Shown here: positions 1 to 64,000 of the stretch, piece by piece | Layout: the number at the start of each line of letters is the position of its first letter | Position numbering within the stretch: the stretch's first letter is position 1 | Origin: Actinomycetota bacterium | GTDB lineage: Bacteria > Actinomycetota > Geothermincolia > Geothermincolales > RBG-13-55-18 | DNA: 64,000 bases | Assembly (NCBI GenBank): GCA_030019255.1 | Contig: JASEFK010000013.1 | Coordinates: 1 to 64,000, forward strand | Direction of reading: 5' to 3' | Position numbers and translations under genes: made by a program | The notes under the pieces: model-generated | What the model was told of the DNA's origin: nothing | What the model saw: only the letters and a program-made list of their open reading frames with translations | Databases searched by the model: none

Positions 1-338
1 TGCTCTCCATAATGTCTATGGATTTGGTGACACAATTTCGTATACGCTACCGCCGCATCAGCAAAGGCCACGATATTCGCTCCTATGCTTCGCGTCCATC
101 CTCACCTTTTCTCAATCACCGAGATCCGGTGGGCGAAGGAAGTGCCTTCCAACGGGATCTATCCGTCCCGAAGCCGAGGATGGCTTGGAGTCTTTCCGGG
201 TTGCCGCCTGCCGCTCCGTCTCCCCTTCTCGAAACGGAAACACGGGGTTCAACCGGCCACTTCGCGATTTCAGGACAAGTCGTGCTCGGCTATCCCTTAA
301 CCCCGTGTTCTTTCCCCAGGAATCCCTATCGGTACAAT
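1..338. other. Gene-free stretch with an 11-bp inverted repeat
   Basis: No convincing coding region is visible on either strand; the open frames here have atypical composition and no recognisable domain. The only structure seen is a perfect 11-bp inverted repeat, AACACGGGGTT at 239-249 and AACCCCGTGTT at 299-309, separated by 49 bp and lying just beyond the terminator that follows hsp20. No function can be assigned. Confidence 0.5.
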
Positions 339-367
339 AAAAAGCGGGCTGCCACGGCCCGCTTTTT
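339..367. terminator. Intrinsic terminator downstream of hsp20
   Basis: A perfect GC-rich stem AAAAAGCGGGC / GCCCGCTTTTT with a 7-nt loop gives a U-tract on both strands, so it can work in either direction. It lies 30 bp after the hsp20 stop codon (hsp20 is on the minus strand) and closes the heat-shock operon. Confidence 0.85.
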
Positions 368-396
368 GCATCGGTCTCCCCCCACCCGCCGGGAGG

Positions 397-849
397 TCAG
401 GAGGCCTCGATGGGGATTCTCTTCCTGGCCGAAACCTCCTTGCCGGCCCCCTTTATCCTCACTTCCAGTACCCCCTTCTTCAAGCGGGCGGTGATGTCGC
501 TCTCCTTCACCTCCTTGGGCAAGGGGATATGCCGGGTGAAGGAGCCGGCGAACCTCTCCCGGCGGAAATAATTCTTGTCCTCCTCCTTCTCCTCGTGTAC
601 GTGCCTCCCGGAGATGGTAAGGCAGCCGTCACTGAGGTCTATGTGGATATCCTCCGGATTCATGTCCGGAAGCTCCATCTTGATGACCATGTCACCCTTT
701 TCCGAGTAGACATCCATGCTCGGCCACCAGGATAAGCCCCCGAACCAGGGGAGGTTATCGAGCTCGTCCCACAGCCACCCCCTCGAGAACCATCCCCGGA
801 AAGGCAGGAGGGAGAACGGACTCCATCTCACCAGGGACATCGCTCCCAC
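397..849 (-). CDS. hsp20: Hsp20/alpha-crystallin small heat shock protein
   Basis: ATP-independent holdase chaperone of the cytoplasm that binds unfolding proteins. The 150-residue protein has a Trp-rich N-terminal arm (about residues 1-44), an alpha-crystallin domain (about 45-140) with the beta strand reading DMVIKMELPDM and the family signature GVLEVRI near residue 130, and a short C-terminal tail with a basic IPI motif (KRIPIE), the usual oligomerisation anchor. Length is normal for the family. A GGAGGTGGGAG ribosome binding site precedes the ATG. It is second in a minus-strand operon after the small zinc-ribbon gene, transcribed from the promoter at 1123-1151 and divergent from an HspR-type repressor, which makes heat-shock repression by that protein likely (inference). 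Confidence 0.93.
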   Translation of the reverse strand: MGAMSLVRWSPFSLLPFRGWFSRGWLWDELDNLPWFGGLSWWPSMDVYSEKGDMVIKMELPDMNPEDIHIDLSDGCLTISGRHVHEEKEEDKNYFRRERFAGSFTRHIPLPKEVKESDITARLKKGVLEVRIKGAGKEVSARKRIPIEAS

Positions 850-874
850 CTCCTTTCTTCTTTATCTTCCGGGC

Positions 875-1081
875 TCACACTCCAGCCAGAGCCCTCCGGT
901 CACTCAATTCACCTCTCCCGATTTCTGCTTCTTCCGAGAAATTCTCCACTTCACCGATAAAACCGCGGGTCAAGACCTCTGCATCATCCGTATTCCCGAA
1001 CTCGTAAAGGCAAACCTGGCACATGTCGAACTCTATGGATCCCGCACTTCCGCAGCGTGGACACCTATAAAGTCCGACCAA
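875..1081 (-). CDS. Small zinc-ribbon protein co-transcribed with hsp20
   Basis: A 68-residue protein with an N-terminal treble-clef/zinc-ribbon pattern: CPRCG, then CQVC about 13 residues on, four cysteines suited to one zinc or iron atom. The remainder is acidic and lacks a recognised domain. A longer frame starts upstream at a GTG, but the strong AGGAGGAGGTGATC site sits 7 nt before a TTG at 1081, so TTG is preferred. It is the first gene of the hsp20 operon, 25 bp upstream of hsp20. Its function is not known; linkage suggests a stress-related redox or nucleic-acid-binding role (inference). Confidence 0.65.
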   Translation of the reverse strand: MVGLYRCPRCGSAGSIEFDMCQVCLYEFGNTDDAEVLTRGFIGEVENFSEEAEIGRGELSDRRALAGV

Positions 1082-1122
1082 CTGCCGATCACCTCCTCCT
1101 GGGCGATTAAATCTCACAATTT

Positions 1123-1195
1123 ATGTTAGATTTTATTTTATATTATGTCAAGATATATAATAAATGTTGACATATTATTTTGCTTGTCTTATAAC
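1123..1195. promoter_or_regulatory. Back-to-back divergent promoters with a shared palindromic operator
   Basis: Minus strand: TTGACA (1151-1146), 17-bp spacer, TAACAT (1128-1123), firing toward the zinc-ribbon/hsp20 operon. Plus strand: TTGACA (1167-1172), 17-bp spacer, TATAAC (1190-1195), firing toward hspR. The two -35 boxes are the inner parts of a perfect inverted repeat TATGTCAA (1144-1151) / TTGACATA (1167-1174) with a 15-bp gap. A repressor bound there would cover both -35 elements at once. The sequence is not the CTTGAGT-type HAIR box known for actinobacterial HspR, though the arm TTGACATA is of similar size. Confidence 0.8.
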
Positions 1196-1201
1196 AAAAG
1201 C

Positions 1202-1561
1202 ATGGAAAAGGGTGCCGGCAAGAACGAGATTTTCAAGGACGACGAACCCCTCTACACCATAGGGGTCGTCTCTCGTATGCTCAATTGCGACCCCAGCACC
1301 CTCCGACGTTACGAGAGCGCCGGGCTGGTTAGTCCCGGGAGGACGGAGGGAAACACGCGCCTGTATTCCAACCGTAACGTGGAGACTTTACGCACGGTGC
1401 ACAGGCTGATCGACCAAGAGAAGCTGAACGTCCACGGGGTCCGCAAGGTCCTGGAGCTGGAGCGGGAGATCGAGAAGCTCAAGGCCCGCGTCCGGGAACT
1501 GGAGGAAAAGCTGCGTGCTGCCAACCCCGAGGGAGAGAAGGGCAGGAACACCACCACATGA
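1202..1561 (+). CDS. hspR: MerR-family heat shock repressor, HspR-like
   Basis: DNA-binding transcriptional repressor of heat-shock genes. The 119-residue protein carries a MerR winged-helix domain near the N-terminus: PLYTIGVVSRMLNCDPSTLR, then RYESAGLVSPGRTEGNTRLY, which is the HspR form of the motif, followed by a C-terminal coiled coil (EREIEKLKARVRELEEKLR). It lacks the effector-binding domain of other MerR proteins, as HspR does. An upstream in-frame start at 1145 is rejected because the TATAAC box ends at 1195. Transcription would begin at about 1201-1203, so the ATG at 1202 probably heads a leaderless mRNA. The gene is divergent from the Hsp20 operon and shares its operator. Confidence 0.85.
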   Translation: MEKGAGKNEIFKDDEPLYTIGVVSRMLNCDPSTLRRYESAGLVSPGRTEGNTRLYSNRNVETLRTVHRLIDQEKLNVHGVRKVLELEREIEKLKARVRELEEKLRAANPEGEKGRNTTT

Positions 1562-1771
1562 TAAGGGAACCCGGCGTTGCGCCCTGGAATTGCGGGAGGA
1601 ACCGGCCTTTCCCCACACTTCTTCATCCCTTCCTCAAACCTTTGGGCCTTGACCCGGTCGGCGGACGTCCCGGTTGCCGGGGAAGGAATCGGACGATGGC
1701 TTCCGGAATTCCGGCCTCAAGGGCTTCCGTTGGCTATGCACACCTTCCTGCCGCTCGCTCCCTTATCCCCG

Positions 1772-1891
1772 CTACTTGGGCTTGCTTTCCTTCTTCTCAA
1801 AGGCGTTCTGGGCGTCACAGTTCGGGCATTTCTTGGGCTTGCAGCGTGAATCCCTGACGTAACCGCACTTCTTGCAGACCCATTCCGCCAT
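1772..1891 (-). CDS. RCKP-type rubredoxin-like small protein
   Basis: A 39-residue protein beginning MAEWVCKKCGYVRDSR, followed by RCKPKKCPNCDAQ and a Lys-rich tail. The two CxxC pairs (CKKC and CPNC) form a rubredoxin/rubrerythrin-like metal knuckle, and the RCKP segment matches a named class of very short rubredoxin-like domains. A GGAGGTG site sits 5 nt upstream of the ATG. It probably binds one iron or zinc and may serve in electron transfer or peroxide defence (inference). It is monocistronic as far as can be seen and stands between hspR and a gene-poor stretch. Confidence 0.85.
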   Translation of the reverse strand: MAEWVCKKCGYVRDSRCKPKKCPNCDAQNAFEKKESKPK

Positions 1892-2532
1892 TTTCCACCT
1901 CCGATCTTCCTTCCTCGTGGACCATTGATCATCAACCGCTGGCTTCAGGTCTTATTTTTTCCAATAATCCTGGAGGGATAAACGCATTTTCGCGGCAATC
2001 CACTCCAGAGCCCAGCAATGGATGTCAGCCTCTTTATGCAACTCGAGGCCAGCTTGGGAAGAAACTAGTAATGGAGAGTGTTTTCACGGAATTGGAAGAG
2101 CAAGTCAAACGGAAAAGAAGAGCTCAACAAGGCCAACAGATTCTCAAGTGGGCAATATGGCAACACGCCTGATCATAGTTGCGTATGGCTTCCTGGGTCG
2201 AAGCCTGCGCGGCTGAACCATTTGACTTATTATGTTCGATTCTGTTAAATGGAGATGAGGGCGCTAATCCAAACGTGAGTAGGGGATAGGAATTCTTCAT
2301 AAGTCTCCGTGTCCCTGTTCCATGAGCATCAAATTCAGCAACATGGCCATAAGGCCGAACTGGACTATTTTACCAATATCGGATCAAGGCTTCGAGGGAA
2401 GACTCCGATCGCCCGCAAGGCGAATCATCGTTTGCCGGTGAAAAGGGGCGTGTATGCGCTTTTCAGGCGTGAACCAGGTTTACGAAAGCCGAACCATCCT
2501 TGCGAAACGCACTCCCCTAAGGGATTAAGGGG
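1892..2532. other. Gene-poor 640-bp stretch
   Basis: Composition is visibly more AT-rich than the neighbours. Only tiny frames are present: a 16-codon frame starting near 2019 and a 34-codon frame starting near 2071 (MESVFTELEEQVKRKRRAQ...), with no recognisable family and poor ribosome binding sites. This could be decayed horizontally acquired DNA. I see no tRNA, terminator or convincing riboswitch. The ribosome binding site of the next gene (AAGGGGG) lies at its right edge. Confidence 0.4.
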
Positions 2533-4347
2533 GTGGAAATGAATGGGAAGAAACTTAAAAACGCGGACGGGAGCAAATGCCTTAAAGCGGGGAGAAAGCG
2601 AATGTCCTCACTCGCTTTCCTTGTTTCCGGCGCCATATGCATCGCCTTCCTTGCTTTTCCCGCCGTCTCCACGGCCCGGAGTAGCAGTGCAAATCCGCCC
2701 GGGATTTCGACCGGGATGGTGGGGACGCGTTTCGGGGCGGTATCCAGCCACATCAAGCTCTATCCTTACCCGCTTATCGAAAGTGAAATGGCCGCCCTGA
2801 AGGGAGCGGGGTTGGCCTGGTTGCGCTGCGACTTCGCCTGGTACGACCTGGAAACCGCTCCCGGGAAATGGGACTTCTCCGGAACCGACCTGGTGGTACA
2901 GGAGGCCGCGGAAAACGGCGTTTCCATCCTGGGTATCCTGGGAACCTCGCCTTACTGGGCAAATGGTGGAAAGGACTGGAATTACCCTCCCACGGACCTG
3001 GAGGCGTGGAGGAACTACGTCCGGACCGTGGCCTCAAGGTACCGGGGCCGGGTCACCGCGTGGGAGGTATGGAACGAGGAAAACATACCCGCCTTCTGGC
3101 AGCCTGAGCCCGACCCGGAGGTATACCTCGAGATTCTAGCCGACGCCTCGGATGAAATCCGCGCCGCGGATCCCGGGGCCCTCGTGGTCATGGGAGGAAT
3201 GGCGGGATTGGGGTCGGACTTCATGGGCGCGTGCCTGGCCCTGGGAGCCGCGGAATACGTGGATGCCGTAGCCTACCATCCCTACGCCGAGACCATCGGG
3301 GTAGAGGGTCAGCCGGAAGAGGACCTGCTGAGGCCCAAGGAAGCCCTTAGCCGCTGGCTGGTCCAGTTCGTCCACTGGCTGGTATCGCAAAACACCCCCA
3401 AGGACCTCCAAGTGTGGATAACGGAAGTGGGATGGACCACCTGTGAACAGACGCCTCCCGGGGTGGACGTGGACACCCAGGCCGCTTACCTCCTCCGCAC
3501 CATGATCAACTACGCAAGCACCGACGTGAACCGGGTTCTCTGGTACAACCTCAGGGATACCCATCTCAACGACATCGATCGCTACGGCCTTTTGGATTCG
3601 GGCTTCAACCCCAAGCCTTCCTACCACTGCTTCACCGCTTTCCAGGAGGTTTTCGGTAATACCATCCCGTTTTCAAGTCCACCGGTGACCTTTTCCTGCT
3701 CCAACCTGGAGACCCTAGAGGCGCACTCCTTCATCCGTGAAGACGGCACGATGCTTCTGGCGTTCTGGAAATCGGACGACTCCTTCGATCTCCTCGACCT
3801 TCACGTCACCGATCCTTCCTACTGGAATCCGGTACTTGTCGACCCCGCAAGCGGGGAGGAACAGCCGTTGCCGGGAACGGTCCGGGAGCCAGCCGGAGGC
3901 ATCGAGGTTTTGGACATACAGGTAGGGAAGTATCCCGTCATCCTGAGCCTGAAGAAGGTGGACGTTTCTTCCGTTGGCCCCGCCCAGGCCTACCAGCACA
4001 CCTTGCTCCTCAATCTCGACCTCGCCGGTTCGGGATTCCAGCCCGGCGCCGTCGTCCGCCTGGAAGCCGGCGGGAGAACTATCGATGGCCTTAATATGCA
4101 GTTCGCCTCCGAAAAGCGTCTCACCTGCGCGGTGACCCTCTGGGGCGTGGATCCGGGAAGCTACGACCTGGTGGTCATGAATCCCGACGGCTCCAGGGCC
4201 AGGTTGACCTCCGGGTTCAAGGTGCTCCCACTTTGCGGTACGGGTAGTGGAGCGGCATTGCTGGCCCTGGGTTGCCTGCTAGGCTTACTTTCCGTTCCCA
4301 GTGCCCTGCTTGCGCGCAGGAAGGAACGCAAGGCAGGAAGCCGATGA
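2533..4347 (+). CDS. Secreted, membrane-anchored clan GH-A glycoside hydrolase (GH39-like) with IPT/TIG-like domain
   Basis: A 604-residue exported enzyme likely to act on polysaccharides outside the cell. Order: basic N-region and hydrophobic signal segment (about 24-46, SSLAFLVSGAICIAFLAFPA), TIM-barrel catalytic domain (about 60-380), a beta-rich region (about 390-470), an IPT/TIG-like domain (about 480-565, GSGFQPGAVVRLEAGG ... GSYDLVVMNPDG), and a C-terminal transmembrane helix followed by RRKERKAGSR, so the protein is probably anchored. Candidate catalytic acids are the Glu pair in WEVWNEENIP (acid/base) and the Glu in WITEVGW (nucleophile), the usual GH-A placement after strands 4 and 7. 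Substrate cannot be read from sequence. GTG at 2533 and ATG at 2539 are both possible starts. No partner genes adjoin it. Confidence 0.75.
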   Translation: MEMNGKKLKNADGSKCLKAGRKRMSSLAFLVSGAICIAFLAFPAVSTARSSSANPPGISTGMVGTRFGAVSSHIKLYPYPLIESEMAALKGAGLAWLRCDFAWYDLETAPGKWDFSGTDLVVQEAAENGVSILGILGTSPYWANGGKDWNYPPTDLEAWRNYVRTVASRYRGRVTAWEVWNEENIPAFWQPEPDPEVYLEILADASDEIRAADPGALVVMGGMAGLGSDFMGACLALGAAEYVDAVAYHPYAETIGVEGQPEEDLLRPKEALSRWLVQFVHWLVSQNTPKDLQVWITEVGWTTCEQTPPGVDVDTQAAYLLRTMINYASTDVNRVLWYNLRDTHLNDIDRYGLLDSGFNPKPSYHCFTAFQEVFGNTIPFSSPPVTFSCSNLETLEAHSFIREDGTMLLAFWKSDDSFDLLDLHVTDPSYWNPVLVDPASGEEQPLPGTVREPAGGIEVLDIQVGKYPVILSLKKVDVSSVGPAQAYQHTLLLNLDLAGSGFQPGAVVRLEAGGRTIDGLNMQFASEKRLTCAVTLWGVDPGSYDLVVMNPDGSRARLTSGFKVLPLCGTGSGAALLALGCLLGLLSVPSALLARRKERKAGSR

Positions 4348-4437
4348 ACGGTTAATGTCCTCCACATCTCTCGGCCGGCGGGCGGGGCGGGCAAGCATCG
4401 AATGATCGGGGGCTTCGCCGTTCAAGTGGTGATCCGT

Positions 4438-4674
4438 TCAAGGCCTGCTTTCCAGTTTCCGGTAACGCTCCTTCAGCGTCTTCAGGACCTCGAGGACGTC
4501 GTCCAGCCCGGACATCCAGAGATCCAGCAGTTCCATACCTTGAGGTGTAAGTCGGTAGACCTTGTGCGCAGGGCCAGCTCCCGTATCGTCCAGCGAACTC
4601 TCGGCCGGTCCCGTTCTTTAGAGCAGGCGCAAGAATTTTTCAAACCGGTTCGCAAGAACTTTATCGTGTTCCAT
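4438..4674 (-). pseudogene. PadR-family regulator remnant
   Basis: The minus strand encodes the C-terminal half of a PadR-type winged-helix regulator: GAGPAHKVYRLTPQGMELL followed by a helical tail LDDVLEVLKTLKERYRKLES, matching the family's GPARKYYRLTxEG wing and dimerisation helix. The N-terminal winged-helix half (about 60 residues) is missing, and an in-frame TAA interrupts the short upstream stretch beginning MEHDKVLANRF. The remnant therefore cannot make a complete regulator. The gene it once controlled is not evident; the flanking genes are not transporters, the common PadR targets. Confidence 0.7.
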
Positions 4675-5122
4675 GCCTATCCTCCGCGCCCTGCCGCCGT
4701 GGGTCGATCCTCGGGAAATCCATGCGTTTCAGGGTGTTGGTACACAAGGTTTGCGTACGCGTCAACCATCTCCGGGCGGCACCGGGAATCCATCCGCGTT
4801 CAGATATCCGCAAACGATGTGTGGTTCGAAGGCTGGCTTGGCCATATTAAGAACTGGACGTCAACCGTGCTTGTTTTCCGAGTACGGCTGTCTCTGGCGA
4901 ATCTGGACCTGAAGCCATGCCGTACAGGGCACAGGCGGGCAGTGCGTGACCCCGAGGCCGAAAAGTAGGGGTTTCAACCGTGGAGATGCAGATCACGACT
5001 CCCATGGAAAGCCACCCTTGTTTCCTCAGATGGAAAAGGGGGAAATTCGGTGTATATTATTCATCAGGTGAAAAATAACCGTCTGCGAACGGGCTGGTCG
5101 GCGGGGAGGAAGGGGGAAGATT
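4675..5122. other. Non-coding stretch before the flavoprotein gene
   Basis: No supported gene. Reading frames here are not homologous to anything I recognise. The right edge carries a possible promoter area (GGTGTATATTATTC near 5050) and a GGGGGAAGATT ribosome binding site for the next gene. Confidence 0.4.
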
Positions 5123-6271
5123 ATGGGAAAGCGGGTTCTGCGTACCAGGCTCTGCGACATGCTGGGCATCGAGTATCCCATCCTCAGCGCGGGGATGGGG
5201 CCCAACCTCCTGGGCGAAGAGACAGGTGCTCCGGTGGACCTGGTGGTGGCCGTCTCAGAGGCTGGAGGCCTGGGCGTGCTGGGGGCCAGCGGATATTCTA
5301 TAGGCGAACTCCGCCAGGCCATCCGGGAGATAAGAGCGCGCACTGATAAACCTTTCGGGGTGGACATACTTCTTCCCAAGAACATCGTGGACCTTCCCGA
5401 GGCGGAGGGGGAGGGAGAAGTGCCCCTGAGCCAGCTCCTGCGCACTCTGCCCCAGGCGCACCAGGAATGGATACGGAAGGTCAAAAAGGACCTCAACCTT
5501 CCCGACGTGGAGGTGATGGTCAAGACGGATTCAACCACCATGCGTCCCCGGGAGGCCATTAAGGTGTGCCTTGAAGAGAGGGTTCCCCTCTTCTGCGCGG
5601 GCTTGGGAAACCCGGGATTTATGGTCGAGGAGGCCCACGCCGTGGGCACCAAGGTCCTGGCCATCACCGGTAACACCAAGAACGCCAGGCGGATGGCGGA
5701 GGCGGGCATCGACCTACTGGTGGCCCAGGGGCACGAGGCCGGGGGTCATACCGGGAGGATAGGCACCATGGCCTTGGTGCCGGCCTGCATTGATGCCGCC
5801 TACCCGGTCCCGGTGCTGGCCGCCGGAGGCATCGGCGACGGCAGGGGCCTGGCCGCCGCCCTGGCCATGGGCTGCGTGGGCGTGTGGGTGGGCACCCGCT
5901 TCCTGGCCACAGTGGAGGGAGGAGCCCCGGAGATCATCAAGCGCCACATCGTGGAGGCCACGGACGAGGACACCAAGGTGTCCACCATGTTCACCGGCAA
6001 GACCCTGCGCTCCATTACCAGTAAATTCCATACCCTCTGGGAGGAATCTGGGCTGGAGCCCCTGCCCTTCCCCCTGCAGGTCCTGGTCTCATCGGCCCTC
6101 CTGGCTGCTTTCATCCAGGCCAATCGGGATGAATACATCGGCGGCTTTGCCGGCCAGGTAGCGGGCCTGATCAAGGACATCAAGCCTGCCGGGCAGGTCT
6201 TGGAAGAAATGGTGGAGGAGGCGGCGGACATCCTCACCCGGCGCCTCCCCGAAAACGTGATTGTGGAGTAA
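5123..6271 (+). CDS. Nitronate monooxygenase / FabK-like FMN flavoprotein
   Basis: A 382-residue FMN-dependent TIM-barrel protein of the NPD/2-nitropropane dioxygenase family, which includes nitronate monooxygenases and FabK enoyl-ACP reductases. Visible features: N-terminal LGIEYPILSAGMGP, the LVVAVSEAGGLGVLGASG segment, the AQGHEAGGHTG phosphate/nitro-binding region near residue 200 and the VLAAGGIGDGRGLAAALAMG FMN-phosphate motif near 230, then GTRFLAT. An insert of about 60 residues after residue 90 (EAEGEGEVPLSQLLRTLPQAH) is larger than in short FabK proteins. A GGGGGAAGATT site precedes the ATG. It is convergent with the PaaI thioesterase; a role in fatty-acid or nitronate chemistry cannot be decided from sequence. 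Confidence 0.82.
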   Translation: MGKRVLRTRLCDMLGIEYPILSAGMGPNLLGEETGAPVDLVVAVSEAGGLGVLGASGYSIGELRQAIREIRARTDKPFGVDILLPKNIVDLPEAEGEGEVPLSQLLRTLPQAHQEWIRKVKKDLNLPDVEVMVKTDSTTMRPREAIKVCLEERVPLFCAGLGNPGFMVEEAHAVGTKVLAITGNTKNARRMAEAGIDLLVAQGHEAGGHTGRIGTMALVPACIDAAYPVPVLAAGGIGDGRGLAAALAMGCVGVWVGTRFLATVEGGAPEIIKRHIVEATDEDTKVSTMFTGKTLRSITSKFHTLWEESGLEPLPFPLQVLVSSALLAAFIQANRDEYIGGFAGQVAGLIKDIKPAGQVLEEMVEEAADILTRRLPENVIVE

Positions 6272-6322
6272 TTCGGCGTTAATCGAAAAACTTGCGGGGA
6301 TCTACTCCGTCCCAGTTTTCCA

Positions 6323-6784
6323 CTATCTTTCACGGGGCATAACGAGCGGGCGCCCCGGACCCAAATTCAGGAGGGTGCTCAGACCTTTGGCCAATTGTTC
6401 GCCATCCTCCCCTAGAATATCGACCTCCGAGATGATGGTGGATCCGTGTTCGCCCGTCACCCTTCCTACGGCGGTCAATGTTCCACCGGTGCAACCACGG
6501 ATATAGTTCAACTTCATTTCCACGGTGACCACGCGGCGGGAGCTTCCCGGGACCAGGGTTACGGCCGCCACCCCGGCGGCGGCGTCGGCCAGGGAGAAAA
6601 TCACCCCCGGGTGGACCTGCCCCCGCTCATCAAGGTGGTGAGGCCCCGCTTCCAGTTCCAGGAGGGACATTCCGGGACGCAGTTCCTTCACCCTCATACC
6701 CAGGAGAAGATAGTAAGGGGAATACCTGGTGCGGTCCCTGATTATTTCCTCGACCTGTTGCTGCCACTCCTGTTGCGAGAACAC
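6323..6784 (-). CDS. PaaI-type hotdog-fold thioesterase
   Basis: A 153-residue acyl-CoA thioesterase of the PaaI/YbgC-like hotdog superfamily. The active-site helix reads VHPGVIFSLADAAAGVAA (about residues 77-94), with the His-x-Gly and Asp spacing typical of the family, and a later strand VVTVEMKLNYIRGCTGG matches the conserved NF-type strand that lines the CoA tunnel. Length is normal. It faces the FabK-like gene tail to tail. It may clear aromatic or short-chain acyl-CoA dead-end products (family knowledge); substrate unknown. Confidence 0.8.
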   Translation of the reverse strand: MFSQQEWQQQVEEIIRDRTRYSPYYLLLGMRVKELRPGMSLLELEAGPHHLDERGQVHPGVIFSLADAAAGVAAVTLVPGSSRRVVTVEMKLNYIRGCTGGTLTAVGRVTGEHGSTIISEVDILGEDGEQLAKGLSTLLNLGPGRPLVMPRER

Positions 6785-7252
6785 CTCTTGGCCTCCGAGT
6801 GATGTAATTTCTCGTGTTGCATAGTATAGGCGAGGAGGCTAAGGGGGAGCAACATCTCGTGAACATGTACCCCATCTGCAAATGACCGTTCAAGCCTTGG
6901 GGCCCCGAGGGGCACGCGGCAGGGATTCATCTCCCATGTGCGGTCCGGCCATGCCGACGACGGTCTTTCCCGAGGTCCTTTCCCATCCCCATTCTCCAGG
7001 CCATGCACGATTGCCAGTCTGGTCACGCTTGCCGTGAAATCATCGCCTTCGAGCACGGGACTACTTTTGGGTCGTACAGATTTTTCCTCCCTGTCACCCG
7101 TATCTCATCGGCCGTGGGGCCCGCAGGATGTATCCCTCCCGGCGAATTTTCGGGCTTGCATTACGTGCCTTCCGAGGGATTCGCTGCAATGCGACTCTCC
7201 CTCTTCACCCTTTCCCGGGTGACCCAGCGGCTAAGATCGAGCGGGGATCAAC
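6785..7252. other. Non-coding stretch between thioesterase and sirtuin genes
   Basis: No supported gene in 468 bp. The upstream side of the thioesterase (minus strand) lies here. No clear promoter hexamers, terminator or RNA gene were found. A weak GTCAC-containing repetition at about 7021 and 7091 was noted but is not convincing. Confidence 0.4.
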
Positions 7253-8080
7253 TCATTCCAGGATACTTCTCACACATTCCACGATGCGGGGAAGCACCTC
7301 GCCCGTCTTGCCGATGATGCCCACGTCCACCAGCTCCTGGAAATAGCAGCCGGTGGCGTTTATCTCTATGAGCTTGGCCCCGGCGCCCTTGGCGTATTCC
7401 GGCAGGTAGGCGGCCGGGTACACCGCTCCCGAGGTCCCCAGAATGAGGAAGACATCCGAAGTCCTCGCCTCCTGGACCGCCTGGGGCATGTCCTGGACCG
7501 GCTCCCCGAAGCCCACCACGTCCAGGCGGCATATCCCCCCGCACCAGCAGCGTGAGGCCAGGGAGATGAGGCCCTGCAGGTCCCCCGCCTGCAGCAGTTC
7601 CACCAGCCTGTGCCCCAGGGTAAAGAGGTCCTCCCGGCTCAGACTGATCTTGCCCCCGCAACCCAGGCAGGCCAGGCGGAAGATGTTCCCGTGTACCTCG
7701 ATGACCCTGGTGTTACCCGCTTCGCGGTGCAGGTTATCGATGTTCTGGGTGATCACCGAGCGGAGGATGCCCATCCTCTCCAGCTCCCCCAGGGCCAGGT
7801 GACCGGGGTTGGGACGGGCTTTCTCCAGCACCTCGAGCATTTCGGAGACAAAGGTCGTGGCCGAGGCGGGAATCTTGGACCCGCGGAAGAGGGCGGAGAA
7901 GATGTCCCCTCCACCCAGCTCGTAGGGATCGAAGCGGTCCCAGAGGCCCCCCGGATCCCGGAAGGTGGGAATGCCGCTCTCCGCGGATACCCCGGCACCG
8001 GAGAAGGCGACCAGGTTCCTGGCGGCGGCGATCAGCCGCGCCGCTTCCTCGATGGGGTCCTCGTCCGCCAAGACAGCCAC
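7253..8080 (-). CDS. cobB: Sirtuin NAD-dependent protein deacylase (SIR2 family)
   Basis: A 275-residue cytoplasmic enzyme that removes acyl groups from lysines using NAD+. Motifs in order: VAFSGAGVSAESGIPTFRDP (NAD-binding, about 25-44), TQNIDNLH (about 115-122), catalytic His in VIEVHGNI (about 134), a zinc-binding pair CLGCGG (about 142) and a second pair in CWCGGICRLDVVGFGEP, LILGTSGAVYPAAYLP (about 210-225) and LIEINATG. Tyr and Arg of the class III desuccinylase signature are not evident, so it is probably a deacetylase-type or broad enzyme. GTG at 8080 is next to GGGAAGGGA; a TTG 9 nt further in is a possible alternative. Its upstream region holds three spaced repeats at 8137-8296. Confidence 0.9.
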   Translation of the reverse strand: MAVLADEDPIEEAARLIAAARNLVAFSGAGVSAESGIPTFRDPGGLWDRFDPYELGGGDIFSALFRGSKIPASATTFVSEMLEVLEKARPNPGHLALGELERMGILRSVITQNIDNLHREAGNTRVIEVHGNIFRLACLGCGGKISLSREDLFTLGHRLVELLQAGDLQGLISLASRCWCGGICRLDVVGFGEPVQDMPQAVQEARTSDVFLILGTSGAVYPAAYLPEYAKGAGAKLIEINATGCYFQELVDVGIIGKTGEVLPRIVECVRSILE

Positions 8081-8136
8081 TCCCTTCCCTGAAGGTACCT
8101 CCCGGGTCTCAGCCCACCCTCGCTTCTTCGCAAGTA

Positions 8137-8296
8137 TTTATCGTTAAACTCGGCTTCCAGCCGATGAGGTTAAACACCTTTTCCAATCCACTCCTGTTTT
8201 CCTCGTACATGTTTATCGTTAAACCGCTCCAGCCCATCGGGGACGGCCGTGGATATTTCTTCGTCCCCGCCCCCCACGCATATTTAATGGTAAAAC
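8137..8296. repeat. Three imperfect direct repeats spaced 75 and 71 bp upstream of the sirtuin gene
   Basis: Copies start at 8137, 8212 and 8283. The core is TTTATCGTTAAAC in copies 1 and 2 and TTTAATGGTAAAAC in copy 3. In copies 1 and 2 the similarity continues for about 33 bp through CCAGCC and ATG/ATC plus GG. The spacing falls in the same 68-77 bp range as seven other intergenic loci in this window, although the repeated sequence is unique to this one. Confidence 0.7.
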
Positions 8297-8953
8297 AGCC
8301 CCGCGTCACGCTCAATCTCTTTCCGCCCGCAGGGTCTCCCCTACTTCCTCTTCCTCCCATCCGACCTGGATGACAGGTTTGTCTCCCTGCTCTTTCCGAC
8401 CTCGAAAACGCCCGTCGAGACGATACCCCGTACCTCTCCCCCATCGGTTCCCTTCCCGACTACTACCTGTAACCAGCGCCCGCGAAAGACTCCTTGAGTT
8501 TCTTGCATTGGGCCAACCGGCAACGGCCTGCAGCCGGGGAGTTTGGATTTCCCGCAAGGCAGGAGGCCTTACGGCCACGCCGGCCGTGCAGGACCGCCCA
8601 AAATAAGGTTGCGGGCAGCATAACCCATTCACGCACCCCCGGCACCGGGTTCACGTTTCAATCGATCCATGCCGCCCCAGGATTCCAGGCCATCGCCCGG
8701 CACGAAAAACCTGGCAGGCTTTCAGGTGCAATGCTGACCACGGGTTCGGACATGTGTTAAGAATAATGGTGATTGATTATGGTGATTGAGGGTTGAGGGG
8801 AAGGACAACCTTGAGCCTGAAGGCGAGGTTGGGCATGAAAGTGGGGAGCCACGGGCCGGAAAGCGGGCCTCTAGGCTCCGACCTCTCCTTGATGGGAATG
8901 ATTACCAGGCAGGACAGCGAAAAGGCCCGGGTTGACGAAGAGGGGGAAACGGC
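8297..8953. other. Non-coding stretch before the methyltransferase
   Basis: More than 600 bp without a supported gene. It includes a short direct repeat ATGGTGATTGA at about 8766 and 8779. The GAGGGGGAA ribosome binding site of the methyltransferase lies at the right edge. No RNA gene recognised. Confidence 0.4.
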
Positions 8954-9766
8954 TTGACCGAAAGGACGACTTCCTACCTGTGGGACGCGGAGGACTACCG
9001 CCACTTCTCCTCCCAGCAGAAGAAGTGGGGCCGGGAGTTGATGGACAAGCTGCGCCTCCGGGGAGACGAACACATCCTCGACCTGGGGTGCGGTGACGGC
9101 ATGCTGGCCGCGGAGCTGGCGGAACGGGTTCCCCGCGGCTCGGTCCTGGGGGTGGACATATCCCCGGAGATGATCAACCATGCCTGCCGTTCCTATCCGC
9201 CCAGCCGCTATCCCAACCTTGCCTGGGAGGTGGCGGACGCCTCCCGTCTCGACTTCTACGAGCGCTTCGATATCGTCTTCTCCAACGCCGTGCTCCACTG
9301 GGTCCGGGACCAGTCGGCGGCCCTGCGGGGAATCGCCCGGGCGCTCAAGACGGGCGGTATCCTGCTGGCGCAGATGGCCGGGCGAGGCAACGCCGCCGAG
9401 GTGGCACGCGTGCTGGTCTCCCTGATGGCGAGCGAGAGATGGTCCACGTATTTCCATGACATGGAAATTCCCTATCTTTTTCTCCACCCCGAGGAATACG
9501 TGCCCCTCCTGGAGGAAGCGGGCCTGGACCCGGTGCGCGTGGAGCTCATGGAAAAGGACATGGTCCACCGGGGAAAGGAGGGGATGGCGGGGTGGATACG
9601 GAGTACCTGGCTGCCCTTCACCCAGCGCATCCCGGAGGAGCGGAGGGAGGAATTCATATCCGAGCTCGTAGATGGTTACCTGCGTGACTTCCCCCCCGAC
9701 GAAGAAGGCCTGGTCCACGTGCAGGCGATCCGTCTGGAAGTGGAGGCCCGAAAACCGCCGCGTTAA
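8954..9766 (+). CDS. Class I SAM-dependent methyltransferase (trans-aconitate methyltransferase-like)
   Basis: A 270-residue Rossmann-fold methyltransferase. Motif I is ILDLGCGDGMLAAELAE (about 36-52), followed by VLGVDISPEMI (acidic residue that holds the SAM ribose), VADASRLDF and the post-I segment FDIVFSNAVLHWVRDQ (about 98-113), typical of Methyltransf_11/25 domains and of Tam-type trans-aconitate enzymes. The helical C-terminal half (WIRSTWLPFTQRIPEERREEF) also resembles Tam. A TTG start follows GAGGGGGAA. It is monocistronic and ends 22 bp from the convergent TauE gene. Substrate unproven. Confidence 0.82.
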   Translation: MTERTTSYLWDAEDYRHFSSQQKKWGRELMDKLRLRGDEHILDLGCGDGMLAAELAERVPRGSVLGVDISPEMINHACRSYPPSRYPNLAWEVADASRLDFYERFDIVFSNAVLHWVRDQSAALRGIARALKTGGILLAQMAGRGNAAEVARVLVSLMASERWSTYFHDMEIPYLFLHPEEYVPLLEEAGLDPVRVELMEKDMVHRGKEGMAGWIRSTWLPFTQRIPEERREEFISELVDGYLRDFPPDEEGLVHVQAIRLEVEARKPPR

Positions 9767-9788
9767 GCCTAAGCTCCGCACCCGCCGC

Positions 9789-10532
9789 TCACAGGGCCTG
9801 GACCAGTATCACCACCCCCACCACGACCATCACCGCGGTGAAGAGGAGCCTCACGGTCCGGGACTCCAGCCGTCGGCTCATGAACCTGGCTCCCAGCTGG
9901 GAGGCGACCAGGGCGGAGGGGAGGGCCGCAGCCAGGACTATCCCCTCCACGGACATTCCAAAGGCGTGCACCAGGAAGGCCACCAGGCAGCCGGCGGCCA
10001 CAATGAAGGGGGCGGTACCCGCCGCCTCCCGAGCGTCGAGGCCCATGAGCACCAGGACAGCCATGGTGAAAGGGCCCCCGTCGCGGGCGATGAAGCCGAT
10101 CATGAACCCGATCCCCAATCCCACCAGGAGCCCGGTTAAAACTTCCTTTCTCCGGGAAAGCCCTTCCCCGGCCAGGCTCCGGCCCCTGAGGACCAGCAGT
10201 CCCACCAGGATGTTCACCACGGCGAAGGCGATCATGAGGGTCCGGGAGGAAGTGGGTCGCGCCAGCAGGGCGCCCAGCGGGCTTCCAAGGAGAACGGCCA
10301 GGGCGAAGGGCCAGCCGGTGCTCAGGCGCACCAGTCCCCTCCGGTAATAGACTAGGCCGGCCGAGAAACAGGTAACCGAGGCGACCAGGAGACCGAGGGG
10401 GATGGCCCCGGCCTTGAAATCCAGGCCCAGCCAGAAAAGGATGGGTACCAGTATCTGGGAACCTCCCGCCCCCATCATGGAGAAGACGAAGGATACCGCG
10501 AAAACGGCAAGGGAGATGGTGGCGGCTTGCAT
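9789..10532 (-). CDS. TauE/SafE-family anion permease
   Basis: A 247-residue polytopic inner-membrane protein with about eight predicted helices. The N-terminal half begins FAVSFVFSMMGAGGSQILVP, matching the TauE GxGGG-type signature, and the repeat half contains GIGFMIGFIARDGGPFTMAV, the second inverted copy. The family exports or imports small anions such as sulfite, sulfonates and organic sulfur compounds. It starts 10 bp after the stop of an alkylsulfatase-like MBL hydrolase and is surely in the same operon, so export of sulfate, sulfite or a related product of that enzyme is a reasonable inference. Confidence 0.85.
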   Translation of the reverse strand: MQAATISLAVFAVSFVFSMMGAGGSQILVPILFWLGLDFKAGAIPLGLLVASVTCFSAGLVYYRRGLVRLSTGWPFALAVLLGSPLGALLARPTSSRTLMIAFAVVNILVGLLVLRGRSLAGEGLSRRKEVLTGLLVGLGIGFMIGFIARDGGPFTMAVLVLMGLDAREAAGTAPFIVAAGCLVAFLVHAFGMSVEGIVLAAALPSALVASQLGARFMSRRLESRTVRLLFTAVMVVVGVVILVQAL

Positions 10533-10542
10533 GCCTTAACCC

Positions 10543-11799
10543 TCAATCCTCTCCGCCCGCTTCCGGGGCTTCCAGCCTTTTCCTCAATTCCCTGGCGCCG
10601 GCCAGGAAAATGTTCCTGGCGATGAGGCTCCTTTCCTCCCCGGCCATCCTCTCCAGGATGCGGACCTTCGCCTTCATCGCCTCACGCCTCCCGTCCCCTC
10701 CGCCCGCCAGGATGAAGTCCAGGAGGTGAAGGGAGAGCTGCAGGTCGCCCCTCTCCTCGAGCTCTTTCGCCCTTGCCAGCACCCTCTCCCCTCCGCCCGC
10801 CAGGGCCAGTACCTCCCGGGCTATCTCCGCCTCGGCGGCGGGAAAGAGGTGGGAGGGGTTGCCGTCATACCAACCGTGATACTCCCGGAGCAGGGCCTGA
10901 ATCACGAAGTAGGGATGGCCGTAGATGGGGGCCAGGTACGGGCTGCCGGCATATTCTTCCGGCCAGGTGAAGGAATGCAGTATCTCCTCCGGCCACAACC
11001 CCTGGTTGAGCATGTCCACTACCTGTTGGTCCAGGTGCTTCAGGGCCCCGGAAACCTCGAGGCAGGCCTCCTTCACAGCCTCCTCGCCCGCCAGGGGGTT
11101 ACCGTGACCCGGGAGCATGACCTCCGGTGAACGTTCCGCCACCTGCTCCAGGGCCATCGCCCATTCCAGGGCATACCTCTGGACCTTGAAGGGGTTCCCC
11201 ACGTTGGGGCAGGACCAGACCCAGAAATCGGAGACGCAGGCCACCCTTCTTTCCGGGATCCATAACCACAAGTGATCGTCCGTCTCGCCCCGCGCATGGC
11301 GCAGCTTCAAGGTTATCTCCCCGAAACGGATGGTCGTCTCGTCCCGCACCGTCTCGTCCGGATACACGTATTCCCACGGGAAGGCGGGGATGCCTTCTGG
11401 GATATCGAACTGCATGCGGTTGATGCGCTCGTGGTAGGGGAGCATCCTCCGGTAGCGGTCGAACCGTCGGGGCAGGGCCTCGTGAGCGATGACGTGGGGG
11501 CGTGGATGTCCCCTTTCCTCAGCGTCCCGCAGCAGGAAAGGAGTTCCGAAGGCGTGATCGGCGTGCCCGTGCCCGTAGATGATGTAGAGCACCGGCTTGT
11601 CGGTTAGGCGGCGCAATTCCTCCACGATCCGCGGGCCGTGGAAGGGCAAGCCCACGTCGAAGAGGGCGATGCCTTCCCCCGACTCCACGATGCACACGTT
11701 GGCCCATAGGCGAAGCATGTGGATGCCCTCTGCGACCTGGATCATCTCCGCCTCGCCCGAGAAGAGCGGGCTGCTCCCCAAGGAAGTGTTTTCGCTCAT
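10543..11799 (-). CDS. Metallo-beta-lactamase-fold hydrolase, alkylsulfatase-like
   Basis: A 418-residue zinc hydrolase. The MBL domain (about 20-260) shows GIALFDVGLPFHG, the HGHADHAFG zinc motif near residue 84, and the later metal ligands in HARGETDDH, SDFWVW and MLPGHGNPL. After it comes a helical region with EYHGWYDGNPSHLFP, the signature of the alkylsulfatase dimerisation domain, and a C-terminal TPR-like helical region. Members cleave primary alkyl sulfates or related esters. A start further upstream at 11889 is possible, but GGGGAGGGG sits 7 nt before the ATG at 11799. First gene of an operon with the TauE permease. The SCP2-like C-terminal domain of SdsA-type enzymes is absent. Confidence 0.78.
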   Translation of the reverse strand: MSENTSLGSSPLFSGEAEMIQVAEGIHMLRLWANVCIVESGEGIALFDVGLPFHGPRIVEELRRLTDKPVLYIIYGHGHADHAFGTPFLLRDAEERGHPRPHVIAHEALPRRFDRYRRMLPYHERINRMQFDIPEGIPAFPWEYVYPDETVRDETTIRFGEITLKLRHARGETDDHLWLWIPERRVACVSDFWVWSCPNVGNPFKVQRYALEWAMALEQVAERSPEVMLPGHGNPLAGEEAVKEACLEVSGALKHLDQQVVDMLNQGLWPEEILHSFTWPEEYAGSPYLAPIYGHPYFVIQALLREYHGWYDGNPSHLFPAAEAEIAREVLALAGGGERVLARAKELEERGDLQLSLHLLDFILAGGGDGRREAMKAKVRILERMAGEERSLIARNIFLAGARELRKRLEAPEAGGED

Positions 11800-12098
11800 A
11801 TCCGGCCCCTCCCCCGATCCGGTCATCCTAAGCCTTGCCCATACCGCCCAGCTCCGGAACGGAAAATTGGAAACCGGTTCTTGTCTCATTTTGCCCCATT
11901 ATAGAACAAGCTCCTTTCTCTTGCATGCCCGGTTGCCCGCGCGCCTCCTCGCCGGCGCCGAGTAAGCCGTAGCCGGGGTGTCCCTTGGCCCCGTCCAGAA
12001 GGTTGTAGCAGGGCGCCCAGGGGTGGAGCCTGCTTTTCCCGCCTGTGGTTAAATAGGGCTATGCCCATCGGGAATGGAATAGAAAGGAGAGGCTTGGA

Positions 12099-12854
12099 AT
12101 GTCCATGGAGCTCGAGAACAAGGTTTCCGGCTGGCTGGAGGAAAGGGTGGACGCCTTCGGCTTCGCTCCCGTGGAGCGCTTCGGCGAAGCTCCGGGAGAG
12201 CATCATCCTTCCAGGATTTGCCGGGACGCGGCCACGGTCATCGTTTACGGGGTGACCGTGCCCCGCACGGTCCTCACTTCCCCTGGTTATACCCTCCACC
12301 TCTTGCAGAGGGCTTATCACACCTCCTATTCCTACCTGGACCAGGTGGGACTGGCCCTCTCCCGCCTCCTGGAAGAGCTGGGGCACCCCGCGGTGGTCAT
12401 CCCCGCCTACGCTCCCCTGGTCTTCCACGGCCTGGAGCCATGGGGACTCGTTTCCCTGAAACATGCCGCTGTCCAGGCCGGCCTGGGGTCCTTCGGCAGG
12501 AGCGGCATGGTCTACCATCCCCGCTTCGGCTCCCTTCTGCGGCTGGGGGCCGTGGTTACCGCCGCCTCCCTTCCCGGGAGCCCGGAAAAAGGGGAGGAAC
12601 CCTGCCCGCCCGGCTGCAATGCCTGCCGGGAAAGGTGCCCGGCCGGCGCTTACGCCGTCGGATCCTTTCAGAAAATGGCATGCCTAGGCTATTCCGTCAA
12701 ACACGGGATATACCGTCACGTGCTCACCGACGATTACGGCCGGGAGAACTTCGAGATGGTGGTCAACACCACCGGCTATAATTACTGGCTCAGCTGCACG
12801 GAATGCCAGAGGGTCTGCCCGCTGAACGCCGGGAAGGCACCGGTCCCCGGATGA
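12099..12854 (+). CDS. QueG-like double 4Fe-4S protein
   Basis: A 251-residue iron-sulfur protein related to the Fe-S half of epoxyqueuosine reductase and reductive-dehalogenase-like proteins. Residues 1-160 hold the globular portion with LKHAAVQAGLGSFGRSGMVY, the family motif that precedes the clusters. Two 4Fe-4S sets follow: CPPGCNACRERCPAGAY (about 167-183) and CTECQRVCPLN (about 236-246), with one extra Cys in ACLGYSV. It lacks the N-terminal cobalamin-binding portion of true QueG, so it is probably an electron-transfer or corrinoid-activating partner. It is followed after 15 bp by a B12-binding radical SAM gene on the same strand, suggesting a shared job. Confidence 0.75.
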   Translation: MSMELENKVSGWLEERVDAFGFAPVERFGEAPGEHHPSRICRDAATVIVYGVTVPRTVLTSPGYTLHLLQRAYHTSYSYLDQVGLALSRLLEELGHPAVVIPAYAPLVFHGLEPWGLVSLKHAAVQAGLGSFGRSGMVYHPRFGSLLRLGAVVTAASLPGSPEKGEEPCPPGCNACRERCPAGAYAVGSFQKMACLGYSVKHGIYRHVLTDDYGRENFEMVVNTTGYNYWLSCTECQRVCPLNAGKAPVPG

Positions 12855-12869
12855 GGAGGTGCTCTCACC

Positions 12870-14168
12870 TTGCGGGTCCTGCTCATAAGCGAGAACCGCT
12901 GCCGGGAAAACCTTGTGCCTTTCCCGTTGGGCATAGCCTGCATCGCTTCCGCGGTCCAGCTGGCCGGGCATGAAGTGTCGTGCCTGGACCTCATGTTCTC
13001 GGCCGACCCGGTGAAAGAGACCCTGGAACGGATAAGGGATTTCCACCCGGAATGCATCGGGCTCTCCATCCGCAACATCGACAACCAGGACATGTTCGCC
13101 TCCGAGTTTTACCTGCCGCCCTTGCGGGAGCTGGTCCAGGCCATGCGGGAGGTGACGGATGCCCCGGTGGTGCTGGGCGGCGCCGGATTTTCCATCTTTC
13201 CCCTGGAATGCCTGGAATACCTGGACCTGGAAATGGGAGTGGTAAGGGAGGGAGAATGTACCTTCGTGAACCTTCTCGAGTGCCTGGAAAACGGGACCAG
13301 CTTCGATTCCCTTCCCGGCCTGGCCGTCCGGCGCGGTGGCCGCGGGTGGGTAAACCCGCCGGCATTTCGCCATCCGCCCGGCTCCTTTGCTCTTCCAGAG
13401 CGGAAATTATTCGATGTCCGCCGGTATGACTGGATTCCGGGAAGGACCCCGGCCTACACCGCCAACCTCCAGGCCCGCCGGGGATGCCACCTGCGCTGCA
13501 TCTATTGCACCAACCCGACGATCGAGGGGCGGTTGGTGCGCGTCCGCCCGCCCTCGAAAGTGGCCGACGAGCTGTCCTCCCTGGAGGCGGATTACGGCAT
13601 CCGCTTCGCTGTCTTCACCGACTCCCTTTTCAACCATCCCCGCGATTACACGTTAGAGCTCTGCCGGGAAATCGCGGCCCGAAGGACCAGCGTAAGCTGG
13701 TGGTGCACCTTCAACCCCCTGTTCTATGACCCGGAAATCATGGAAGCCCTGAGGGCGGCGGGATGCGTGGGGATGAGCATCGGCAACGAGAGCGGCTCGG
13801 AGGACATCCTGGCCTCACTCAGGAAGGATTTCACCCGCGAGCACGTGGTACGATCGGTATCCCTGGCCAAGGAACTGGGATTCCGCACCAACTGTTTCCT
13901 CCTCCTGGGAGGACCTGGAGAAAACGAGCGTACGGTCCGGGAAAGCCTGGAACTCATGCTGGAACTCGCTCCCACCCAGGTGACGGTCACGGTGGGGATC
14001 CGCATCTACCCCGGGTGCGAGATGGAAGGCATCGCCCTCCGGGCCGGCATGATAGAGCAAGGTCAGAACCTTCTCTACCCGGCTTTCTACCTGGATCCCG
14101 AGGTGGCCTCCTGGCTCCATCCCTACATGCGCGATTTCTGTGACCGGCACCCGGGGTGGGTGCTGTAG
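12870..14168 (+). CDS. B12-binding-domain radical SAM protein
   Basis: A 432-residue class B-like radical SAM enzyme. The N-terminal cobalamin-type Rossmann domain (about 1-150) opens with VLLISENRC, FPLGIACIASAVQLAGHEV and LGGAGFSIFPLECLEYL. The radical SAM barrel begins with RGCHLRCIYCTNP (CxxxCxxC cluster, about 198-210), then GNESGSEDIL and LLLGGPGENERT, typical of Elp3/MiaB-like barrels. It ends with a short C-terminal extension. A TTG start follows GAGGAGGTG by 8 nt. Such proteins perform methylations, ring contractions or C-C rearrangements; substrate unknown. The upstream QueG-like Fe-S protein is probably its operon partner. Confidence 0.85.
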   Translation: MRVLLISENRCRENLVPFPLGIACIASAVQLAGHEVSCLDLMFSADPVKETLERIRDFHPECIGLSIRNIDNQDMFASEFYLPPLRELVQAMREVTDAPVVLGGAGFSIFPLECLEYLDLEMGVVREGECTFVNLLECLENGTSFDSLPGLAVRRGGRGWVNPPAFRHPPGSFALPERKLFDVRRYDWIPGRTPAYTANLQARRGCHLRCIYCTNPTIEGRLVRVRPPSKVADELSSLEADYGIRFAVFTDSLFNHPRDYTLELCREIAARRTSVSWWCTFNPLFYDPEIMEALRAAGCVGMSIGNESGSEDILASLRKDFTREHVVRSVSLAKELGFRTNCFLLLGGPGENERTVRESLELMLELAPTQVTVTVGIRIYPGCEMEGIALRAGMIEQGQNLLYPAFYLDPEVASWLHPYMRDFCDRHPGWVL

Positions 14169-14473
14169 GCCCGGAACCTTTCGACCAGGTGGAACTTCCC
14201 AAGTTTCGCGATCGACCAGGACAACACGGAGTTTTTACGGGTTCGGCATCCTTCGATCACGCGCTGAGGCGGCTTTACCTCTCGACGTAACGCCTTTTCT
14301 CCAACAAGCAACCTGCACTAGCAACACTAACCAGTACTTCCGCCGACTTCGGTCGAGCCGGAGCAAGCGAGTAACGACTTCCAGCCGCAGCCAGGACGGT
14401 TCGTTGGTGCCCTCTACCGATCCGGATTGGTAAAATTGTGAAGGTCGGAAAGCCGGTTTCGGGAGGTGGGCGA
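14169..14473. other. Non-coding stretch
   Basis: About 300 bp without a supported gene between the radical SAM gene and yihY. Short GACCAGG and CGACTTC repetitions were seen but their spacing is irregular. The GGGAGGTG site for the next gene lies at the right edge. Confidence 0.4.
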
Positions 14474-15310
14474 TTGAATTTCAGGCCCCTCAAAGCCAGG
14501 TTGGATAGTGCCCGTGACCGCATTTCAGGATGGATGCGGGCCGGAATAGAGGTGTGGGCGGAATTCAACCGCCATGACGGGCTGCAGGCAGCGGCGGCCC
14601 TTTCCTTTTACGCCTTCCTTTCCATCTTTGCCATACTCATCCTGGGCATGGGAATCCTCGGGTTGGTCTTTCGGGGCAGACCGGACTTGGTGGGAAGAGC
14701 CCTTGACTACTTGGCCGGAAACCTTCCCGGGATTCGCGCGGTGGTCGAGGAGGCTATAGAAACCTCCATAAACAGGGGTACGGTTATCAGCCTGATCGGC
14801 ATCCTCGGCCTCCTTTATACCAGCACCAAGGTCACCGACTCCCTGCAGGTGTGGATGAACCGCCTGTGGGAGAGGGAAAAGCCAAAGTGGCCGCGGAAGA
14901 AGGCCAAGAGCCTGGTCATCCTGGCGGTGTTCGGATCGGCGATCCTGGCCGGTTTCGGTGCCCACTACCTGGCCACGCTGGCCACCGGATGGAGCGCCGT
15001 CCTTGAGATCCTCTTGCTCCTGGCATCCTACATCCTGGCGACCTTCCTGCAGTTTGTGGCCCTCTGCTTCATCTACTCCTACGCGGTGGAAAAAGGCCCC
15101 GGCCTCCGGGAATCCTGGAAGGGCGCCCTTTTCTCCTCCCTGCTCCTCAATCCCCTCCAGCTCGCAATAACCTGGTATTATTCCAGCCTGGGGGACCTGG
15201 CCGTGGTTTACGGATCCCTGGCGGGCGTGGTCATAGCCATCCTGTCTTTCTATTACATGGCCGTTATCATATTGCTGGGAGCCACCTTAGTTAAAAGGGT
15301 CAGGTCTTGA
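14474..15310 (+). CDS. YihY/BrkB-family membrane protein
   Basis: A 278-residue inner-membrane protein with six predicted helices. It opens with a cytoplasmic segment and the family start AALSFYAFLSIFAILILG, then a periplasmic loop, GILGLLYTSTKVTDSLQVWMN (the YihY signature), and paired helices ending SFYYMAVIILLGATLVK. Function is not established for most members. TTG at 14474 is chosen because GGGAGGTG lies 6 nt upstream; a GTG at 14438 is the alternative. The last codons, AGG GTC AGG TCT TGA, lie within the dispersed repeat at 15297-15320, so the C-terminus RVRS and the stop come from that element. Confidence 0.85.
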   Translation: MNFRPLKARLDSARDRISGWMRAGIEVWAEFNRHDGLQAAAALSFYAFLSIFAILILGMGILGLVFRGRPDLVGRALDYLAGNLPGIRAVVEEAIETSINRGTVISLIGILGLLYTSTKVTDSLQVWMNRLWEREKPKWPRKKAKSLVILAVFGSAILAGFGAHYLATLATGWSAVLEILLLLASYILATFLQFVALCFIYSYAVEKGPGLRESWKGALFSSLLLNPLQLAITWYYSSLGDLAVVYGSLAGVVIAILSFYYMAVIILLGATLVKRVRS

Positions 15311-15418
15311 ATTTTGCATCCGGCTGCCGGGCGACCGAGACATTCCGGCGAGGATCTTCGCCCTTAAGGGTTGGTGCAGGGAAGTTGGGTTGAAGATGCA
15401 AAATTCAAGACCTGACCC
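15297..15418. mobile_element. Short terminal-inverted-repeat element (MITE/REP-pair type), full copy
   Basis: Perfect 24-bp inverted repeats at 15297-15320 and 15395-15418 bound a 122-bp element with no coding capacity. Their outer 20 nt are GGGTCAGGTCTTGAATTTTG and its complement. The left arm contains the stop codon of the YihY gene; the right arm ends 17 bp before the ATG of the M28 peptidase gene. The same terminal sequence recurs near 16640, 55990, 56087, 60608 and 61727. The transposase that moved it is not in the window; REP-associated tyrosine transposases are a candidate by analogy only. Confidence 0.85.
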
Positions 15419-15435
15419 CATGAAAGGAGGAGGGT

Positions 15436-16644
15436 ATGGGAGAGGCGGACCGCTACGCTGATTACATGTACGGCCTGGTAGACCGGGTGATGAGGGAGAT
15501 CGGGCCTCGCGAATCATGCAGCGAAGCGGAGAGGGAGCTGGGCCGGCTCTTCGCTCGGGAAGTGGAGGATGCTTGCCAGGAGGTGCGGTTCGAGGAATTC
15601 ACCTGCAGCCCCGGAGCCTTCCTGGGCTTCTTCCCCTTCCTGGTGGCCGGGTACCTGGCCGCACTGGTCCTATATTACGTGCTTCCTCCCCTGGCCCTCA
15701 TCATAGCCGCGGCTTGCGTGGGCATCCTGTTTTTCGAGGTGGTGCGCTACCGGGAACTCATCGACTTCCTTTTTCCCAGGAGGAAGGGAGAGAACGTGAT
15801 CGGCACCATTCCTCCCGAAGGGGAGGTCCGCCGGAGGTTTATCGTTTCCGCTCACCTGGACTCCGCCTACGAGTTCAAGGTGTGGTACTGGCTGAAGGGA
15901 CTGGCGGTTCCGGCCATGGCCTTGGCCTTCACCGGGCCCCTGGTCCTCCTGGCCGCCTCCCTGGCGCGTACCATCGCCGGCTCCACCGGGACACCGGATA
16001 CCACCGCTTTTCGGGTCCTCGGTTACGTATGCCTGGTCTTTACCCCCTTCATAGTGCCCTTCGCCTTCTTTCACACACGGGACGTGGTGCCCGGGGCCAT
16101 GGATAACATGGCCGGGATAAGCGTCCTCTGCGGCCTGGCGCGCTATCTCCAGGATGCCCGGGAAAGAGAAGGGTTCCGCCCTCGCCAGACGGAGGTCGTC
16201 CTTTTGGCCATGTCCGCGGAGGAGGCGGGCCTGCGGGGAGCCAAGCGCTACGCCGCCCGGCACAAGGACGAGCTTTTTTCCCTCCCCACCTACGCGATTT
16301 TCCTGGACGGTATCTACGACGAGAAATACCTGACCGCCTTCAGGCGCGAGCTGTGGTGCGGGGCGAAGATGGACCCCTACCTGGTGGACCTGGCCCAGGA
16401 GGCGGCGCGGGAGAACGGTTATCCCATGAAAGTGACAGTCATGCCCGTGGGAGCCACCGATGCCAGCGCTTTTGCCCGAGCGGGTATCCCTAGTATTTCC
16501 ATATGCTGCCAGGACACTTCCCGCCTGGTGCCCCATTACCACACCCGCTTGGATACCGTTGAGCGAGTCAGGCCGGAGTCCCTGGCCGTGACCCTCCAGG
16601 TGGTCGTCGACATGCTCAAGAAAATCGATGAGGCCAGGTCTTGA
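15436..16644 (+). CDS. Membrane-embedded M28-family metallopeptidase
   Basis: A 402-residue zinc aminopeptidase-like protein. Two helices lie near residues 52-100 (FFPFLVAGYLAALVLYYVLPPLALIIAAACVGILF). The M28 ligands then appear as SAHLDSAYE (about 137), GAMDNMAG (about 220), MSAEEAGLRG (about 256) and PHYHTRLDT (about 367). Unusually, two more hydrophobic segments (LAVPAMALAFTGPLVLLAAS and GYVCLVFTPFIVPFAF) are inserted between the first His-x-Asp and the bridging Asp. The GAGGAGGG site precedes ATG. The terminal residues ARS and the stop codon lie in another copy of the dispersed repeat (16635-16653). Likely role: peptide hydrolysis at the membrane; substrate unknown. Confidence 0.85.
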   Translation: MGEADRYADYMYGLVDRVMREIGPRESCSEAERELGRLFAREVEDACQEVRFEEFTCSPGAFLGFFPFLVAGYLAALVLYYVLPPLALIIAAACVGILFFEVVRYRELIDFLFPRRKGENVIGTIPPEGEVRRRFIVSAHLDSAYEFKVWYWLKGLAVPAMALAFTGPLVLLAASLARTIAGSTGTPDTTAFRVLGYVCLVFTPFIVPFAFFHTRDVVPGAMDNMAGISVLCGLARYLQDAREREGFRPRQTEVVLLAMSAEEAGLRGAKRYAARHKDELFSLPTYAIFLDGIYDEKYLTAFRRELWCGAKMDPYLVDLAQEAARENGYPMKVTVMPVGATDASAFARAGIPSISICCQDTSRLVPHYHTRLDTVERVRPESLAVTLQVVVDMLKKIDEARS

Positions 16645-16666
16645 ATTTTGATAGCCCTCAGGGTAT
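16635..16666 (+). repeat. Dispersed repeat end with adjacent hairpin
   Basis: CAGGTCTTGAATTTTG at 16635-16650 followed by the palindrome ATAGCCCTCAGGGTAT at 16651-16666. It supplies the stop codon of the M28 gene. No intact opposite end was found; a GGGGTCAGC at about 16708 might be its eroded partner, and a separate GGGGACAGATC sequence lies near 16685. Confidence 0.8.
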
Positions 16667-16921
16667 CGAATAACGAGCGCGGAGGGGACAGATCCTTATC
16701 CGAGGTATGGGGTCAGCAAGCGCGTCCAAGCCCGTGGAAATAAAAGACCCAGATCGCTCGCGGGATGCCTCACCGCTGACCGTAAAGGTCTCGATTCGCG
16801 AGGCATGGTGGTTGAAACCACGCTCCCCGGAGATGGAAACGGGCAAATTCCTCTTTTACCTTTTCCCGTGCCGAGAGTCTCATTCCCCACGCATCGGCGC
16901 GGACGTGGTGACTCCGGAACC

Positions 16922-18175
16922 TTATCCCCAACGCGTCGGTTCGGACCTTGAAAGCCATTCCGGGAGAATGCCCAGCGCGTCCCGGAGGGCGATGCGCCAG
17001 AAGCGCAGGGCATAGATCTCCCCGCCGGGAAGGTACCCGGAGAAGACCCTGGAATAGTAGTCTATGATGTTCATTCCCCCGGCCGGGGGCCGGCGCGTGG
17101 ACATGGAGAAGAGGAAGCAGGGCTGGCCCCACCTGCTCTGCGGCCAGTAAGTGGCACCGATGAGGAAAAGGGGAAAGAAGGGAGCTCGGAAAAGATCCGC
17201 CGCATAACCGCGGAAGGAGAAATCACCCGCATCGAGAGCCTCGATGATCGACCCAGCAGCCGTGGCGGCGGAATCGGCACATATCCCCAGGCCCTCGCCC
17301 GTAAAGGCGTCCACCCCCAGCTGTTCACCGACGTAGATGACCCGCGGGACACAGAAACGCTGAAAAGGGGTGAAGCTCCGCTCCGGGTAAGCCCGGAAGC
17401 GCGGTTCCCGGACGGCGGCCGCCATCTCCGGGTGGTCGCGGACCACGGCCAGAAAGCACTCCTTGAGCCGCCTGGCGCTGCCGCGGGAGAAATCCCCGCC
17501 CGTGATCCCCGCGTTGACCACCCTGTTCCCCTCCTCGTCCAGGGAGGGGAAGAACCACGCGTATCCTCGGATACCGAAGCGAGGCGGTGTGAAATCCAGG
17601 ACCAGCCTGTCCCGCAGATCCGGGGCCTCGGCAGGGAATGGAAGGTCGACCTGCAAAAGGAGCGACTTGCGGCCGCGCCGAGGCACTCCGAACCACTCCC
17701 GGCTCCTTCCGTTGACCCCGTCCGCGCCCACGAGCACCTCGGCCCGGTAAAGGGAACCGTCGGCGGTCATCACCCTCACCCCTCTACTCTCCCGGCAGGC
17801 CCCCACCGCGGGGGTGAACCTCACCTCTGCCCCCCTCTGCTCCGCCGCACGCAGCAGGAAATCATCAAGCAGGCTCCGCCGCACCACGAAGCAATCCCGG
17901 TTGCCAAACCCGGGGCGGTAACGCCGTTCCTGGAAGCATATGGTAAATCCCTTCAGGGGAACCCGGGGCAGGCTTTCCAGGTCCAGGCCTAGCTCGCGCA
18001 GCCTCCGGGTGACGCGCCCGCTCACCCCTCCCCCGCAGATCTTCTCCCGCGGGAAACTCTTGGCCTCCAGGATGAGGATGCGGCCGGCCAGCCCGGGGCA
18101 AAGCCGGAGCAGGTTAAGGGCGGTAAGGGAACCCGCCGGTCCCCCTCCCACGATGATCACCCTGTAGCGCTCCAA
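16922..18175 (-). CDS. Geranylgeranyl-reductase-family FAD oxidoreductase
   Basis: A 417-residue FAD-dependent oxidoreductase. The N-terminal dinucleotide fold reads RVIIVGGGPAGSLTALNLLR (residues 4-23), followed by FPREKICGGGVSGRVTRRL, the CGG-type motif that marks geranylgeranyl/digeranylgeranyl reductases and related menaquinone-tailoring enzymes. Later come VLVGADGVNGRSR (about 144) and YVGEQLGVDAFTGEGLGICAD (about 274-294), the second FAD motif. Members saturate isoprenoid double bonds in lipids or quinones. The extreme C-terminus (RSEPTRWG) lies beside an imperfect 41-bp-spaced repetition with CCCCAACGCGTCGG, so the end of the protein may have been altered. Divergent from the kinase-dehydrogenase fusion. 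Confidence 0.82.
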   Translation of the reverse strand: MERYRVIIVGGGPAGSLTALNLLRLCPGLAGRILILEAKSFPREKICGGGVSGRVTRRLRELGLDLESLPRVPLKGFTICFQERRYRPGFGNRDCFVVRRSLLDDFLLRAAEQRGAEVRFTPAVGACRESRGVRVMTADGSLYRAEVLVGADGVNGRSREWFGVPRRGRKSLLLQVDLPFPAEAPDLRDRLVLDFTPPRFGIRGYAWFFPSLDEEGNRVVNAGITGGDFSRGSARRLKECFLAVVRDHPEMAAAVREPRFRAYPERSFTPFQRFCVPRVIYVGEQLGVDAFTGEGLGICADSAATAAGSIIEALDAGDFSFRGYAADLFRAPFFPLFLIGATYWPQSRWGQPCFLFSMSTRRPPAGGMNIIDYYSRVFSGYLPGGEIYALRFWRIALRDALGILPEWLSRSEPTRWG

Positions 18176-18552
18176 CCCTTCCCCTTCACCTACGACCCCC
18201 GCTCGTCCGGCCCGCCCTCCCGTCCACCCGGCTGAACCGACAGCGGAAAGCTGCTCCCAGGATCGACCAGGCGGGTAACGGGGGTGTTCCCGTCCACAAC
18301 TTCATGCCTAGACATGTATTCGGCCGAACCCCTCATGGCATAAAGACCTGCGCGCAGGTCGCTCAAATGCATTCCACGCCGCACAAACGTCCCATGGCCT
18401 AAAATATGGTTGTCGCGCCCAGGGGCAACGCTCCCCGCGAACGTCGCGGTTCCCGGTCACCGGGTTGGGCAAACGGGCCTTTAGGCTGGGACGGGACGTG
18501 GTCAGCCTGAAACCTGAAGTTGTTACCAACCGCGCGAGGTAGGGAGGGAAAG
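18176..18552. other. Intergenic region between divergent genes
   Basis: 377 bp that must contain the promoters of the geranylgeranyl-reductase-like gene (minus) and the kinase fusion (plus). No strong -10/-35 pair was found. The plus-strand ribosome binding site GTAGGGAGGG lies at the right edge. Confidence 0.4.
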
Positions 18553-21219
18553 ATGGGAAGGGAATTTCTGGCAGCGCTGGACGCGGGAGGAGGTTCGGGT
18601 CGGTGTCTTCTCCTGGAGGTGAACACGGGAGAAATTTTCGCCGCCCGCCGGGAATGGACTCCTCGTCCAGCCCCGGAAACCATGGGCCTAGGGTACGACT
18701 TGGACCTGGAGGTTACCTGGAAGAAGCTGGGTGAGGCAAGCTGCGAGGCGGTGGAGCGAGCCAGGACGGGGCCGGGAGAGGTACTGGGCATCGCTGTCAC
18801 CAGCATGCGCAACACCACCGTCCTCCTGGACGGACGCGGAAAGGTGCTTTTCGCCGTGCCCAACCAGGACGCCCGGGCCCTTCCCCAATCCCTGGCCCTG
18901 GCCGCGGAAAGAGGAAAGGAGATCCATTCCCTGGCCGGTCACTGGCCCAGTCCCCTGTTCACCGCTCCCCGCCTCCTCTGGCTGCGCGAGCACCGGCCGG
19001 AAGTGCTGGAGGCGGCGACCGCGGTCCTCAGCCTTTCCGACTGGCTGGCCTGGAAGCTGGGGGGCGAGCCGGTGGCGGAGATCTCCCAGGCCGGGGAAAC
19101 CTTGCTCCTGGACCTTGCACGCTCCCGCTGGGCCGCGGACCTCATCCTCTCCCTCGGCCTCCCGGAAAAGATATTTCCCGACCTGGTGAGCTCCGGAACC
19201 CGCCTGGGGGAACTGTCACCAGAGGCGGCCTCCCACCTCGGCCTCCCCGCCGGAATACCGGTGGTCGCCGGAGGCGCGGACACCCAGTGCGGACTCCTGG
19301 GGGTCGGAGCCGTGGCACCCGGGGACCTGGCGGTGATTGCCGGAACCACCATGCCCCTGCAGGCGGTCACCCCGGCGCCGGTGCTGGATTCCGAGGGAAG
19401 GCTTTGGACCGGGGTCCACGTGGTCCCGGGGCTTTTTGTCCTGGAGAGCAATGGCCTTACCGCCGGTTACGTGCTGGAGTGGTTCGCCGGACTGCTGTAC
19501 TGCGAGTACCGGCACCCCCTGCAAGCGCTGCTCGCCGAGGCCCGCCTCGCCCCTCCCGGCAGCTCGGGGGTGTTCTCCTCCCTGGGCACGGCCGTCTTCG
19601 ACGCCCGCACCATCTCCATACCGGTGGGTAACCTGGCCCTCTCCCACATGGCCGCTCCCCCGGGCCGGGAAGGGAGGAGAAACCTCGGCCGCGCCGTGTT
19701 GGAGGGCATCGCCTGTTCCGCCCGCGCCAACCTGGAACAGGTAGAGGAGGTGCTGGGCGAGGAGGTGAAAAGGATCTTCGTGGCCGGCGGCCTTTCCAGG
19801 AGCCCCCTCTGGACCACCATCCTCAGTGACGTCCTGGGGCGTCCCCTCACCGTCGCCGCCACCCCCGAGGTGTCCGCCCTGGGCGCGGCGGTGTGCGCCG
19901 GGGTGGGAGCAGGCCTCTTCAAGGACCACGTCCAGGCCCTGCATTCCCTGAAGTTAGCCGAAAGGAAATGCGAGCCCGGCCCGGACCGGGATGATTACCA
20001 GGCCCTGTACGCGGGATGGAGGGAAGCCTGCTCCCTGCGTTCCGCCTGCGACGCCCACCTCTCCGGGCTCATGGCCGCGTCCCTGTTGAAGGCTCCGGGC
20101 GTACAGGGAACCGAAAGGTCCACGACCTTCCGACCCCATGCCCTGGTCACCGCCGAAATGGACCGGGAAGCGCTCTCCGAGCTGTCCCGCACCTGCGAGG
20201 TGGACTACCGGCCCTGGCGCCGGGACATGAGGATATACGCAGGCGGAGAGGACCTGGCCGGTGCCGTTTCCGGTTACCACATCCTGGTAACCGAGCTGGA
20301 CGTGGTGGATTTCCAGGCCTTGGACCGGTCACCGGGCCTCAGGGTAGTGGTGGTCTGCCGCGGCAACCCGGTGAACGTGGACCTGGAATCGGCCACCGCC
20401 TTCGGCATCCCGGTCATCTGGACCCCGGGCAGGAACGCAGACGCCGTAGCCGACCTCACCGTGGCCTTTATGATCATGCTGGCCCGGAAACTGCAGGAAG
20501 CCTCCCGTTTCCTCCGGGAGGGAAACGTTGAGGCCGGGGACCTCTCCCGCATGGCGGAGGCCTACATGAAGTTCGAGGGAAAGGAACTCTGGCGCAAGAC
20601 AGTGGGCATTATCGGCTTGGGCGAGGTGGGACGCCGGGTGGCCCTGAGGTTGCACCCCTTCGGCGCCCGCGTCCTCTTCTACGACCCCGGGGTGGGAGAG
20701 GAGGAAGGCGCCCTTTACCACGCCGAGAAGGTCTCCCTTGAGGAGCTGCTCGCCGAAAGCGACTTCGTTACCCTCCACGCGCCAAAAAGCGAGGCCACCC
20801 GGGGCATGATGAACCGCGAGGCCTTTGCCGCCATGAAAGAAGGGGCCTTCTTCATCAACACCTCGCGGGCCTCCCTGGTGGACCACGAGGCTCTCCTGGA
20901 GGCCTTGCGGTCAGGACACCTGGCAGGAGCCGCCCTGGATGTCTTCCCCCAGGAACCCCCGTCTTCCGACCACCCCCTGCTGCTGCTGCCCAACGTCATC
21001 GCCACCCCCCACATCGGCGGGGATACCGAGGAGGTCTCCGCCCACCAGGGGGCGGTGGTTGCGGAGCAGCTGGGAAAGCTCCTGCGGGGCGAAAAACCCG
21101 ATTACATCCTCAACCCTGAAGTAATGGAGTCCTTTTCCTGGAAGGGACCCAGGCGCGAGCCCTCCGCCGCGGAAAGGGAACGCCTGGCCCGAAAGGAAAA
21201 ACCTTCCATCACCTCCTGA
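18553..21219 (+). CDS. Fusion of FGGY carbohydrate kinase (AI-2 kinase-like) and D-2-hydroxyacid dehydrogenase
   Basis: An 888-residue fusion. The first part (about 1-505) is an FGGY-family sugar kinase: ALDAGGGSGRCLLLE (phosphate 1), VVAGGADTQCGLLGVGAV with the catalytic Asp (about 235-252), AVIAGTTMPLQ and IFVAGGLSRSPLWT near 413 (adenosine motif); overall it is closest in pattern to LsrK/xylulose kinases. The second part (about 530-880) is a D-isomer-specific 2-hydroxyacid dehydrogenase with VGIIGLGEVGRRVALRLHPF (NAD fold), catalytic Arg in VVVCRGNPVN, Glu in LDVFPQEPP and His in ATPHIGGDTEEVS. Both halves look complete. A GTAGGGAGGG site precedes the ATG at 18553. The pairing implies a two-step route that phosphorylates and oxidises or reduces one hydroxy-sugar or hydroxyacid; substrate unknown. 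Confidence 0.85.
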   Translation: MGREFLAALDAGGGSGRCLLLEVNTGEIFAARREWTPRPAPETMGLGYDLDLEVTWKKLGEASCEAVERARTGPGEVLGIAVTSMRNTTVLLDGRGKVLFAVPNQDARALPQSLALAAERGKEIHSLAGHWPSPLFTAPRLLWLREHRPEVLEAATAVLSLSDWLAWKLGGEPVAEISQAGETLLLDLARSRWAADLILSLGLPEKIFPDLVSSGTRLGELSPEAASHLGLPAGIPVVAGGADTQCGLLGVGAVAPGDLAVIAGTTMPLQAVTPAPVLDSEGRLWTGVHVVPGLFVLESNGLTAGYVLEWFAGLLYCEYRHPLQALLAEARLAPPGSSGVFSSLGTAVFDARTISIPVGNLALSHMAAPPGREGRRNLGRAVLEGIACSARANLEQVEEVLGEEVKRIFVAGGLSRSPLWTTILSDVLGRPLTVAATPEVSALGAAVCAGVGAGLFKDHVQALHSLKLAERKCEPGPDRDDYQALYAGWREACSLRSACDAHLSGLMAASLLKAPGVQGTERSTTFRPHALVTAEMDREALSELSRTCEVDYRPWRRDMRIYAGGEDLAGAVSGYHILVTELDVVDFQALDRSPGLRVVVVCRGNPVNVDLESATAFGIPVIWTPGRNADAVADLTVAFMIMLARKLQEASRFLREGNVEAGDLSRMAEAYMKFEGKELWRKTVGIIGLGEVGRRVALRLHPFGARVLFYDPGVGEEEGALYHAEKVSLEELLAESDFVTLHAPKSEATRGMMNREAFAAMKEGAFFINTSRASLVDHEALLEALRSGHLAGAALDVFPQEPPSSDHPLLLLPNVIATPHIGGDTEEVSAHQGAVVAEQLGKLLRGEKPDYILNPEVMESFSWKGPRREPSAAERERLARKEKPSITS

Positions 21220-21236
21220 CAGGATGGCGACAAACC

Positions 21237-22535
21237 TCAGCGGCCCAGCGAGTGGGCGTCAATGACCGCCTTGAGTCCGTCGGCGATCTGGTCCAGCTCG
21301 TGCATCAGGGCGGTGATCTCCTGCATGGCAGCCGCCTGTTCCTGAAGGGAGGAAGATATCTCCTGCATGTTGCCGGCCACCGCCTCGGAGACGGCGGCGA
21401 TGGAACGTACCGCCTCGCCCATCTCCTCGCTCAGGGGTCCGGTGGCCCGAGCGGCCTCGATAACCGAGTCAATATGCCGGGTTATCTCCCTCGAAACGGC
21501 ATTAACGCGGGAAAGAAGCTCATGGGCCTTGTCGCTCACCTCCATGCCCTCCCCCACCTTGCCGCTGGCTTCCTCCATGGCCCCGGCCGCCCTGCTCACC
21601 AGGTTCTTGATCTCGTTCACCAGCCTCTCGATGCGGCCTGCCGCGGTGGAGGAATCCTCGGCCAGCCGCCGCACCTCGGCGGCCACCACGGAAAAACCCC
21701 GCCCCTGCTCCCCTGCCCTGGCCGCCTCTATGGCCGCGTTGAGGGCCAGGAGCTTGGTCTCGTCGGCGATGGAGGAAATGACCTCGATGATCAGGCCGAT
21801 CTCCCCGGAATGCTCGTCAAGCTCACCCACCAGTTCCGCCAGCCGCACGGTGGCCTCGCGTATCTCCCTCATCTTCTCCGCCGCCTCCCGCACCGCTTCC
21901 GCACCACTACCGACGGCGGACTTCACCTCCTCGGAGAAGTCCAGGGCCCTCTTCGCCGCCTCCTCCACCTCGCGGATGTTCTGAAACAGTTCGGTAGCGG
22001 AAGACTCCAGGCGCGAGATTCCCCGGTGTTGCTCCTCGGCCTCACCGGCCAGGTCGAAAACGGAACGCGATATGTCCTGCAGGTTGGTATTGCTGTTCTC
22101 GGTTATCTGGAGCAGTGCATCGCTGGCCTCGGCCAGCTTGCTCGAGCTCTCGCCGGCACGCTCGATGAAAGCGGCAAGCGCCACGCTCATCTCGTTGAGG
22201 GTGGAGGCCACTTCGCGCATCACCCCGGCTCCTTCCAGGTCCTCCAGCCGGGAAAAATCGCCGGCCCGCAGCCGGGAGCAGAACTCGTCGATGCGGATCA
22301 GGGGCTTGATATAAGTCTCCGCGGCAAAGAGGACGCAGAAAAAGACGGCGGAGAGGATGACAGGGATTCCGAGGCCGAAAACGGCAATCCAGTACCCACC
22401 CCTCACGGAGAGGGTCAGATGGACGATGAAGACCACCCCCGCCAGGCCGATGGGGGTGGCGATGGCCAGCATCTTGGCCAGAAGGAACGCCATTTCGCGG
22501 CGATACCGCCTGCTGCCCTGTTCGTTGAGCGTCAT
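21237..22535 (-). CDS. Methyl-accepting chemotaxis protein without a periplasmic sensor domain
   Basis: A 432-residue chemoreceptor. Two hydrophobic helices (about 16-40 and 48-70) are joined by a short loop only, so no periplasmic ligand domain exists. A HAMP-like linker ([23 protein letters not shown]) is followed by a long coiled-coil signalling domain whose tip reads [41 protein letters not shown], the universal CheA/CheW contact. It ends with GR, not the CheR-tethering pentapeptide. It may sense membrane or cytoplasmic cues through an intracellular partner. No che genes are nearby. Confidence 0.9.
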
Positions 22536-23058
22536 GGCCCGACCTTCTCTTCGCTGATACCTGAGGTGAAGCCCCTATCGCCGAGATTCGATCCGCCCAC
22601 CCGTCAGGACTGCAACTCCTTCTCTTGCAGGTGCCGTTTACCCTTATATTCGCGTCCCCTCACCGTGTTTCTTTGGGCCAGCGCCCCGATTTTCCCGAAA
22701 TGTCCCGCCCCTCGGGCGGAAGCGCAGAGGCCACTGCGCACCCAAATCCTTCTTCGTTTTCCCCGGGAACAACTCCTTCCACGAGGCCAGCGGGCGGGGA
22801 AGCGGGAGAAATTGATCTCCCTACACGGGGCCGGGGGTAGGAATCGCCGACATCCTCGAGGACCTCCGCCGGCTGTTCCTCGCCTCATGATAGAGGGCAA
22901 AATCCGTTTGAGCGTGCATAATGCGAGCGTAACCCCTTCCTCCTGCAGATATCCTCGCGGGCACGGACCGGCTCCGGAGCTCCGTCCCCATTCAAGAGCG
23001 TGGATATCGCGGAAAGATATAATGTTTTCGCATACCTGTGAAAGGGAGGCATGGTCAT
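22536..23058. other. Intergenic region with the aldo/keto reductase promoter
   Basis: Over 500 bp without a supported gene. A good -10 box TATAAT is at 23018-23023, about 35 nt before the aldo/keto reductase start, followed by the ribosome binding site GGGAGG. The palindromic GCCCCTCGGGCGG near 22706 may be a hairpin. Confidence 0.5.
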
Positions 23059-24243
23059 ATGCTGTACAGGAGATTCGGCGATAGCGAGTGGGAGGTTTCC
23101 ATCCTGGGGTTCGGGTGCATGCGCCTTCCCACCACGGATGGCATACCCGTAAGCGAGAACGTAGACCTCGAAGAGGCGGCGGCCATGATCCGCCATGCCA
23201 TCGATCGCGGCGTTAACTACCTGGACACCGCCTATACTTACCATAACGGCCGGAGCGAGACCTTTTTAGGCGAAGTCCTGGACGGCGGGTATCGGGAGAA
23301 GGTGCGGGTGGCCACCAAGTGTCCGGTCTGGCTGGTGGAAAAGCCCGGGGACTTCGACCGCTTCCTTGAAGAGCAACTGAGGAGGCTGAAGACCCATCAT
23401 ATCGACTACTATCTCTTCCACGGGCTGAACCGGAGGAGGTGGGAGGACATCAAGCGCCTGGATCTCCTTTCCAGGGCAGAAAAAGCGCTCCGGGACGGCC
23501 GCATAGGAGGTATAGGGTTTTCATTCCACGACGACTTTCAAGCCTTCTGCGAAATTGTGGACGGCTACGACGGGTGGTGCATGTGCCAGATACAGTACAA
23601 CTACATGGACGTGGATAACCAGGCGGGAACGCGCGGTCTGCGCTACGCCTCGGAGAAGGGACTAGCGGTGGTGGTCATGGAGCCGCTCCTGGGCGGTAAC
23701 CTGGCACGCCCGCCCCGGCAGATAGCCGAGGTCTTCGAATCCTTCCCCGTCAAGCGGACACCCGCCGAATGGGCCCTCCTCTGGCTCTGGGAACAGCCGG
23801 GGATATCCACCGTCCTCAGCGGAATGAGCACCATGCAGCAGCTGGAGGAGAACCTGCGGACGGCCGAACTTTCGGGCCGGCACAGGCTGAGCGACGATGA
23901 GCTGGCGTTGATCGAGGAGGTCCGCCGCAGATTCCGGGGGAGGGCGGCCGTCCCCTGTACCGGCTGCGGGTACTGCAAACCCTGCCCCCACGGCGTGGAC
24001 ATCACGGAGAACCTGAACCTTTACAACAGCCTGGTGATGTACGACGACCAGCTCACCCCACGCTTCCGCTACCACCGCTTCCTGGCCGAGGGTGAAAGGG
24101 CATCCGCCTGCACCGGCTGCGGGGAATGCGAGGAGAAATGTCCCCAGGCCATAAAGATAAGCGAGCTCATGCCCGAAATCCATGCCGTGCTGGGGGAGGG
24201 TCGCTCTCCCCACCTCGGTTCCTGCCCCGAACTCAAGCTGTGA
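23059..24243 (+). CDS. Aldo/keto reductase with C-terminal 4Fe-4S ferredoxin domain
   Basis: A 394-residue fusion common in anaerobes. The aldo/keto reductase barrel (about 1-290) starts MLYRRFGDSEWEVSILGFGCMRLP and has catalytic-tetrad residues in NYLDTAYTYHNGRSE (Asp, Tyr), VATKCPVW (Lys) and IDYYLFHGL (His). The C-terminal ferredoxin-like domain carries CTGCGYCKPCPHGVDI (about 301-316) and CTGCGECEEKCPQAI (about 352-366), two 4Fe-4S sets that could supply electrons in place of NADPH. ATG at 23059 lies 9 nt after GGGAGG. Its 3' end overlaps the convergent gene by 11 bp. Substrate not known. Confidence 0.9.
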   Translation: MLYRRFGDSEWEVSILGFGCMRLPTTDGIPVSENVDLEEAAAMIRHAIDRGVNYLDTAYTYHNGRSETFLGEVLDGGYREKVRVATKCPVWLVEKPGDFDRFLEEQLRRLKTHHIDYYLFHGLNRRRWEDIKRLDLLSRAEKALRDGRIGGIGFSFHDDFQAFCEIVDGYDGWCMCQIQYNYMDVDNQAGTRGLRYASEKGLAVVVMEPLLGGNLARPPRQIAEVFESFPVKRTPAEWALLWLWEQPGISTVLSGMSTMQQLEENLRTAELSGRHRLSDDELALIEEVRRRFRGRAAVPCTGCGYCKPCPHGVDITENLNLYNSLVMYDDQLTPRFRYHRFLAEGERASACTGCGECEEKCPQAIKISELMPEIHAVLGEGRSPHLGSCPELKL

Positions 24244-24718
24244 ATTTCACCCGTTCCAACCAGAAGTCGGTCAAGAGACCCTCGCGATCCAAGCCCAGCA
24301 GGAGGGAATCACCCACCCTTATGACCAGGTCGTATTTCCCCGGCAGGCGGACACGCAGGCTATTGTCCGGCGGGTGGAATTCGTACCCGGGGTAAAGGTT
24401 GTGAAAACACAGGTCCTGACCATGAAAATCGTGGGTGAAGACCACCGCCCCCCGCGCATCGGCCTCCGGTGGCGCCTCGGTCCCCTCTACCTTCCAACGT
24501 CCCGAAGGGGTATAAGCCCGCAAGCCGATGAGGCGTTGCGTATCCCCGTCCAGGGTGAGGATGATCTTGCCCAGGGCCAGTGTCTTTATTCTCGCCCCCG
24601 GCATGAAGAGAACGGGCGACAACTCCACCGCCCGATCCAGGGAACGATAGCAAGCGAATCCCGGAAGAAGCTCTTCTCCCGGTTCCACCCTCAAGCGCAA
24701 AATCGACTTCACGTCCAC
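24233..24718 (-). CDS. Conserved-looking protein of unknown function, about 160 residues
   Basis: Not recognised. The reading frame is long and has good codon use, with a start chosen at GTG 24718 (a second GTG at 24712 follows AGGA by 8 nt). The protein is rich in beta strands: LRLRVEPGEELLPGFACY, IKTLALGKIILTLDGD, LRVRLPGKYDLVIRVGD, LLLGLDREGLLTDFWLERVKF. It lacks signal peptide and membrane segments. The pattern hints at a small all-beta ligand-binding or PilZ-like fold, but no motif supports that. It is convergent with, and overlaps by 11 bp, the aldo/keto reductase gene. Confidence 0.5.
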   Translation of the reverse strand: MDVKSILRLRVEPGEELLPGFACYRSLDRAVELSPVLFMPGARIKTLALGKIILTLDGDTQRLIGLRAYTPSGRWKVEGTEAPPEADARGAVVFTHDFHGQDLCFHNLYPGYEFHPPDNSLRVRLPGKYDLVIRVGDSLLLGLDREGLLTDFWLERVKFTA

Positions 24719-24944
24719 TTTCCTGCCCCCGGTCACTTTTCGTACCTCTTCCACCGGTACAGCGCGGCGGTTCCTCGCCTTTCTTGCCCGTCGGGCCCAG
24801 GATCCGCAACAGCCGCATCGGAGCGGACTTCCTTCGGACCTCCAAAGATCGGCCTTCCCACCATAGAAATCGCGGGTTCCGCGTCCCGCATGATACATAC
24901 CACATGTTATAAAATAAAAATATTCGTAAAACCGGCGTGGAAAA

Positions 24945-25337
24945 GTGAACAAGAAGGCCCTCCGGGAGAATCTCTCCTTCCGGCACATGACCGTGGAGGC
25001 ACGCATGGGCGAGATAGGCCTGAACAATCTGCTGCTGACCCTGGAGCACAGCCCCCGCATCGGCCTGGTGGCCCTGCTCACCGATGCTGAGCTTCCGGCT
25101 GGAACACCCCTGGAACCTTCCCTCTGTCGACCCGAGAAATGCGGCTACGCTTGTGTCCGCGCCTGCCCCGCGGGTGCCCTTTCCGAGGATGGGAAAGGAA
25201 CGGACAAGGCCTCCTGCCTGCGGCAGTACATCAAGCTGGGCCTGCCGGGGATTAGCGGTGTCCGCTGCGGCCCATGCGTAGCCCGCTGCCCGGCGCACCG
25301 CCCCCGCTTCCAGGAGCACGACCGAAACGAACCCTGA
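24945..25337 (+). CDS. Truncated QueG-like 4Fe-4S protein
   Basis: A 130-residue protein that corresponds only to the C-terminal half of the family seen complete at 12099-12854. It opens near MTVEARMGEIGLNNLLLTLEHSPR (equivalent to the helix before the clusters), then has Cys sets CRPEKCGYACVRACPAGAL (about 62-80) and CGPCVARCPAH (about 107-117), enough for two 4Fe-4S clusters. The N-terminal 120 or so residues are missing. A GTG start after GGAAAA and an AT-rich promoter area (TTATAAAATAAAAATATT) lie just upstream, so it may still be expressed as a small ferredoxin-like protein or be a relic. Confidence 0.6.
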   Translation: MNKKALRENLSFRHMTVEARMGEIGLNNLLLTLEHSPRIGLVALLTDAELPAGTPLEPSLCRPEKCGYACVRACPAGALSEDGKGTDKASCLRQYIKLGLPGISGVRCGPCVARCPAHRPRFQEHDRNEP

Positions 25338-25458
25338 GAATCTTATTCATAACCTATGATCGGGGAAAATTGTTTCCATGCGTGTTTCGACCGGTAACGG
25401 GTAATACGCTAGGTAACTTCCCCGACGCGGGGAAAGCCGAAAAGCTGAAGGAAAGGGT

Positions 25459-26313
25459 GTGGAAATGCATACACTGATCAGCGAGCGCAAGATATTCCTC
25501 TCCGCGGGCGTCTTTGACGTCCTGAGCGCCAAAATCGCCGAGGCCGTCGGGTTCGGCGCCGTGGTCCTGAGCGGTTTTGCGGCTAGCGCCAGCTATCTTG
25601 GCGAACCGGACATCGGCCTTCTCACCCAGACCGAGATCCTGGATCTGGCTCGCCGCATCTGCCGTGCGGTAAATATCCCGGTAATTGTAGACGGTGATAC
25701 CGGGTACGGAGGGATACTCAACGTGGAGCGCATGGTGAACGAACTCATCGCCTGCGGCGCCGCAGGTATAATCCTGGAGGACCAGGCCTGGCCCAAGCGC
25801 TGCGGCCACATGCGCGGGAAAAGCGTGATCCCGGCCGAGGAACATGCAGCCAAGATAAGGGCGGCAGTATCCGCGCGTGAAGATCGCCCCTTCATCATCG
25901 TGGGAAGGACGGACGCGCTGGAAGTCATGGGACCGGAGGAGGCGGTGAGAAGGGGCAAGCTATACAGGGAGGCGGGTGCGGATCTCATTTTTGTGGAAGC
26001 TCCCCGTTCTCGGCAAGAATTGGAATACATCGCGCGCCAGGTTCCCGCGCCGCTGGTGGTCAACGTTATCGAGGGCGGCGTGACCCCGGTCTTGGAGCTC
26101 GAAGAGTATCATTCCATGGGTTTCATCAGCGTTGGATACGTGCTCACCGGCATATTCGCCGCGGCACACGCACTTCGCAAGGCTTATGCTTATCTTCTGG
26201 AAAAAGGCACCAGCAAGGGATTGGAAAAGGAGCTGATGAGTTTCGCCGAGTTCACCGGCTTGCTGGGACTGGAAAAAAGGCTGGCCGAGGACGAACGCTT
26301 CCGGGATGCCTGA
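25459..26313 (+). CDS. Isocitrate lyase/PEP mutase-family lyase
   Basis: A 284-residue TIM-barrel lyase of the PrpB/oxaloacetate decarboxylase/PEP mutase superfamily. Visible: FLSAGVFDVLSAKIAEAVGF (N-term), VVLSGFAASASYLGEPDIGLLT, the metal-binding VDGDTGYGG (about 79-87), the catalytic loop AGIILEDQAWPKRCGHMRGK with the KRCGH motif of lyases (about 115), and FIIVGRTDAL with the conserved Arg. The KRCGH Cys points to lyase activity, such as 2-methylisocitrate lyase or a dimethylmalate lyase, not to phosphonate mutase. GTG 25459 and ATG 25465 are equivalent starts after GGAAAGGG. A hairpin TTCCCC-GACGC-GGGGAA lies in the leader. The next gene (NUDIX) follows at 44 bp. Confidence 0.85.
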   Translation: MEMHTLISERKIFLSAGVFDVLSAKIAEAVGFGAVVLSGFAASASYLGEPDIGLLTQTEILDLARRICRAVNIPVIVDGDTGYGGILNVERMVNELIACGAAGIILEDQAWPKRCGHMRGKSVIPAEEHAAKIRAAVSAREDRPFIIVGRTDALEVMGPEEAVRRGKLYREAGADLIFVEAPRSRQELEYIARQVPAPLVVNVIEGGVTPVLELEEYHSMGFISVGYVLTGIFAAAHALRKAYAYLLEKGTSKGLEKELMSFAEFTGLLGLEKRLAEDERFRDA

Positions 26314-26357
26314 CCCTTTCGGGCGTCGGATAACAAGAATCGCGGGGGTAACGGCAC

Positions 26358-27134
26358 ATGGTTGATCCGTGCGAAAGTAAAGGTGCGCACCCGGTGGTCC
26401 CCAGGGACGCTGCCTCCGTGCTTCTCCTGCGCGACTCCCCCCAGGCTGGGGGCCTGGAGGTGCTCATGGTGAAGCGCCACGCGAACAGCGTCTTCGCCGG
26501 CGGGATGCACGTCTTTCCCGGAGGGGAGCTGGAAAGCGGGGATTGCGATCCCGGATGGAAAAAGCTGTGTCGTGAACCTCTCCCCGGGGAATTGGAAAAG
26601 CTGTGCGGGGACGGAACTCCTCCGGCTAAAGGGATTGGACTCATGGTGGCCGGGGTGAGGGAACTTTTCGAGGAGGCCGGTATCCTATTGGCCTCGCCGG
26701 ACCCGGAGGGTACTGCTCACCAACCGGAAGTGGCAAGCGCCCTTCTCCGGGAGTATTGTGCCAGGGTACGCGAGGGAACGGTGAAATTCCAGGATATGGT
26801 ACGAAGTCTTGGTCTCAAGCTGGCCCTTGACCGCCTGGTCCTCTTCGCCCACTGGATAACCCCGGAGTTCTCTCCCATCCGCTATGACACCCGCTTCTTC
26901 CTGGCCCCCGCTCCCGGCGACCAGGAAGCGGACCACGACCGGTCGGAGACCACCGCCTGCCTGTGGATAGCCCCGGGTGAGGCGCTGCGCCGGTGCGCAG
27001 AGGGAAAATTTCCCCTCCTGCCGCCGACCATGGCCAACCTCCATGCCCTCGCCGACTTCCGCGGCGTCCAGGAGGCCCTCGAGGCGGCAAGGGAAAGGGA
27101 GGTCCCGACCATCCTCATCCGTTTTCATGATTGA
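26358..27134 (+). CDS. NUDIX hydrolase, CoA-diphosphatase/NUDT19-like
   Basis: A 258-residue hydrolase of nucleoside-diphosphate-linked substrates. The N-terminus (SVLLLRDSPQAGGLEVLMVKR) and VFAGGMHVFPGGELE resemble the long NUDT7/8/19 and CoA-diphosphatase group. The NUDIX helix is GVRELFEEAGILLA (about 98-111), with REXXEEXG intact; the glycine start of the box is separated by an insert, as in NUDT19 proteins. It follows the lyase gene at 44 bp on the same strand and may share its mRNA. A role in CoA or acyl-CoA turnover is plausible given the family and the CoA-linked genes nearby. Confidence 0.82.
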   Translation: MVDPCESKGAHPVVPRDAASVLLLRDSPQAGGLEVLMVKRHANSVFAGGMHVFPGGELESGDCDPGWKKLCREPLPGELEKLCGDGTPPAKGIGLMVAGVRELFEEAGILLASPDPEGTAHQPEVASALLREYCARVREGTVKFQDMVRSLGLKLALDRLVLFAHWITPEFSPIRYDTRFFLAPAPGDQEADHDRSETTACLWIAPGEALRRCAEGKFPLLPPTMANLHALADFRGVQEALEAAREREVPTILIRFHD

Positions 27135-27149
27135 AAAGAAGGAGCTCCA

Positions 27150-27281
27150 CCGATTCCTTTCATTCCAGAAGACGAAAATAGAAAATGGAGCTCGCGGGTT
27201 CTCATTGTTGTCACGATAGGCGATGAGAACCGCGCAAACCCCACAGTAAAGGCCGCATGGAGCCAGCAGTTCCCGTTCCAC
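27150..27281 (-). pseudogene. Fragment of a DUF3795-type Cys-rich protein
   Basis: The minus strand encodes ELLAPCGLYCGVCAVLIAYR, matching the N-terminus of DUF3795-like proteins that start with a CGLYCGxC metal-binding motif. After about 24 residues the similarity stops (NENPRAPF...) and the frame runs antisense into the NUDIX gene. The usual family length is over 100 residues with more cysteines, so this is a 5' fragment only. Confidence 0.6.
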
Positions 27282-27574
27282 CTTTTCCTCATCGGTGCCT
27301 CCCTTCCTTACCATCCGCCGCCCATGCTCCAACCGCCGCATCTTCGACCCCATCCCCCGCACAACCCCCTCCGGGCTCACCAAGACCATGATATCCCTGA
27401 TTCCCGCCCATGATGAGGACACCTGACGTGAGGGGGAGGAAATAAGATGCACCTTATTCTCCAGGACGCTGGACAAGGTCTGCCTGCTGTCCAGGGAGGT
27501 GGTTGAACGCGAGGCACGGAAGGGGGCTTCGTCTTCCAAGACCTAACTCGCAGATTACCATGATATGGTATGCT
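27282..27574. other. Degraded region between two pseudogenes
   Basis: No supported gene in about 290 bp. The minus strand keeps an open frame (MVLVSPEGVVRGMGSKMRR...) continuous with the DUF3795 fragment, but it matches nothing I recognise. Confidence 0.35.
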
Positions 27575-28490
27575 TCAGGAGCCGGTGTCAGGCCGACCTT
27601 CTCCCCGGGCTGGCCCCGTTCCCTCCTCCAGGCCCAGTTCCCTCATCCTCTCCCGGAGAAAAACCGCCATCTCCGGCGTCCTTTCCACCGCCTCCTTCAC
27701 TGTTCTCGCCGGGTCCAGCGAGATGTAGAATCCTGCATCGCTCGCTTCCCCGGGGTCCAGGGAAGACTTTATCTTTCGCAGCTGATGATGGTAGCCCCCG
27801 GGAAGGGCTTCACCGCGCAAGCGGTAAATATTCCCAGGCTGCCGCAGTTGCCGATGAACCCCCTCGCCACGCCCCGCAGGCTGGGCCCCGGTCCGTCCCC
27901 GCTGAACCAGCCCAGCCCGCTTCCGTGGCTCCCCAGCCGGAGCACCTCTCCGTCCGGGAGGACCCATTCCACCCCCAGCAGGTTCCTGGCGCTGTAACCG
28001 GTGGTAAGCCCCGACCATCCGTACCCGCAGAGGGACGTGGCGCTGGCCAGGGGAGAGGTTCCCGCCCCCGCCCCTATGATGTAGCAATTAAGGCCCCGTT
28101 TCATGGTCTCGGCTTGCAGCTGGGCGCAGCTGACATAGGGTTCCACCACGGCGTACATGTTGCGCTCGTCGATCTCCAGGATGCGGTCCATCCGGCGCAG
28201 GTCCACCTGGACCACGTCTTCCCCGCTGACCATGTTCCATATCCCCCACCCGGTGCTCATGGCCTTGAGCCTCAGGCCGTGCTCGAGACATATCCTGACC
28301 ACCGCCTGCACCTCCGCGGTGCTGCCCGGAAGGACCACCGCCGCCGGGCGGTGGGGACACCAACTGCTGGTCTGCCCCACGATCTCGGCGAAGGCCTGCA
28401 GGCATAGCCGTCCAACACCGCGGGTTCGCGGGAGACGTTCTCCGGCCCCTGGACATGTCGGAGCTCCTCCAGAGCATCCCTTAGCTCCAA
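27575..28490 (-). pseudogene. FAD-binding oxidase (VAO/PCMH family), frameshifted and internally deleted
   Basis: A relic of a vanillyl-alcohol-oxidase-type flavoprotein. It starts at a TTG after GAGGAGGG (LELRDALEELRHVQGPENV), shifts frame near 28405, then continues with AVVLPGSTAEVQAVVRICLE, the FAD-binding VEPYVSCAQLQAE, YIIGAGAGTSPLASAT and GNCGSLGIFTACAVKPFP. At about 27770 it jumps to a different frame with LRKIKSSLDPGEASDAGFYI, the C-terminal signature of the family. Roughly 200 residues of the substrate-binding domain between these parts are missing. At least one frameshift and one large deletion make it non-functional. Confidence 0.8.
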
Positions 28491-28753
28491 TGACCATCCC
28501 TCCTCCCGGAAGCTCCTCCAGACCGACGTGCGGGGAGCGGCACAAGAGCGAGAGCCGCTCATAGCCATGCGGTTCTTTCACCGGAAATCATCCCTGCCAT
28601 GTTTTGAAGCTGCGCCGCCTGGAGACCTATTTCATCCATACATATATCAACTGCTCCCGGACCTTAACCCCCATTCCATCCGTAAAAACAGGTGTTGACG
28701 CGGTGTTCTGGGCCGGCCTGGGCTGTCCAACGTTTTTCGACCATCATGAGGAG

Positions 28754-28856
28754 AAACAGGTATATTTTTATGAACCCGGTTGAACCCTAACGATCCCACC
28801 CCTTCTCCCCTCCCTCGGGGAAAACGGGTATATTTTTACAAACCCGGTCAAAACCT
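28754..28856. repeat. Two 35-bp direct repeats spaced 68 bp
   Basis: Copies at 28754-28788 and 28822-28856 agree at 29 of 35 positions; shared parts include GGTATATTTTTA and AACCCGGT. The 33 bp between them do not resemble what follows copy 2, so this is not a simple tandem duplication of a 68-bp unit. It lies between the oxidase relic and the FixX-like gene. Confidence 0.8.
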
Positions 28857-29113
28857 TATTAAGTGTTCCAGGAAGAGAACCTCACTTGCCGGTAGCTTAC
28901 CTTCGCTCCACTCACCGACCGGTCCCTCACATCCACCCGACGATTCTCTATATGATGCTGTATCGTTTCAGTAGGCGCTTTCGGGGTGAAAAAGGTTGAG
29001 AGACCACCCTATTCCTGTTTTGACACGCGTCGGCGCCGGAATTAGACTTTGGTTCAGGGCTGCTCAAAAGGCGGGAAGGTTCTGCCCCTTCCCGGGCGGA
29101 GGAGGTGCGTTTC
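28857..29113. other. Leader/intergenic region of the fixXC-like operon
   Basis: No gene seen. The GGAGGAGGTG site of the ferredoxin gene lies at 29099-29108. A promoter pair was not clearly identified. Confidence 0.4.
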
Positions 29114-29386
29114 ATGGAGGTCAGGACGTCCGATCGCTTTCCCGGCGTGGAATGGGTGGGGGACCCCGGCGACTTCATCAAGGTGGACGAGTCGCGGTGC
29201 GACGGATGCGCCAACTGCGTGCGGGTCTGCCTTGCGGAATGCTTCGAGATAAAGGGGAAGAAGGCGCGGGTGAGGACCCTGGCCGAATGCATGGAATGCG
29301 CCGCCTGCTGGTACGTGTGCGATAAGGAAGCCATCGTCTTCTCCTGGCCTCCAGGGGGGACCGGTTTCCGCACCGATTGGGGTTGA
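29114..29386 (+). CDS. FixX-like dicluster ferredoxin
   Basis: A 90-residue ferredoxin-like protein with CDGCANCVRVCLAECFEI (about 31-48) and CMECAACWYVCDKEAI (about 62-77), giving two cluster sites. Ferredoxins of this shape accompany FixC/ETF-quinone oxidoreductase-type flavoproteins. ATG at 29114 lies 5 nt after GGAGGAGGTG. The gene is followed after 13 bp by a FixC-like flavoprotein, so the two probably form one electron-transfer unit between a reduced donor and the quinone pool or a reductase (inference). Confidence 0.85.
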   Translation: MEVRTSDRFPGVEWVGDPGDFIKVDESRCDGCANCVRVCLAECFEIKGKKARVRTLAECMECAACWYVCDKEAIVFSWPPGGTGFRTDWG

Positions 29387-29399
29387 GCTACCCGCGGCC

Positions 29400-30755
29400 A
29401 TGGAAAGCTGCGACGTACTGGTGGTGGGGGCGGGCTTCGGGGGACCCGTTGCCGCCCGCAGGTGCGCCCAGGCCGGGCTGGACACCATCATCCTGGAGAG
29501 GGCCAGGGTCCCCGGCGAAAAGGTGGTCTCCGGCCTGGTCATCCCCTTCTACGGGTTCACCTTCGGCCCCGATTTCATCCGCGAGGGCAATCCCCCTATC
29601 GAGAGGCCCATCTGCAGGGTGGTCAACCGCTTCATCCGCGACGGAGAGATATATGCCACTGACAGCACCCTCCGAGTGCCCAAACCCCTAGCCCTGGGAT
29701 ACGCCGCCTACTGCCGGCCCTTCTGCACCTGGCTGGCCGACCGGGCCGTGGAGGCGGGGGTGGAGCTGCGCACCTCCACCACCGCCGTGGAGCCCATCCT
29801 GGAAAAGGGGGCGGTGAAGGGAGTGATCACCGACCGGGGGGAGGAGATACGCTGCAAGGTGCTCATCGACGCCGGGGGTACCCAGAACCGGCTGGCCATC
29901 CAGGCCGGGCTGCGCCGCAAGTACCTGCCGGAGGCCCTGGAGCTCTACATGGTATGGGACTTCGAGATGGCCAAGGAGGACGTGGACGAGACCTTCGGCC
30001 TCTCCATGGAGTTCTTCCATGCCCTCCCGGAGGAGGGCATCGGAGCCCCGCTGGGCTTCGGTTCCACCCTGTACATCTTCACCTACCGGGAGAGCATCCA
30101 CCCCGGCCTGGGGCAGTTCCTGGTAACCCGAGGGGAGATTCCCAACCTAGCCAGGCTCCTCCCGCGTTACTTCGAGAACTTCCAGAAAAAGGTAACCCGC
30201 TGGAAACGGGACATTGCCCCCAAAGTGAAACTGCGAGCGGTCACCTGGGACGTCTGCCCCATCTACGCCGGCCTTATCCCGGAGACCAGGAACATGCCCG
30301 TCTACGGGGACGGCATCCTGATCATCGGCGACGCCGCCGGCTTCGAGGCCTCCGCCTTTGGGGACGGGGTGCCCAGCGCCTGGTTCTCCGCGGAGCTGGC
30401 CGCCGAGGTGGCCGTGGAGGCGGTGAGGAAGGGGGACGCCTCCCGCGATACTCTGCGTGAATACGAAAGGAAGGTCTGGGAGCATCCCTACATCACCTGG
30501 ATAATCACCGACTGGCGAAGGTGGGACCTGCGCAAGGTGCTGGTATCGAGGAGCGAGGCGGAGCTGCGGCGCATGATCCGCGACCACTGGGGAGTCGGGG
30601 CCTTCCGTTACCGCTACAGCGGCCGCCCCCTGTTGAAGGCGGCGCGCGAGGCCCTGCGGCGCGATCCCCGGGCTCCTGTCAAGTGGATGGAAATGTTTAC
30701 CAGGTATTATCACAACTGGGAAGAGAACCGCTGCGACCCCCTTTCAACTTCCTGA
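29400..30755 (+). CDS. FixC-like FAD-dependent oxidoreductase
   Basis: A 451-residue flavoprotein of the FixC/geranylgeranyl-reductase/ETF-QO group. FAD fold: DVLVVGAGFGGPVAARRCAQ (residues 5-24) then LERARVPGEKVVSGLVIP. Second FAD motif: GILIIGDAAGFEASAFGDGV (about 303-322). The C-terminal part has conserved aromatic residues but no ferredoxin domain; that role falls to the adjacent FixX-like gene, upstream by 13 bp. No fixAB (ETF) genes are present, so the electron donor may be an unlinked acyl-CoA dehydrogenase/ETF, or the pair may reduce a lipid double bond. Gene order FixX then FixC is the reverse of the usual fixABCX. Confidence 0.85.
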   Translation: MESCDVLVVGAGFGGPVAARRCAQAGLDTIILERARVPGEKVVSGLVIPFYGFTFGPDFIREGNPPIERPICRVVNRFIRDGEIYATDSTLRVPKPLALGYAAYCRPFCTWLADRAVEAGVELRTSTTAVEPILEKGAVKGVITDRGEEIRCKVLIDAGGTQNRLAIQAGLRRKYLPEALELYMVWDFEMAKEDVDETFGLSMEFFHALPEEGIGAPLGFGSTLYIFTYRESIHPGLGQFLVTRGEIPNLARLLPRYFENFQKKVTRWKRDIAPKVKLRAVTWDVCPIYAGLIPETRNMPVYGDGILIIGDAAGFEASAFGDGVPSAWFSAELAAEVAVEAVRKGDASRDTLREYERKVWEHPYITWIITDWRRWDLRKVLVSRSEAELRRMIRDHWGVGAFRYRYSGRPLLKAAREALRRDPRAPVKWMEMFTRYYHNWEENRCDPLSTS

Positions 30756-31086
30756 AATCGCTGCAACAGCTGCCACGGCGCCTTTACCTGGCCTGCCCGA
30801 ACTCTCGTTGCAGCCTTCTCATGGCCGTGCTCCTTTACCTCTCGCCTGACCGACACCCTCTTTTGCCCCCATCCGACCACGCTCTCGTTCCTGTCCTCAC
30901 GAGACCGGCACCCTCATATCAACCGGCCAATGCTGAAAATGGGGTTGGACTTAATCCGAGAGCAAGCGACCGCTTTCAAGTTACCGGATCCCCGCCTTCC
31001 TGGATGCGCAGGCCTAAAACGCTATACTCGCATTGCTTGCAAAGTATACGGGTAAGGCTATCATTAATCTACGAACAATAATTATT
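30756..31086. other. Non-coding stretch after the FixC-like gene
   Basis: No supported gene in 330 bp. Two imperfect copies of CCTTTACCT with CCTG and CCGA downstream occur at 30781 and 30832 (51 bp apart), weaker than the 68-77 bp repeats nearby. The end is AT-rich (ACGAACAATAATTATTTG), a possible promoter zone. Confidence 0.4.
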
Positions 31087-31250
31087 TGATTGTTCAGGCT
31101 GGGAATCGCAGGGGGGAGGTACGCAATCGCCGGATAGCCTAAAAACCATTACCCTGTATCATCGTTCAGGCAGGGAATAGCAAAGCGGCTCCCAAAGGTA
31201 CCAGATTCGCCCGAGCTTCGCCCACATCGCCGTAGAAGCAGGGGATTGCC
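31087..31250. repeat. Three direct repeats spaced 71 and 69 bp upstream of the ligase gene
   Basis: The motif GTTCAGGCTGGGAATCGCA starts at 31092, recurs as GTTCAGGCAGGGAATAGCA at 31163 and, more weakly (13 of 18), at 31232. Weak similarity also exists between the intervening segments (AGGTAC...CGCC...; CCCGA.GCT...CATCGCC), so here the whole 70-bp unit may have been duplicated. The array ends about 90 bp before the start codon of the AMP-forming ligase. Confidence 0.75.
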
Positions 31251-31338
31251 GAGGGCTGAGAGCACAGCTGTTTCGAATCACCCGAAGCTATAAACGAATC
31301 TCATCGCCCAGGCTGTTGATGAGCGAGGGGGGATACGG

Positions 31339-32994
31339 ATGAGCGTCATTCCGGACAAGTTTAAGCTTCTTTTCGACCGCCGGCTCACACTTTCCAACTT
31401 TTCCCAGAAATTGGCGGACATACGGGGAGACAAGACCATGTCCGTCCTCCACGAGCCGCTCCGCTACCAAGATTTTCCCCTGAAGCGGGTGAGCTACCAG
31501 GACGCCGCCCGCTTCGCCTACCGGGTGAGCGCCTTTCTCCGCGAGATCGGGGTCAAGCCTGGGGAGAGGGTGGCCCTGTGCACCTCCAACAACGCCGACC
31601 TTCCCATGTCCATCATGGGCACCATTGCCGCCGGGGCGGTGGCCGTTCCTCTCAACTTCATGCTCAAGGCGGAGGAGATACGCTACATCGTGGAGAACTG
31701 CGGGGCGGAGACCCTGGTCGTCGATTCCGAGGTCCTGGCAGGCAACATCCGCAGGAAGGAAAACCTCCCCACCATCAAGCGCTGGGTGATGGCCGGGCCG
31801 CGGGAGGAATGCCCTTCAGGGTTTATCTCCCTGGACGAAGGCTTGAGCGCGGTCGGCGAGGCGGAACCGGTGGACCTGGATCCCGACCAGCCGGTGGCCA
31901 TCTTCTACACCTCGGGCACCACCGGCTATCCCAAGGGAGCGGTGATGTCCTCCCGTAACCTCGTCACCGCCCAGAAGATCGCCGCAGCCATCATCCCCGT
32001 GGGTCCGCGCAGTAAGGGACTGTATTGCCTTCCCGCGTCCCACGTGATGGGCTTCGGGTGCATCATCATGGGCTGTTGCGTGGGCCTGGAGGCCTATTAC
32101 ATGCGCCACTTCTCCCCCCGGGAAGCCCTGGAGGCCATGGTGCGGGAGAAGGTCAACCTCTTCGTGGGGGTACCCACCATGTACGCTATGATGCTCGCCG
32201 AAGGGCTGGACAAGTACGACCTTTCCAGCCTCAGGATGCTGGGGAGCGCCGCCGACGCCATGCCCGAGGAACTGGTGGAGACCTTCCGGAGGAAAGGCTC
32301 CTTCATTAAGCTGGGTCCCTTCCGAACCCGAGCCCTCTTCGTAGAGGTCTACGGCATGGTGGAGCTGGCCGGAACGGCCACCCTGAAACTGGCCCTCCCC
32401 GGTATCAAGTACCCGCGGGGCTGCGTGGGCTGGCCGGTGTGGCCGGTCCGGGTGCGCATCCTGGACGAATACGGCAACGTCCTCCCTCCCGGGGAAGTGG
32501 GAGAGGTGGCCGTAGCCGGGCCGGGAGTGACCAAGGGTTACTGGAACGACCCCCAAGCCACCCGGGAGCTCATAAGCGACGGCTGGCTGCGTACCGGGGA
32601 CATGGGTAAGAAGGACCGCCTGGGCAGGCTGTACTTCGTGGACCGCAAGAAGGATGTTATCAAATGCGGAGGCTACTCCGTGTTCTCCGTGGAGGTGGAG
32701 AAGGAGGTCCTGGCCCACCCCGCCGTGTCCGACGCCGCCGTGATCGGAGTTCCCCATCCTACCAAGGGGCAGGTGCCGGTGGCCGTGGTGACCCTCAAGC
32801 CGGAGACGCGTGCCTCCGAGGAGGAGATCCTTTCCTGGTGCCGGGAGCACATCGCCGGTTACAAGTGCCCGCGCGCGGTGCGCATCATCCCACCGGAGGA
32901 GATGCCTTACGGAGCCACCCTCAAGGTTCGCAAGCTGGAACTGCGCCACCGCTTCTCTGACCTCTTCACCGGGGAACGCGTTCCCACCCCCTAA
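31339..32994 (+). CDS. AMP-forming acyl-CoA synthetase/ligase
   Basis: A 551-residue adenylate-forming enzyme that activates a carboxylate with ATP and CoA. Core motifs: IFYTSGTTGYPKGAVMSS (A3, about 192-209), LPASHVMGFG, VEVYGMVELAGTATL (A5), GWLRTGDMGKKDRLGRLYFVDRKKDVIKCGGYSV (A7-A8, about 416-450) and the C-terminal Lys region PYGATLKVRKLELR in place of the usual PRNxxGKI/VLK. Length is standard. Substrate cannot be read; the neighbourhood (unknown two-repeat protein, PhlG-like hydrolase, S15 hydrolase, IclR regulator) suggests an aromatic or branched acid. The upstream region holds three spaced repeats. Confidence 0.85.
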   Translation: MSVIPDKFKLLFDRRLTLSNFSQKLADIRGDKTMSVLHEPLRYQDFPLKRVSYQDAARFAYRVSAFLREIGVKPGERVALCTSNNADLPMSIMGTIAAGAVAVPLNFMLKAEEIRYIVENCGAETLVVDSEVLAGNIRRKENLPTIKRWVMAGPREECPSGFISLDEGLSAVGEAEPVDLDPDQPVAIFYTSGTTGYPKGAVMSSRNLVTAQKIAAAIIPVGPRSKGLYCLPASHVMGFGCIIMGCCVGLEAYYMRHFSPREALEAMVREKVNLFVGVPTMYAMMLAEGLDKYDLSSLRMLGSAADAMPEELVETFRRKGSFIKLGPFRTRALFVEVYGMVELAGTATLKLALPGIKYPRGCVGWPVWPVRVRILDEYGNVLPPGEVGEVAVAGPGVTKGYWNDPQATRELISDGWLRTGDMGKKDRLGRLYFVDRKKDVIKCGGYSVFSVEVEKEVLAHPAVSDAAVIGVPHPTKGQVPVAVVTLKPETRASEEEILSWCREHIAGYKCPRAVRIIPPEEMPYGATLKVRKLELRHRFSDLFTGERVPTP

Positions 32995-33051
32995 TCCGTT
33001 TATAATATACTCGCGCTTCTGGGAGGGAGCGACCGGAGAGGGGTGATGGGA

Positions 33052-34134
33052 ATGAGGCTTCTGCGATGTCGGTGTGGCGCACCGTTATGGTTTCCCCGCA
33101 GCATCAGGTGGAACGACAACGGCACCATTTCCCAGTTGTTTCAGAGGAGAAGCCGGGTAGTGATCGTCGAGTCGGACATCTTCAACGAGGTTTTCTCCCG
33201 CATCGAGGAGAAGATGGGAATATCCATCGGCCACCTGGTCTTCGAGGCGCAGCGCGACGCCGCCCGGGAAGTGATCGACACCCTCATCCGGCGCCCGCCA
33301 TTCAACCTCTTCCGGATAGGACCTTGCAGGCACCTGGTAGTCCGCTATTTCTGCCGCCTTGCGGCGGCCACGGGCCAGGCTTATGCCGAGGTCCTAGAGT
33401 ACAAGCCCGGCGCTTACGGTGAGGCGATAATACGCAACCCCTACAACCGCGAGCTCATGGCTGCCATAGTGCTGGGCGCTTTCGAGAGCCTGGAAGGAAG
33501 CCCCTTCGTCCATTCCTGGAAGAAAGTGGGAGGAGACGACGTTATCCATATCGAGCCCTCCGGTGCCAAGCCGGAGATCTCGGAGCGCATGCGGGTGGAG
33601 CTCCCGCCCTCCAAAGCCAACGGTCTCCCGCTCGCCAAGTGCCGGATATGTGGATTCCCTTCGGAGCTTGGTTATTTGGAGTGGCGCGAGAACGAGGGCA
33701 AGATAATCGACACGCGCCGCGGCGTGCGCATGACCTTCCTCGACGGATACACCCCGGAGGTGGTCTTCCGGGAGCTGGAAAAGGAGCTGGGGGAGGACAT
33801 CTACCCGCTTATCGTGCAAGCCCAGAAGGAAACCACTCTAAGGCACCTGCAGGATCTAGGGCTCACCGATCGAAACGGTGTTAATACCGAAACGGAGCGC
33901 ACGGCCCGATACCACAAGGTCCTGGAACCGCTTCCCCTGTGGGGTCAGGGTTACGCCAGGGAACTCAGGCACGAGCCCGGCTTCCTGGAGGTGGTCGTGG
34001 ACAACCCCTACAGCAACCCCCTTCTCGCCGGACACATGGCCGCCGTGTTCGAGGCCGTGGAGGGAAGAGATGCGGAGGTAGAATGGGAGAGACTGGACTC
34101 CTCCACCACCCGTTTCCATGTCCGGAGCGCGTGA
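33052..34134 (+). CDS. Unknown protein made of two homologous halves, each opening with a Cys-rich motif
   Basis: A 360-residue protein I do not recognise. It is an internal duplication. Half 1 opens with LLRCRCGAPLWFPRSIRWND, then VFSRIEEKMGISIGHLVFEA, then EAIIRNPYNRELMAAIVLGA. Half 2 opens with LAKCRICGFPSELGYLEWRE, then VFRELEKELGEDIYPLIVQA, then LEVVVDNPYSNPLLAGHMAA; both end in a strand before a D/H-rich turn. Each half therefore has CxCG or CxxCG, a DG- or ND-containing strand, a long helix and an NPYxxxL motif. No signal peptide or membrane segment. ATG 33052 follows GGAGAGGGG by 7 nt. It starts 57 bp after the ligase, so one operon is likely. A small-ligand or acyl-carrier role is possible, but nothing decides it. 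Confidence 0.8.
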   Translation: MRLLRCRCGAPLWFPRSIRWNDNGTISQLFQRRSRVVIVESDIFNEVFSRIEEKMGISIGHLVFEAQRDAAREVIDTLIRRPPFNLFRIGPCRHLVVRYFCRLAAATGQAYAEVLEYKPGAYGEAIIRNPYNRELMAAIVLGAFESLEGSPFVHSWKKVGGDDVIHIEPSGAKPEISERMRVELPPSKANGLPLAKCRICGFPSELGYLEWRENEGKIIDTRRGVRMTFLDGYTPEVVFRELEKELGEDIYPLIVQAQKETTLRHLQDLGLTDRNGVNTETERTARYHKVLEPLPLWGQGYARELRHEPGFLEVVVDNPYSNPLLAGHMAAVFEAVEGRDAEVEWERLDSSTTRFHVRSA

Positions 34135-34240
34135 TGATCATAGGAACACCTAAAGGCCAGGTTTACGCCCGCTTCTTTTCCTCCCTCCACGACAAGCGCA
34201 ACTCGCCCTCTGGCTGCAGATTGAAAACTGGCCCCTTAGG

Positions 34241-35122
34241 TTATTCGATCCGACCTCCCATCTCGGCGTAGAGCTCCGGCAGGAAGGAGGCCAGGTTGTT
34301 GTACTCCATGAGGCTGTGCACGCAGTTGTTGCGGGCCAGGTCCAGCATCCGGAAGGGCATGGGCCTTCTCACCCGTACCGGCCTTCCCCCGCGCATGGTG
34401 TAGCCGATCCAGTACCGGCTGCGGTACTCCACGCCGCCTTCCACGGGGCGCACGGCGTGCAGGAAGACGCAGAAGGGCGTGCGCAAGAGGCTCAGGGTGA
34501 CGTCGGCGCAGTAGGCCCGGCTGATGTTCGGCTCCCGGAAGAGCTCCATGTCCAGCCCGAACTCGTGCGGGGGATAGAAGCGGATGGCCAGCTTCTGCGC
34601 CGACTTGAGGTTGAATCCCTCCACCGGGTAATGGACGCTCCCCTCGTTCCTCACCCGCAGGGGGATGCCCGAGCTGTCCAGGTGGCGCGCCGGGTCCCGC
34701 ACCCCGATGTCCACGTGCGCGGGAGGGCACCACAGGGCGTAGCGCAGCCCCTCCAGGGGATGCCAGTTGAACCACCAGTCCAGCATCTCGGGGGTGACCC
34801 CCGGCATGCGCACCAGGGTGGCAGCGAAGCCGCTCCCGTCGGGCATTACCGTGTAGCCGGTCTCCACCTCCAGGTATCCTGGCCGGAGGAGGTCGTTCCG
34901 CGCTTCGACGGGCGTGGCGGAGTCGGGGTCCACCGGGCCGGCGTTCACCCTCTCCAGGTCCCCGGGAGGGATCTCCGCCAGTTCCTTATGGAAATATTTA
35001 GCATATGGCTTCTTCTCCTCCTCGGGGGTAAGTTTCCGACGGGGCATTCCCCGCAGGTGATCCATGGTCAGGGGATGGGGAAAGATCGCTCCCATGCGCA
35101 CCAACAGGTTACCGATACCCAT
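34241..35122 (-). CDS. PhlG-like (DAPG hydrolase) C-C bond hydrolase
   Basis: A 293-residue protein matching the 2,4-diacetylphloroglucinol hydrolase family. Recognisable segments are GYTVMPDGSGFAATLVRMPG, VTPEMLDWWFNWHPLEGLRY, LWCPPAHVDIGV and HSLMEYNNLASFLPELYAE; the family fold is a Bet v 1-like cavity with a zinc bound by His and Glu residues. PhlG removes an acetyl group from acylphloroglucinols by C-C cleavage. Length agrees with PhlG. No Phl biosynthetic genes are present, so it probably acts on another acylated phenolic or beta-diketone. It is the last of three adjacent minus-strand genes (S15 hydrolase, HXXEE protein, this gene). Confidence 0.75.
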   Translation of the reverse strand: MGIGNLLVRMGAIFPHPLTMDHLRGMPRRKLTPEEEKKPYAKYFHKELAEIPPGDLERVNAGPVDPDSATPVEARNDLLRPGYLEVETGYTVMPDGSGFAATLVRMPGVTPEMLDWWFNWHPLEGLRYALWCPPAHVDIGVRDPARHLDSSGIPLRVRNEGSVHYPVEGFNLKSAQKLAIRFYPPHEFGLDMELFREPNISRAYCADVTLSLLRTPFCVFLHAVRPVEGGVEYRSRYWIGYTMRGGRPVRVRRPMPFRMLDLARNNCVHSLMEYNNLASFLPELYAEMGGRIE

Positions 35123-35258
35123 GACCCCGCCTCCCTTTTTCTGCCAATAACGCAGCGCCTGCCATACCGCGAGCCAGCTCCTTTCCCGCCTGCGGTCCCA
35201 TCTCCTCCAACCGGCAAGTCACACAACGACCGAGGGCTTTACCCGAAAGTCCGGAGCC

Positions 35259-35753
35259 TCACTGCCCTTTTCTCTTCTGCAGGGCGCCCCGCACGGCGAA
35301 GGCTACGAAGGGTATGGAGTGGAGGGCCATACCCTGCACCGCGGCGCGGATGGTGGTGGAAAACCTGTATTTCCCGGACCTCCAGTAGGCAGAAAATGCC
35401 CTGGTGGCCAGGGGGACGTAGAGGGCCAGGCCGGTGACCAGGCCGGGCACGTACTTGCGCGCCTTCAACGAGGCGCCAAGGTGCAACAGGGCGTTGAAGA
35501 AGAGCAGGCTGGCCATGCTCAATCCAAAGGAAGGGTCCTTCTTGCGCCTCATCGCCCCCAGGGCGCAGCCGGCGATCATGGAGGCGTTGACCCCCACGAT
35601 GATGGGAAGGGAGGCGTTCTCAAAGGCCTCGGGTGCCACCTCCCGGGCCGCTTCCAGGAAGCCTCCCGGCCAGAAGTACTCCTCCACCACGTGCGCGCAG
35701 GACGCCGCCGTGAGGTGCCAGAAGACTTTGCTATCCTTTTCCCAGTTGTCCAT
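35259..35753 (-). CDS. HXXEE-domain membrane protein
   Basis: A 164-residue integral membrane protein with about four helices. The HXXEE signature is present as AHVVEEYFWPGG (about residue 20), and further conserved-type residues are in NASLPIIVGVNASMI and FFNALLHLGASLK. Function of the family is unknown. ATG 35753 follows AAGGGGTGAGT. It lies between the S15 hydrolase and the PhlG-like gene on the same strand (gaps 72 and 136 bp). An upstream in-frame start at 35822 is possible but has no ribosome binding site. Confidence 0.8.
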   Translation of the reverse strand: MDNWEKDSKVFWHLTAASCAHVVEEYFWPGGFLEAAREVAPEAFENASLPIIVGVNASMIAGCALGAMRRKKDPSFGLSMASLLFFNALLHLGASLKARKYVPGLVTGLALYVPLATRAFSAYWRSGKYRFSTTIRAAVQGMALHSIPFVAFAVRGALQKRKGQ

Positions 35754-35825
35754 ACTCACCCCTTGTTTCCTGAATCCGCGAGCGCCTCCGATGGCCTGCG
35801 CTCGACAAGCGGTTCCTCGCATCCT

Positions 35826-38234
35826 TCACTTCACCTCGAAGGAGGTGGGCGGGGACCATTCCGTGCGGGCCTCCTCGCCTTCCCCCAGGCTCCGGAGGCG
35901 GCAGCGCACCTCGTACCTGCCCGCCGCAAGCGGGTCGAGCTCGACCTCCTTCTCCGCCACCCCTTCCCTGGCCGTCTCCCACTCGCCGCCCCCGGAACGG
36001 AGCTGGACGTCGAAGCCGGTCCCCTCCAGGGGTGCCTCCAGGCCCAGGATGACCTTCACCTTCTTCCCCGGCTCCACGCGGTCCGGAACCCGCGGTGAAA
36101 CCGCGAGCGTCCCCTCGAAACCGCAGACCATGTCCCGGTAGCGGAAGGTGCCGGCCCAGGGCGGCTTGAACCACCAGGTCTCGGGGTTGCGGGAGCGCTC
36201 GCCCCGCACCAGCTGGGAATCCCACAGTCCCAGCCCGCAGGCCTCGGTCACCGAGTGGTACTCCGACCCTGCGTTGGTCCACTCGAAGCGGTCCCCCAGC
36301 TTCCCGCTCACCGCGTCGGGCTCGAAGCGATCGTCGCGGATGGTCACCCGGTGGACGGGGGCCGGGTCGGGCGGGATGACCGGGAGCTCCAGCCAGGAAG
36401 CGTACCTGCCGCCGGTGTGGACGCGGGTCTCCCCCGCGGGAGGGGAATACGCCTGGTAAAGGGAGTTCCTGATGGTTATGGTGGGAAGAAAGGGAAGGGG
36501 GCGGATGCGGAAGTAAGCCTCTCCCTTTCTCTTATACTTCCCGCAATGTACGGTGAGGGCGATGCGGTGGCCGGCCCTGAAGACCATCCCCGTGGGCCAG
36601 ATCTCCACGTCCACCTCCACCGGCACCCCAGGGGTCAGCCACTCGCTGCGGTTATGGATATGCCATGGCTGGTGAGGCTTGCTGCGCTCCGGGTCCAGCG
36701 CCCTCCGCGAGGCACGGAGCCAGCCGCGGGTGACGGGCTCGTCGGGAGAGCCGGCGATCACGTAGGCGAAGCGCGTCTCCCGCCCCTGGGGGTCGTAGTC
36801 CCTCAGCTCCACGGTGAGGTCCACGTCCCGGCCCTCCGTGGACACCCACAGGTGGGCGGTGATGGGCCCGGCCACGGTGACGTCCTCCTCGAGGGGAGGG
36901 GTCCGGAAGGTGACCTGGTGGCTGCTCCCCACCTCCGGCTCCTCCCGCCACACCGCCTTCGCGGAGGCCTCCTCCCCGGGGTTCTCGGGGACCAGCTCCT
37001 CCCGGCGCGCGTCCAGGTAGTACCTGGTCCAGCGGGTCTGCTCCAGCGGCCACTGGTTGCCGTAGACGTGGGTGAAGGTGTCTGAGCCGGTGCGCACCTG
37101 CACGTCCACCGCTGGTTCCCTCTCCAGGCCCGTGGGCCTGCCCTTGAGGTAGTGGTCGAAGAAGCGGAGGACCACCCGGTTGGCCCAGGGCTGGTAAGCG
37201 GAACCCCAGTGGGTCCCGCTATACAGCAGGAGCTTCTTCTCCCTGCTGCTCGCCCCGGTGAAGGCGTTGACGTTCCCCCGCAGGTGGAGGTCCGGGTCGT
37301 TGAGGTTGCCCACCGAGAGCATGGGCACCTCGATGAGCTTCACGTCGTCGGGGATGCGGGGAGTATCCGTGCGCCCGTCCAAGAGCCCCGTCCCGTAGGT
37401 CCACAGGTCGTCCAGGTAAGGATGGGTCAGGAGGAGCTGCATGAAGTTCTTGGAACGGACGGGGCGGTCGGCGGTCACCTGCATCATGAAGGAGAACATG
37501 ACCACAAAGCGGCTGAGTATGCCTCCTCGGTAGGCGATGTCCCGGTAGGGCTCCATGAGGCCCTCCCAGGGCACGATGGCCGCGAGGTGGGGAGGCCGGA
37601 GGGCGGCCGCGAAGTACTGGGACATGGCGTAGTAGGAGATGCCGAAGAGTCCCACCTTCCCGTTGCTCCACGGCTGGGAGGCGGCCCACTCGATGGCGTC
37701 GTAGTAGTCCACCGCCTCCTGGTAATCCAGGAAGGCGGAAGGGCGGTCCGAGCCGCCGTAACCCCGGGTGTTGATGGTCACGTAAACATAGCCCCGGGGG
37801 ACCCAGTACTCCGGGTTGGCCTGCTCGAACTGCTGGTACCTGGTGCCCACCCCGCCGTTATCCTCCACCCCCGGCTGGACCGGGATGTAGCGCGGGTAGG
37901 GAGCCTCGGCCATGATCACCGGAAAGCGCCCCGGGGCGTCGGGACGGAAGACGTCCCCCCGGAGCTCGGTGCCGTCCCGCATAGGTATCCTGACATCTTT
38001 TTCCAGTAGGATGCCGTGCTCCGGCTGGCTCAGGCCGTAGTCGTAGCGCCCGTCGTCCACGAAGGGGTAACTCGGGGAGCTGCGCGGGGAGGGGAAACGC
38101 GCCGAGTTCACGGCGTTCATGGCCTTCAGGAAGGGCCTGGCCAGGAGGGCTACCGCCTTCACCCCGCCGCAGAAGAGCTTAATCGCTAGGGGGTTGGCGT
38201 CCTCCGGCGTGGAAAAGATGGAAAAGCCCGGCAT
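35826..38234 (-). CDS. CocE/NonD-family S15 hydrolase with C-terminal cupredoxin-like and Ig-like domains
   Basis: An 802-residue alpha/beta hydrolase of the X-Pro dipeptidyl-peptidase/cocaine esterase family. Catalytic part (about 55-340): INTRGYGGSDRP, nucleophile elbow KVGLFGISYYAMSQYFAAA (Ser in GISYY), a later Asp region and GTHWGSAYQPW with the His. The PepX C-terminal jelly roll follows (about 400-610, TFRTPPLEEDVTVAGPITAH). Beyond the normal family end there is a cupredoxin-like domain (about 625-715, DDRFEPDAVSGKLGDRFEWT ... GTFRYRDMVCGFEGTLAV) and a final Ig-like beta domain. The usual copper Cys-His-Met ligand set is incomplete. ATG 38234 follows GGAGGTG by 8 nt. No obvious signal peptide. 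Likely hydrolyses an ester or amide; substrate unknown. Confidence 0.82.
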   Translation of the reverse strand: MPGFSIFSTPEDANPLAIKLFCGGVKAVALLARPFLKAMNAVNSARFPSPRSSPSYPFVDDGRYDYGLSQPEHGILLEKDVRIPMRDGTELRGDVFRPDAPGRFPVIMAEAPYPRYIPVQPGVEDNGGVGTRYQQFEQANPEYWVPRGYVYVTINTRGYGGSDRPSAFLDYQEAVDYYDAIEWAASQPWSNGKVGLFGISYYAMSQYFAAALRPPHLAAIVPWEGLMEPYRDIAYRGGILSRFVVMFSFMMQVTADRPVRSKNFMQLLLTHPYLDDLWTYGTGLLDGRTDTPRIPDDVKLIEVPMLSVGNLNDPDLHLRGNVNAFTGASSREKKLLLYSGTHWGSAYQPWANRVVLRFFDHYLKGRPTGLEREPAVDVQVRTGSDTFTHVYGNQWPLEQTRWTRYYLDARREELVPENPGEEASAKAVWREEPEVGSSHQVTFRTPPLEEDVTVAGPITAHLWVSTEGRDVDLTVELRDYDPQGRETRFAYVIAGSPDEPVTRGWLRASRRALDPERSKPHQPWHIHNRSEWLTPGVPVEVDVEIWPTGMVFRAGHRIALTVHCGKYKRKGEAYFRIRPLPFLPTITIRNSLYQAYSPPAGETRVHTGGRYASWLELPVIPPDPAPVHRVTIRDDRFEPDAVSGKLGDRFEWTNAGSEYHSVTEACGLGLWDSQLVRGERSRNPETWWFKPPWAGTFRYRDMVCGFEGTLAVSPRVPDRVEPGKKVKVILGLEAPLEGTGFDVQLRSGGGEWETAREGVAEKEVELDPLAAGRYEVRCRLRSLGEGEEARTEWSPPTSFEVK

Positions 38235-38701
38235 GACCATCACCTCCGGAAAGCCCGCAGCACGCAGCCCGCAGGACCTAGATATTTCTAACCCCTGGGT
38301 ATTCGGAAGCCTCCATCCTCTTACAAGTTGATGCCCCGCATCCTCCTTGTTATGATGTCCTGCCTCCTTAACATTGAGGGTTTCGAACCCGACCTCTACC
38401 GAGCCTTGAATCCTCTGCGCCGTCGAACCGATTGCCTCGCTTGCCGGTCCACCCCAAATGCCCCCCTATTTTCTCCGTTGTCATATAGCGGGTACGAATG
38501 AGCTATTCGCGCCGAAAACCCTTTTCGCTCTCGCCCGACACCTACGCGGGCTCGCGACTGCTGTACGGGACGGATGACCTGTCCCGTCGAAAATCATGTC
38601 CACGCCCCGCCTTTCCTCTCCATGCCCTTGCGATCATCACTGGTTTCTCCCGGCGCTCAACTTACTCCTTACCTCCGCGCGGAGCGTGGACAAGCCTCTT
38701 G
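38235..38701. other. Non-coding stretch between S15 hydrolase and IclR genes
   Basis: 467 bp without a supported gene. It holds the 5' side of the S15 hydrolase gene (minus strand) and the 3' side of iclR. No clear promoter, terminator or RNA gene was found. Confidence 0.4.
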
Positions 38702-39535
38702 CTAGGAGGTGGCGCCGGCTCCTCCCGCTCCCCTGGTGGACATGGCGTCCTCTCCTTCTTCCCCGCTTCCCTCCCTCATCTGCAGGCGCAGGGTTATCCT
38801 CTGGGCCGTCTCCCTCACCAGGCGCACGTGCGCGGATTTCGCCGTGCCCGATATGCGGGGGGAGGGGCCGGCCACCACCACCGCGGCCACCGCTTGGCCC
38901 CGGTGGTCGAAGACCGGCGCGGCCACCGCGTTGATGCCCACGTCGATCTCCTCGCGGTCCACGGCGTAACCCCGCTTTTTCGCCACCCTCAGCTGCCGTC
39001 TGAACTCCTCGGGGTCGGTGATGGTCGAGGGCGTGTGCCGGGGCATTCCCTCCGCCAGGGCCCTCTCCACCCTCTCCTCTTCGGAGTAGGCCAGGATGGC
39101 CTTGGCCCCCGCCGCCGCGTGGGCGGGCAGGCGGTCACCCACCGTCCCCGCGATGCGCACCCTCTGCGGTCCCTCCTCCACGTGGGCGATGTAGGTGGCG
39201 TTCCCGGTCCACACCTCGAAGACCACCGTCTCGCCGAGAGCGTCACGGAGCTCCTCCAGGTAGGGGCGGGCCAGCTGCACCATCTCCGTCCTGAGGGAAC
39301 GGTAGAGGGCGTTGGCCAGCTCCATGACCGCCGGACCCAGGTGGTATTTCCTGGAATGTCGGTTCTGCTGCAGGAAACCCCGCCCGGCCAGGGTCTTTAT
39401 GACGCGGTTGGCAGTGGCGGCATGCAGCCCCAGCCGAGAGCTTATCTCCGACACGCCTAGCTCCCGGTTGGAGGGAGCAAAGAGCATGAGGACGTCCAGG
39501 GCCTTTTCGATGGCGTTGGGTTGCCTGGCGGTCAT
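38702..39535 (-). CDS. IclR-family transcriptional regulator
   Basis: A 277-residue regulator. The N-terminal winged helix-turn-helix (about 5-70) reads IEKALDVLMLFAPSNRELGVSEISSRLGLHAATANRVIKTL. The C-terminal IclR effector-binding GAF-like domain follows (about 85-260), with HVEEGPQRVRIAGTVGDRLPAHAAAGAKAILAY and the conserved YAVDREEIDVGINAVAAPVFDH block. IclR proteins often control catabolism of aromatic acids and glyoxylate-type substrates. It sits on the same strand as the S15/HXXEE/PhlG-like genes and may regulate them. Its promoter region (39586-39639) is very AT-rich. Confidence 0.92.
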   Translation of the reverse strand: MTARQPNAIEKALDVLMLFAPSNRELGVSEISSRLGLHAATANRVIKTLAGRGFLQQNRHSRKYHLGPAVMELANALYRSLRTEMVQLARPYLEELRDALGETVVFEVWTGNATYIAHVEEGPQRVRIAGTVGDRLPAHAAAGAKAILAYSEEERVERALAEGMPRHTPSTITDPEEFRRQLRVAKKRGYAVDREEIDVGINAVAAPVFDHRGQAVAAVVVAGPSPRISGTAKSAHVRLVRETAQRITLRLQMREGSGEEGEDAMSTRGAGGAGATS

Positions 39536-39585
39536 CTCCCCTCCTCTTTGAGACCTTCCCCTCGCGAATCCACAGATGTATTCAA

Positions 39586-39639
39586 ATTATATCGTATTAT
39601 GATTGCTAATTTCATATTATAAAACATCCTGACTGTCAA
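39586..39639 (-). promoter_or_regulatory. AT-rich promoter region of the iclR gene
   Basis: On the minus strand, TTGACA lies at 39639-39634, and two TATAAT boxes at 39621-39616 and 39591-39586. The first pair has only 12 bp between boxes; for the second TATAAT the best -35 at 17 bp is TGAAAT. The region is a marked AT island in GC-rich DNA, the usual place for IclR autoregulation. Confidence 0.55.
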
Positions 39640-39794
39640 TCGACTTTTCTGTTTCCAGCCGGACAACGTCCGTCGGGAACATCGCCTGGTCCGCTGCAGG
39701 CGAGGATGGTAGCGGGGATTCCCTGGGGCGATGACTCGTCCGTGCCCTATGGAGCGGACAAGATTGGGGTACTGCCCCGATGCAAAGCCATTCC

Positions 39795-39908
39795 CGGGTC
39801 ACGGCGACGATGGCTACTCATTCCGGTCGGGTTGCAGTCGTTACGTGCGACACCGAGACCTCGCCATGAGACGGGTCACGGCGGTGAAGGACACTTATTC
39901 CGGTCAGG
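39795..39908. repeat. Two 37-bp direct repeats spaced 77 bp
   Basis: Copies at 39795-39831 and 39872-39908 agree at 30 of 37 positions, sharing CGGGTCACGGCG and ATTCCGGTC. The 40 bp between copies do not resemble the sequence after copy 2. It lies between iclR and the dehydrogenase relic. Confidence 0.8.
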
Positions 39909-39961
39909 GAACCCAGGGGGGAGGTGGCCGCGCACTCATCCCCGGATAGCAGTGGCGAAGG

Positions 39962-40277
39962 CTATCTCATGAGCTGGTAAACCCTGTAAATCATTCTACA
40001 CAGGGTCATCCGATAGAGACCGGGGGAGAGTCTCTTGAACGCGTGCATGAAGTGGGCCATGGGAGTGAGGACGATAAGATGCCGATCCTTCTTCAACATA
40101 GGAGCTGTGTTCCACTCCCAGGGCACGAAGGAGCTCGCCGGTTTCCTCGAGGCCCTGGGGGTTGATGTCCACAAGGAGGGGCAACGCCCCTTCCCTGCCA
40201 GCACACAGGGCAAGCTCCCTCCCCAGGCCGCCGGCCGCCCCGGTCACCAGCACCGTCTTTCCCCTGAGGTCACGCAT
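39962..40277 (-). pseudogene. Short-chain dehydrogenase/reductase relic with central deletion
   Basis: The minus strand starts MRDLRGKTVLVTGAAGGLGR, a normal SDR N-terminus with the TGxxxGxG cofactor motif, through LLVDINPQGLEETGELLRAL. About 60 residues in, the frame breaks and resumes with RHLIVLTPMAHFMHAFKRLS and LYRMTLCRMIYRVYQLMR, which matches the C-terminal tail of membrane-associated SDRs. The catalytic Ser-Tyr-Lys region (about 150 residues) is missing. Non-functional. Confidence 0.8.
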
Positions 40278-40353
40278 GAGCGTGACTCCTTCTGCTCGCA
40301 CGTGAACCTTCACGTCAGGGATATTGTCGGTAGCAAAAAACGATGGGTAAAAT

Positions 40354-40462
40354 GTTGCCCCACGTTTCAGGGATGCGAGCAACCCGAACGTGAACCCATG
40401 CGGGATTCCGCGGTTATCGGGTGATACGTTTTCTCACGGTCCCAGGATGCGGGCAACCTGGA
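40354..40462. repeat. Two 35-bp direct repeats spaced 74 bp
   Basis: Copies at 40354-40388 and 40428-40462. Shared parts include GTT, CACG, and GGATGCG.GCAACC. They lie between the SDR relic and the 3' end of the yhaN-like gene. Confidence 0.7.
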
Positions 40463-40475
40463 AACCCGCTCTTTG

Positions 40476-42869
40476 CTACCCCAACTCCACCACCTGGAGG
40501 TCGGGCGGGCACTCGTGGCAGGTGAAATAGAGGACCTGCCTTTCCTCGGCGATCCTCTTCAGGAGCTCGAAGGCGTTCTGCTTTCGGCCCATGTCGTCGA
40601 AGCTGACGAAGGTGTCGTCGAGGATAAGAGGGGGGTTGCGGTCCCCGGTGACCGCCTCCAGGACCGCCAGCCTGGCCGCGAGGTAGATTTGATCCAGGGT
40701 CCCCGTGGAGAGGGCGGCCGTCGCCTCCCTGTCCTCCAGGTCTAAGAAATCCCCCTTCTCCCCCGAATAAACCTTCACCCCGAGGTTTCCGTCCACCTCA
40801 ACCTTGCCGTACTTGCCACCGGTTATCGCGGCGAGTATCTCGCCCATGCGTTCCCCTATTTCCTGGGAGAAACCAGATATGGATTGCTCCCGGGACCACT
40901 CCAGGTTCTCGGCTATAATCCTGTTCACCTCGTATCGCCGCCTGAGCGTTTCCGTCCTCCTCCTCACGCTTTCGAGCCTTTCCTCCGAGGCGGCCAGGTC
41001 CTCCTCTCCCAGCGTCTCCTGTGCTATGCGGTCCTTGAGCACCGTCTCCCTGCTCTCCAACTCCTTCACCCTCTCTCCCAGCTCCTCCACCTCCCGCTCC
41101 AGCCTTCCGAACTCGTCCGGGCCGCACTTGTAGGGGTCCAGCTCCTCCAGGGCCACCCTGGCCACGTGAAGCTCCCTGGCGCAGCGCCTCACCCTCTCCT
41201 GGAGCTTATCCTCGTCATCGCCCACGGCATTCAGGACGCCCTGGTTCTCGGAGACCTTTCTTTCCAGTTCCTGCCTTTTCTTTTCCAGGGCCTCGCGCTC
41301 CTCTTTTCCGCGCTTGAGGTCCTCTTCCGAGAGAGCGTGGGGCAAGAGGGAATCGCGCGCCTCCTTCGCCTTTTCCAGGTCGGCCCTCTTCTCCCTCAGC
41401 GCGGCCTCCAGTTCCTCGAGAGAGTCCTGCCCCAGTTGGATGTCCCTATCCCTCCGAGCCGCCTCCAACTCCGACCGCTTCTCCCTGTACTTCCTGTCCA
41501 GTGCCTCGAGCTCTTCCACGTCGGCGGCTCCGTACTTTTCGAGGATCCGTTCCAGGGCCTCCCTCTTCTCCGCCAACTCGTCCACCAGGGGACGCTCCCG
41601 ACCGGTGAGGTTCTTGAAGTGCACGGTGGCCACCCCCGGGAACTCGACCACCGCCTCCCGGTGCGCCTCCGCCCGGGGGCCGTCCACCCTCACGCCGTCG
41701 GCGGTTATGGCATAGGCCGCATCCCCTTCCGCTTTCACCTCCACCCCGAAGAGCTGCGCCTCCAGGGACGTCTCCAGGGAGGATATCTCCCCGGGCAGGG
41801 TGACCGCCCGCCTCAGGTCCGCGGGGTCCACGGCGGTCATGCCTTCCACCTGCTTCTGAAGCGCGGAAACGCTTTCTTCAAGCTCCCTTATCCTCTGGAG
41901 GCGCTCTTCCAGGCGGCGCACTTCCTCCGCCAGGTCCGTCCAGACCTCGTCCGCCTTCGCGAACTTCTCCGCCCTTTCTATGCGACCCGCGACCTCCTCC
42001 AGCTCTTTTTCCAGTATATGGATACTCTTCCTGAGCTCCTCCATGGCCCTCTTCGCCTCTCGGCACCTGTCCAGGTCTCTTTGCGCCCGGTCGAATTCGC
42101 CCTCCCATCTCTCGACCTCCTTGAGGGCGTTCATGTACTTCCGGTTGTTCTCCAGGACCTTTTCCTTGTCGGAGAGGAGGCGCTTCCCCTCCTCGAGCTC
42201 CGCGCTCACGCGGGCCAGCTCCCTCCGGTTCTCGGCCAGCCGCCGAATCCTCTCCCTCCTCTCCACGAGTTCCTCTTCCAGCTCGCGGAGCTCGGCCTCC
42301 AGTTCCACCAGCCTTCCCTTCCTGCCGCTTTTGCTGCGCAACCCCTCCATCTTCTGGCGGAGCCTCCTCAGCAGTTTCTCCGTATCCGAACCGGAGCCGG
42401 CGATCTTCTCCTCGATGATGCTTTGGATGGAGGGCTTCTCCTCGTCGAGGGCCTCCACCTCCTCCTGCCGGATGCAGGCGGTGGCCAGGAAGGCCTGCTC
42501 GGTGGGCAGACCCAGGAGTTCCCCCACTCGCTGGGCGATCTTTTTCTTGTCCCTTATCTCCTTCTGTCCCTCCGCGTAGAGGACGTTTCTCCTCTCCTGG
42601 TAATCCCTGGTAACGATGACGCTCTTTCCGTTCTCCTCCAGCTCCAGCCGGACGAAGAAGTCGCCCTCGCTCCCCCACTTCCGGCAGTATTCGCGCACCT
42701 TCCTGTCCGTGGTCGCGGCGTCGCCGTAGAGGCCCTGGCAGATGGCCCGGATGGTGAAGGACTTTCCGGCCTCGTTGGGCCCCTTGATGACCGTTAGTCC
42801 CTCCGCAAAGTGTATCTTGCCGTCCGGGAGCTTTCCGAAACCCGCGGTCTCCACGCTCCTGATGCGCAT
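40476..42869 (-). CDS. YhaN/SbcC-like SMC-type ATPase
   Basis: A 797-residue coiled-coil ATPase that would pair with the exonuclease encoded just upstream. N-terminal head: RSVETAGFGKLPDGKIHF and Walker A GPNEAGKSFT (about 31-40). Q-loop region ATACIRQEEVEAL. Two very long charged coiled coils (about 180-330 and 420-640) flank a small globular insert. C-terminal head: signature ALSTGTLDQIYLAARLAV and Walker B PPLILDDTFVSFDD near 735. The zinc-hook CxxC of Rad50/SbcC is absent (only a lone Cys in DPYKCGPD), which fits the YhaN type. Start ATG 42869 overlaps the stop of the exonuclease gene as TGATG, so translation is coupled. Role: processing of DNA ends or hairpins. Confidence 0.85.
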   Translation of the reverse strand: MRIRSVETAGFGKLPDGKIHFAEGLTVIKGPNEAGKSFTIRAICQGLYGDAATTDRKVREYCRKWGSEGDFFVRLELEENGKSVIVTRDYQERRNVLYAEGQKEIRDKKKIAQRVGELLGLPTEQAFLATACIRQEEVEALDEEKPSIQSIIEEKIAGSGSDTEKLLRRLRQKMEGLRSKSGRKGRLVELEAELRELEEELVERRERIRRLAENRRELARVSAELEEGKRLLSDKEKVLENNRKYMNALKEVERWEGEFDRAQRDLDRCREAKRAMEELRKSIHILEKELEEVAGRIERAEKFAKADEVWTDLAEEVRRLEERLQRIRELEESVSALQKQVEGMTAVDPADLRRAVTLPGEISSLETSLEAQLFGVEVKAEGDAAYAITADGVRVDGPRAEAHREAVVEFPGVATVHFKNLTGRERPLVDELAEKREALERILEKYGAADVEELEALDRKYREKRSELEAARRDRDIQLGQDSLEELEAALREKRADLEKAKEARDSLLPHALSEEDLKRGKEEREALEKKRQELERKVSENQGVLNAVGDDEDKLQERVRRCARELHVARVALEELDPYKCGPDEFGRLEREVEELGERVKELESRETVLKDRIAQETLGEEDLAASEERLESVRRRTETLRRRYEVNRIIAENLEWSREQSISGFSQEIGERMGEILAAITGGKYGKVEVDGNLGVKVYSGEKGDFLDLEDREATAALSTGTLDQIYLAARLAVLEAVTGDRNPPLILDDTFVSFDDMGRKQNAFELLKRIAEERQVLYFTCHECPPDLQVVELG

Positions 42870-43978
42870 CAGTCCACCTCCAGCTCCCCCGCGATGTAGC
42901 TGGCCCCGAGGTACAGGGCCTCCTCGAGAAGGGACCTCTCCTCCTCGTCCTTCGCCTCCTCGATTAGACCCCGTAGCCTGGACACGTATATCGCCCCCAC
43001 CGTCCCCTCGGGGAAAAGGGCCTCCACCTCCTCCAGGGGAAGGCGCATCCCGGCGTCCCTTACCTCCAGATGGAAGAAATGCTCCCCCAGCCTCTCCCCC
43101 AGCTCCTCCAGGTCCAGTTCCACCCCCTTGGGGAGCAGGCCCCTGATGTCGGCCCGCAAGAGAACGTCCTCGCCTCCGTGAGACCGTATCTCGGATTCCA
43201 GCGCCTCGCCGGGCGGGGTGGAACCGAGATCGAACTCCCTCACCAGCCAGGTGTACTTCCCGGTGGGAAGGGGCCGCACCGCCGGCGTGCCTTCGGAAAG
43301 CTCCACCAGGAGCACGCACCCCGCACCTTCCTCGCCGAACTTGGTGGGCTCGGGAGATCCGCAGTACCAGGCCACCGTTTCGCCGGAGGAAAAGTCGTTC
43401 CGCGCATGCCAGTGGCCCAATGCCACGTAGTCCATGCCACAGGAGGCGATCTCCTCCGGGCTCACCAGGTAATCACCCGGGCCGGCCTTGCCCTCTATTT
43501 CCACGCTGGCGTGCACTACGGCAATGTTATGCCTCGCCTCGGGGTCGGGTCGCAGTTCGCTCAGGGGGTGCACGCCACCCTGCTTGGTGTCGTTGGCCCT
43601 CCCGTGGACGGTGGCCTCTCCGATGCGTAGGGTGGGTGCGTCTATCCCAAACACCTTCACGTTCTCCGCCTCGCGGAATTCCTTCCTCCGGTACACGCTC
43701 CCCTCGTCCAGAAGGTCGTGGGTGCCCGGCAGGATGAGCACGGGAATCGGCGCCGCCCTCCTCAATATTCCCAGGGTCCTTCGGACCAGCCTTCCCGTCA
43801 CCTCGTTAGAGTCGAACAGGTCACCGGCGATGACCATGAAATCGACGCCTTCCTCCCGCGCCAGCTCCACGGTCCTCTCCAAGGCGTCGAGGAGGGCCTC
43901 CCTCAGGCGGTCCCCCTTCTCGCCCAGGCCGCTGAAGGAGCGGCCCAGGTGGACGTCCGCGGTGTGGATGAACTTCAT
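42869..43978 (-). CDS. YhaO/SbcD-like metallophosphoesterase exonuclease
   Basis: A 369-residue Mre11/SbcD-type nuclease. Phosphoesterase motifs: KFIHTADVHLGRSFSGLG (residues 2-19), VIAGDLFDSNEVTGR (about 50-64), LILPGTHDLLDEGSVY (about 84), the His in NIAVVHASVE and GHWHARNDF (about 190). The C-terminal capping part is helical. The reading frame remains open far upstream, but similarity starts at this ATG. Mn-dependent 3'-5' exonuclease/endonuclease partner of the coiled-coil ATPase that follows with a one-base overlap. The upstream region has three spaced repeats (44067-44230). Confidence 0.88.
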   Translation of the reverse strand: MKFIHTADVHLGRSFSGLGEKGDRLREALLDALERTVELAREEGVDFMVIAGDLFDSNEVTGRLVRRTLGILRRAAPIPVLILPGTHDLLDEGSVYRRKEFREAENVKVFGIDAPTLRIGEATVHGRANDTKQGGVHPLSELRPDPEARHNIAVVHASVEIEGKAGPGDYLVSPEEIASCGMDYVALGHWHARNDFSSGETVAWYCGSPEPTKFGEEGAGCVLLVELSEGTPAVRPLPTGKYTWLVREFDLGSTPPGEALESEIRSHGGEDVLLRADIRGLLPKGVELDLEELGERLGEHFFHLEVRDAGMRLPLEEVEALFPEGTVGAIYVSRLRGLIEEAKDEEERSLLEEALYLGASYIAGELEVD

Positions 43979-44066
43979 CTTTACTTCCCTTTCATGCCCT
44001 CCCCTTCGGGAGGAACGGCTGATCTTAAGCGTCTGCGAGGTTATTCTACAGGCCGGCACCGACAAT

Positions 44067-44230
44067 CTCGGTTCAATCTCAACCTTACGGATGAGGTCGC
44101 AGGTTGTCCTTCCCCGAGGGAATCGCCAGGGCTTCACTCGGTTCAATCTCTCAAACTTATGGATGAAGTCGCAGAAGCCCCCCTTTTCGCGAGGGAGACG
44201 CCGGCCGACGATTTCGGTCAATGCTCGCCC
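44067..44230. repeat. Three imperfect repeats spaced 70 and 76 bp upstream of the exonuclease gene
   Basis: Copies 44067-44102 and 44137-44174 share CTCGGTTCAATCTC, CTTA.GGATGA.GTCGCAG. A third weaker copy begins near 44213 (TTCGGTCAATGCTC ... TGGATGA). The following segments are also partly alike (CGAGGGAATCGCC versus CGAGGGAGACGCC), so the entire unit of about 70 bp was probably duplicated. It lies about 90 bp upstream of the exonuclease start, on its promoter side. Confidence 0.8.
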
Positions 44231-44692
44231 CCTGGATGAGAGCGCCCCGTCATTTCCATGCGTGCCAGGGTCGAGAGAAAGGCACCTGGGGCCTGCGGGA
44301 TGACCATCCGACCCGTGACGATGAGGGAGGGTTCCCGGGATACCGGGAGATATAATGGGTTCGCCCACCCGGAGGGAGCGTAGGGACGAGGAAGCGCATC
44401 GGCCGCGCATCATACCCCGGAGACGTGACCTCCATGACCTGCAGGAGGTGATTGAGAAGGCCTTGGCGCGCCGGCCGCAGCCATATTATCCGGGAGACGC
44501 GGTCCCGGAAGCGCCCGCGGCGACAGGGATAATAGCGAGCAGGAATAATATGGGTAACGTGGAAGGCGTGCGGCCTCCCGCCGACATTCCCTAATGTCTC
44601 AGGGGTATATCGCAGCAGGGAAGCTTCCGTCCGAGAGGGCGCTTCGGCGGAAGGGAAGGCGGGTACGGGACGAGCGGGAAGGGGTGACCGAG
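44231..44692 (+). other. Intergenic region with one doubtful small frame
   Basis: A frame at 44355-44594 (79 codons, Arg-rich: MGSPTRRERRDEEAHRPRI...) begins directly after GAGATATAAT. It has no ribosome binding site and no known motif, so it is not called as a gene. TATAAT at 44350-44355 might be a promoter for this leaderless frame or for the VOC gene. Confidence 0.35.
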
Positions 44693-45049
44693 ATGAGGAT
44701 AAGGTATGCCACCATCATGGTTGCGGACCTGGAGGAATCCGTCAGGTTCTACACCGAGGTCCTGGGGTTCGAGGTCGAGAGCCGGCATGACCCCCGGCCC
44801 GGGGTGAGGATCGTGCTGTTGAAGGGCGATGGCGACGCCCTGGTGGAGCTCATCCGGGACGAGAACGATCCCCGGCAACCCGGCCTGTATTCGGTGGGGA
44901 TGGAGGTGGAGGACATCCACGCCACGGTGCGGGAGCTCAAGGCCAAGGGAGCCAGAATCACCATGGAGCCCACGCCCATAACCGTGGGGACCCTGGCCTT
45001 CCTGGAGGACCCCAACGGGGTCCGCATCGCCCTGATAGAGCACCATTAG
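44693..45049 (+). CDS. VOC/glyoxalase-fold protein
   Basis: A 118-residue single-domain protein of the vicinal-oxygen-chelate superfamily. It has the paired beta-alpha-beta-beta-beta modules: [20 protein letters not shown] (residues 2-21) ... [18 protein letters not shown], then [20 protein letters not shown] ... [18 protein letters not shown]. The final ExP-type strand Glu and the N-terminal polar residue suggest a divalent metal site. Similar proteins are lactoylglutathione lyase-like or resistance proteins; substrate unknown. ATG 44693 has GGGAAGGGG upstream. Confidence 0.85.
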
Positions 45050-45091
45050 GCGCGGCCTGAAGCCCTGACAAGGCAGAAAGATTGCCTGCCG

Positions 45092-45821
45092 GTGCCTCCA
45101 TCCAAGGACTACGGATCACTACCGGGAATCCACGGGTTCTGGCCCACTTGTCCCTCCGGCCGAGGCTCCCGCAAGAAGGAGCCGTTCTGCATCGCCCAGG
45201 GCACCGACCCCGAAGGATACCGCGAGATCCCGGGATTCTTCCTCATGGGATCGGAGGGCGAGAGCGCCCATGCCTGGCGGGAGATCTTCTCCGAGCTCAG
45301 GGAAAGGGGGTAAAAGAGCATAGATATCGTGGTCTCAGGTGACCTTTGGACATCGAGGAAGCCTCGGGGTCCGTTTTTCCGGGAGCCCACCACCAGCTCT
45401 GCTGCGTGCACGCGGCGAGGAACGCATGCACCAAGGTGAGGCGCTCCCACTGCTCCGAGGTGCTTTCAGATCTCAAAGCCATCTACCGGACAGAAAACCA
45501 AGGAGAGGCGGAGCGGGCCTCTCCTTCTTCGCGGTTACCTGGAAGAAGCGCTGCCCGAGTCTGGTCCGCTACCGTCGGGAGAACCTCTCTCATTTAACCG
45601 TGTTCGTGAAGTATCCTGAGCAGGTGCGCCCTTATATTTATACCACCAACCAGCTTAAAAGGATCGGAAAGGAGATCAAGCGCAGGTCCAGGACCACCTG
45701 TGCCTTCTCCTCGGAGGAGAGCCTCATATCCGTGCTCTACCTCATCCTGAGGTCCGAGAACGAGAAGCCCAGGCGGAGGAGACTCAGGGGTTTTCAGAAT
45801 TTGGAATGGGAGGAAGGCTAA
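45092..45821 (+). pseudogene. IS256/Mutator-type transposase remnant
   Basis: Three consecutive frames preserve parts of a Mutator transposase: GYREIPGFFLMGSEGESAHA with WREIFSELRERG (frame 1), VFPGAHHQLCCVHAARNACT (frame 2, the family's QRCxxHxxRN block), and YPEQVRPYIYTTNQLKRIGK with IKRRSRTTCAFSSEESLISV (frame 3, C-terminus). The N-terminal 150 or so residues and the first catalytic Asp are missing, and at least two frameshifts are present. Terminal inverted repeats were not identified. Part of the decayed mobile segment ending at the tRNA. Confidence 0.85.
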
Positions 45822-45832
45822 TATCGGGACAC

Positions 45833-45947
45833 AATAAACTTGACGCTACCTAGTTAGCAAAAAGTTGTTTATTTTCCATGTAAGATATTTATAAAGCCAA
45901 CGAGATACATCTTGACGTTTACCCTATGGGTTGTTTACCATTTGATT
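45833..45947. repeat. Weak direct repeat pair spaced 72 bp upstream of the toxin-antitoxin genes
   Basis: CTTGACG with TACC downstream occurs at 45839 and 45911 (72 bp apart), and GTTGTTTA at 45864 and 45930 (66 bp apart), giving two related segments of about 40 bp with an indel. The region is AT-rich and holds the promoter side of the antitoxin gene, so some similarity may reflect operator sites. Confidence 0.5.
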
Positions 45948-45992
45948 ATCATTTCTTGTAGTGTTTCTCGGTGACTGGGAAAGGGGCGAACT

Positions 45993-46283
45993 ATGGCGTA
46001 TCCGGTGAGGAAGGAAGACTTTTTCGTGGGTAAGCGGGAATTTCGGGAAAAACTAACCGGAATTCTGAGTGAGGCCCGACGCAAGGGTTCCATCGTTTTT
46101 CTGACCGACAGGGGAAAACCGGAAGCCGTCTTTTTACCGGTGGAAGAGTATGAGGCACTTATGGAGCTCCTGGAAGACCTGCGCGATCCCGACCTTGTGG
46201 CCATGGTTAAGCGCAGTCGGCGCGAAATAGCCCAGGGGAAAACCATGGGCCTGGAGGAGCTAAGGAGTCTCCTTGGCCTCTAA
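45993..46283 (+). CDS. Phd/YefM-family antitoxin
   Basis: A 96-residue antitoxin. The N-terminal DNA-binding/dimer part shows KREFREKLTGILSEARRKGS and IVFLTDRGKPEAVFLPVEEYEALMELLEDL, the typical Phd/YefM pattern; the C-terminal tail (RREIAQGKTMGLEELRSLLG) would wrap the toxin. It overlaps the toxin gene by 11 bp, the normal arrangement. Autoregulation through the AT-rich upstream region is likely by family. Part of the mobile remnant between the transposase relic and the integrase relic. Confidence 0.9.
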   Translation: MAYPVRKEDFFVGKREFREKLTGILSEARRKGSIVFLTDRGKPEAVFLPVEEYEALMELLEDLRDPDLVAMVKRSRREIAQGKTMGLEELRSLLGL

Positions 46284-46545
46284 AAGGTACCGTATTATCG
46301 TCCCCAAGGGCGTGGCCGGAGCCATGAAGAGGTTGCCCCAGAAGGAACGCGAGAGGTTGTTTGCGGCCATTGCCTCCCTGGAGCATGATCCGCGCCCCCG
46401 CGGGTGTGTAAAGCTCCATCTGCGCGACATGGGAGAGTACCGCTTGAGGGTGGGCGACTTTCGGATCATGTATGACGTGGACGACGCCGAGCGCACGGTG
46501 GAGATCCTGGCCGTGAAGAGGAGAAGGGAAGCTTATAAGGGTTGA
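46273..46545 (+). CDS. RelE/ParE-family toxin
   Basis: A 90-residue toxin with RYRIIVPKGVAGAMKRLPQ, LRDMGEYRLRVGDFRIMYDV and VEILAVKRRREAYKG, matching RelE-type mRNA interferases; the C-terminal basic and aromatic residues that act in mRNA cleavage (Arg, Tyr) are present. The TTG start overlaps the antitoxin gene by 11 bp, so it is translationally coupled. Appears intact, unlike its mobile neighbours. Confidence 0.9.
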   Translation: MASKRYRIIVPKGVAGAMKRLPQKERERLFAAIASLEHDPRPRGCVKLHLRDMGEYRLRVGDFRIMYDVDDAERTVEILAVKRRREAYKG

Positions 46546-46548
46546 GAC

Positions 46549-47264
46549 ATGGCTTACATCCGTAAGCGTGAGTATGCGTCAGGGCGGGCCACCTACTACT
46601 TCGGCTTCAAGGGCCAGCACGGCCGGTGACGGGAGGTGGCGACCGGGCCCCGGAGGAGGGACGCGGAAGTCCTGCTCCGCCGCGTCCTGGAGGAGGTGGC
46701 TGCGGGGACCTACGGGGTGCGGGAGGAAGACCCTGCCTTTGCCGAGTTCGCTCGTTCCTTCCTGGAGGCTAAAAGGGAGGAGCTTAAGCCCACTACCTTC
46801 AAGGATTATTCCGAAGTCGTTTCCAACCACCTCCTCCCAGTCCTGGGGAAGTCGCGCTTAAGGGAGAAACCCCTCTGGAGGTACAGGAATTCCTCCTCCG
46901 GCTTCAGGAAAAGGACCTCTCCGCGGCCACCGTGGGAAAGTGCTACCGGGTTTTGAAGGTCATCCTCCGGCGGGCCATGGCCCTGGGTCTTTTGGACCGG
47001 GATCCCAAGGTGGGGATAAGTCCCCCACGGGTGGAACGGCATGAGATACGCTTCCTTACCCCGGAGGAGGTGGAACGACTACTCGAGGTCACGCGGGGCA
47101 CGGACATTGGAGACCTTATCGCCGTGGCGGTGATGACCGGTTCCATCACCAACACCGCCAACATCTACGGCCACCTTTACGCCACCCACCTGGACCGAAT
47201 GGGGAAGTCCGTGGAGATCGCCCTGCAGGGCGGCCCCAGGATCATACGACTGCCCCGAAGGTAG
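46549..47264 (+). pseudogene. Tyrosine recombinase (phage-type integrase) relic lacking its catalytic core
   Basis: Begins MAYIRKREYASGRATYYFGF, a typical integrase N-terminus, with an in-frame TGA at 46627. The SAM-like DNA-binding domain follows (SFLEAKREELKPTTFKDYSE), a frameshift occurs near 46870, and VLKVILRRAMALGLLDRDP plus RFLTPEEVERLLEVTRGTDI begin the catalytic domain. Right after VAVMTG the sequence jumps to SITNTANIYGHLYATHLDRM, the tail that carries the tyrosine. The Arg-His-x-x-Arg core (over 100 residues) is deleted. Its 3' end points at the tRNA 3' end, 214 bp away, the classic place for integration. Confidence 0.88.
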
Positions 47265-47353
47265 GAAGAAGGTGCATCCCGGTAACCTGCGGAAACGCGT
47301 TTCGCGTCCTGAGTTTCCGGCGTATTTCCGGCGCGCTTTACCCCGGAGGGCGG

Positions 47354-47455
47354 ACAAAGCAAAACCAGGCCGGGAAACATTCGTCTATAAGCCCGTAGTC
47401 CCTGGCCTCGCTGGCGGTCGGATGGTGGGCAAAGGAAAACCAGGCCGGGAAACAT
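47354..47455. repeat. Two direct repeats spaced 75 bp next to the tRNA
   Basis: Copies at 47354-47380 and 47429-47455 agree at 25 of 27 positions, sharing AAAACCAGGCCGGGAAACAT. This is the best-conserved pair of the spaced-repeat class. It sits between the integrase relic and the tRNA, so it may alternatively be integrase arm sites. Confidence 0.85.
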
Positions 47456-47477
47456 GCCCTCTGACCTGGTCTTTTAC

Positions 47478-47553
47478 TGGTGGGCCCTGTAGGACTCGAA
47501 CCTACGACCCGCGGATTATGAGTCCGCTGCTCTGCCAACTGAGCTAAGGGCCC
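47478..47553 (-). tRNA. tRNA with CAU anticodon, CCA encoded
   Basis: A full cloverleaf: 7-bp acceptor GGGCCCT/AGGGCCC, D-stem GCTC/GAGC, anticodon stem GCGGA/TCCGC with loop CTCATAA, 5-nt variable loop, T-stem GTAGG/CCTAC with TTCGAGT, discriminator A and genomic CCA. The CAU anticodon can be elongator Met or, after lysidine modification, Ile2. The GGGCCCTTAGCTCAG start and discriminator A are like many tRNA-Ile2 sequences, so Ile2 is slightly favoured over Met. It is the probable attachment site of the integrase relic. Confidence 0.95.
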
Positions 47554-48039
47554 TCACCCGCGCTGCAAGGGAAATTATAGCACAACGGACGCGGGTCGGG
47601 ACGAGTGCATACCCGAGCCGTATTCGCCCGGCGTTGACCACTCCGAAAAGCTAAATGCCGCTTCCTCTCCGCTGCCAAGATGGAGTGGTGACCGGGTAAC
47701 CCTTGCCGTGGCGGTCGGGGTGGATAGAACTTTAGCCGTATAGGTTAAAGCACCGTTGGCCGTCTATTGTTCCGTGGAGTGGCCGGGCGAGGAAGATCGA
47801 ATCGTCTCGCCGTATGCCCAATGTGGAGTGCGGCGCTCCATCGACCTCAACGCTCCGGGTCCTCGGGCGGAGAAGAAAGGTCCGGGAGGCGCCGGAGACC
47901 CCTCTTCTTATCCGGGTAAATGGGGACGAGAGCGACCTCGAGTAAGAGCAAAAGGGCCTAGAGGCGCCGGAGACCCGGGCGCGGGAGATGAAGGAGGCAG
48001 AGCCCTGGGCCCTCGTGGGAGCGAACCTGGGCCGGGAGC
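47554..48039. other. Non-coding stretch between tRNA and metallopeptidase, with a spaced repeat
   Basis: No supported gene in 486 bp. The stretch between 47560 and 47860 contains nothing recognisable apart from AAATTATAG near 47571, which on the minus strand reads CTATAATTT and is probably the tRNA promoter -10 box. The repeat at 47876-47976 occupies the right part. Confidence 0.5.
47876..47976. repeat. Two 26-bp direct repeats spaced 75 bp downstream of the metallopeptidase
   Basis: Copies at 47876-47901 and 47951-47976 agree at 23 of 26 positions, sharing AGGCGCCGGAGACCC. Similar spacing to the pair beside the tRNA, but a different sequence. Confidence 0.8.
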
Positions 48040-49653
48040 TCAGGTTGACCCGGCAGGTGGAGGTGGAGGAGGCGGTGGTGGTGGTGGGATTGAGGGTGGT
48101 GGTGGAGGCTTGGGAAGGCTCGGTCCAGGCGCCGCGCCCGGAGTTGACCTGTCCATGCGGGGGCCTGGCGGCACATGAGGTGGCCCTGCGTATGGTCCGG
48201 GACGGTATCCTCCAGTGGCGGGGCCTCCCGGCCCTCCCGACGGCCGGCGCAGGAGGATGAACATGACGATAATGAGGACAATGCCTAGGAAGAAGAGTCC
48301 CGCCACCCCGGCGATCACCAGCCACCCGAAGTCGCGGACCTCGCCCTCCGGCTCCGCCTCTCCTTCCACGAGCTCCTTGCTCAGCTCCTCGCCGCTCTCC
48401 CCCAGGCCGGCCAGCGCCGCTTCGAAGGGTCCCTCGTCCGTGGACTGGACCACGTAAACGTCTACCCCCTCCTTCTTCAGGGCATGGAGATAGCCTCCCC
48501 CGGTCCACGTCCTCCAGGCGCCCTTCGCCTCCCCCTCCTCCAGGTCCTTCCCGAAGCGCTTCGCCAGGTAGTCGGAGTAGGCGGAGATGAACTCCTCGGC
48601 GTCCCTCTCGCTGTCCCAGGCATAGAGCTGCACCAGGAGCTTACCGCCGTTCCCGTCTCGGTAATAATGGTAGATATTACCACCCCACCCGGCGGCCGCC
48701 TCCTCGGCCACGCCCTCTCGGAGGAATGGCTTGAACAGCTCGAAGACGTCGAACTCGCCCAGGACGTTGTCGTAGGCCAGCTCCCACTCCTCACCCAGGT
48801 CACCACCCAGGTCGGCCAGCTCCAGGGGAACCGGGTCCTCTCCGGCCAGGTATTTCTCCGGGTGGTAGATCTGCTCCGTGCTCTTCGGCGGTCGGCGGAA
48901 AGCCTCGTTCACGCGTCTGAAGCCGCCCCGGGCGTGAAGGTAGCGTACGAAATCCTGCCCCTCCTCGTAGGGGAAGAGAAGGCCGTCCCGCACGTATTCC
49001 GGAGCGCTGTCCAGGACCTCGGTGGAGAATTCGCCGCTTTCCCGCTGCATCTCCAGCATGTCCGAGGCGTCCATGTACCTGTACAGCCAGAGCTGCGACG
49101 TGAGCATGGCGTCTCCCTCCACCAGGCAGGTGGCGGCGAAGGAGGCGTCGTCGTCGGTCACCTCCTCCGCCTCGGGAGGGTCGTAAAAGGGTGGTCTCCG
49201 CAGGTCGAAGTTGCTGTCCTGCAGGTAGTGGGTGAGCTCGTGGGCCAGGATGTAACGGTCCATGGCTCCCATATCCTGGTCCTCGGAGATCAGGAACATG
49301 CGGTTTTCCTCGGGATCGTAGAAACCGGCTATCTGCTCGGTGTAGAGGTCGATGTATAACTGGTAGAGGTCGAGGTCCGGCTCGATGAACCCCAGCATGA
49401 CCATGATCTCGGAGGCGGTCCTGATATCCTCCTCGGGGTTTTCCTCTTCGAAATCCTGGAGCATCCTCTCCCGGAGCTGATCCTGGGAAAGGTAATCCAC
49501 GGGAACCCCGGGGTCGGCGCTGAGGTCCCTTATGCCTTCCACCTGGCTGAGGACCACATCGATGGCCGAACGGTCCACCTGCGCGGAAGCCGATACGGTT
49601 CCTGCCAGCAGGGCAAGGACCAACCCCGTCAGCAAAAGGAACCGCATGCGCAT
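48040..49653 (-). CDS. Secreted, membrane-anchored HELTH zinc metallopeptidase with polyproline tail
   Basis: A 537-residue protein. Signal peptide: MRMRFLLLTGLVLALLAGTVSA. The zinc motif is ILAHELTHYLQDSNFDLR (about residue 160), of the AHELTHALQDQ type found in many uncharacterised actinobacterial and chloroflexi proteins; GFYDPEENRMFLIS precedes it and the downstream glutamate (ATCLVEGDAMLT) is the likely third ligand. A transmembrane helix (FGWLVIAGVAGLFFLGIVLI) near residue 450 is followed by a Pro/Gly-rich cytoplasmic tail ending with 11 consecutive prolines and AGST. ATG 49653 follows GGCGGAGAA. It may clip surface proteins; no substrate known. Downstream of endonuclease III by 70 bp. 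Confidence 0.82.
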   Translation of the reverse strand: MRMRFLLLTGLVLALLAGTVSASAQVDRSAIDVVLSQVEGIRDLSADPGVPVDYLSQDQLRERMLQDFEEENPEEDIRTASEIMVMLGFIEPDLDLYQLYIDLYTEQIAGFYDPEENRMFLISEDQDMGAMDRYILAHELTHYLQDSNFDLRRPPFYDPPEAEEVTDDDASFAATCLVEGDAMLTSQLWLYRYMDASDMLEMQRESGEFSTEVLDSAPEYVRDGLLFPYEEGQDFVRYLHARGGFRRVNEAFRRPPKSTEQIYHPEKYLAGEDPVPLELADLGGDLGEEWELAYDNVLGEFDVFELFKPFLREGVAEEAAAGWGGNIYHYYRDGNGGKLLVQLYAWDSERDAEEFISAYSDYLAKRFGKDLEEGEAKGAWRTWTGGGYLHALKKEGVDVYVVQSTDEGPFEAALAGLGESGEELSKELVEGEAEPEGEVRDFGWLVIAGVAGLFFLGIVLIIVMFILLRRPSGGPGGPATGGYRPGPYAGPPHVPPGPRMDRSTPGAAPGPSLPKPPPPPSIPPPPPPPPPPPAGST

Positions 49654-49723
49654 TTCTCCGCCTTTCCCGCCGTTCGGCGTCAACTCGCTCCCTTCCAGCG
49701 CCGGCGACCGGACAATGAACATT

Positions 49724-50467
49724 TTACCCCACCCGCCCTCCTCGGCGTTCCGGGTAGGGGCACAGCTTGCGGAGGCAGCATTCTCCGCACCGGGGATTTC
49801 CGGCCCGGCAAACCCGCCTCCCGTGCTGGATGAGGTTCAGGTGTAACCGGTATTTCATCTCGTCCGGGACCAGGCGATCCATGAACTCGTGCGCCTGCTC
49901 GAAGCCCGACCTGTCAGGTATGATTCCCAGCCTCCTCCCCACCCGGAAGACGTGGGTGTCCACCGGGAAGTAGGGATGCCCGAGCTGGAAGAGGAGGAGC
50001 ACGGCGGCCGTCTTGCGCCCCACGCCGGGAAGCCCCAGAAGATAATGGAGGGCCTCACCTGGCTCCCGCTCCGCCAGGGGGGCCAGGCAGTAGGAGCCGA
50101 AGTCCCGGCGCACAAGTTCCAGGAGCGTCTTTATCCGTTCCGCCTTGACTCGGGAGATGCCGCCGGGACGGATGGCCTCCTCGACCTCCTCCACGGGGGC
50201 GCGGGCGGCTTCATCCCAGGAAGGGAACCTTTCCTTAAGGCGCCGGAACGCCAGGTGGGAGTTGTTATCGCTGGTGTTCTGGGAGAGGAGGGTGTGGACG
50301 AGGCCGTCCAGGAGGTGGGGGAAACGAGGTGACCAGGGACGGTCGCCGTAGCACTGAAGGAGGAGCCGGTCGACGCGTTCCACGCGCCGGCGTAGCTCCG
50401 AGATCCTCTTTCCGGAAGTGGAGATCCGATTCGCAGTACCCTTCGAGCCCGCATCCGGTTTCGCCAT
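49724..50467 (-). CDS. nth: Endonuclease III-type DNA glycosylase
   Basis: A 247-residue base-excision enzyme (HhH-GPD superfamily). Motifs: LVHTLLSQNTSDNNSHLAFR (about 56-75), the helix-hairpin-helix LLGLPGVGRKTAAVLLLFQ with catalytic Lys (about 145-163), PVDTHVFRVGRRLGI with catalytic Asp (about 170-184), and the C-terminal 4Fe-4S set C-x6-C-x2-C-x5-C in CRAGNPRCGECCLRKLC. The N-terminus has an extra basic segment of about 20 residues. It cuts oxidised pyrimidines or related lesions. Heads the minus-strand pair with the metallopeptidase. Confidence 0.92.
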   Translation of the reverse strand: MAKPDAGSKGTANRISTSGKRISELRRRVERVDRLLLQCYGDRPWSPRFPHLLDGLVHTLLSQNTSDNNSHLAFRRLKERFPSWDEAARAPVEEVEEAIRPGGISRVKAERIKTLLELVRRDFGSYCLAPLAEREPGEALHYLLGLPGVGRKTAAVLLLFQLGHPYFPVDTHVFRVGRRLGIIPDRSGFEQAHEFMDRLVPDEMKYRLHLNLIQHGRRVCRAGNPRCGECCLRKLCPYPERRGGRVG

Positions 50468-51069
50468 ATTCCATCCTTTCTCGCCGGCAGGTTCTCACCT
50501 TTGGATTCAACTGCCAACCTTCATTTTCTCCTTCTCCCCTCCCCGCACTCACAGGCAACGTCTCATCGCTCAGTTTAACCAAATCGCTTCCCTTCTTTCC
50601 CTCCCTCGCCGTCGGATTCCATCCCATTTCCACTGTTCCCCATCAACCCATTCTCAAAGGACGAGAATAGCGAGCCGCATCGCCATCACCCCTATCACCA
50701 TCACTCCTGCATGTTTCCATGTCGCCCAGCCCACCGGGTTTCCATGGGATCCTCCGCGTCCCCAAAACCCATCCCATATAATGCCGCCCACGCTTTCTCC
50801 GGCAAGAAGCTGTCCACGCGCGGCGCTACCAAGCCTTATCATGTTCCCTTCTCGAATTCGCACCCCAGCCCTACGAGGATGACGTCCACGGAGCAAGGGC
50901 GCTCCATCGACGTACATAATCATTCATGATGCCGATTCGAATCCCGGAAACCATTTGCCTCCCCAACCCACCTGGCTAATGCAAGGACCACGGATTGTCA
51001 TAACTGACACCTTTATTCAGGATGAAGCGAAATAGCTGAAGGTAAGGACATATATGCGATTTGACATCA
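50468..51069. other. Intergenic region between nth and the TetR gene
   Basis: About 600 bp without a supported gene. A minus-strand frame at 50654-50923 ends with a hydrophobic stretch (AGVMVIGVMAMRLAILVL) but has no ribosome binding site or family match and is not called. The right end turns AT-rich at the TetR promoter. Confidence 0.4.
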
Positions 51070-51093
51070 ATCTATTTAGCTGGGAAAATAGAT
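51061..51093 (+). promoter_or_regulatory. TetR-gene promoter with palindromic operator
   Basis: TTGACA at 51061-51066 overlaps into a perfect inverted repeat ATCTATTT (51070-51077) / AAATAGAT (51086-51093) with an 8-bp gap. The palindrome lies in the -35 to -10 space, about 43 bp before the start codon, a typical TetR autoregulatory operator. The -10 box is weak (GAAAAT or AAAATA). Confidence 0.7.
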
Positions 51094-51135
51094 AAAAATT
51101 GAAAACTTATTCGTGAACCGCGAGGAGGAGACGAG

Positions 51136-51726
51136 TTGCCCAGGAGAGACAAGAGAGCGGACATTGTCAGTGCCGGAATACGCGTGTTTTCCCGCAAGGG
51201 ATTCAGCCGCTGCTCGGTCGAGGATATCCTCCAGGAGGCTCACGTGGCCCGGGCTACCTTCTACAGCTATTTCGACAGCAAGAAGGACCTCTTCGTGGAG
51301 CTGGTGGACGGAATCCTCAACACCATGGAGGAGATGGTCAAGCGGAATCTGGAGGAGATGCCCACCGACCTCCAGGAGCTCCAGGAGCGCACCAAGCGCA
51401 CCATCCTGGACCTCTTCGAGTACTTCTCCCAGAACCTGGAGTTCGCCTCCATCTACATCCAGGAGGTCATGGGCATGAACCCGGAGATCGATGCCCGGGT
51501 GATAGAGTGGCAGCGGCGTATGGCCGAATTGATCGCCCAGCTCATCCAGCGCGGCATCGACCAGGGGTTGTTCCGCAAGGTGGATGCCTACGTGATAGGT
51601 AACCTCATCTCCGGAGCCACCCAGCATCTGGGGTTGAACATGTTCATGTTCAACCAGCGGCTGAACCCGGAGAAGACGGCCGAGGCCATAGCCGATTACC
51701 TCATCTACGGGCTGGCCGCCCGCTGA
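51136..51726 (+). CDS. TetR/AcrR-family transcriptional regulator
   Basis: A 196-residue repressor. The N-terminal helix-turn-helix reads ADIVSAGIRVFSRKGFSRCS, VEDILQEAHVARATFYSYF (about 9-50), a textbook TetR domain. The C-terminal ligand domain is all-helical (KRTILDLFEYFSQNLEFASI, YVIGNLISGATQHLGLNMFM) and resembles the TetR_C regulators of fatty-acid or acyl-CoA metabolism. A TTG start follows GAGGAGGAG. It is convergent with porB. The operator at 51070-51093 suggests autoregulation. Confidence 0.9.
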   Translation: MPRRDKRADIVSAGIRVFSRKGFSRCSVEDILQEAHVARATFYSYFDSKKDLFVELVDGILNTMEEMVKRNLEEMPTDLQELQERTKRTILDLFEYFSQNLEFASIYIQEVMGMNPEIDARVIEWQRRMAELIAQLIQRGIDQGLFRKVDAYVIGNLISGATQHLGLNMFMFNQRLNPEKTAEAIADYLIYGLAAR

Positions 51727-51867
51727 AGTCCAAGCGGGCAAGGCAGGTTCCAACCCGGCGGCTCATTCCGCTTGATTTCCGCCTTGCCGCTTGCTCCCCC
51801 GTTCTCCTCGTGGAAGGAACGACCTCCCGTCATCAGGAAAGAACGGCACACCTTGCTGCTCCTGCCT

Positions 51868-52794
51868 TCAGGAGTCGGGGGTCGCCGGGCCGAAGAGGCG
51901 CGCCGGGCCCGGCTCCAGGCGGGAGTTCTCCTCGGCGATGCGCCTGAGCTCCTCCAGCACCGCTTCTCCCCCCGGCCGGAAAAGGTGGGCGAAACGCTTC
52001 TGGGGACGCAGGTAATCCTCCACCGGCCGGATCTCCTTGGGCTTCTTCACCTTGGTGATCACCCCGTTCTCCACCTCGAAGAGGGGGAAGAGGTTGGTCT
52101 CCACCGCCAGGCGCGCCAGCTCCACGGTGAGCTCGGATTCGTAGCCCCAGCCCGGCACGCAGGGCACCAGTATGTGCAGGTACTTGGGACCCTCTATCTC
52201 CAGGGCCTTCTGCACCTTGCGCATGAGGTCGCGGGGCTCGGAAACGGTGGCCGTGGCCACGTAGGGGACCCCGTGGGCCACAGCGATCATGGGCATGTTC
52301 TTCTTTCTGGTGCGGTTCCCATAGGAAAGGCGTCCCGGGGGGCTGGTGGTAGTCCGCGCTCCCAGCGGGGTCAGGCCGCTACGCTGGTAGCCGGTGTTCA
52401 TGTAACCCTCGTTGTCGTAGCAGACGTAGAGGATGTCGTGGCCGCGTTCGAACATTCCGCTTATGCAACCCATGCCGATGTCCGCCGTGCCCCCGTCTCC
52501 GGCCTGGGCGATGATCTTTACCCCCTCGTAGCGCCCCATGGCCTTAAGGGTGACCTCCATCCCGGCGGCCACGGCAGCGGCATTCTCGAAGAGGGAGTGT
52601 ATCCAGGGAACCTCCCAGGAGGAGCGGGGGTATGTGGTGGTATAAACTTCCAGGCAACCGGTGGCGTTGGCCACGATGACCCTGGGGCCCGCCGCCTTGA
52701 GCACCAGGCGGGCGGCTATGGCCTGGCCACATCCCGCGCAACCGGTATGACCCGGTTCCATTAGGTTAATGATCCTGCCTTCCCCCTCACTCAT
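51868..52794 (-). CDS. porB: 2-oxoacid:ferredoxin oxidoreductase, beta (TPP) subunit
   Basis: A 308-residue subunit that binds thiamine pyrophosphate and one 4Fe-4S cluster. TPP motif: AGDGGTADIGMGCISGMFER with the downstream NEGYMNTGYQRSG (about 100-145). Cluster cysteines: HTGCAGCGQ (about 18-25), GCLEVYTTTYP and VPCVPGW. The metal and pyrophosphate pattern matches pyruvate/2-oxoisovalerate synthases. ATG 52794 follows AGGGGAG by 7 nt. Last gene of porGDAB; oxidises or forms pyruvate (or a branched 2-oxoacid) with CoA and ferredoxin in the cytoplasm. Confidence 0.92.
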   Translation of the reverse strand: MSEGEGRIINLMEPGHTGCAGCGQAIAARLVLKAAGPRVIVANATGCLEVYTTTYPRSSWEVPWIHSLFENAAAVAAGMEVTLKAMGRYEGVKIIAQAGDGGTADIGMGCISGMFERGHDILYVCYDNEGYMNTGYQRSGLTPLGARTTTSPPGRLSYGNRTRKKNMPMIAVAHGVPYVATATVSEPRDLMRKVQKALEIEGPKYLHILVPCVPGWGYESELTVELARLAVETNLFPLFEVENGVITKVKKPKEIRPVEDYLRPQKRFAHLFRPGGEAVLEELRRIAEENSRLEPGPARLFGPATPDS

Positions 52795-52913
52795 TCCCAA
52801 GCTCCCCTAATCAAGTAATTTTCCATTAGTTTCCATAACTTCCCGGGGAACCTGCAGGAGGGCCATGCACTCCCCCGTTCCCGGTTACCCTCTCTACTCC
52901 GCATTCCGCGGCC

Positions 52914-54089
52914 CTATCGCCCCTCGTCCCCCCGCAGGAGTTCTTCCTTGAGGCCGCGGAATTCCACCCGGCAGGCGGGGTTGGTGAACAGGTCCCGGGC
53001 CACCTGCTTGATCTCCTCCACGGTGATGTCTCTTCCTCCCAGCCCCATGATGAAGCTGGAGATCTCCGGGGACTCCTCGCCGCAGAAGGCGGCGCGAATC
53101 TCCGAGCACAGGGTGCCTTCCAGTCCCAGGGAGATGTCCTTCTCGATGACTCCCACCACTCCTATCCCCTTGAGGGCGTCGTGGATGGCCTCCTTGGGAA
53201 AGGGGCGGAAGCAGCGCACCTTGAGTATGCCCACCTTCAAGCCTTCCCGGCGGAGCTCGTCCACCGCCTCGCGCATGGTGCCCAGGAGAGAACCCATGGA
53301 TACCAGCACCAGGTCGGCGCCCTCCAGGTCGTATGTCTCTATGAGTCCGCCGTGATGGCGCCTGAAGGCCCGGGCGTAGTCATCGGCCACCCGCTGGATG
53401 ACCGAGCGGGCCTCCATCATGTCCATGTGCACGTGGTAGCGGGTCTCCATGTAGGCGTCGGGCCCCACCATGGCCCCCATGGTGAAGGGGTCGTCGGGAT
53501 CCAGGCGGTAGGCGGGTTTGTAGGGCGGCAGGAAGCGGTCCACTTCCTCCTGCTCCGGGATATCCACGGGTTCCATGGTGTGGGTAAGCACGTAACCGTC
53601 CATGCATACCATTACCGGTATCATCAGCTCCTCGGCGATGCGGAAGGCCTGGATATGGGTGTCCACCGCTTCCTGGTTGTCCTCCACGTAGAGCTGTATC
53701 CAGCCGGAATCGCGGATGGACACGGAGTCCTGCTGGTCGTTCCAGATGTTTATGGGGGCGGAGACGGCACGGTTGGCGCAGGTCATGACCACCGGCAGGC
53801 GCAGGCCGGCGATATTGAAGATGACCTCGGTCATCAGCAGCAGGCCCTGGGAGCTGGTGGCCGTGTAGGCACGCCCGCCGACGGCGCTTCCCCCCAGGAC
53901 GATGGAGGCGGCGCCGAACTCGCTCTCGGCGAGGACGAATCCCGCGTCCAGGCGGCCATCGGCCACCATGCGGGAGAGTTCCTCCACGATGTGGGTCTGG
54001 GGGGTTATAGGGTAGGCGCAGACCAGGTGGGGGCGACACAGGCGCACCGCCTCGGCCACGGCCTTCGAACCCTCAAGAATGGCCCGCAA
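52914..54089 (-). CDS. porA: 2-oxoacid:ferredoxin oxidoreductase, alpha subunit
   Basis: A 391-residue subunit with the pyrimidine-binding TPP domain: GSKAVAEAVRLCRPHLVCAY, PITPQTHIVEELSRMV, and LAESEFGAASIVLGGSAVGG with the conserved Glu (about 50-72). TATSSQGLLLMTEVIFNIAG and ANRAVSAPINIWNDQQDSV follow, diagnostic of PorA. The C-terminal domain (VLVSMGSLLGTMREAVDEL; VRCFRPFPKEAI) is the CoA-binding transketolase-C-like part. TTG start with GGGAGGTAG. The gap to porB is 119 bp with no terminator seen. Confidence 0.93.
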   Translation of the reverse strand: MRAILEGSKAVAEAVRLCRPHLVCAYPITPQTHIVEELSRMVADGRLDAGFVLAESEFGAASIVLGGSAVGGRAYTATSSQGLLLMTEVIFNIAGLRLPVVMTCANRAVSAPINIWNDQQDSVSIRDSGWIQLYVEDNQEAVDTHIQAFRIAEELMIPVMVCMDGYVLTHTMEPVDIPEQEEVDRFLPPYKPAYRLDPDDPFTMGAMVGPDAYMETRYHVHMDMMEARSVIQRVADDYARAFRRHHGGLIETYDLEGADLVLVSMGSLLGTMREAVDELRREGLKVGILKVRCFRPFPKEAIHDALKGIGVVGVIEKDISLGLEGTLCSEIRAAFCGEESPEISSFIMGLGGRDITVEEIKQVARDLFTNPACRVEFRGLKEELLRGDEGR

Positions 54090-54255
54090 GGCTACCTCCC
54101 ATCATTTACCAACTAAGGTCACGGTATTCCCGCATACATCCTCAGTCAAATCGAGGCACTGCGACTTTTCATGCGCCCTTTTTCATTCCTGGCCTGAACT
54201 TCCCGCCTTCCCCGGATCGAGGAACCTCGGCCCGGAATCCCTAGCTCCTCGTTGC

Positions 54256-54537
54256 TCAAGGTTCCTCGCACCCCGTCTCCAGCACCATGTCGATGTCGTT
54301 CACCGGACACTCGTGGGCGCAGATTCCGCACCCCTTGCAGTAGTCCAGGTTGACGTCGAACTTCTTCTTGTCCAGCTGGTAGACGGTGCCTTCCGGGCAT
54401 CCCAGGAAGCACCGCTGGCAGCCTATGCAGTCCTGCTGCTTGTAGACCGGATGCTTGCCCCTCCAGGCCTTGGTCTTGTTCTCTAGGCTGGAGCCGGGCT
54501 TGACCCTCCTGCCCACGAACACGCGCATCAGCCGCAC
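54256..54537 (-). CDS. porD: 2-oxoacid:ferredoxin oxidoreductase, delta (ferredoxin) subunit
   Basis: A 93-residue dicluster ferredoxin with CIGCQRCFLGCPEGTVY (about 37-53) and CKGCGICAHECPVNDIDMV (about 67-85), two complete 4Fe-4S sets that relay electrons from the beta subunit to external ferredoxin. The N-terminal 35 residues are basic and lack cysteines, as in other PorD proteins. It overlaps the porG stop by 10 bp (coupled translation) and precedes porA by 166 bp. Confidence 0.93.
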   Translation of the reverse strand: MRLMRVFVGRRVKPGSSLENKTKAWRGKHPVYKQQDCIGCQRCFLGCPEGTVYQLDKKKFDVNLDYCKGCGICAHECPVNDIDMVLETGCEEP

Positions 54538-55097
54538 TCCCCTATCTGTTTACAAGCCTTGAGGGTGGCCAGGGCCTCCTTCTCCCCCAGCTCCCCGGGG
54601 AAGCGGAACTTTATGGCCTCGGTGACCGCCTCCAGCCTCACCAGGCCGGTGGCGCAGGCGAAGGCCCCCACCATGACCACGTTGATAATGGGGCGACCGA
54701 TTACCTCCAGGGCCACCTTGAGGGCGGGTACCGTGTACACCTTGAAGCCCTCCCCTATGGGAAGCTCGTCCCCGGGGCGGGTGGTGTTCACCAGAACCGT
54801 TCCCCCTGGTTTCAGCCCCTCCAGGACGTCGGCGTTATAGATCAACCCCGCGTCCTGGACGATGAGGTAATCCGGGGCGTATACCTGTTGCCGGACCCGG
54901 ATGGGGCGGTCGGCGATGCGCACGAAAGCCACCACCGGCGCCCCCTGCCGCTCCGCCCCGAAGAAGGGGAAGGCCTGGGCGTACTTGCCGTCGGCGAAGG
55001 CCGCCTCGGCCAGGAGCTCCGCCGCAGTGACGTTGCCCATGCCTCCCCGCCCGTGAATGCGTATCTCCTTCATCCTCTCCCCCGTCTTTATGTCCAT
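54528..55097 (-). CDS. porG: 2-oxoacid:ferredoxin oxidoreductase, gamma subunit
   Basis: A 189-residue subunit: MKEIRIHGRGGMGNVTAAELL (about 9-29) and YAQAFPFFGAERQGAPVVAF, the standard PorG motifs that cover the TPP/CoA tunnel; FRIADRPIRV-type segment and LINTTRPGD-like NTTRPGDELP follow. Two starts are possible: ATG 55097 with AGGGGAATCC, and ATG 55073 with GGGGGAGAGG too close to be ideal; the former is preferred. First gene of the porGDAB operon, in the gamma-delta-alpha-beta order of archaeal and Thermotoga-type enzymes. Confidence 0.92.
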   Translation of the reverse strand: MDIKTGERMKEIRIHGRGGMGNVTAAELLAEAAFADGKYAQAFPFFGAERQGAPVVAFVRIADRPIRVRQQVYAPDYLIVQDAGLIYNADVLEGLKPGGTVLVNTTRPGDELPIGEGFKVYTVPALKVALEVIGRPIINVVMVGAFACATGLVRLEAVTEAIKFRFPGELGEKEALATLKACKQIGECG

Positions 55098-55453
55098 AGG
55101 ATTCCCCTGGGTGAGCGGGATTAAACGGTATCCCGCCCATATCACCAGGACACCCAGGTCTATACCGGACACACCCGTACTTCCAATCCCGCGGCAGCGG
55201 AAAGGTATTCCCGATCCCCAATGGAAACCAGGTCCAGCAACGAAACCCCGCACGGTGCGCTTTCCCGGGTTTTGCCCGTGGAGACATCGGGGGAGGCGGA
55301 CCTGGGCCAACCCGGCGGAAACCACGGGGGCGGCAACGGGGAATGGCTGGGAGCAGGGAAGAAGATACTCCCTGGCAGGTGTATAATAATCATGTAATGT
55401 GAGCCGGGAGGCAAAGTCGGGGGGCAAAACCACCAAAACTCCGGAGGTGGGTT
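55098..55453. other. Divergent intergenic region between porG and the DUF4352-like gene
   Basis: 355 bp. A TATAAT at 55382-55387 serves the plus-strand gene. Near its start, CAAAACC-ACC and GGT-GGGTTTTG can form a hairpin that covers the GGAGGTGG ribosome binding site (55421-55457), so translation may be controlled. No clear porG promoter was identified. Confidence 0.5.
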
Positions 55454-55978
55454 TTGTTTCCTTCCAGGCTCCTGATAGCCCTGGTCATTCCCCTCGCCAT
55501 CCTGGGGCTGGGCATCTGGTTCACCGCCTCCGCAGAGATAAACCGGGGCAGCGTCCGCGTGGCGGGAGTCCTGGTGGGCCAGCCCGACGTGGAGCTCACG
55601 GTTCAAGAATGCTACCTTAGCGAGGGAGGGAACGGGAGGGTTCTCACGGTTTCCATGGAAGCCCACAACCGGGGTAATTCAGACGTAAACATGGACCCCC
55701 GCTCCTTCCACCTGGTTCTAACCCAGGTCGAGGACCCCCTCGGAAACAGGTTCCCGCCGAGAACCTTCACCCCGATGCGTTGCCAGTCCTCCTGCAACCG
55801 GGCTCCGAACAGCCTCGCCCTCATCCCTGCGGATGCCCGGCGTTCATATACCCTGACCTTCTGGGCCAACAACCTTCCCCGGGGGGAGGAATGGAACGAA
55901 TACTACCTGAGCCTGGAGTACTACGACCCATCCTCCGCCCTCCTCCTGAGCAAGCTCCTGAGACCCGAAGAGAGATAA
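55454..55978 (+). CDS. DUF4352-like exported or membrane-anchored Ig-fold protein
   Basis: A 174-residue protein with an N-terminal hydrophobic helix (RLLIALVIPLAILGLGIWFT), probably a signal anchor, followed by a beta-sandwich: VELTVQECYLSEGG, RVLTVSMEAHNRGNSDVNMD, FHLVLTQVEDPLGNRFPP, YTLTFWANNLPRGEEWNEYY. The NxG/xxD strand pattern resembles DUF4352/telomere-binding-like Ig folds that sit outside the membrane. Function unknown. TTG start with GGAGGTGG, possibly masked by a hairpin. Its TAA stop is followed after one base by a dispersed repeat element that spans to the end of carB. Confidence 0.65.
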   Translation: MFPSRLLIALVIPLAILGLGIWFTASAEINRGSVRVAGVLVGQPDVELTVQECYLSEGGNGRVLTVSMEAHNRGNSDVNMDPRSFHLVLTQVEDPLGNRFPPRTFTPMRCQSSCNRAPNSLALIPADARRSYTLTFWANNLPRGEEWNEYYLSLEYYDPSSALLLSKLLRPEER

Positions 55979-55979
55979 A

Positions 55980-56082
55980 GGGGTCAGGTCTTGAATTTTG
56001 GATTCGGGGTTAACCCCTTACCCTTTCCCGGCTGCATGACCGGTGGTCCCTCATCCCGATATACCCCCTAGGGTATCAAAAT

Positions 56083-56097
<15 letters not shown>
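55980..56097. mobile_element. Short inverted-repeat element between convergent genes
   Basis: 118 bp bounded by GGGTCAGGTCTTGAATTTTG (55981-56000, with one more G at 55980) and its complement with one change (CAAAATTCAAGGCCTGACCC at 56077-56096, C at 56097). A hairpin ATACCCCCTAGGGTAT lies inside the right end (56061-56076). The left end begins 2 nt after the stop of the DUF4352-like gene; the right end contains the carB stop codon. It may also act as a bidirectional transcription end. No coding capacity. Confidence 0.85.
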
Positions 56098-59344
<3,247 letters not shown>

Positions 59345-59352
<8 letters not shown>

Positions 59353-60493
59353 GGGCCTCACCCCGCCCGGCGCGCATGTCGCGGATGAAGTCCCCGAAGA
59401 GGTACACCGCGTCGTGGGGTCCCGGCGAGTCCTCGGGGTGGAACTGCACGGAGTAGGCCGGGTAACGGCGGTGGCGGAAGCCCTCCAGTGTCCCGTCGTT
59501 GAGGTTGATGAAGGTGGGCTCTACCTCGGAGTCGATACTCTCCAGGTCCACGCAGAAACCATGGTTCTGGGCGGTGATGAGGATGTTCCCCTTGCGCAGG
59601 TCCTTCACCGGCTGGTTAGCTCCCCGGTGCCCGAACTTGAGCTTGAAGGTGCGGCCGCCCAGGGCCAGCCCCAGGATCTGGTGTCCCAGGCAGATGCCGA
59701 AGATGGGCTTCACCCCGATGAGCTTGGCCACCTCGTCGATGAGGTAGGTGACCGCGGCCGGGTCTCCCGGTCCGTTGGAGAGGAAGATGCCGTCGGGTCC
59801 TGACTGTAAAATCTTGGAGGCGGTGGTATCCGCCGGGACCACCAGCACCTCGCACCCCAGGGCGGAGAGGATGCGCAGGATGTTGCGCTTTATCCCGCAG
59901 TCGTAGGCCACCACGCGCAGGGGCCGCTTTCCGGGACCGGGAACCTCCGGCATGACCCCTCTCCCCATGGGAGGGAGACTTTCTTCCTCCCACCGATAGG
60001 GCTCACCGCAGGTGACCTCCTTCACCAGGTCCCTCCCCACGTAAGGAGGAGCCTCCTCGAGGATGCGCTTCAGGTCCGAAAGCTCCGCGTCCTCGTTGCA
60101 TACCACGCACATCATGGCCCCTATGGAGCGGATGTGCCGGGTGACGGCGCGGGTGTCCACGCCCTCCACGCCCACGATGCCGTGCTCCCTGAGGTAGTCG
60201 TCCAGGGAGCGAGTGGCCCGCCAGTTGGAAGGGTAACGGCAGCACTCCCGCACCACGAAGCCCTCCACCTGGGGACCGCAGGACTCCACGTCCTCCTCGT
60301 TCACCCCGTAATTACCGATGAGGGGGTAGGTCATGGTGACGATCTGGCCCTTGTAGGAGGGGTCGGTGAGGATCTCCTGGTACCCGGTCATGCTGGTGTT
60401 GAAAACCAACTCTCCCGTGCGCACCCCCCGTGCTCCGAAGGGTGTGCCGGTGAAGTATTTCCCGTCCTCGAGCAGGACTACAGCCTTTTCCAT
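59345..60493 (-). CDS. carA: Carbamoyl phosphate synthase small (glutaminase) subunit
   Basis: A 382-residue subunit that releases ammonia from glutamine for CarB. The N-terminal CPSase domain has [20 protein letters not shown]; the C-terminal class I amidotransferase carries the nucleophile in [14 protein letters not shown] (Cys about 250) and the catalytic His/Glu in [19 protein letters not shown] at 60532-60537 (minus strand) lies about 40 nt before the ATG. Ends overlapping carB by 8 bp. The usual pyrimidine or arginine attenuator was not recognised in the short leader. Confidence 0.96.
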
Positions 60494-60597
60494 GTGAACC
60501 TATGAGCCTCCCGTTCGCGGTCTTCCGTCAATTATAGGGAAAGGCGATGACGAGAGGAAGGTAAGGGGTCATGATCCAGGAGTCCATACCATAAATT

Positions 60598-60618
60598 CAA
60601 AATTCAAGACCTGACCCC
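60598..60618 (-). repeat. Dispersed repeat end upstream of carA
   Basis: CAAAATTCAAGACCTGACCC (60598-60617, C at 60618) matches the repeat termini exactly. A GGGGTC at about 60564 may be an eroded opposite end. It is the only copy not at a gene's 3' end; it lies between carA and the SCP2-like gene, which are divergent. TTTTTGAATTTGACTC just beyond it looks like a further degenerate copy. Confidence 0.8.
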
Positions 60619-60752
60619 ATTTTTGAATTTGACTCTATTAAGCTTTTAAGCTTGTAAACTCTGTGGTATACATACTAATGTGACTGTATCTTTCAAAATT
60701 GGATAAATGTCAGTGGTTCGGGCTGCGACCCGATAGAAGAAAGGGGGTAAGC

Positions 60753-61325
60753 ATGACCATCGCCTACGGCACCGAGGAGTGGGAAAAGGCCTACCAGGAA
60801 GAAGTAACTAAGCGCATGGAGTCCGAGCCCAAGCCCTACATCTATTTCACGCCCGAATGGGTGGCCCTGTACGAAAAGGCCATCCAGGAGGACGCCACCT
60901 ACAAGGAGCTGGCCAAGAACTGGGAGGGCAGCGTGGTCCTGCACGTGGAGAAGGCCCCCCAGTACGGACTGGACATCGATCTCTACATCTTCCTGGACCT
61001 CTGGCACGGCGAGTGCCGCAAGGCGCGCATCGTCCCTCCCGAGGTCGGGGAGGCTGGGGACTTCGTGATCACCGGCTCGGCGGACCGCTGGATGGAAGTC
61101 GGCCGTGGGCAGCTGGATCCGGTGAAGGGGATGATGCAGGGCAAGCTGCGCCTCAAGGGGGACCTGCCCACCATCGTGCGCTACGTGAAGGCGGCCGTTC
61201 GCCTCACGGAGATCAGCCAGATGGTGGGCGGCAAGTACCCCGACGAACTCACCCCCGAGGAGGTCGAGGGCCTGCGCGCCACGGTGAAGGACCTGGCGGG
61301 CCGTTTCCTGGGCGTCACCGTCTGA
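60753..61325 (+). CDS. SCP2-like sterol/lipid-binding domain protein
   Basis: A 190-residue protein with a predicted SCP-2 fold: SVVLHVEKAPQYGLDIDLYI, KARIVPPEVGEAGDFVITGS, ADRWMEVGRGQLDPVKGMMQ and GKLRLKGDLPTIVRYVKAAV (about 145-164). The GxVxLxGD-type strand and the final helix are the family's lipid-tunnel elements. Such proteins carry acyl-CoA or other lipids in the cytoplasm. ATG 60753 follows AAGGGGGTAAGC. Monocistronic as far as seen. Ligand unknown. Confidence 0.78.
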   Translation: MTIAYGTEEWEKAYQEEVTKRMESEPKPYIYFTPEWVALYEKAIQEDATYKELAKNWEGSVVLHVEKAPQYGLDIDLYIFLDLWHGECRKARIVPPEVGEAGDFVITGSADRWMEVGRGQLDPVKGMMQGKLRLKGDLPTIVRYVKAAVRLTEISQMVGGKYPDELTPEEVEGLRATVKDLAGRFLGVTV

Positions 61326-61632
61326 ACGGAAACCGGGATAATTTCCCTCGGGGAGGATTTAGAAGGTCTGAGGTTTATACTTCAGGATCTCGACGTTATC
61401 GAGAACTATGGCGCAAAGCCCGCAGGGAAGGTTGAAGCAGGCTGAGGGTTATGCCGTTTCTTCCGGCGCAGGAAAAAGGGAATACCCAGTTACGCATAGT
61501 CATCAACAGATCGTGGGCTTGTCCCTGATGAGGTATAAATGACGTTGTTTATTCCTTATCCGGTTTGGAGGCGGGAGAGCCCGGATCGCTCTTTCCATCC
61601 TGCGGCCGCAGGTTCAAAAGACTGCAAGAAAG
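61326..61632. other. Non-coding stretch after the SCP2-like gene
   Basis: About 300 bp without a supported gene. A weak related pair begins near 61362 and 61435 (73 bp apart; CTGAGG with TTTAT or GTTAT), possibly another instance of the spaced repeats but too diverged to be called. Confidence 0.4.
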
Positions 61633-61661
61633 AAAGGGAGCCGGAAAAGCCGGCTCCCTTT
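61633..61661. terminator. Intrinsic terminator
   Basis: A perfect 12-bp stem AAAGGGAGCCGG / CCGGCTCCCTTT with a 5-nt loop AAAAG. It can act in both directions and separates the SCP2-like gene from the convergent glutamate synthase gene. Confidence 0.85.
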
Positions 61662-61700
61662 GAAATGTCTAAGGCTTGGTCCGAACCTTTTCGGACTCGG

Positions 61701-61737
61701 ATACCCTACCAGGTATCAAAATTCAAGACCTGACCCC
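61701..61737 (-). repeat. Dispersed repeat end with hairpin at the glutamate synthase 3' end
   Basis: CAAAATTCAAGACCTGACCC at 61717-61736 (C at 61737) next to the hairpin ATACCCTACCAGGTAT (61701-61716). On the minus strand the glutamate synthase stop TAA is followed by one A and then GGGGTCAGG, exactly the arrangement seen at the DUF4352-like gene. No second end was found. Confidence 0.85.
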
Positions 61738-61738
61738 T

Positions 61739-63310
61739 TTAGCCCAGGATCTTGTCCACCTCGTCCCGGTCCAGGTCCATGACGTAGGGGATGCCGGTTA
61801 TCTCCGCGCACTCCTTGGTCAGAGAGGCCAGGTCGTCCCGGCTGAGGTGCTCCAGGGCGAACTTGCGCGCCCCGCACATCAACTGGCGGATTCCCTGGGC
61901 CAGGCGCTTGTAGTAGGAGTACACGCCGATGGCCGAGGTGGGGATGTCCTTGAAGCGGTCCCCGAAGCGCTCCTTGAGCTCGGGGGCGGCGACGAAGATC
62001 TCCTCCACGCTGTTCCCGTAGGCGGAGATGGCCTTGGGGAGGTTCTCCTCCTCGATGAGCTTGCCGATGGTCTTCCCCACCATGGCCGCGGCAATAGGGG
62101 AACGTGCCATGCCCACCAGCTTGAAGTAGGGAGCGCCCATGGCCAGGGCCTTGACGATGTGGTCCTCGAGGGTGATGCCGCCGGCGATGGCGATGTCCGG
62201 CACGTACTCGCCCCTGTCCGCCAGCCGCTTGGCGTACTCGTAGGTCATGGCCGCCAGGTGGATGGTGGGCACGCCCCACTCGTTCATCATCCGCCAGGGG
62301 CTCATGCCCGTCCCGCCGCCGGCGCCGTCCACGGTGAGCATGTCGATCTTGGCGATGGAGGAGTACTTGATGGCCCGCGCCAGGTCCGCCGGACGGTAGG
62401 CCCCAGTCTTGAGGAAGACGTACTTGGCCCCCGCGTCGCGCAGCTCCTGCACCCGCTTGACGAAGCTCTCCTCGTCCACGAAGCCGATGCGGGAGTGGCG
62501 CTCGAACTCGTTGAAAGTCTTGTAGAAACTTTCCTTAACCGAGGGGTCCTCAGGGTCGGGGAGGACGATGTAGCCCCTCTTCTTGAGCATCTGGGCCTTC
62601 TCCAGGGAGCGTATCTTCACCTCGCCGCCGATATCCTTGGCCCCCTGGCCCCACTTGAGCTCCACCACTTCCACGCCCAGCTTGTCGATGGCGTACTCCA
62701 GGACCCCCAGGCGGGTGTCCTCTACGTTGGACTGCACCACGATGGCTCCGTAACCTTCGTACCAGTCCTGGAAGAGCTTCACCCTCCGGGTCAAGTCGGG
62801 GGAATCCACCACGCGGCCGTTCTCGATGACCGCGTTCTCGTCCATCCCGCATACGTTCTCCCCGATGGTCAGGATGGTCCCGGAGATGGCGGAGCCGATG
62901 GCCAGGCCCTCCCAGTTGTTCTTGGCCACGTCGGTGGAGCCCAGGCCGGGGATGACGAAGGGCAGGCGGAGCTTGATGCCCTTGTCCCTCCCCACCGCCG
63001 TCTCCAAGTTGACGTTGGGGAAGGTGGCCACGTCGGGGTCGGGCTCCACGCCCACCGCTCCCACCGCGGTGCCCATGATGTTGAGGTGGGAGAAATCCAC
63101 GGGGTAATCCTTCTGGGAGGCCGAGGTGCTGCCGCCGAAGGGCTTGGGGTAAAGGACCTCCGGACCCCGATAGGCGGAAGTCCCGATCTCGCACAGTCCG
63201 GTGCAGCCCTCCACGCAGGTCACGCACATGCCACTGAAGGGACAGTAATCCCTGCCGGTGCGCAGCCTGGTGAGGGTGGCCTCGCTGGAGTTGGGCTTGC
63301 TGAAACTCAT
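61739..63310 (-). CDS. gltB: Stand-alone FMN-type glutamate synthase (archaeal-type GltB)
   Basis: A 523-residue protein corresponding to the synthase domain of GOGAT. An N-terminal Cys block, CPFSGMCVTCVEGCTGLCEI (residues 23-42), could bind clusters; the FMN barrel follows with NVCGMDENAVIENGRVVDS, KLGVEVVELKWGQGAKDIGG, TVDGAGGGTGMSPWRMMNEW (about 325-344) and IAIAGGITLEDHIVKALAMG (about 375-394). The glutaminase domain of large GltB is absent, so ammonia or a partner amidotransferase must supply nitrogen. Product: glutamate from 2-oxoglutarate. GGAGGTAGGAGC precedes the ATG. It has its own promoter and a leader with a terminator; an ANTAR regulator gene lies upstream on the same strand. 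Confidence 0.88.
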   Translation of the reverse strand: MSFSKPNSSEATLTRLRTGRDYCPFSGMCVTCVEGCTGLCEIGTSAYRGPEVLYPKPFGGSTSASQKDYPVDFSHLNIMGTAVGAVGVEPDPDVATFPNVNLETAVGRDKGIKLRLPFVIPGLGSTDVAKNNWEGLAIGSAISGTILTIGENVCGMDENAVIENGRVVDSPDLTRRVKLFQDWYEGYGAIVVQSNVEDTRLGVLEYAIDKLGVEVVELKWGQGAKDIGGEVKIRSLEKAQMLKKRGYIVLPDPEDPSVKESFYKTFNEFERHSRIGFVDEESFVKRVQELRDAGAKYVFLKTGAYRPADLARAIKYSSIAKIDMLTVDGAGGGTGMSPWRMMNEWGVPTIHLAAMTYEYAKRLADRGEYVPDIAIAGGITLEDHIVKALAMGAPYFKLVGMARSPIAAAMVGKTIGKLIEEENLPKAISAYGNSVEEIFVAAPELKERFGDRFKDIPTSAIGVYSYYKRLAQGIRQLMCGARKFALEHLSRDDLASLTKECAEITGIPYVMDLDRDEVDKILG

Positions 63311-63354
63311 ACGCTCCTACCTCCTTCTCATTTCCTTTATTTTCCATATAGAAA

Positions 63355-63380
63355 ACGTCCGACCCCTTCGAGTCGGACGT
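63355..63380 (-). terminator. Leader terminator (attenuator hairpin) of the glutamate synthase gene
   Basis: On the minus strand ACGTCCGAC and GTCGGACGT pair around the loop TCGAAGGG and are followed by TTTTCTAT, a textbook intrinsic terminator, 45 nt before the glutamate synthase ATG. A competing hairpin GGACG-TCGA-CGTCC (63387-63374) would block its 5' arm. Confidence 0.8.
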
Positions 63381-63452
63381 CGACGTCCAGGGAAGGCACC
63401 CCTTCGTGCCCGGTCACAGGGAAAATATATGCACCACATCCACCTATGTCAA
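63381..63452 (-). promoter_or_regulatory. Glutamate synthase promoter and two-hairpin leader
   Basis: Minus strand: TTGACA (63452-63447), exactly 17 bp, TATATT (63429-63424). Transcription would start near 63417. The leader opens with hairpin GGCAC-GAAGGG-GTGCC (63410-63395, 6-nt loop), then GGACGTCGACGTCC, then the terminator. Loops of the first hairpin and of the terminator share CGAAGGGGT. This is the layout of an antitermination site; the nearby GAF-ANTAR protein is the obvious candidate regulator (inference). Confidence 0.75.
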
Positions 63453-63703
63453 CCCAGCGAGTTGACTCATAATGACAGAAAAGGTAAGGCAGGCAATTGA
63501 CAGGCGCTTTCATGGAAGATTTTAATTTGGCGCAACGGCCCAGTCTGCCGGTTTCAACCCCTATGGTGCGCCCCCTGGAACATCCTTGTCCCAGCCGTAC
63601 ACGATGCGCGGGATGAGCAGCGAGCCTCCCCCGGTTTGATGGATCTCCTGGAATGCAGAAGTTGCGGTGCGCTCTGTGGCATATCCAGCCGATATTTATC
63701 CCC
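63453..63703. other. Intergenic stretch between the ANTAR gene and the glutamate synthase promoter
   Basis: 250 bp without a supported gene. It holds the 3' side of the ANTAR gene (minus strand). No terminator between the two genes was recognised, so some read-through from the ANTAR gene into the glutamate synthase leader is possible. Confidence 0.4.
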
Positions 63704-64000
63704 TCATCCTTCCCCCACATCGGCCAGGATAATGGCCTCGGCTATCTCGCGCATGGACCTGCGTGTGTCCATGGACTTCTTCCGCATGCGCCGGTAGGCC
63801 TCCTCCCCGTCGATGCCCAGGTTGCGCATAAGGATGTCCTTGGCCCGCTCCACCATCTTGCGCGTCTCCAGCTCCTCCTGGATGATGCGCGTCCTCACCA
63901 GGAGCTCGGTGTTCTCGATGGCCACCGCCGCCTGGTTGGCCACCGCGGTCAGGAGCTTGACGTCCTCCGGGGTGAACTCCCGCGGTTCTGAGGTGTAGCA
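63704..64000 (-). CDS. GAF-ANTAR antitermination regulator (3' part; gene continues beyond the window)
   Basis: The visible 98 residues give the last strand and helix of a GAF domain (EPREFTPEDVKLLTAVANQA) and a complete ANTAR domain (ETRKMVERAKDILMRNLGID, then GEEAYRRMRKKSMDTRRSMR and EIAEAIILAD). ANTAR domains bind pairs of RNA hairpins and prevent terminator formation, often in nitrogen or ethanolamine genes; GAF is the sensor. It lies upstream of the glutamate synthase gene on the same strand, whose leader contains such hairpins. The 5' end is cut by the window edge. Confidence 0.88.
   Translation of the reverse strand, partial: CYTSEPREFTPEDVKLLTAVANQAAVAIENTELLVRTRIIQEELETRKMVERAKDILMRNLGIDGEEAYRRMRKKSMDTRRSMREIAEAIILADVGEG

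Follow-up and report, generated by a model that had tools for sequence, protein, structure and literature searches.

The gene at 33052-34134 of the window (the whole stretch of 64,000 nucleotides analysed here) encodes a duplicated protein in which, judging from predicted structures, each half almost certainly has the V4R/aromatic-sensor fold, consisting of an XylR_N-like hairpin and a V4R-like alpha/beta core. What is new here is the family to which this protein belongs: a branch of the V4R superfamily that has diverged strongly, has expanded greatly and is unnamed in Pfam and NCBIfam. The features of the locus are collected in Table 1.

Table 1. Features of the V4R-fold gene and its surroundings, in window coordinates.
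Feature	Position	Strand	Support
AMP-binding (acyl-CoA ligase type) enzyme, upstream neighbour	31339..32994	+	PF00501, E 4.8e-78
TATAAT, candidate promoter -10 element	33001..33006	+	TATAAT also upstream of the L050 and L051 orthologues, by eye
Gene for predicted duplicated V4R-fold protein, 360 aa	33052..34134	+	Open frame; AlphaFold model; PDB fold matches
Repeat 1: Cys knuckle and predicted V4R/aromatic-sensor fold	33052..33609	+	VIA match to PoxR sensor 5frx_A
Cys knuckle 1, C6-x-C8 in the window protein (CxxC in most relatives)	33067..33075	+	Cys pair in 39/39 rows reaching this end
NPY block of repeat 1, RNPYNREL, strand into last helix	33433..33456	+	Conserved columns; model DSSP
Repeat 2: Cys knuckle and predicted V4R/aromatic-sensor fold	33613..34131	+	Modelled alone; Foldseek and VIA matches to MopR
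Cys knuckle 2, C197-x-x-C200	33640..33651	+	Cys pair in 40/40 rows
NPY block of repeat 2, DNPYSNPL	34000..34023	+	N318 nearly invariant

The two repeats and their fold

Besides the ATG at 33052, a GTG at 33043 and an ATG at 33046 are possible alternative starts. The two halves of the protein are homologous and represent a duplication. They share 28% identity over 160 columns (E 2e-11), with a Smith-Waterman score of 117 against a maximum of 58 among 1000 shuffles, and their profiles (40 relatives) match each other at 99.9% (E 1.8e-32), or at 99.8% (E 3e-29) without realignment, while column-shuffled half profiles reached at most 0.9% (8 shuffles). The alignment and these controls rule out a chance repeat. 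A preliminary description of this DNA had already pointed to two repeated halves, and the motifs that it named are all present, namely CRCG (residues 6-9) and CRICG (197-201), and RNPYNREL (128-135) and DNPYSNPL (317-324). No fused output domain was found in the window protein, the chain of which stops after repeat 2.

The same description had matched the protein to no curated family, and Pfam and NCBIfam indeed returned none at E values up to 10, either for the whole protein or for each half. Sequence searches of the PDB gave weak and mutually inconsistent matches only, with best E values of 0.0064 and 0.0073. The former belonged to a phmmer similarity to adenylate kinase, which was rejected, as it was absent both from the profile-search matches and from the fold matches listed.

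The AlphaFold model of the whole protein had a pLDDT of 88.8 and a pTM of 0.85, and that of half 2 alone a pLDDT of 91.3. With the whole model, Foldseek found 11 PDB matches at an E value of 0.001 or better, the top ones being the sensor domains of the phenol sensors MopR and PoxR (best E 3.3e-4), and VIA placed PoxR (5frx_A) on residues 3-179 with a Z of 13.2 and an rmsd of 3.3 over 162 residues. Half 2 by itself matched MopR in both programs (Foldseek E 2.3e-7, TM 0.67 on the query; VIA Z 13.6, rmsd 2.8, 151/173 residues). This match spans MopR residues 15-196 and thus includes the hairpin part at the N-terminus as well as the V4R core. After the aromatic sensors, VIA listed TRAPP Bet3/Trs33, archaeal V4R proteins, BcsD and H-NOX. 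Among the best 50 VIA matches listed for half 2, 49 were titled as V4R-type sensor or V4R protein, TRAPP, BcsD/CesD, YslB, H-NOX or guanylate cyclase, and the remaining entry (3kxc) carries only the title “Mutant transport protein”. The models fit the core of the V4R superfamily (NO-signalling and Golgi-transport ligand-binding), an alpha/beta arrangement with helices on one face of a twisted, antiparallel, four-stranded sheet. Taken together, the structure matches of the whole protein and of half 2 indicate that each half comes near to a complete aromatic-sensor module. The earlier suggestion of a new duplicated fold therefore had to be abandoned: structure prediction of the half and of the whole, which had been proposed as its check, led to the known module of MopR, PoxR and DmpR. 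The best-known sensor members of the V4R fold bind aromatic ligands and act as dimers.

Relation to V4R proteins

The likeness to V4R proteins appears to go beyond mere shape. When the profiles of both halves were pooled and compared with ordinary V4R proteins of the same class (a reference set of 20 proteins, taken from PF02830 loci and chosen by their Cys-motif pattern), the match reached 92.6% (E 4.4e-7), whereas column shuffles gave at most 0.4% (n=20) and the reversed profile 0.2%. Used singly, half 2 matched the ordinary V4R profile at 86% and half 1 weakly, at 47%. The absence of any recognisable family thus holds for the curated collections, which miss the protein, but not for a sensitive profile search against the V4R proteins of its own class. 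On these profile comparisons, the window protein is a highly divergent tandem V4R-fold protein that is homologous to V4R.

Gly pairs in helices 2 and 5 are given as a hallmark of V4R/Bet3 in PMC2253512. In the family, the pair in the last helix consists of small residues (Ala/Gly) in 95-100% of rows; along the long second helix just one position is mostly Ala, Gly or Ser (82-88% of rows), and the pair is not clearly kept.

PF02830 (V4R) itself was absent from the 25 Pfam families shown, out of 47, for 40 members. A search of the class with PF02830 identified 22 places in 12 of the 31 genomes, with 0-4 per genome, and none coincided with the family places listed. The genome of the window (G000) has two such places, on contig C4 near 95 kb, outside the family. 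Ordinary V4R genes adjoin as pairs in several genomes (G000:C4:95197-96168, that is L122 and L130; L112, L113, L116, L124 and L126). In genus g6, these pairs adjoin an AMP-ligase and genes that we take to resemble subunits of 2-hydroxyacyl-CoA dehydratase or benzoyl-CoA reductase.

Family size, distribution and age

With the window protein as query (P0001), matches were found in all 31 class genomes covered here and in 0/28 other genomes of the phylum. A profile survey of 396 sampled Actinomycetota genomes at E 1e-6, in which scoring was limited to five first-look candidates per genome, gave the same picture (31/31 in the class, 0/365 others). When 84,980 species were scanned by pattern with the single protein, a procedure that detects close relatives only, 10 loci were returned, all with Actinomycetota titles, and no family match was found on plasmids. 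Among the literature matches listed, which include few subscription papers, no title describing the family was found.

The twelve genomes counted in full contain 3, 3, 5, 10, 16, 19, 20, 21, 25, 29, 39 and 53 matches, pieces of split genes included; the 53 belong to G014, a genome of about 3.9 Mb that is marked as 6% contaminated. Candidatus Solincola tengchongensis (L050), a close relative from a genus that NCBI assigns to the class Candidatus Geothermincolia, gave 19. G025 has the fewest matches in the class, namely two. The genome of the window carries 15 uninterrupted full-length copies, and six further matches are pieces of two interrupted copies (C4:202464-203525 and C3:21165-21730), which reflect either decay or assembly errors; the gene run beside the former presumably encodes a phosphate transporter. 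Since nearly all of the matches listed cover both repeats, the tandem is the normal form of the family.

Recent amplification was considered as the source of the copies in the genome of the window, and it was ruled out for the set as a whole by their scatter on a 54-member tree: the 15 copies require 13 changes, compared with a shuffled mean of 13.4, and 257 of 500 shuffles were as low. This tree includes all but two of the 56 called members, the omitted ones being short pieces of a single interrupted copy; its regions from other genomes were picked around known members, and three long-branched rows are of unsure placement. On this tree, the paralogues of this genome are anciently diverged. 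One adjacent pair (L070) is present in the genome of the window. Runs of three or four neighbouring members occur elsewhere (G014:C99, G027:C210, G028:C83 and C167) and point to local tandem amplification in some lineages.

A proposed role as metabolite receptors

We lean towards reading the family as stand-alone receptors that would bind hydrophobic or aromatic metabolites and signal to partners in trans. A fused pair of domains, the lack of an output domain and the presence of many old paralogues with differing neighbours are best explained by dedicated metabolite receptors acting on separate partners. The protein would be cytosolic and would comprise two fused copies of the aromatic-sensor fold, and the tandem is most likely a one-chain version of the dimer that domains of PoxR, MopR and Bet3 type form from two chains. 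The Cys knuckle in front of each copy would hold Zn. Each paralogue would have a ligand of its own, either a small hydrophobic or aromatic metabolite or a CoA-ester product, in one or both pockets, and would change shape upon binding it. Lacking an output domain, it would pass the signal to a separate partner, either a response regulator or a metabolic enzyme encoded nearby. Possible, if doubtful, is the fuller picture of a class-specific repertoire. Each genome would then hold tens of V4R receptors built as single-chain pseudo-dimers, in which a Zn(Cys)4 staple would join the two repeats; every receptor would have a ligand of its own and would act in trans on metabolic enzymes and response regulators. 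Such a repertoire would represent a form of actinobacterial metabolite sensing in which the aromatic-sensor module is uncoupled from sigma-54 activators.

Neighbouring genes

The main rival to receptors, itself unlikely, is a family of soluble carriers, in which the pocket would hold an acyl, isoprenoid or aromatic group and hand it over to adjacent enzymes without signalling, much as palmitate is held in a Bet3-type channel. The preliminary description had raised a similar possibility, a ligand or acyl-group carrier in a ligase operon, and had noted the acyl-CoA ligase upstream. Its spacing was correct: 57 bp separate the ligase stop from the ATG at 33052, and 48 bp from the GTG at 33043. The order of ligase and gene is kept in two Solincola genomes (L050 and L051), but with gaps of 371 and 368 bp, so that the linkage was observed in three genomes, that of the window included. 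No ligase was detected by phmmer around four more distant orthologue-like copies (L052, L073, L074 and L075). The case for a ligase operon is weak, since two close relatives have a gap of about 370 bp and a TATAAT element lies in front of the gene; to judge from this element, the gene may well have its own promoter.

Upstream of the ligase, a small ferredoxin gene is followed by that of an FAD enzyme (29114-30755), which presumably resembles geranylgeranyl reductases; the two recur near the family member in L050, L051, L052 and L075. Further upstream, the gene at 27769-28581, which we take to resemble FAD-linked oxidases, is short and looks broken, while the syntenic gene in L050 (2992-4635) is an open frame of 547 aa. 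On the other side, a protein with a DAPG-hydrolase domain (34241-35122; PF18089, E 5.6e-63) adjoins an HXXEE protein and an X-Pro-peptidase-type enzyme. A protein of similar appearance starts at L169:14115.

The AMP-ligase and the FAD enzyme upstream in the window would suit carriers, as does a TRAPP subunit with covalent palmitate (6aq3) among the fold matches. Across the family, the neighbours were assessed as the 60 genes within two places of 17 called pieces in the genome of the window, and compared with 239 genes from 20 random regions of the same genome. Acyl-CoA dehydrogenases, which would also favour carriers, were more frequent among the neighbours (4/60 vs 3/239, p 0.03 uncorrected), but all four come from two loci only (L060 and L071). 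AMP-ligases (2/60 vs 5/239, p 0.43) and FAD enzymes (2/60 vs 7/239, p 0.57) were not enriched, and neither were radical SAM enzymes (3/60 vs 3/239, p 0.10). These counts give the acyl-carrier idea no direct support. The earlier proposal of ligand binding agrees with the fold, the best-known members of which bind small hydrophobic ligands. The neighbours also differ between paralogues, and this too speaks against carriers serving adjacent enzymes; several paralogues adjoin housekeeping genes, which counts against the receptor reading.

Response regulators were found within two genes of members in 5/60 cases, compared with 2/239 control genes (p 0.004 uncorrected) and, for Pfam Response_reg, with at most one of 60 central control genes. 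A second set, which repeats orthologous loci and takes its controls from the genome of the window although its neighbours come from other genomes, gave 7/151 (p 0.019). The enrichment is small and concerns one of five families compared with controls, gene boundaries were set by a simple caller of our own, which called no member in three of 40 other-genome regions (L088, L091 and L092), and we treat all neighbour enrichments as leads, not proof. No response regulator was found by Pfam among the neighbours of the window copy. Two gene orders are conserved across genera, with labels that derive partly from Pfam and partly from the appearance of the sequences. One, in G000, G003, G006 and G007, consists of a single-domain response regulator, the family protein and two acyl-CoA-dehydrogenase-type enzymes; the other, in G000, G006 and G007, runs from a kinase through an FAD enzyme and a radical-SAM-type enzyme to the family protein. 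In L072, the family copy ends a run that presumably encodes an ABC transporter of the branched-chain-amino-acid type.

Conserved cysteines and the remaining alternatives

The conserved cysteines of the family are confined to the two knuckles. In the 40-row alignment, the Cys pair is present in 39 of 39 rows at the first knuckle (row L040 starts at a contig end) and in 40 of 40 at the second, while the next Cys-richest column has Cys in 10/40 rows. Both knuckles are kept in 53 of 54 full-length proteins of a partly overlapping set (52 by pattern, with L170, CRQCGFA, added by eye), and L154 has lost one knuckle Cys. According to PMC10715001, three Cys and one Glu hold a structural Zn in known sensors of the MopR type, and a His-Trp pair binds phenol. 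Among the conserved cysteines of the 40-row alignment, no counterpart of the three-Cys-one-Glu site was found. Since each repeat has no more than two conserved Cys, a single Zn held jointly by both repeats is an appealing idea; the knuckles would bind Zn, perhaps in one inter-repeat Cys4 site.

It is improbable that the knuckles, and not the pocket, do the sensing, which would make the family metal or redox sensors. The knuckles are among its most conserved features, and zf-Mss51, a Pfam zinc finger and the most frequent family match among members (21/40, weak, best E 1.2e-5), may be read as detecting them. A precedent is MsvR, a redox-sensing regulator of methanogens, in which cysteines of the V4R domain affect DNA binding according to PMC3729527. 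In the family, however, each repeat begins with its knuckle, whereas Cys occur near the end in the ordinary V4R proteins of the class, and metal or redox sensing presents no obvious need for 15 or more diverged paralogues.

We give equally little credence to scaffold or assembly proteins of the TRAPP/BcsD type, which would act without ligands. Trs33 and BcsD act as structural subunits, and the second half of the whole model matched Trs33 (Z 10.8) and the cellulose-synthesis subunit AxCesD (3a8e_C, Z 10.1; presumably a synonym of BcsD) as well as MJ1460 (Z 9.7). Aromatic sensors nevertheless outrank Trs33 and AxCesD for both models, and the genes are mostly dispersed, beside unrelated functions. 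A role as an enzyme or enzyme accessory like BchJ, the 4-vinyl reductase factor that is the source of the V4R name, is very improbable: linkage to redox enzymes in places and charged or polar columns conserved across both repeats (e.g., R35/R226, E145 and the Gln-Arg/Lys pair of the long helix) would fit it, but no catalytic signature was recognised and the neighbouring enzymes vary widely between paralogues.

Comparison with known systems

Several known proteins are related to the family in fold. The core fold is shared with TRAPP Bet3/Trs33/TPC6 and Asgard TRAPPC3 (Z about 9-12, below the aromatic sensors), including the small-residue pair in the last helix, but these are single-domain proteins with an eukaryotic or Asgard trafficking context, and we know of no such Cys knuckle in them. 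The V4R protein MJ1460 is a fold match (2oso, Z 11.1 but rmsd 8.3; 2osd, Z 9.8, rmsd 5.0). Pfam V4R (PF02830) is similar in the profile of its core (92.6%), yet the family lies below Pfam detection. MsvR likewise has a V4R domain with functional cysteines, but it includes a helix-turn-helix part, and cysteines of the kind of its C206, C232 and C240 are absent from the family.

In the counts found, V4R proteins are few per genome, as with the 0-4 places of PF02830 in the class, in contrast to up to 53 family matches in one genome. Seven V4R proteins in Ignicoccus hospitalis are called unusually many for an archaeon in PMC2253512.

The closest likeness is to the sensor module (XylR_N and V4R) of MopR, PoxR and DmpR/CapR, the fold of which is common to each half over nearly the whole module, at 8-17% identity in structural alignments. 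Unlike these regulators, the window protein has two modules in tandem and neither an AAA+ nor an HTH part, and its family has N-terminal Cys knuckles instead of the MopR-type Zn site. The listed full-length relatives occupy open frames of mostly 340-490 aa (longest listed, 605). If the preferred reading as receptors is correct, this little-studied class would have a sensory repertoire that has escaped annotation, made up of small soluble proteins and ready to be screened for ligands. DmpR is reportedly the basis of phenol biosensors, and the family would then offer a natural two-in-one version of the fold that is used there.
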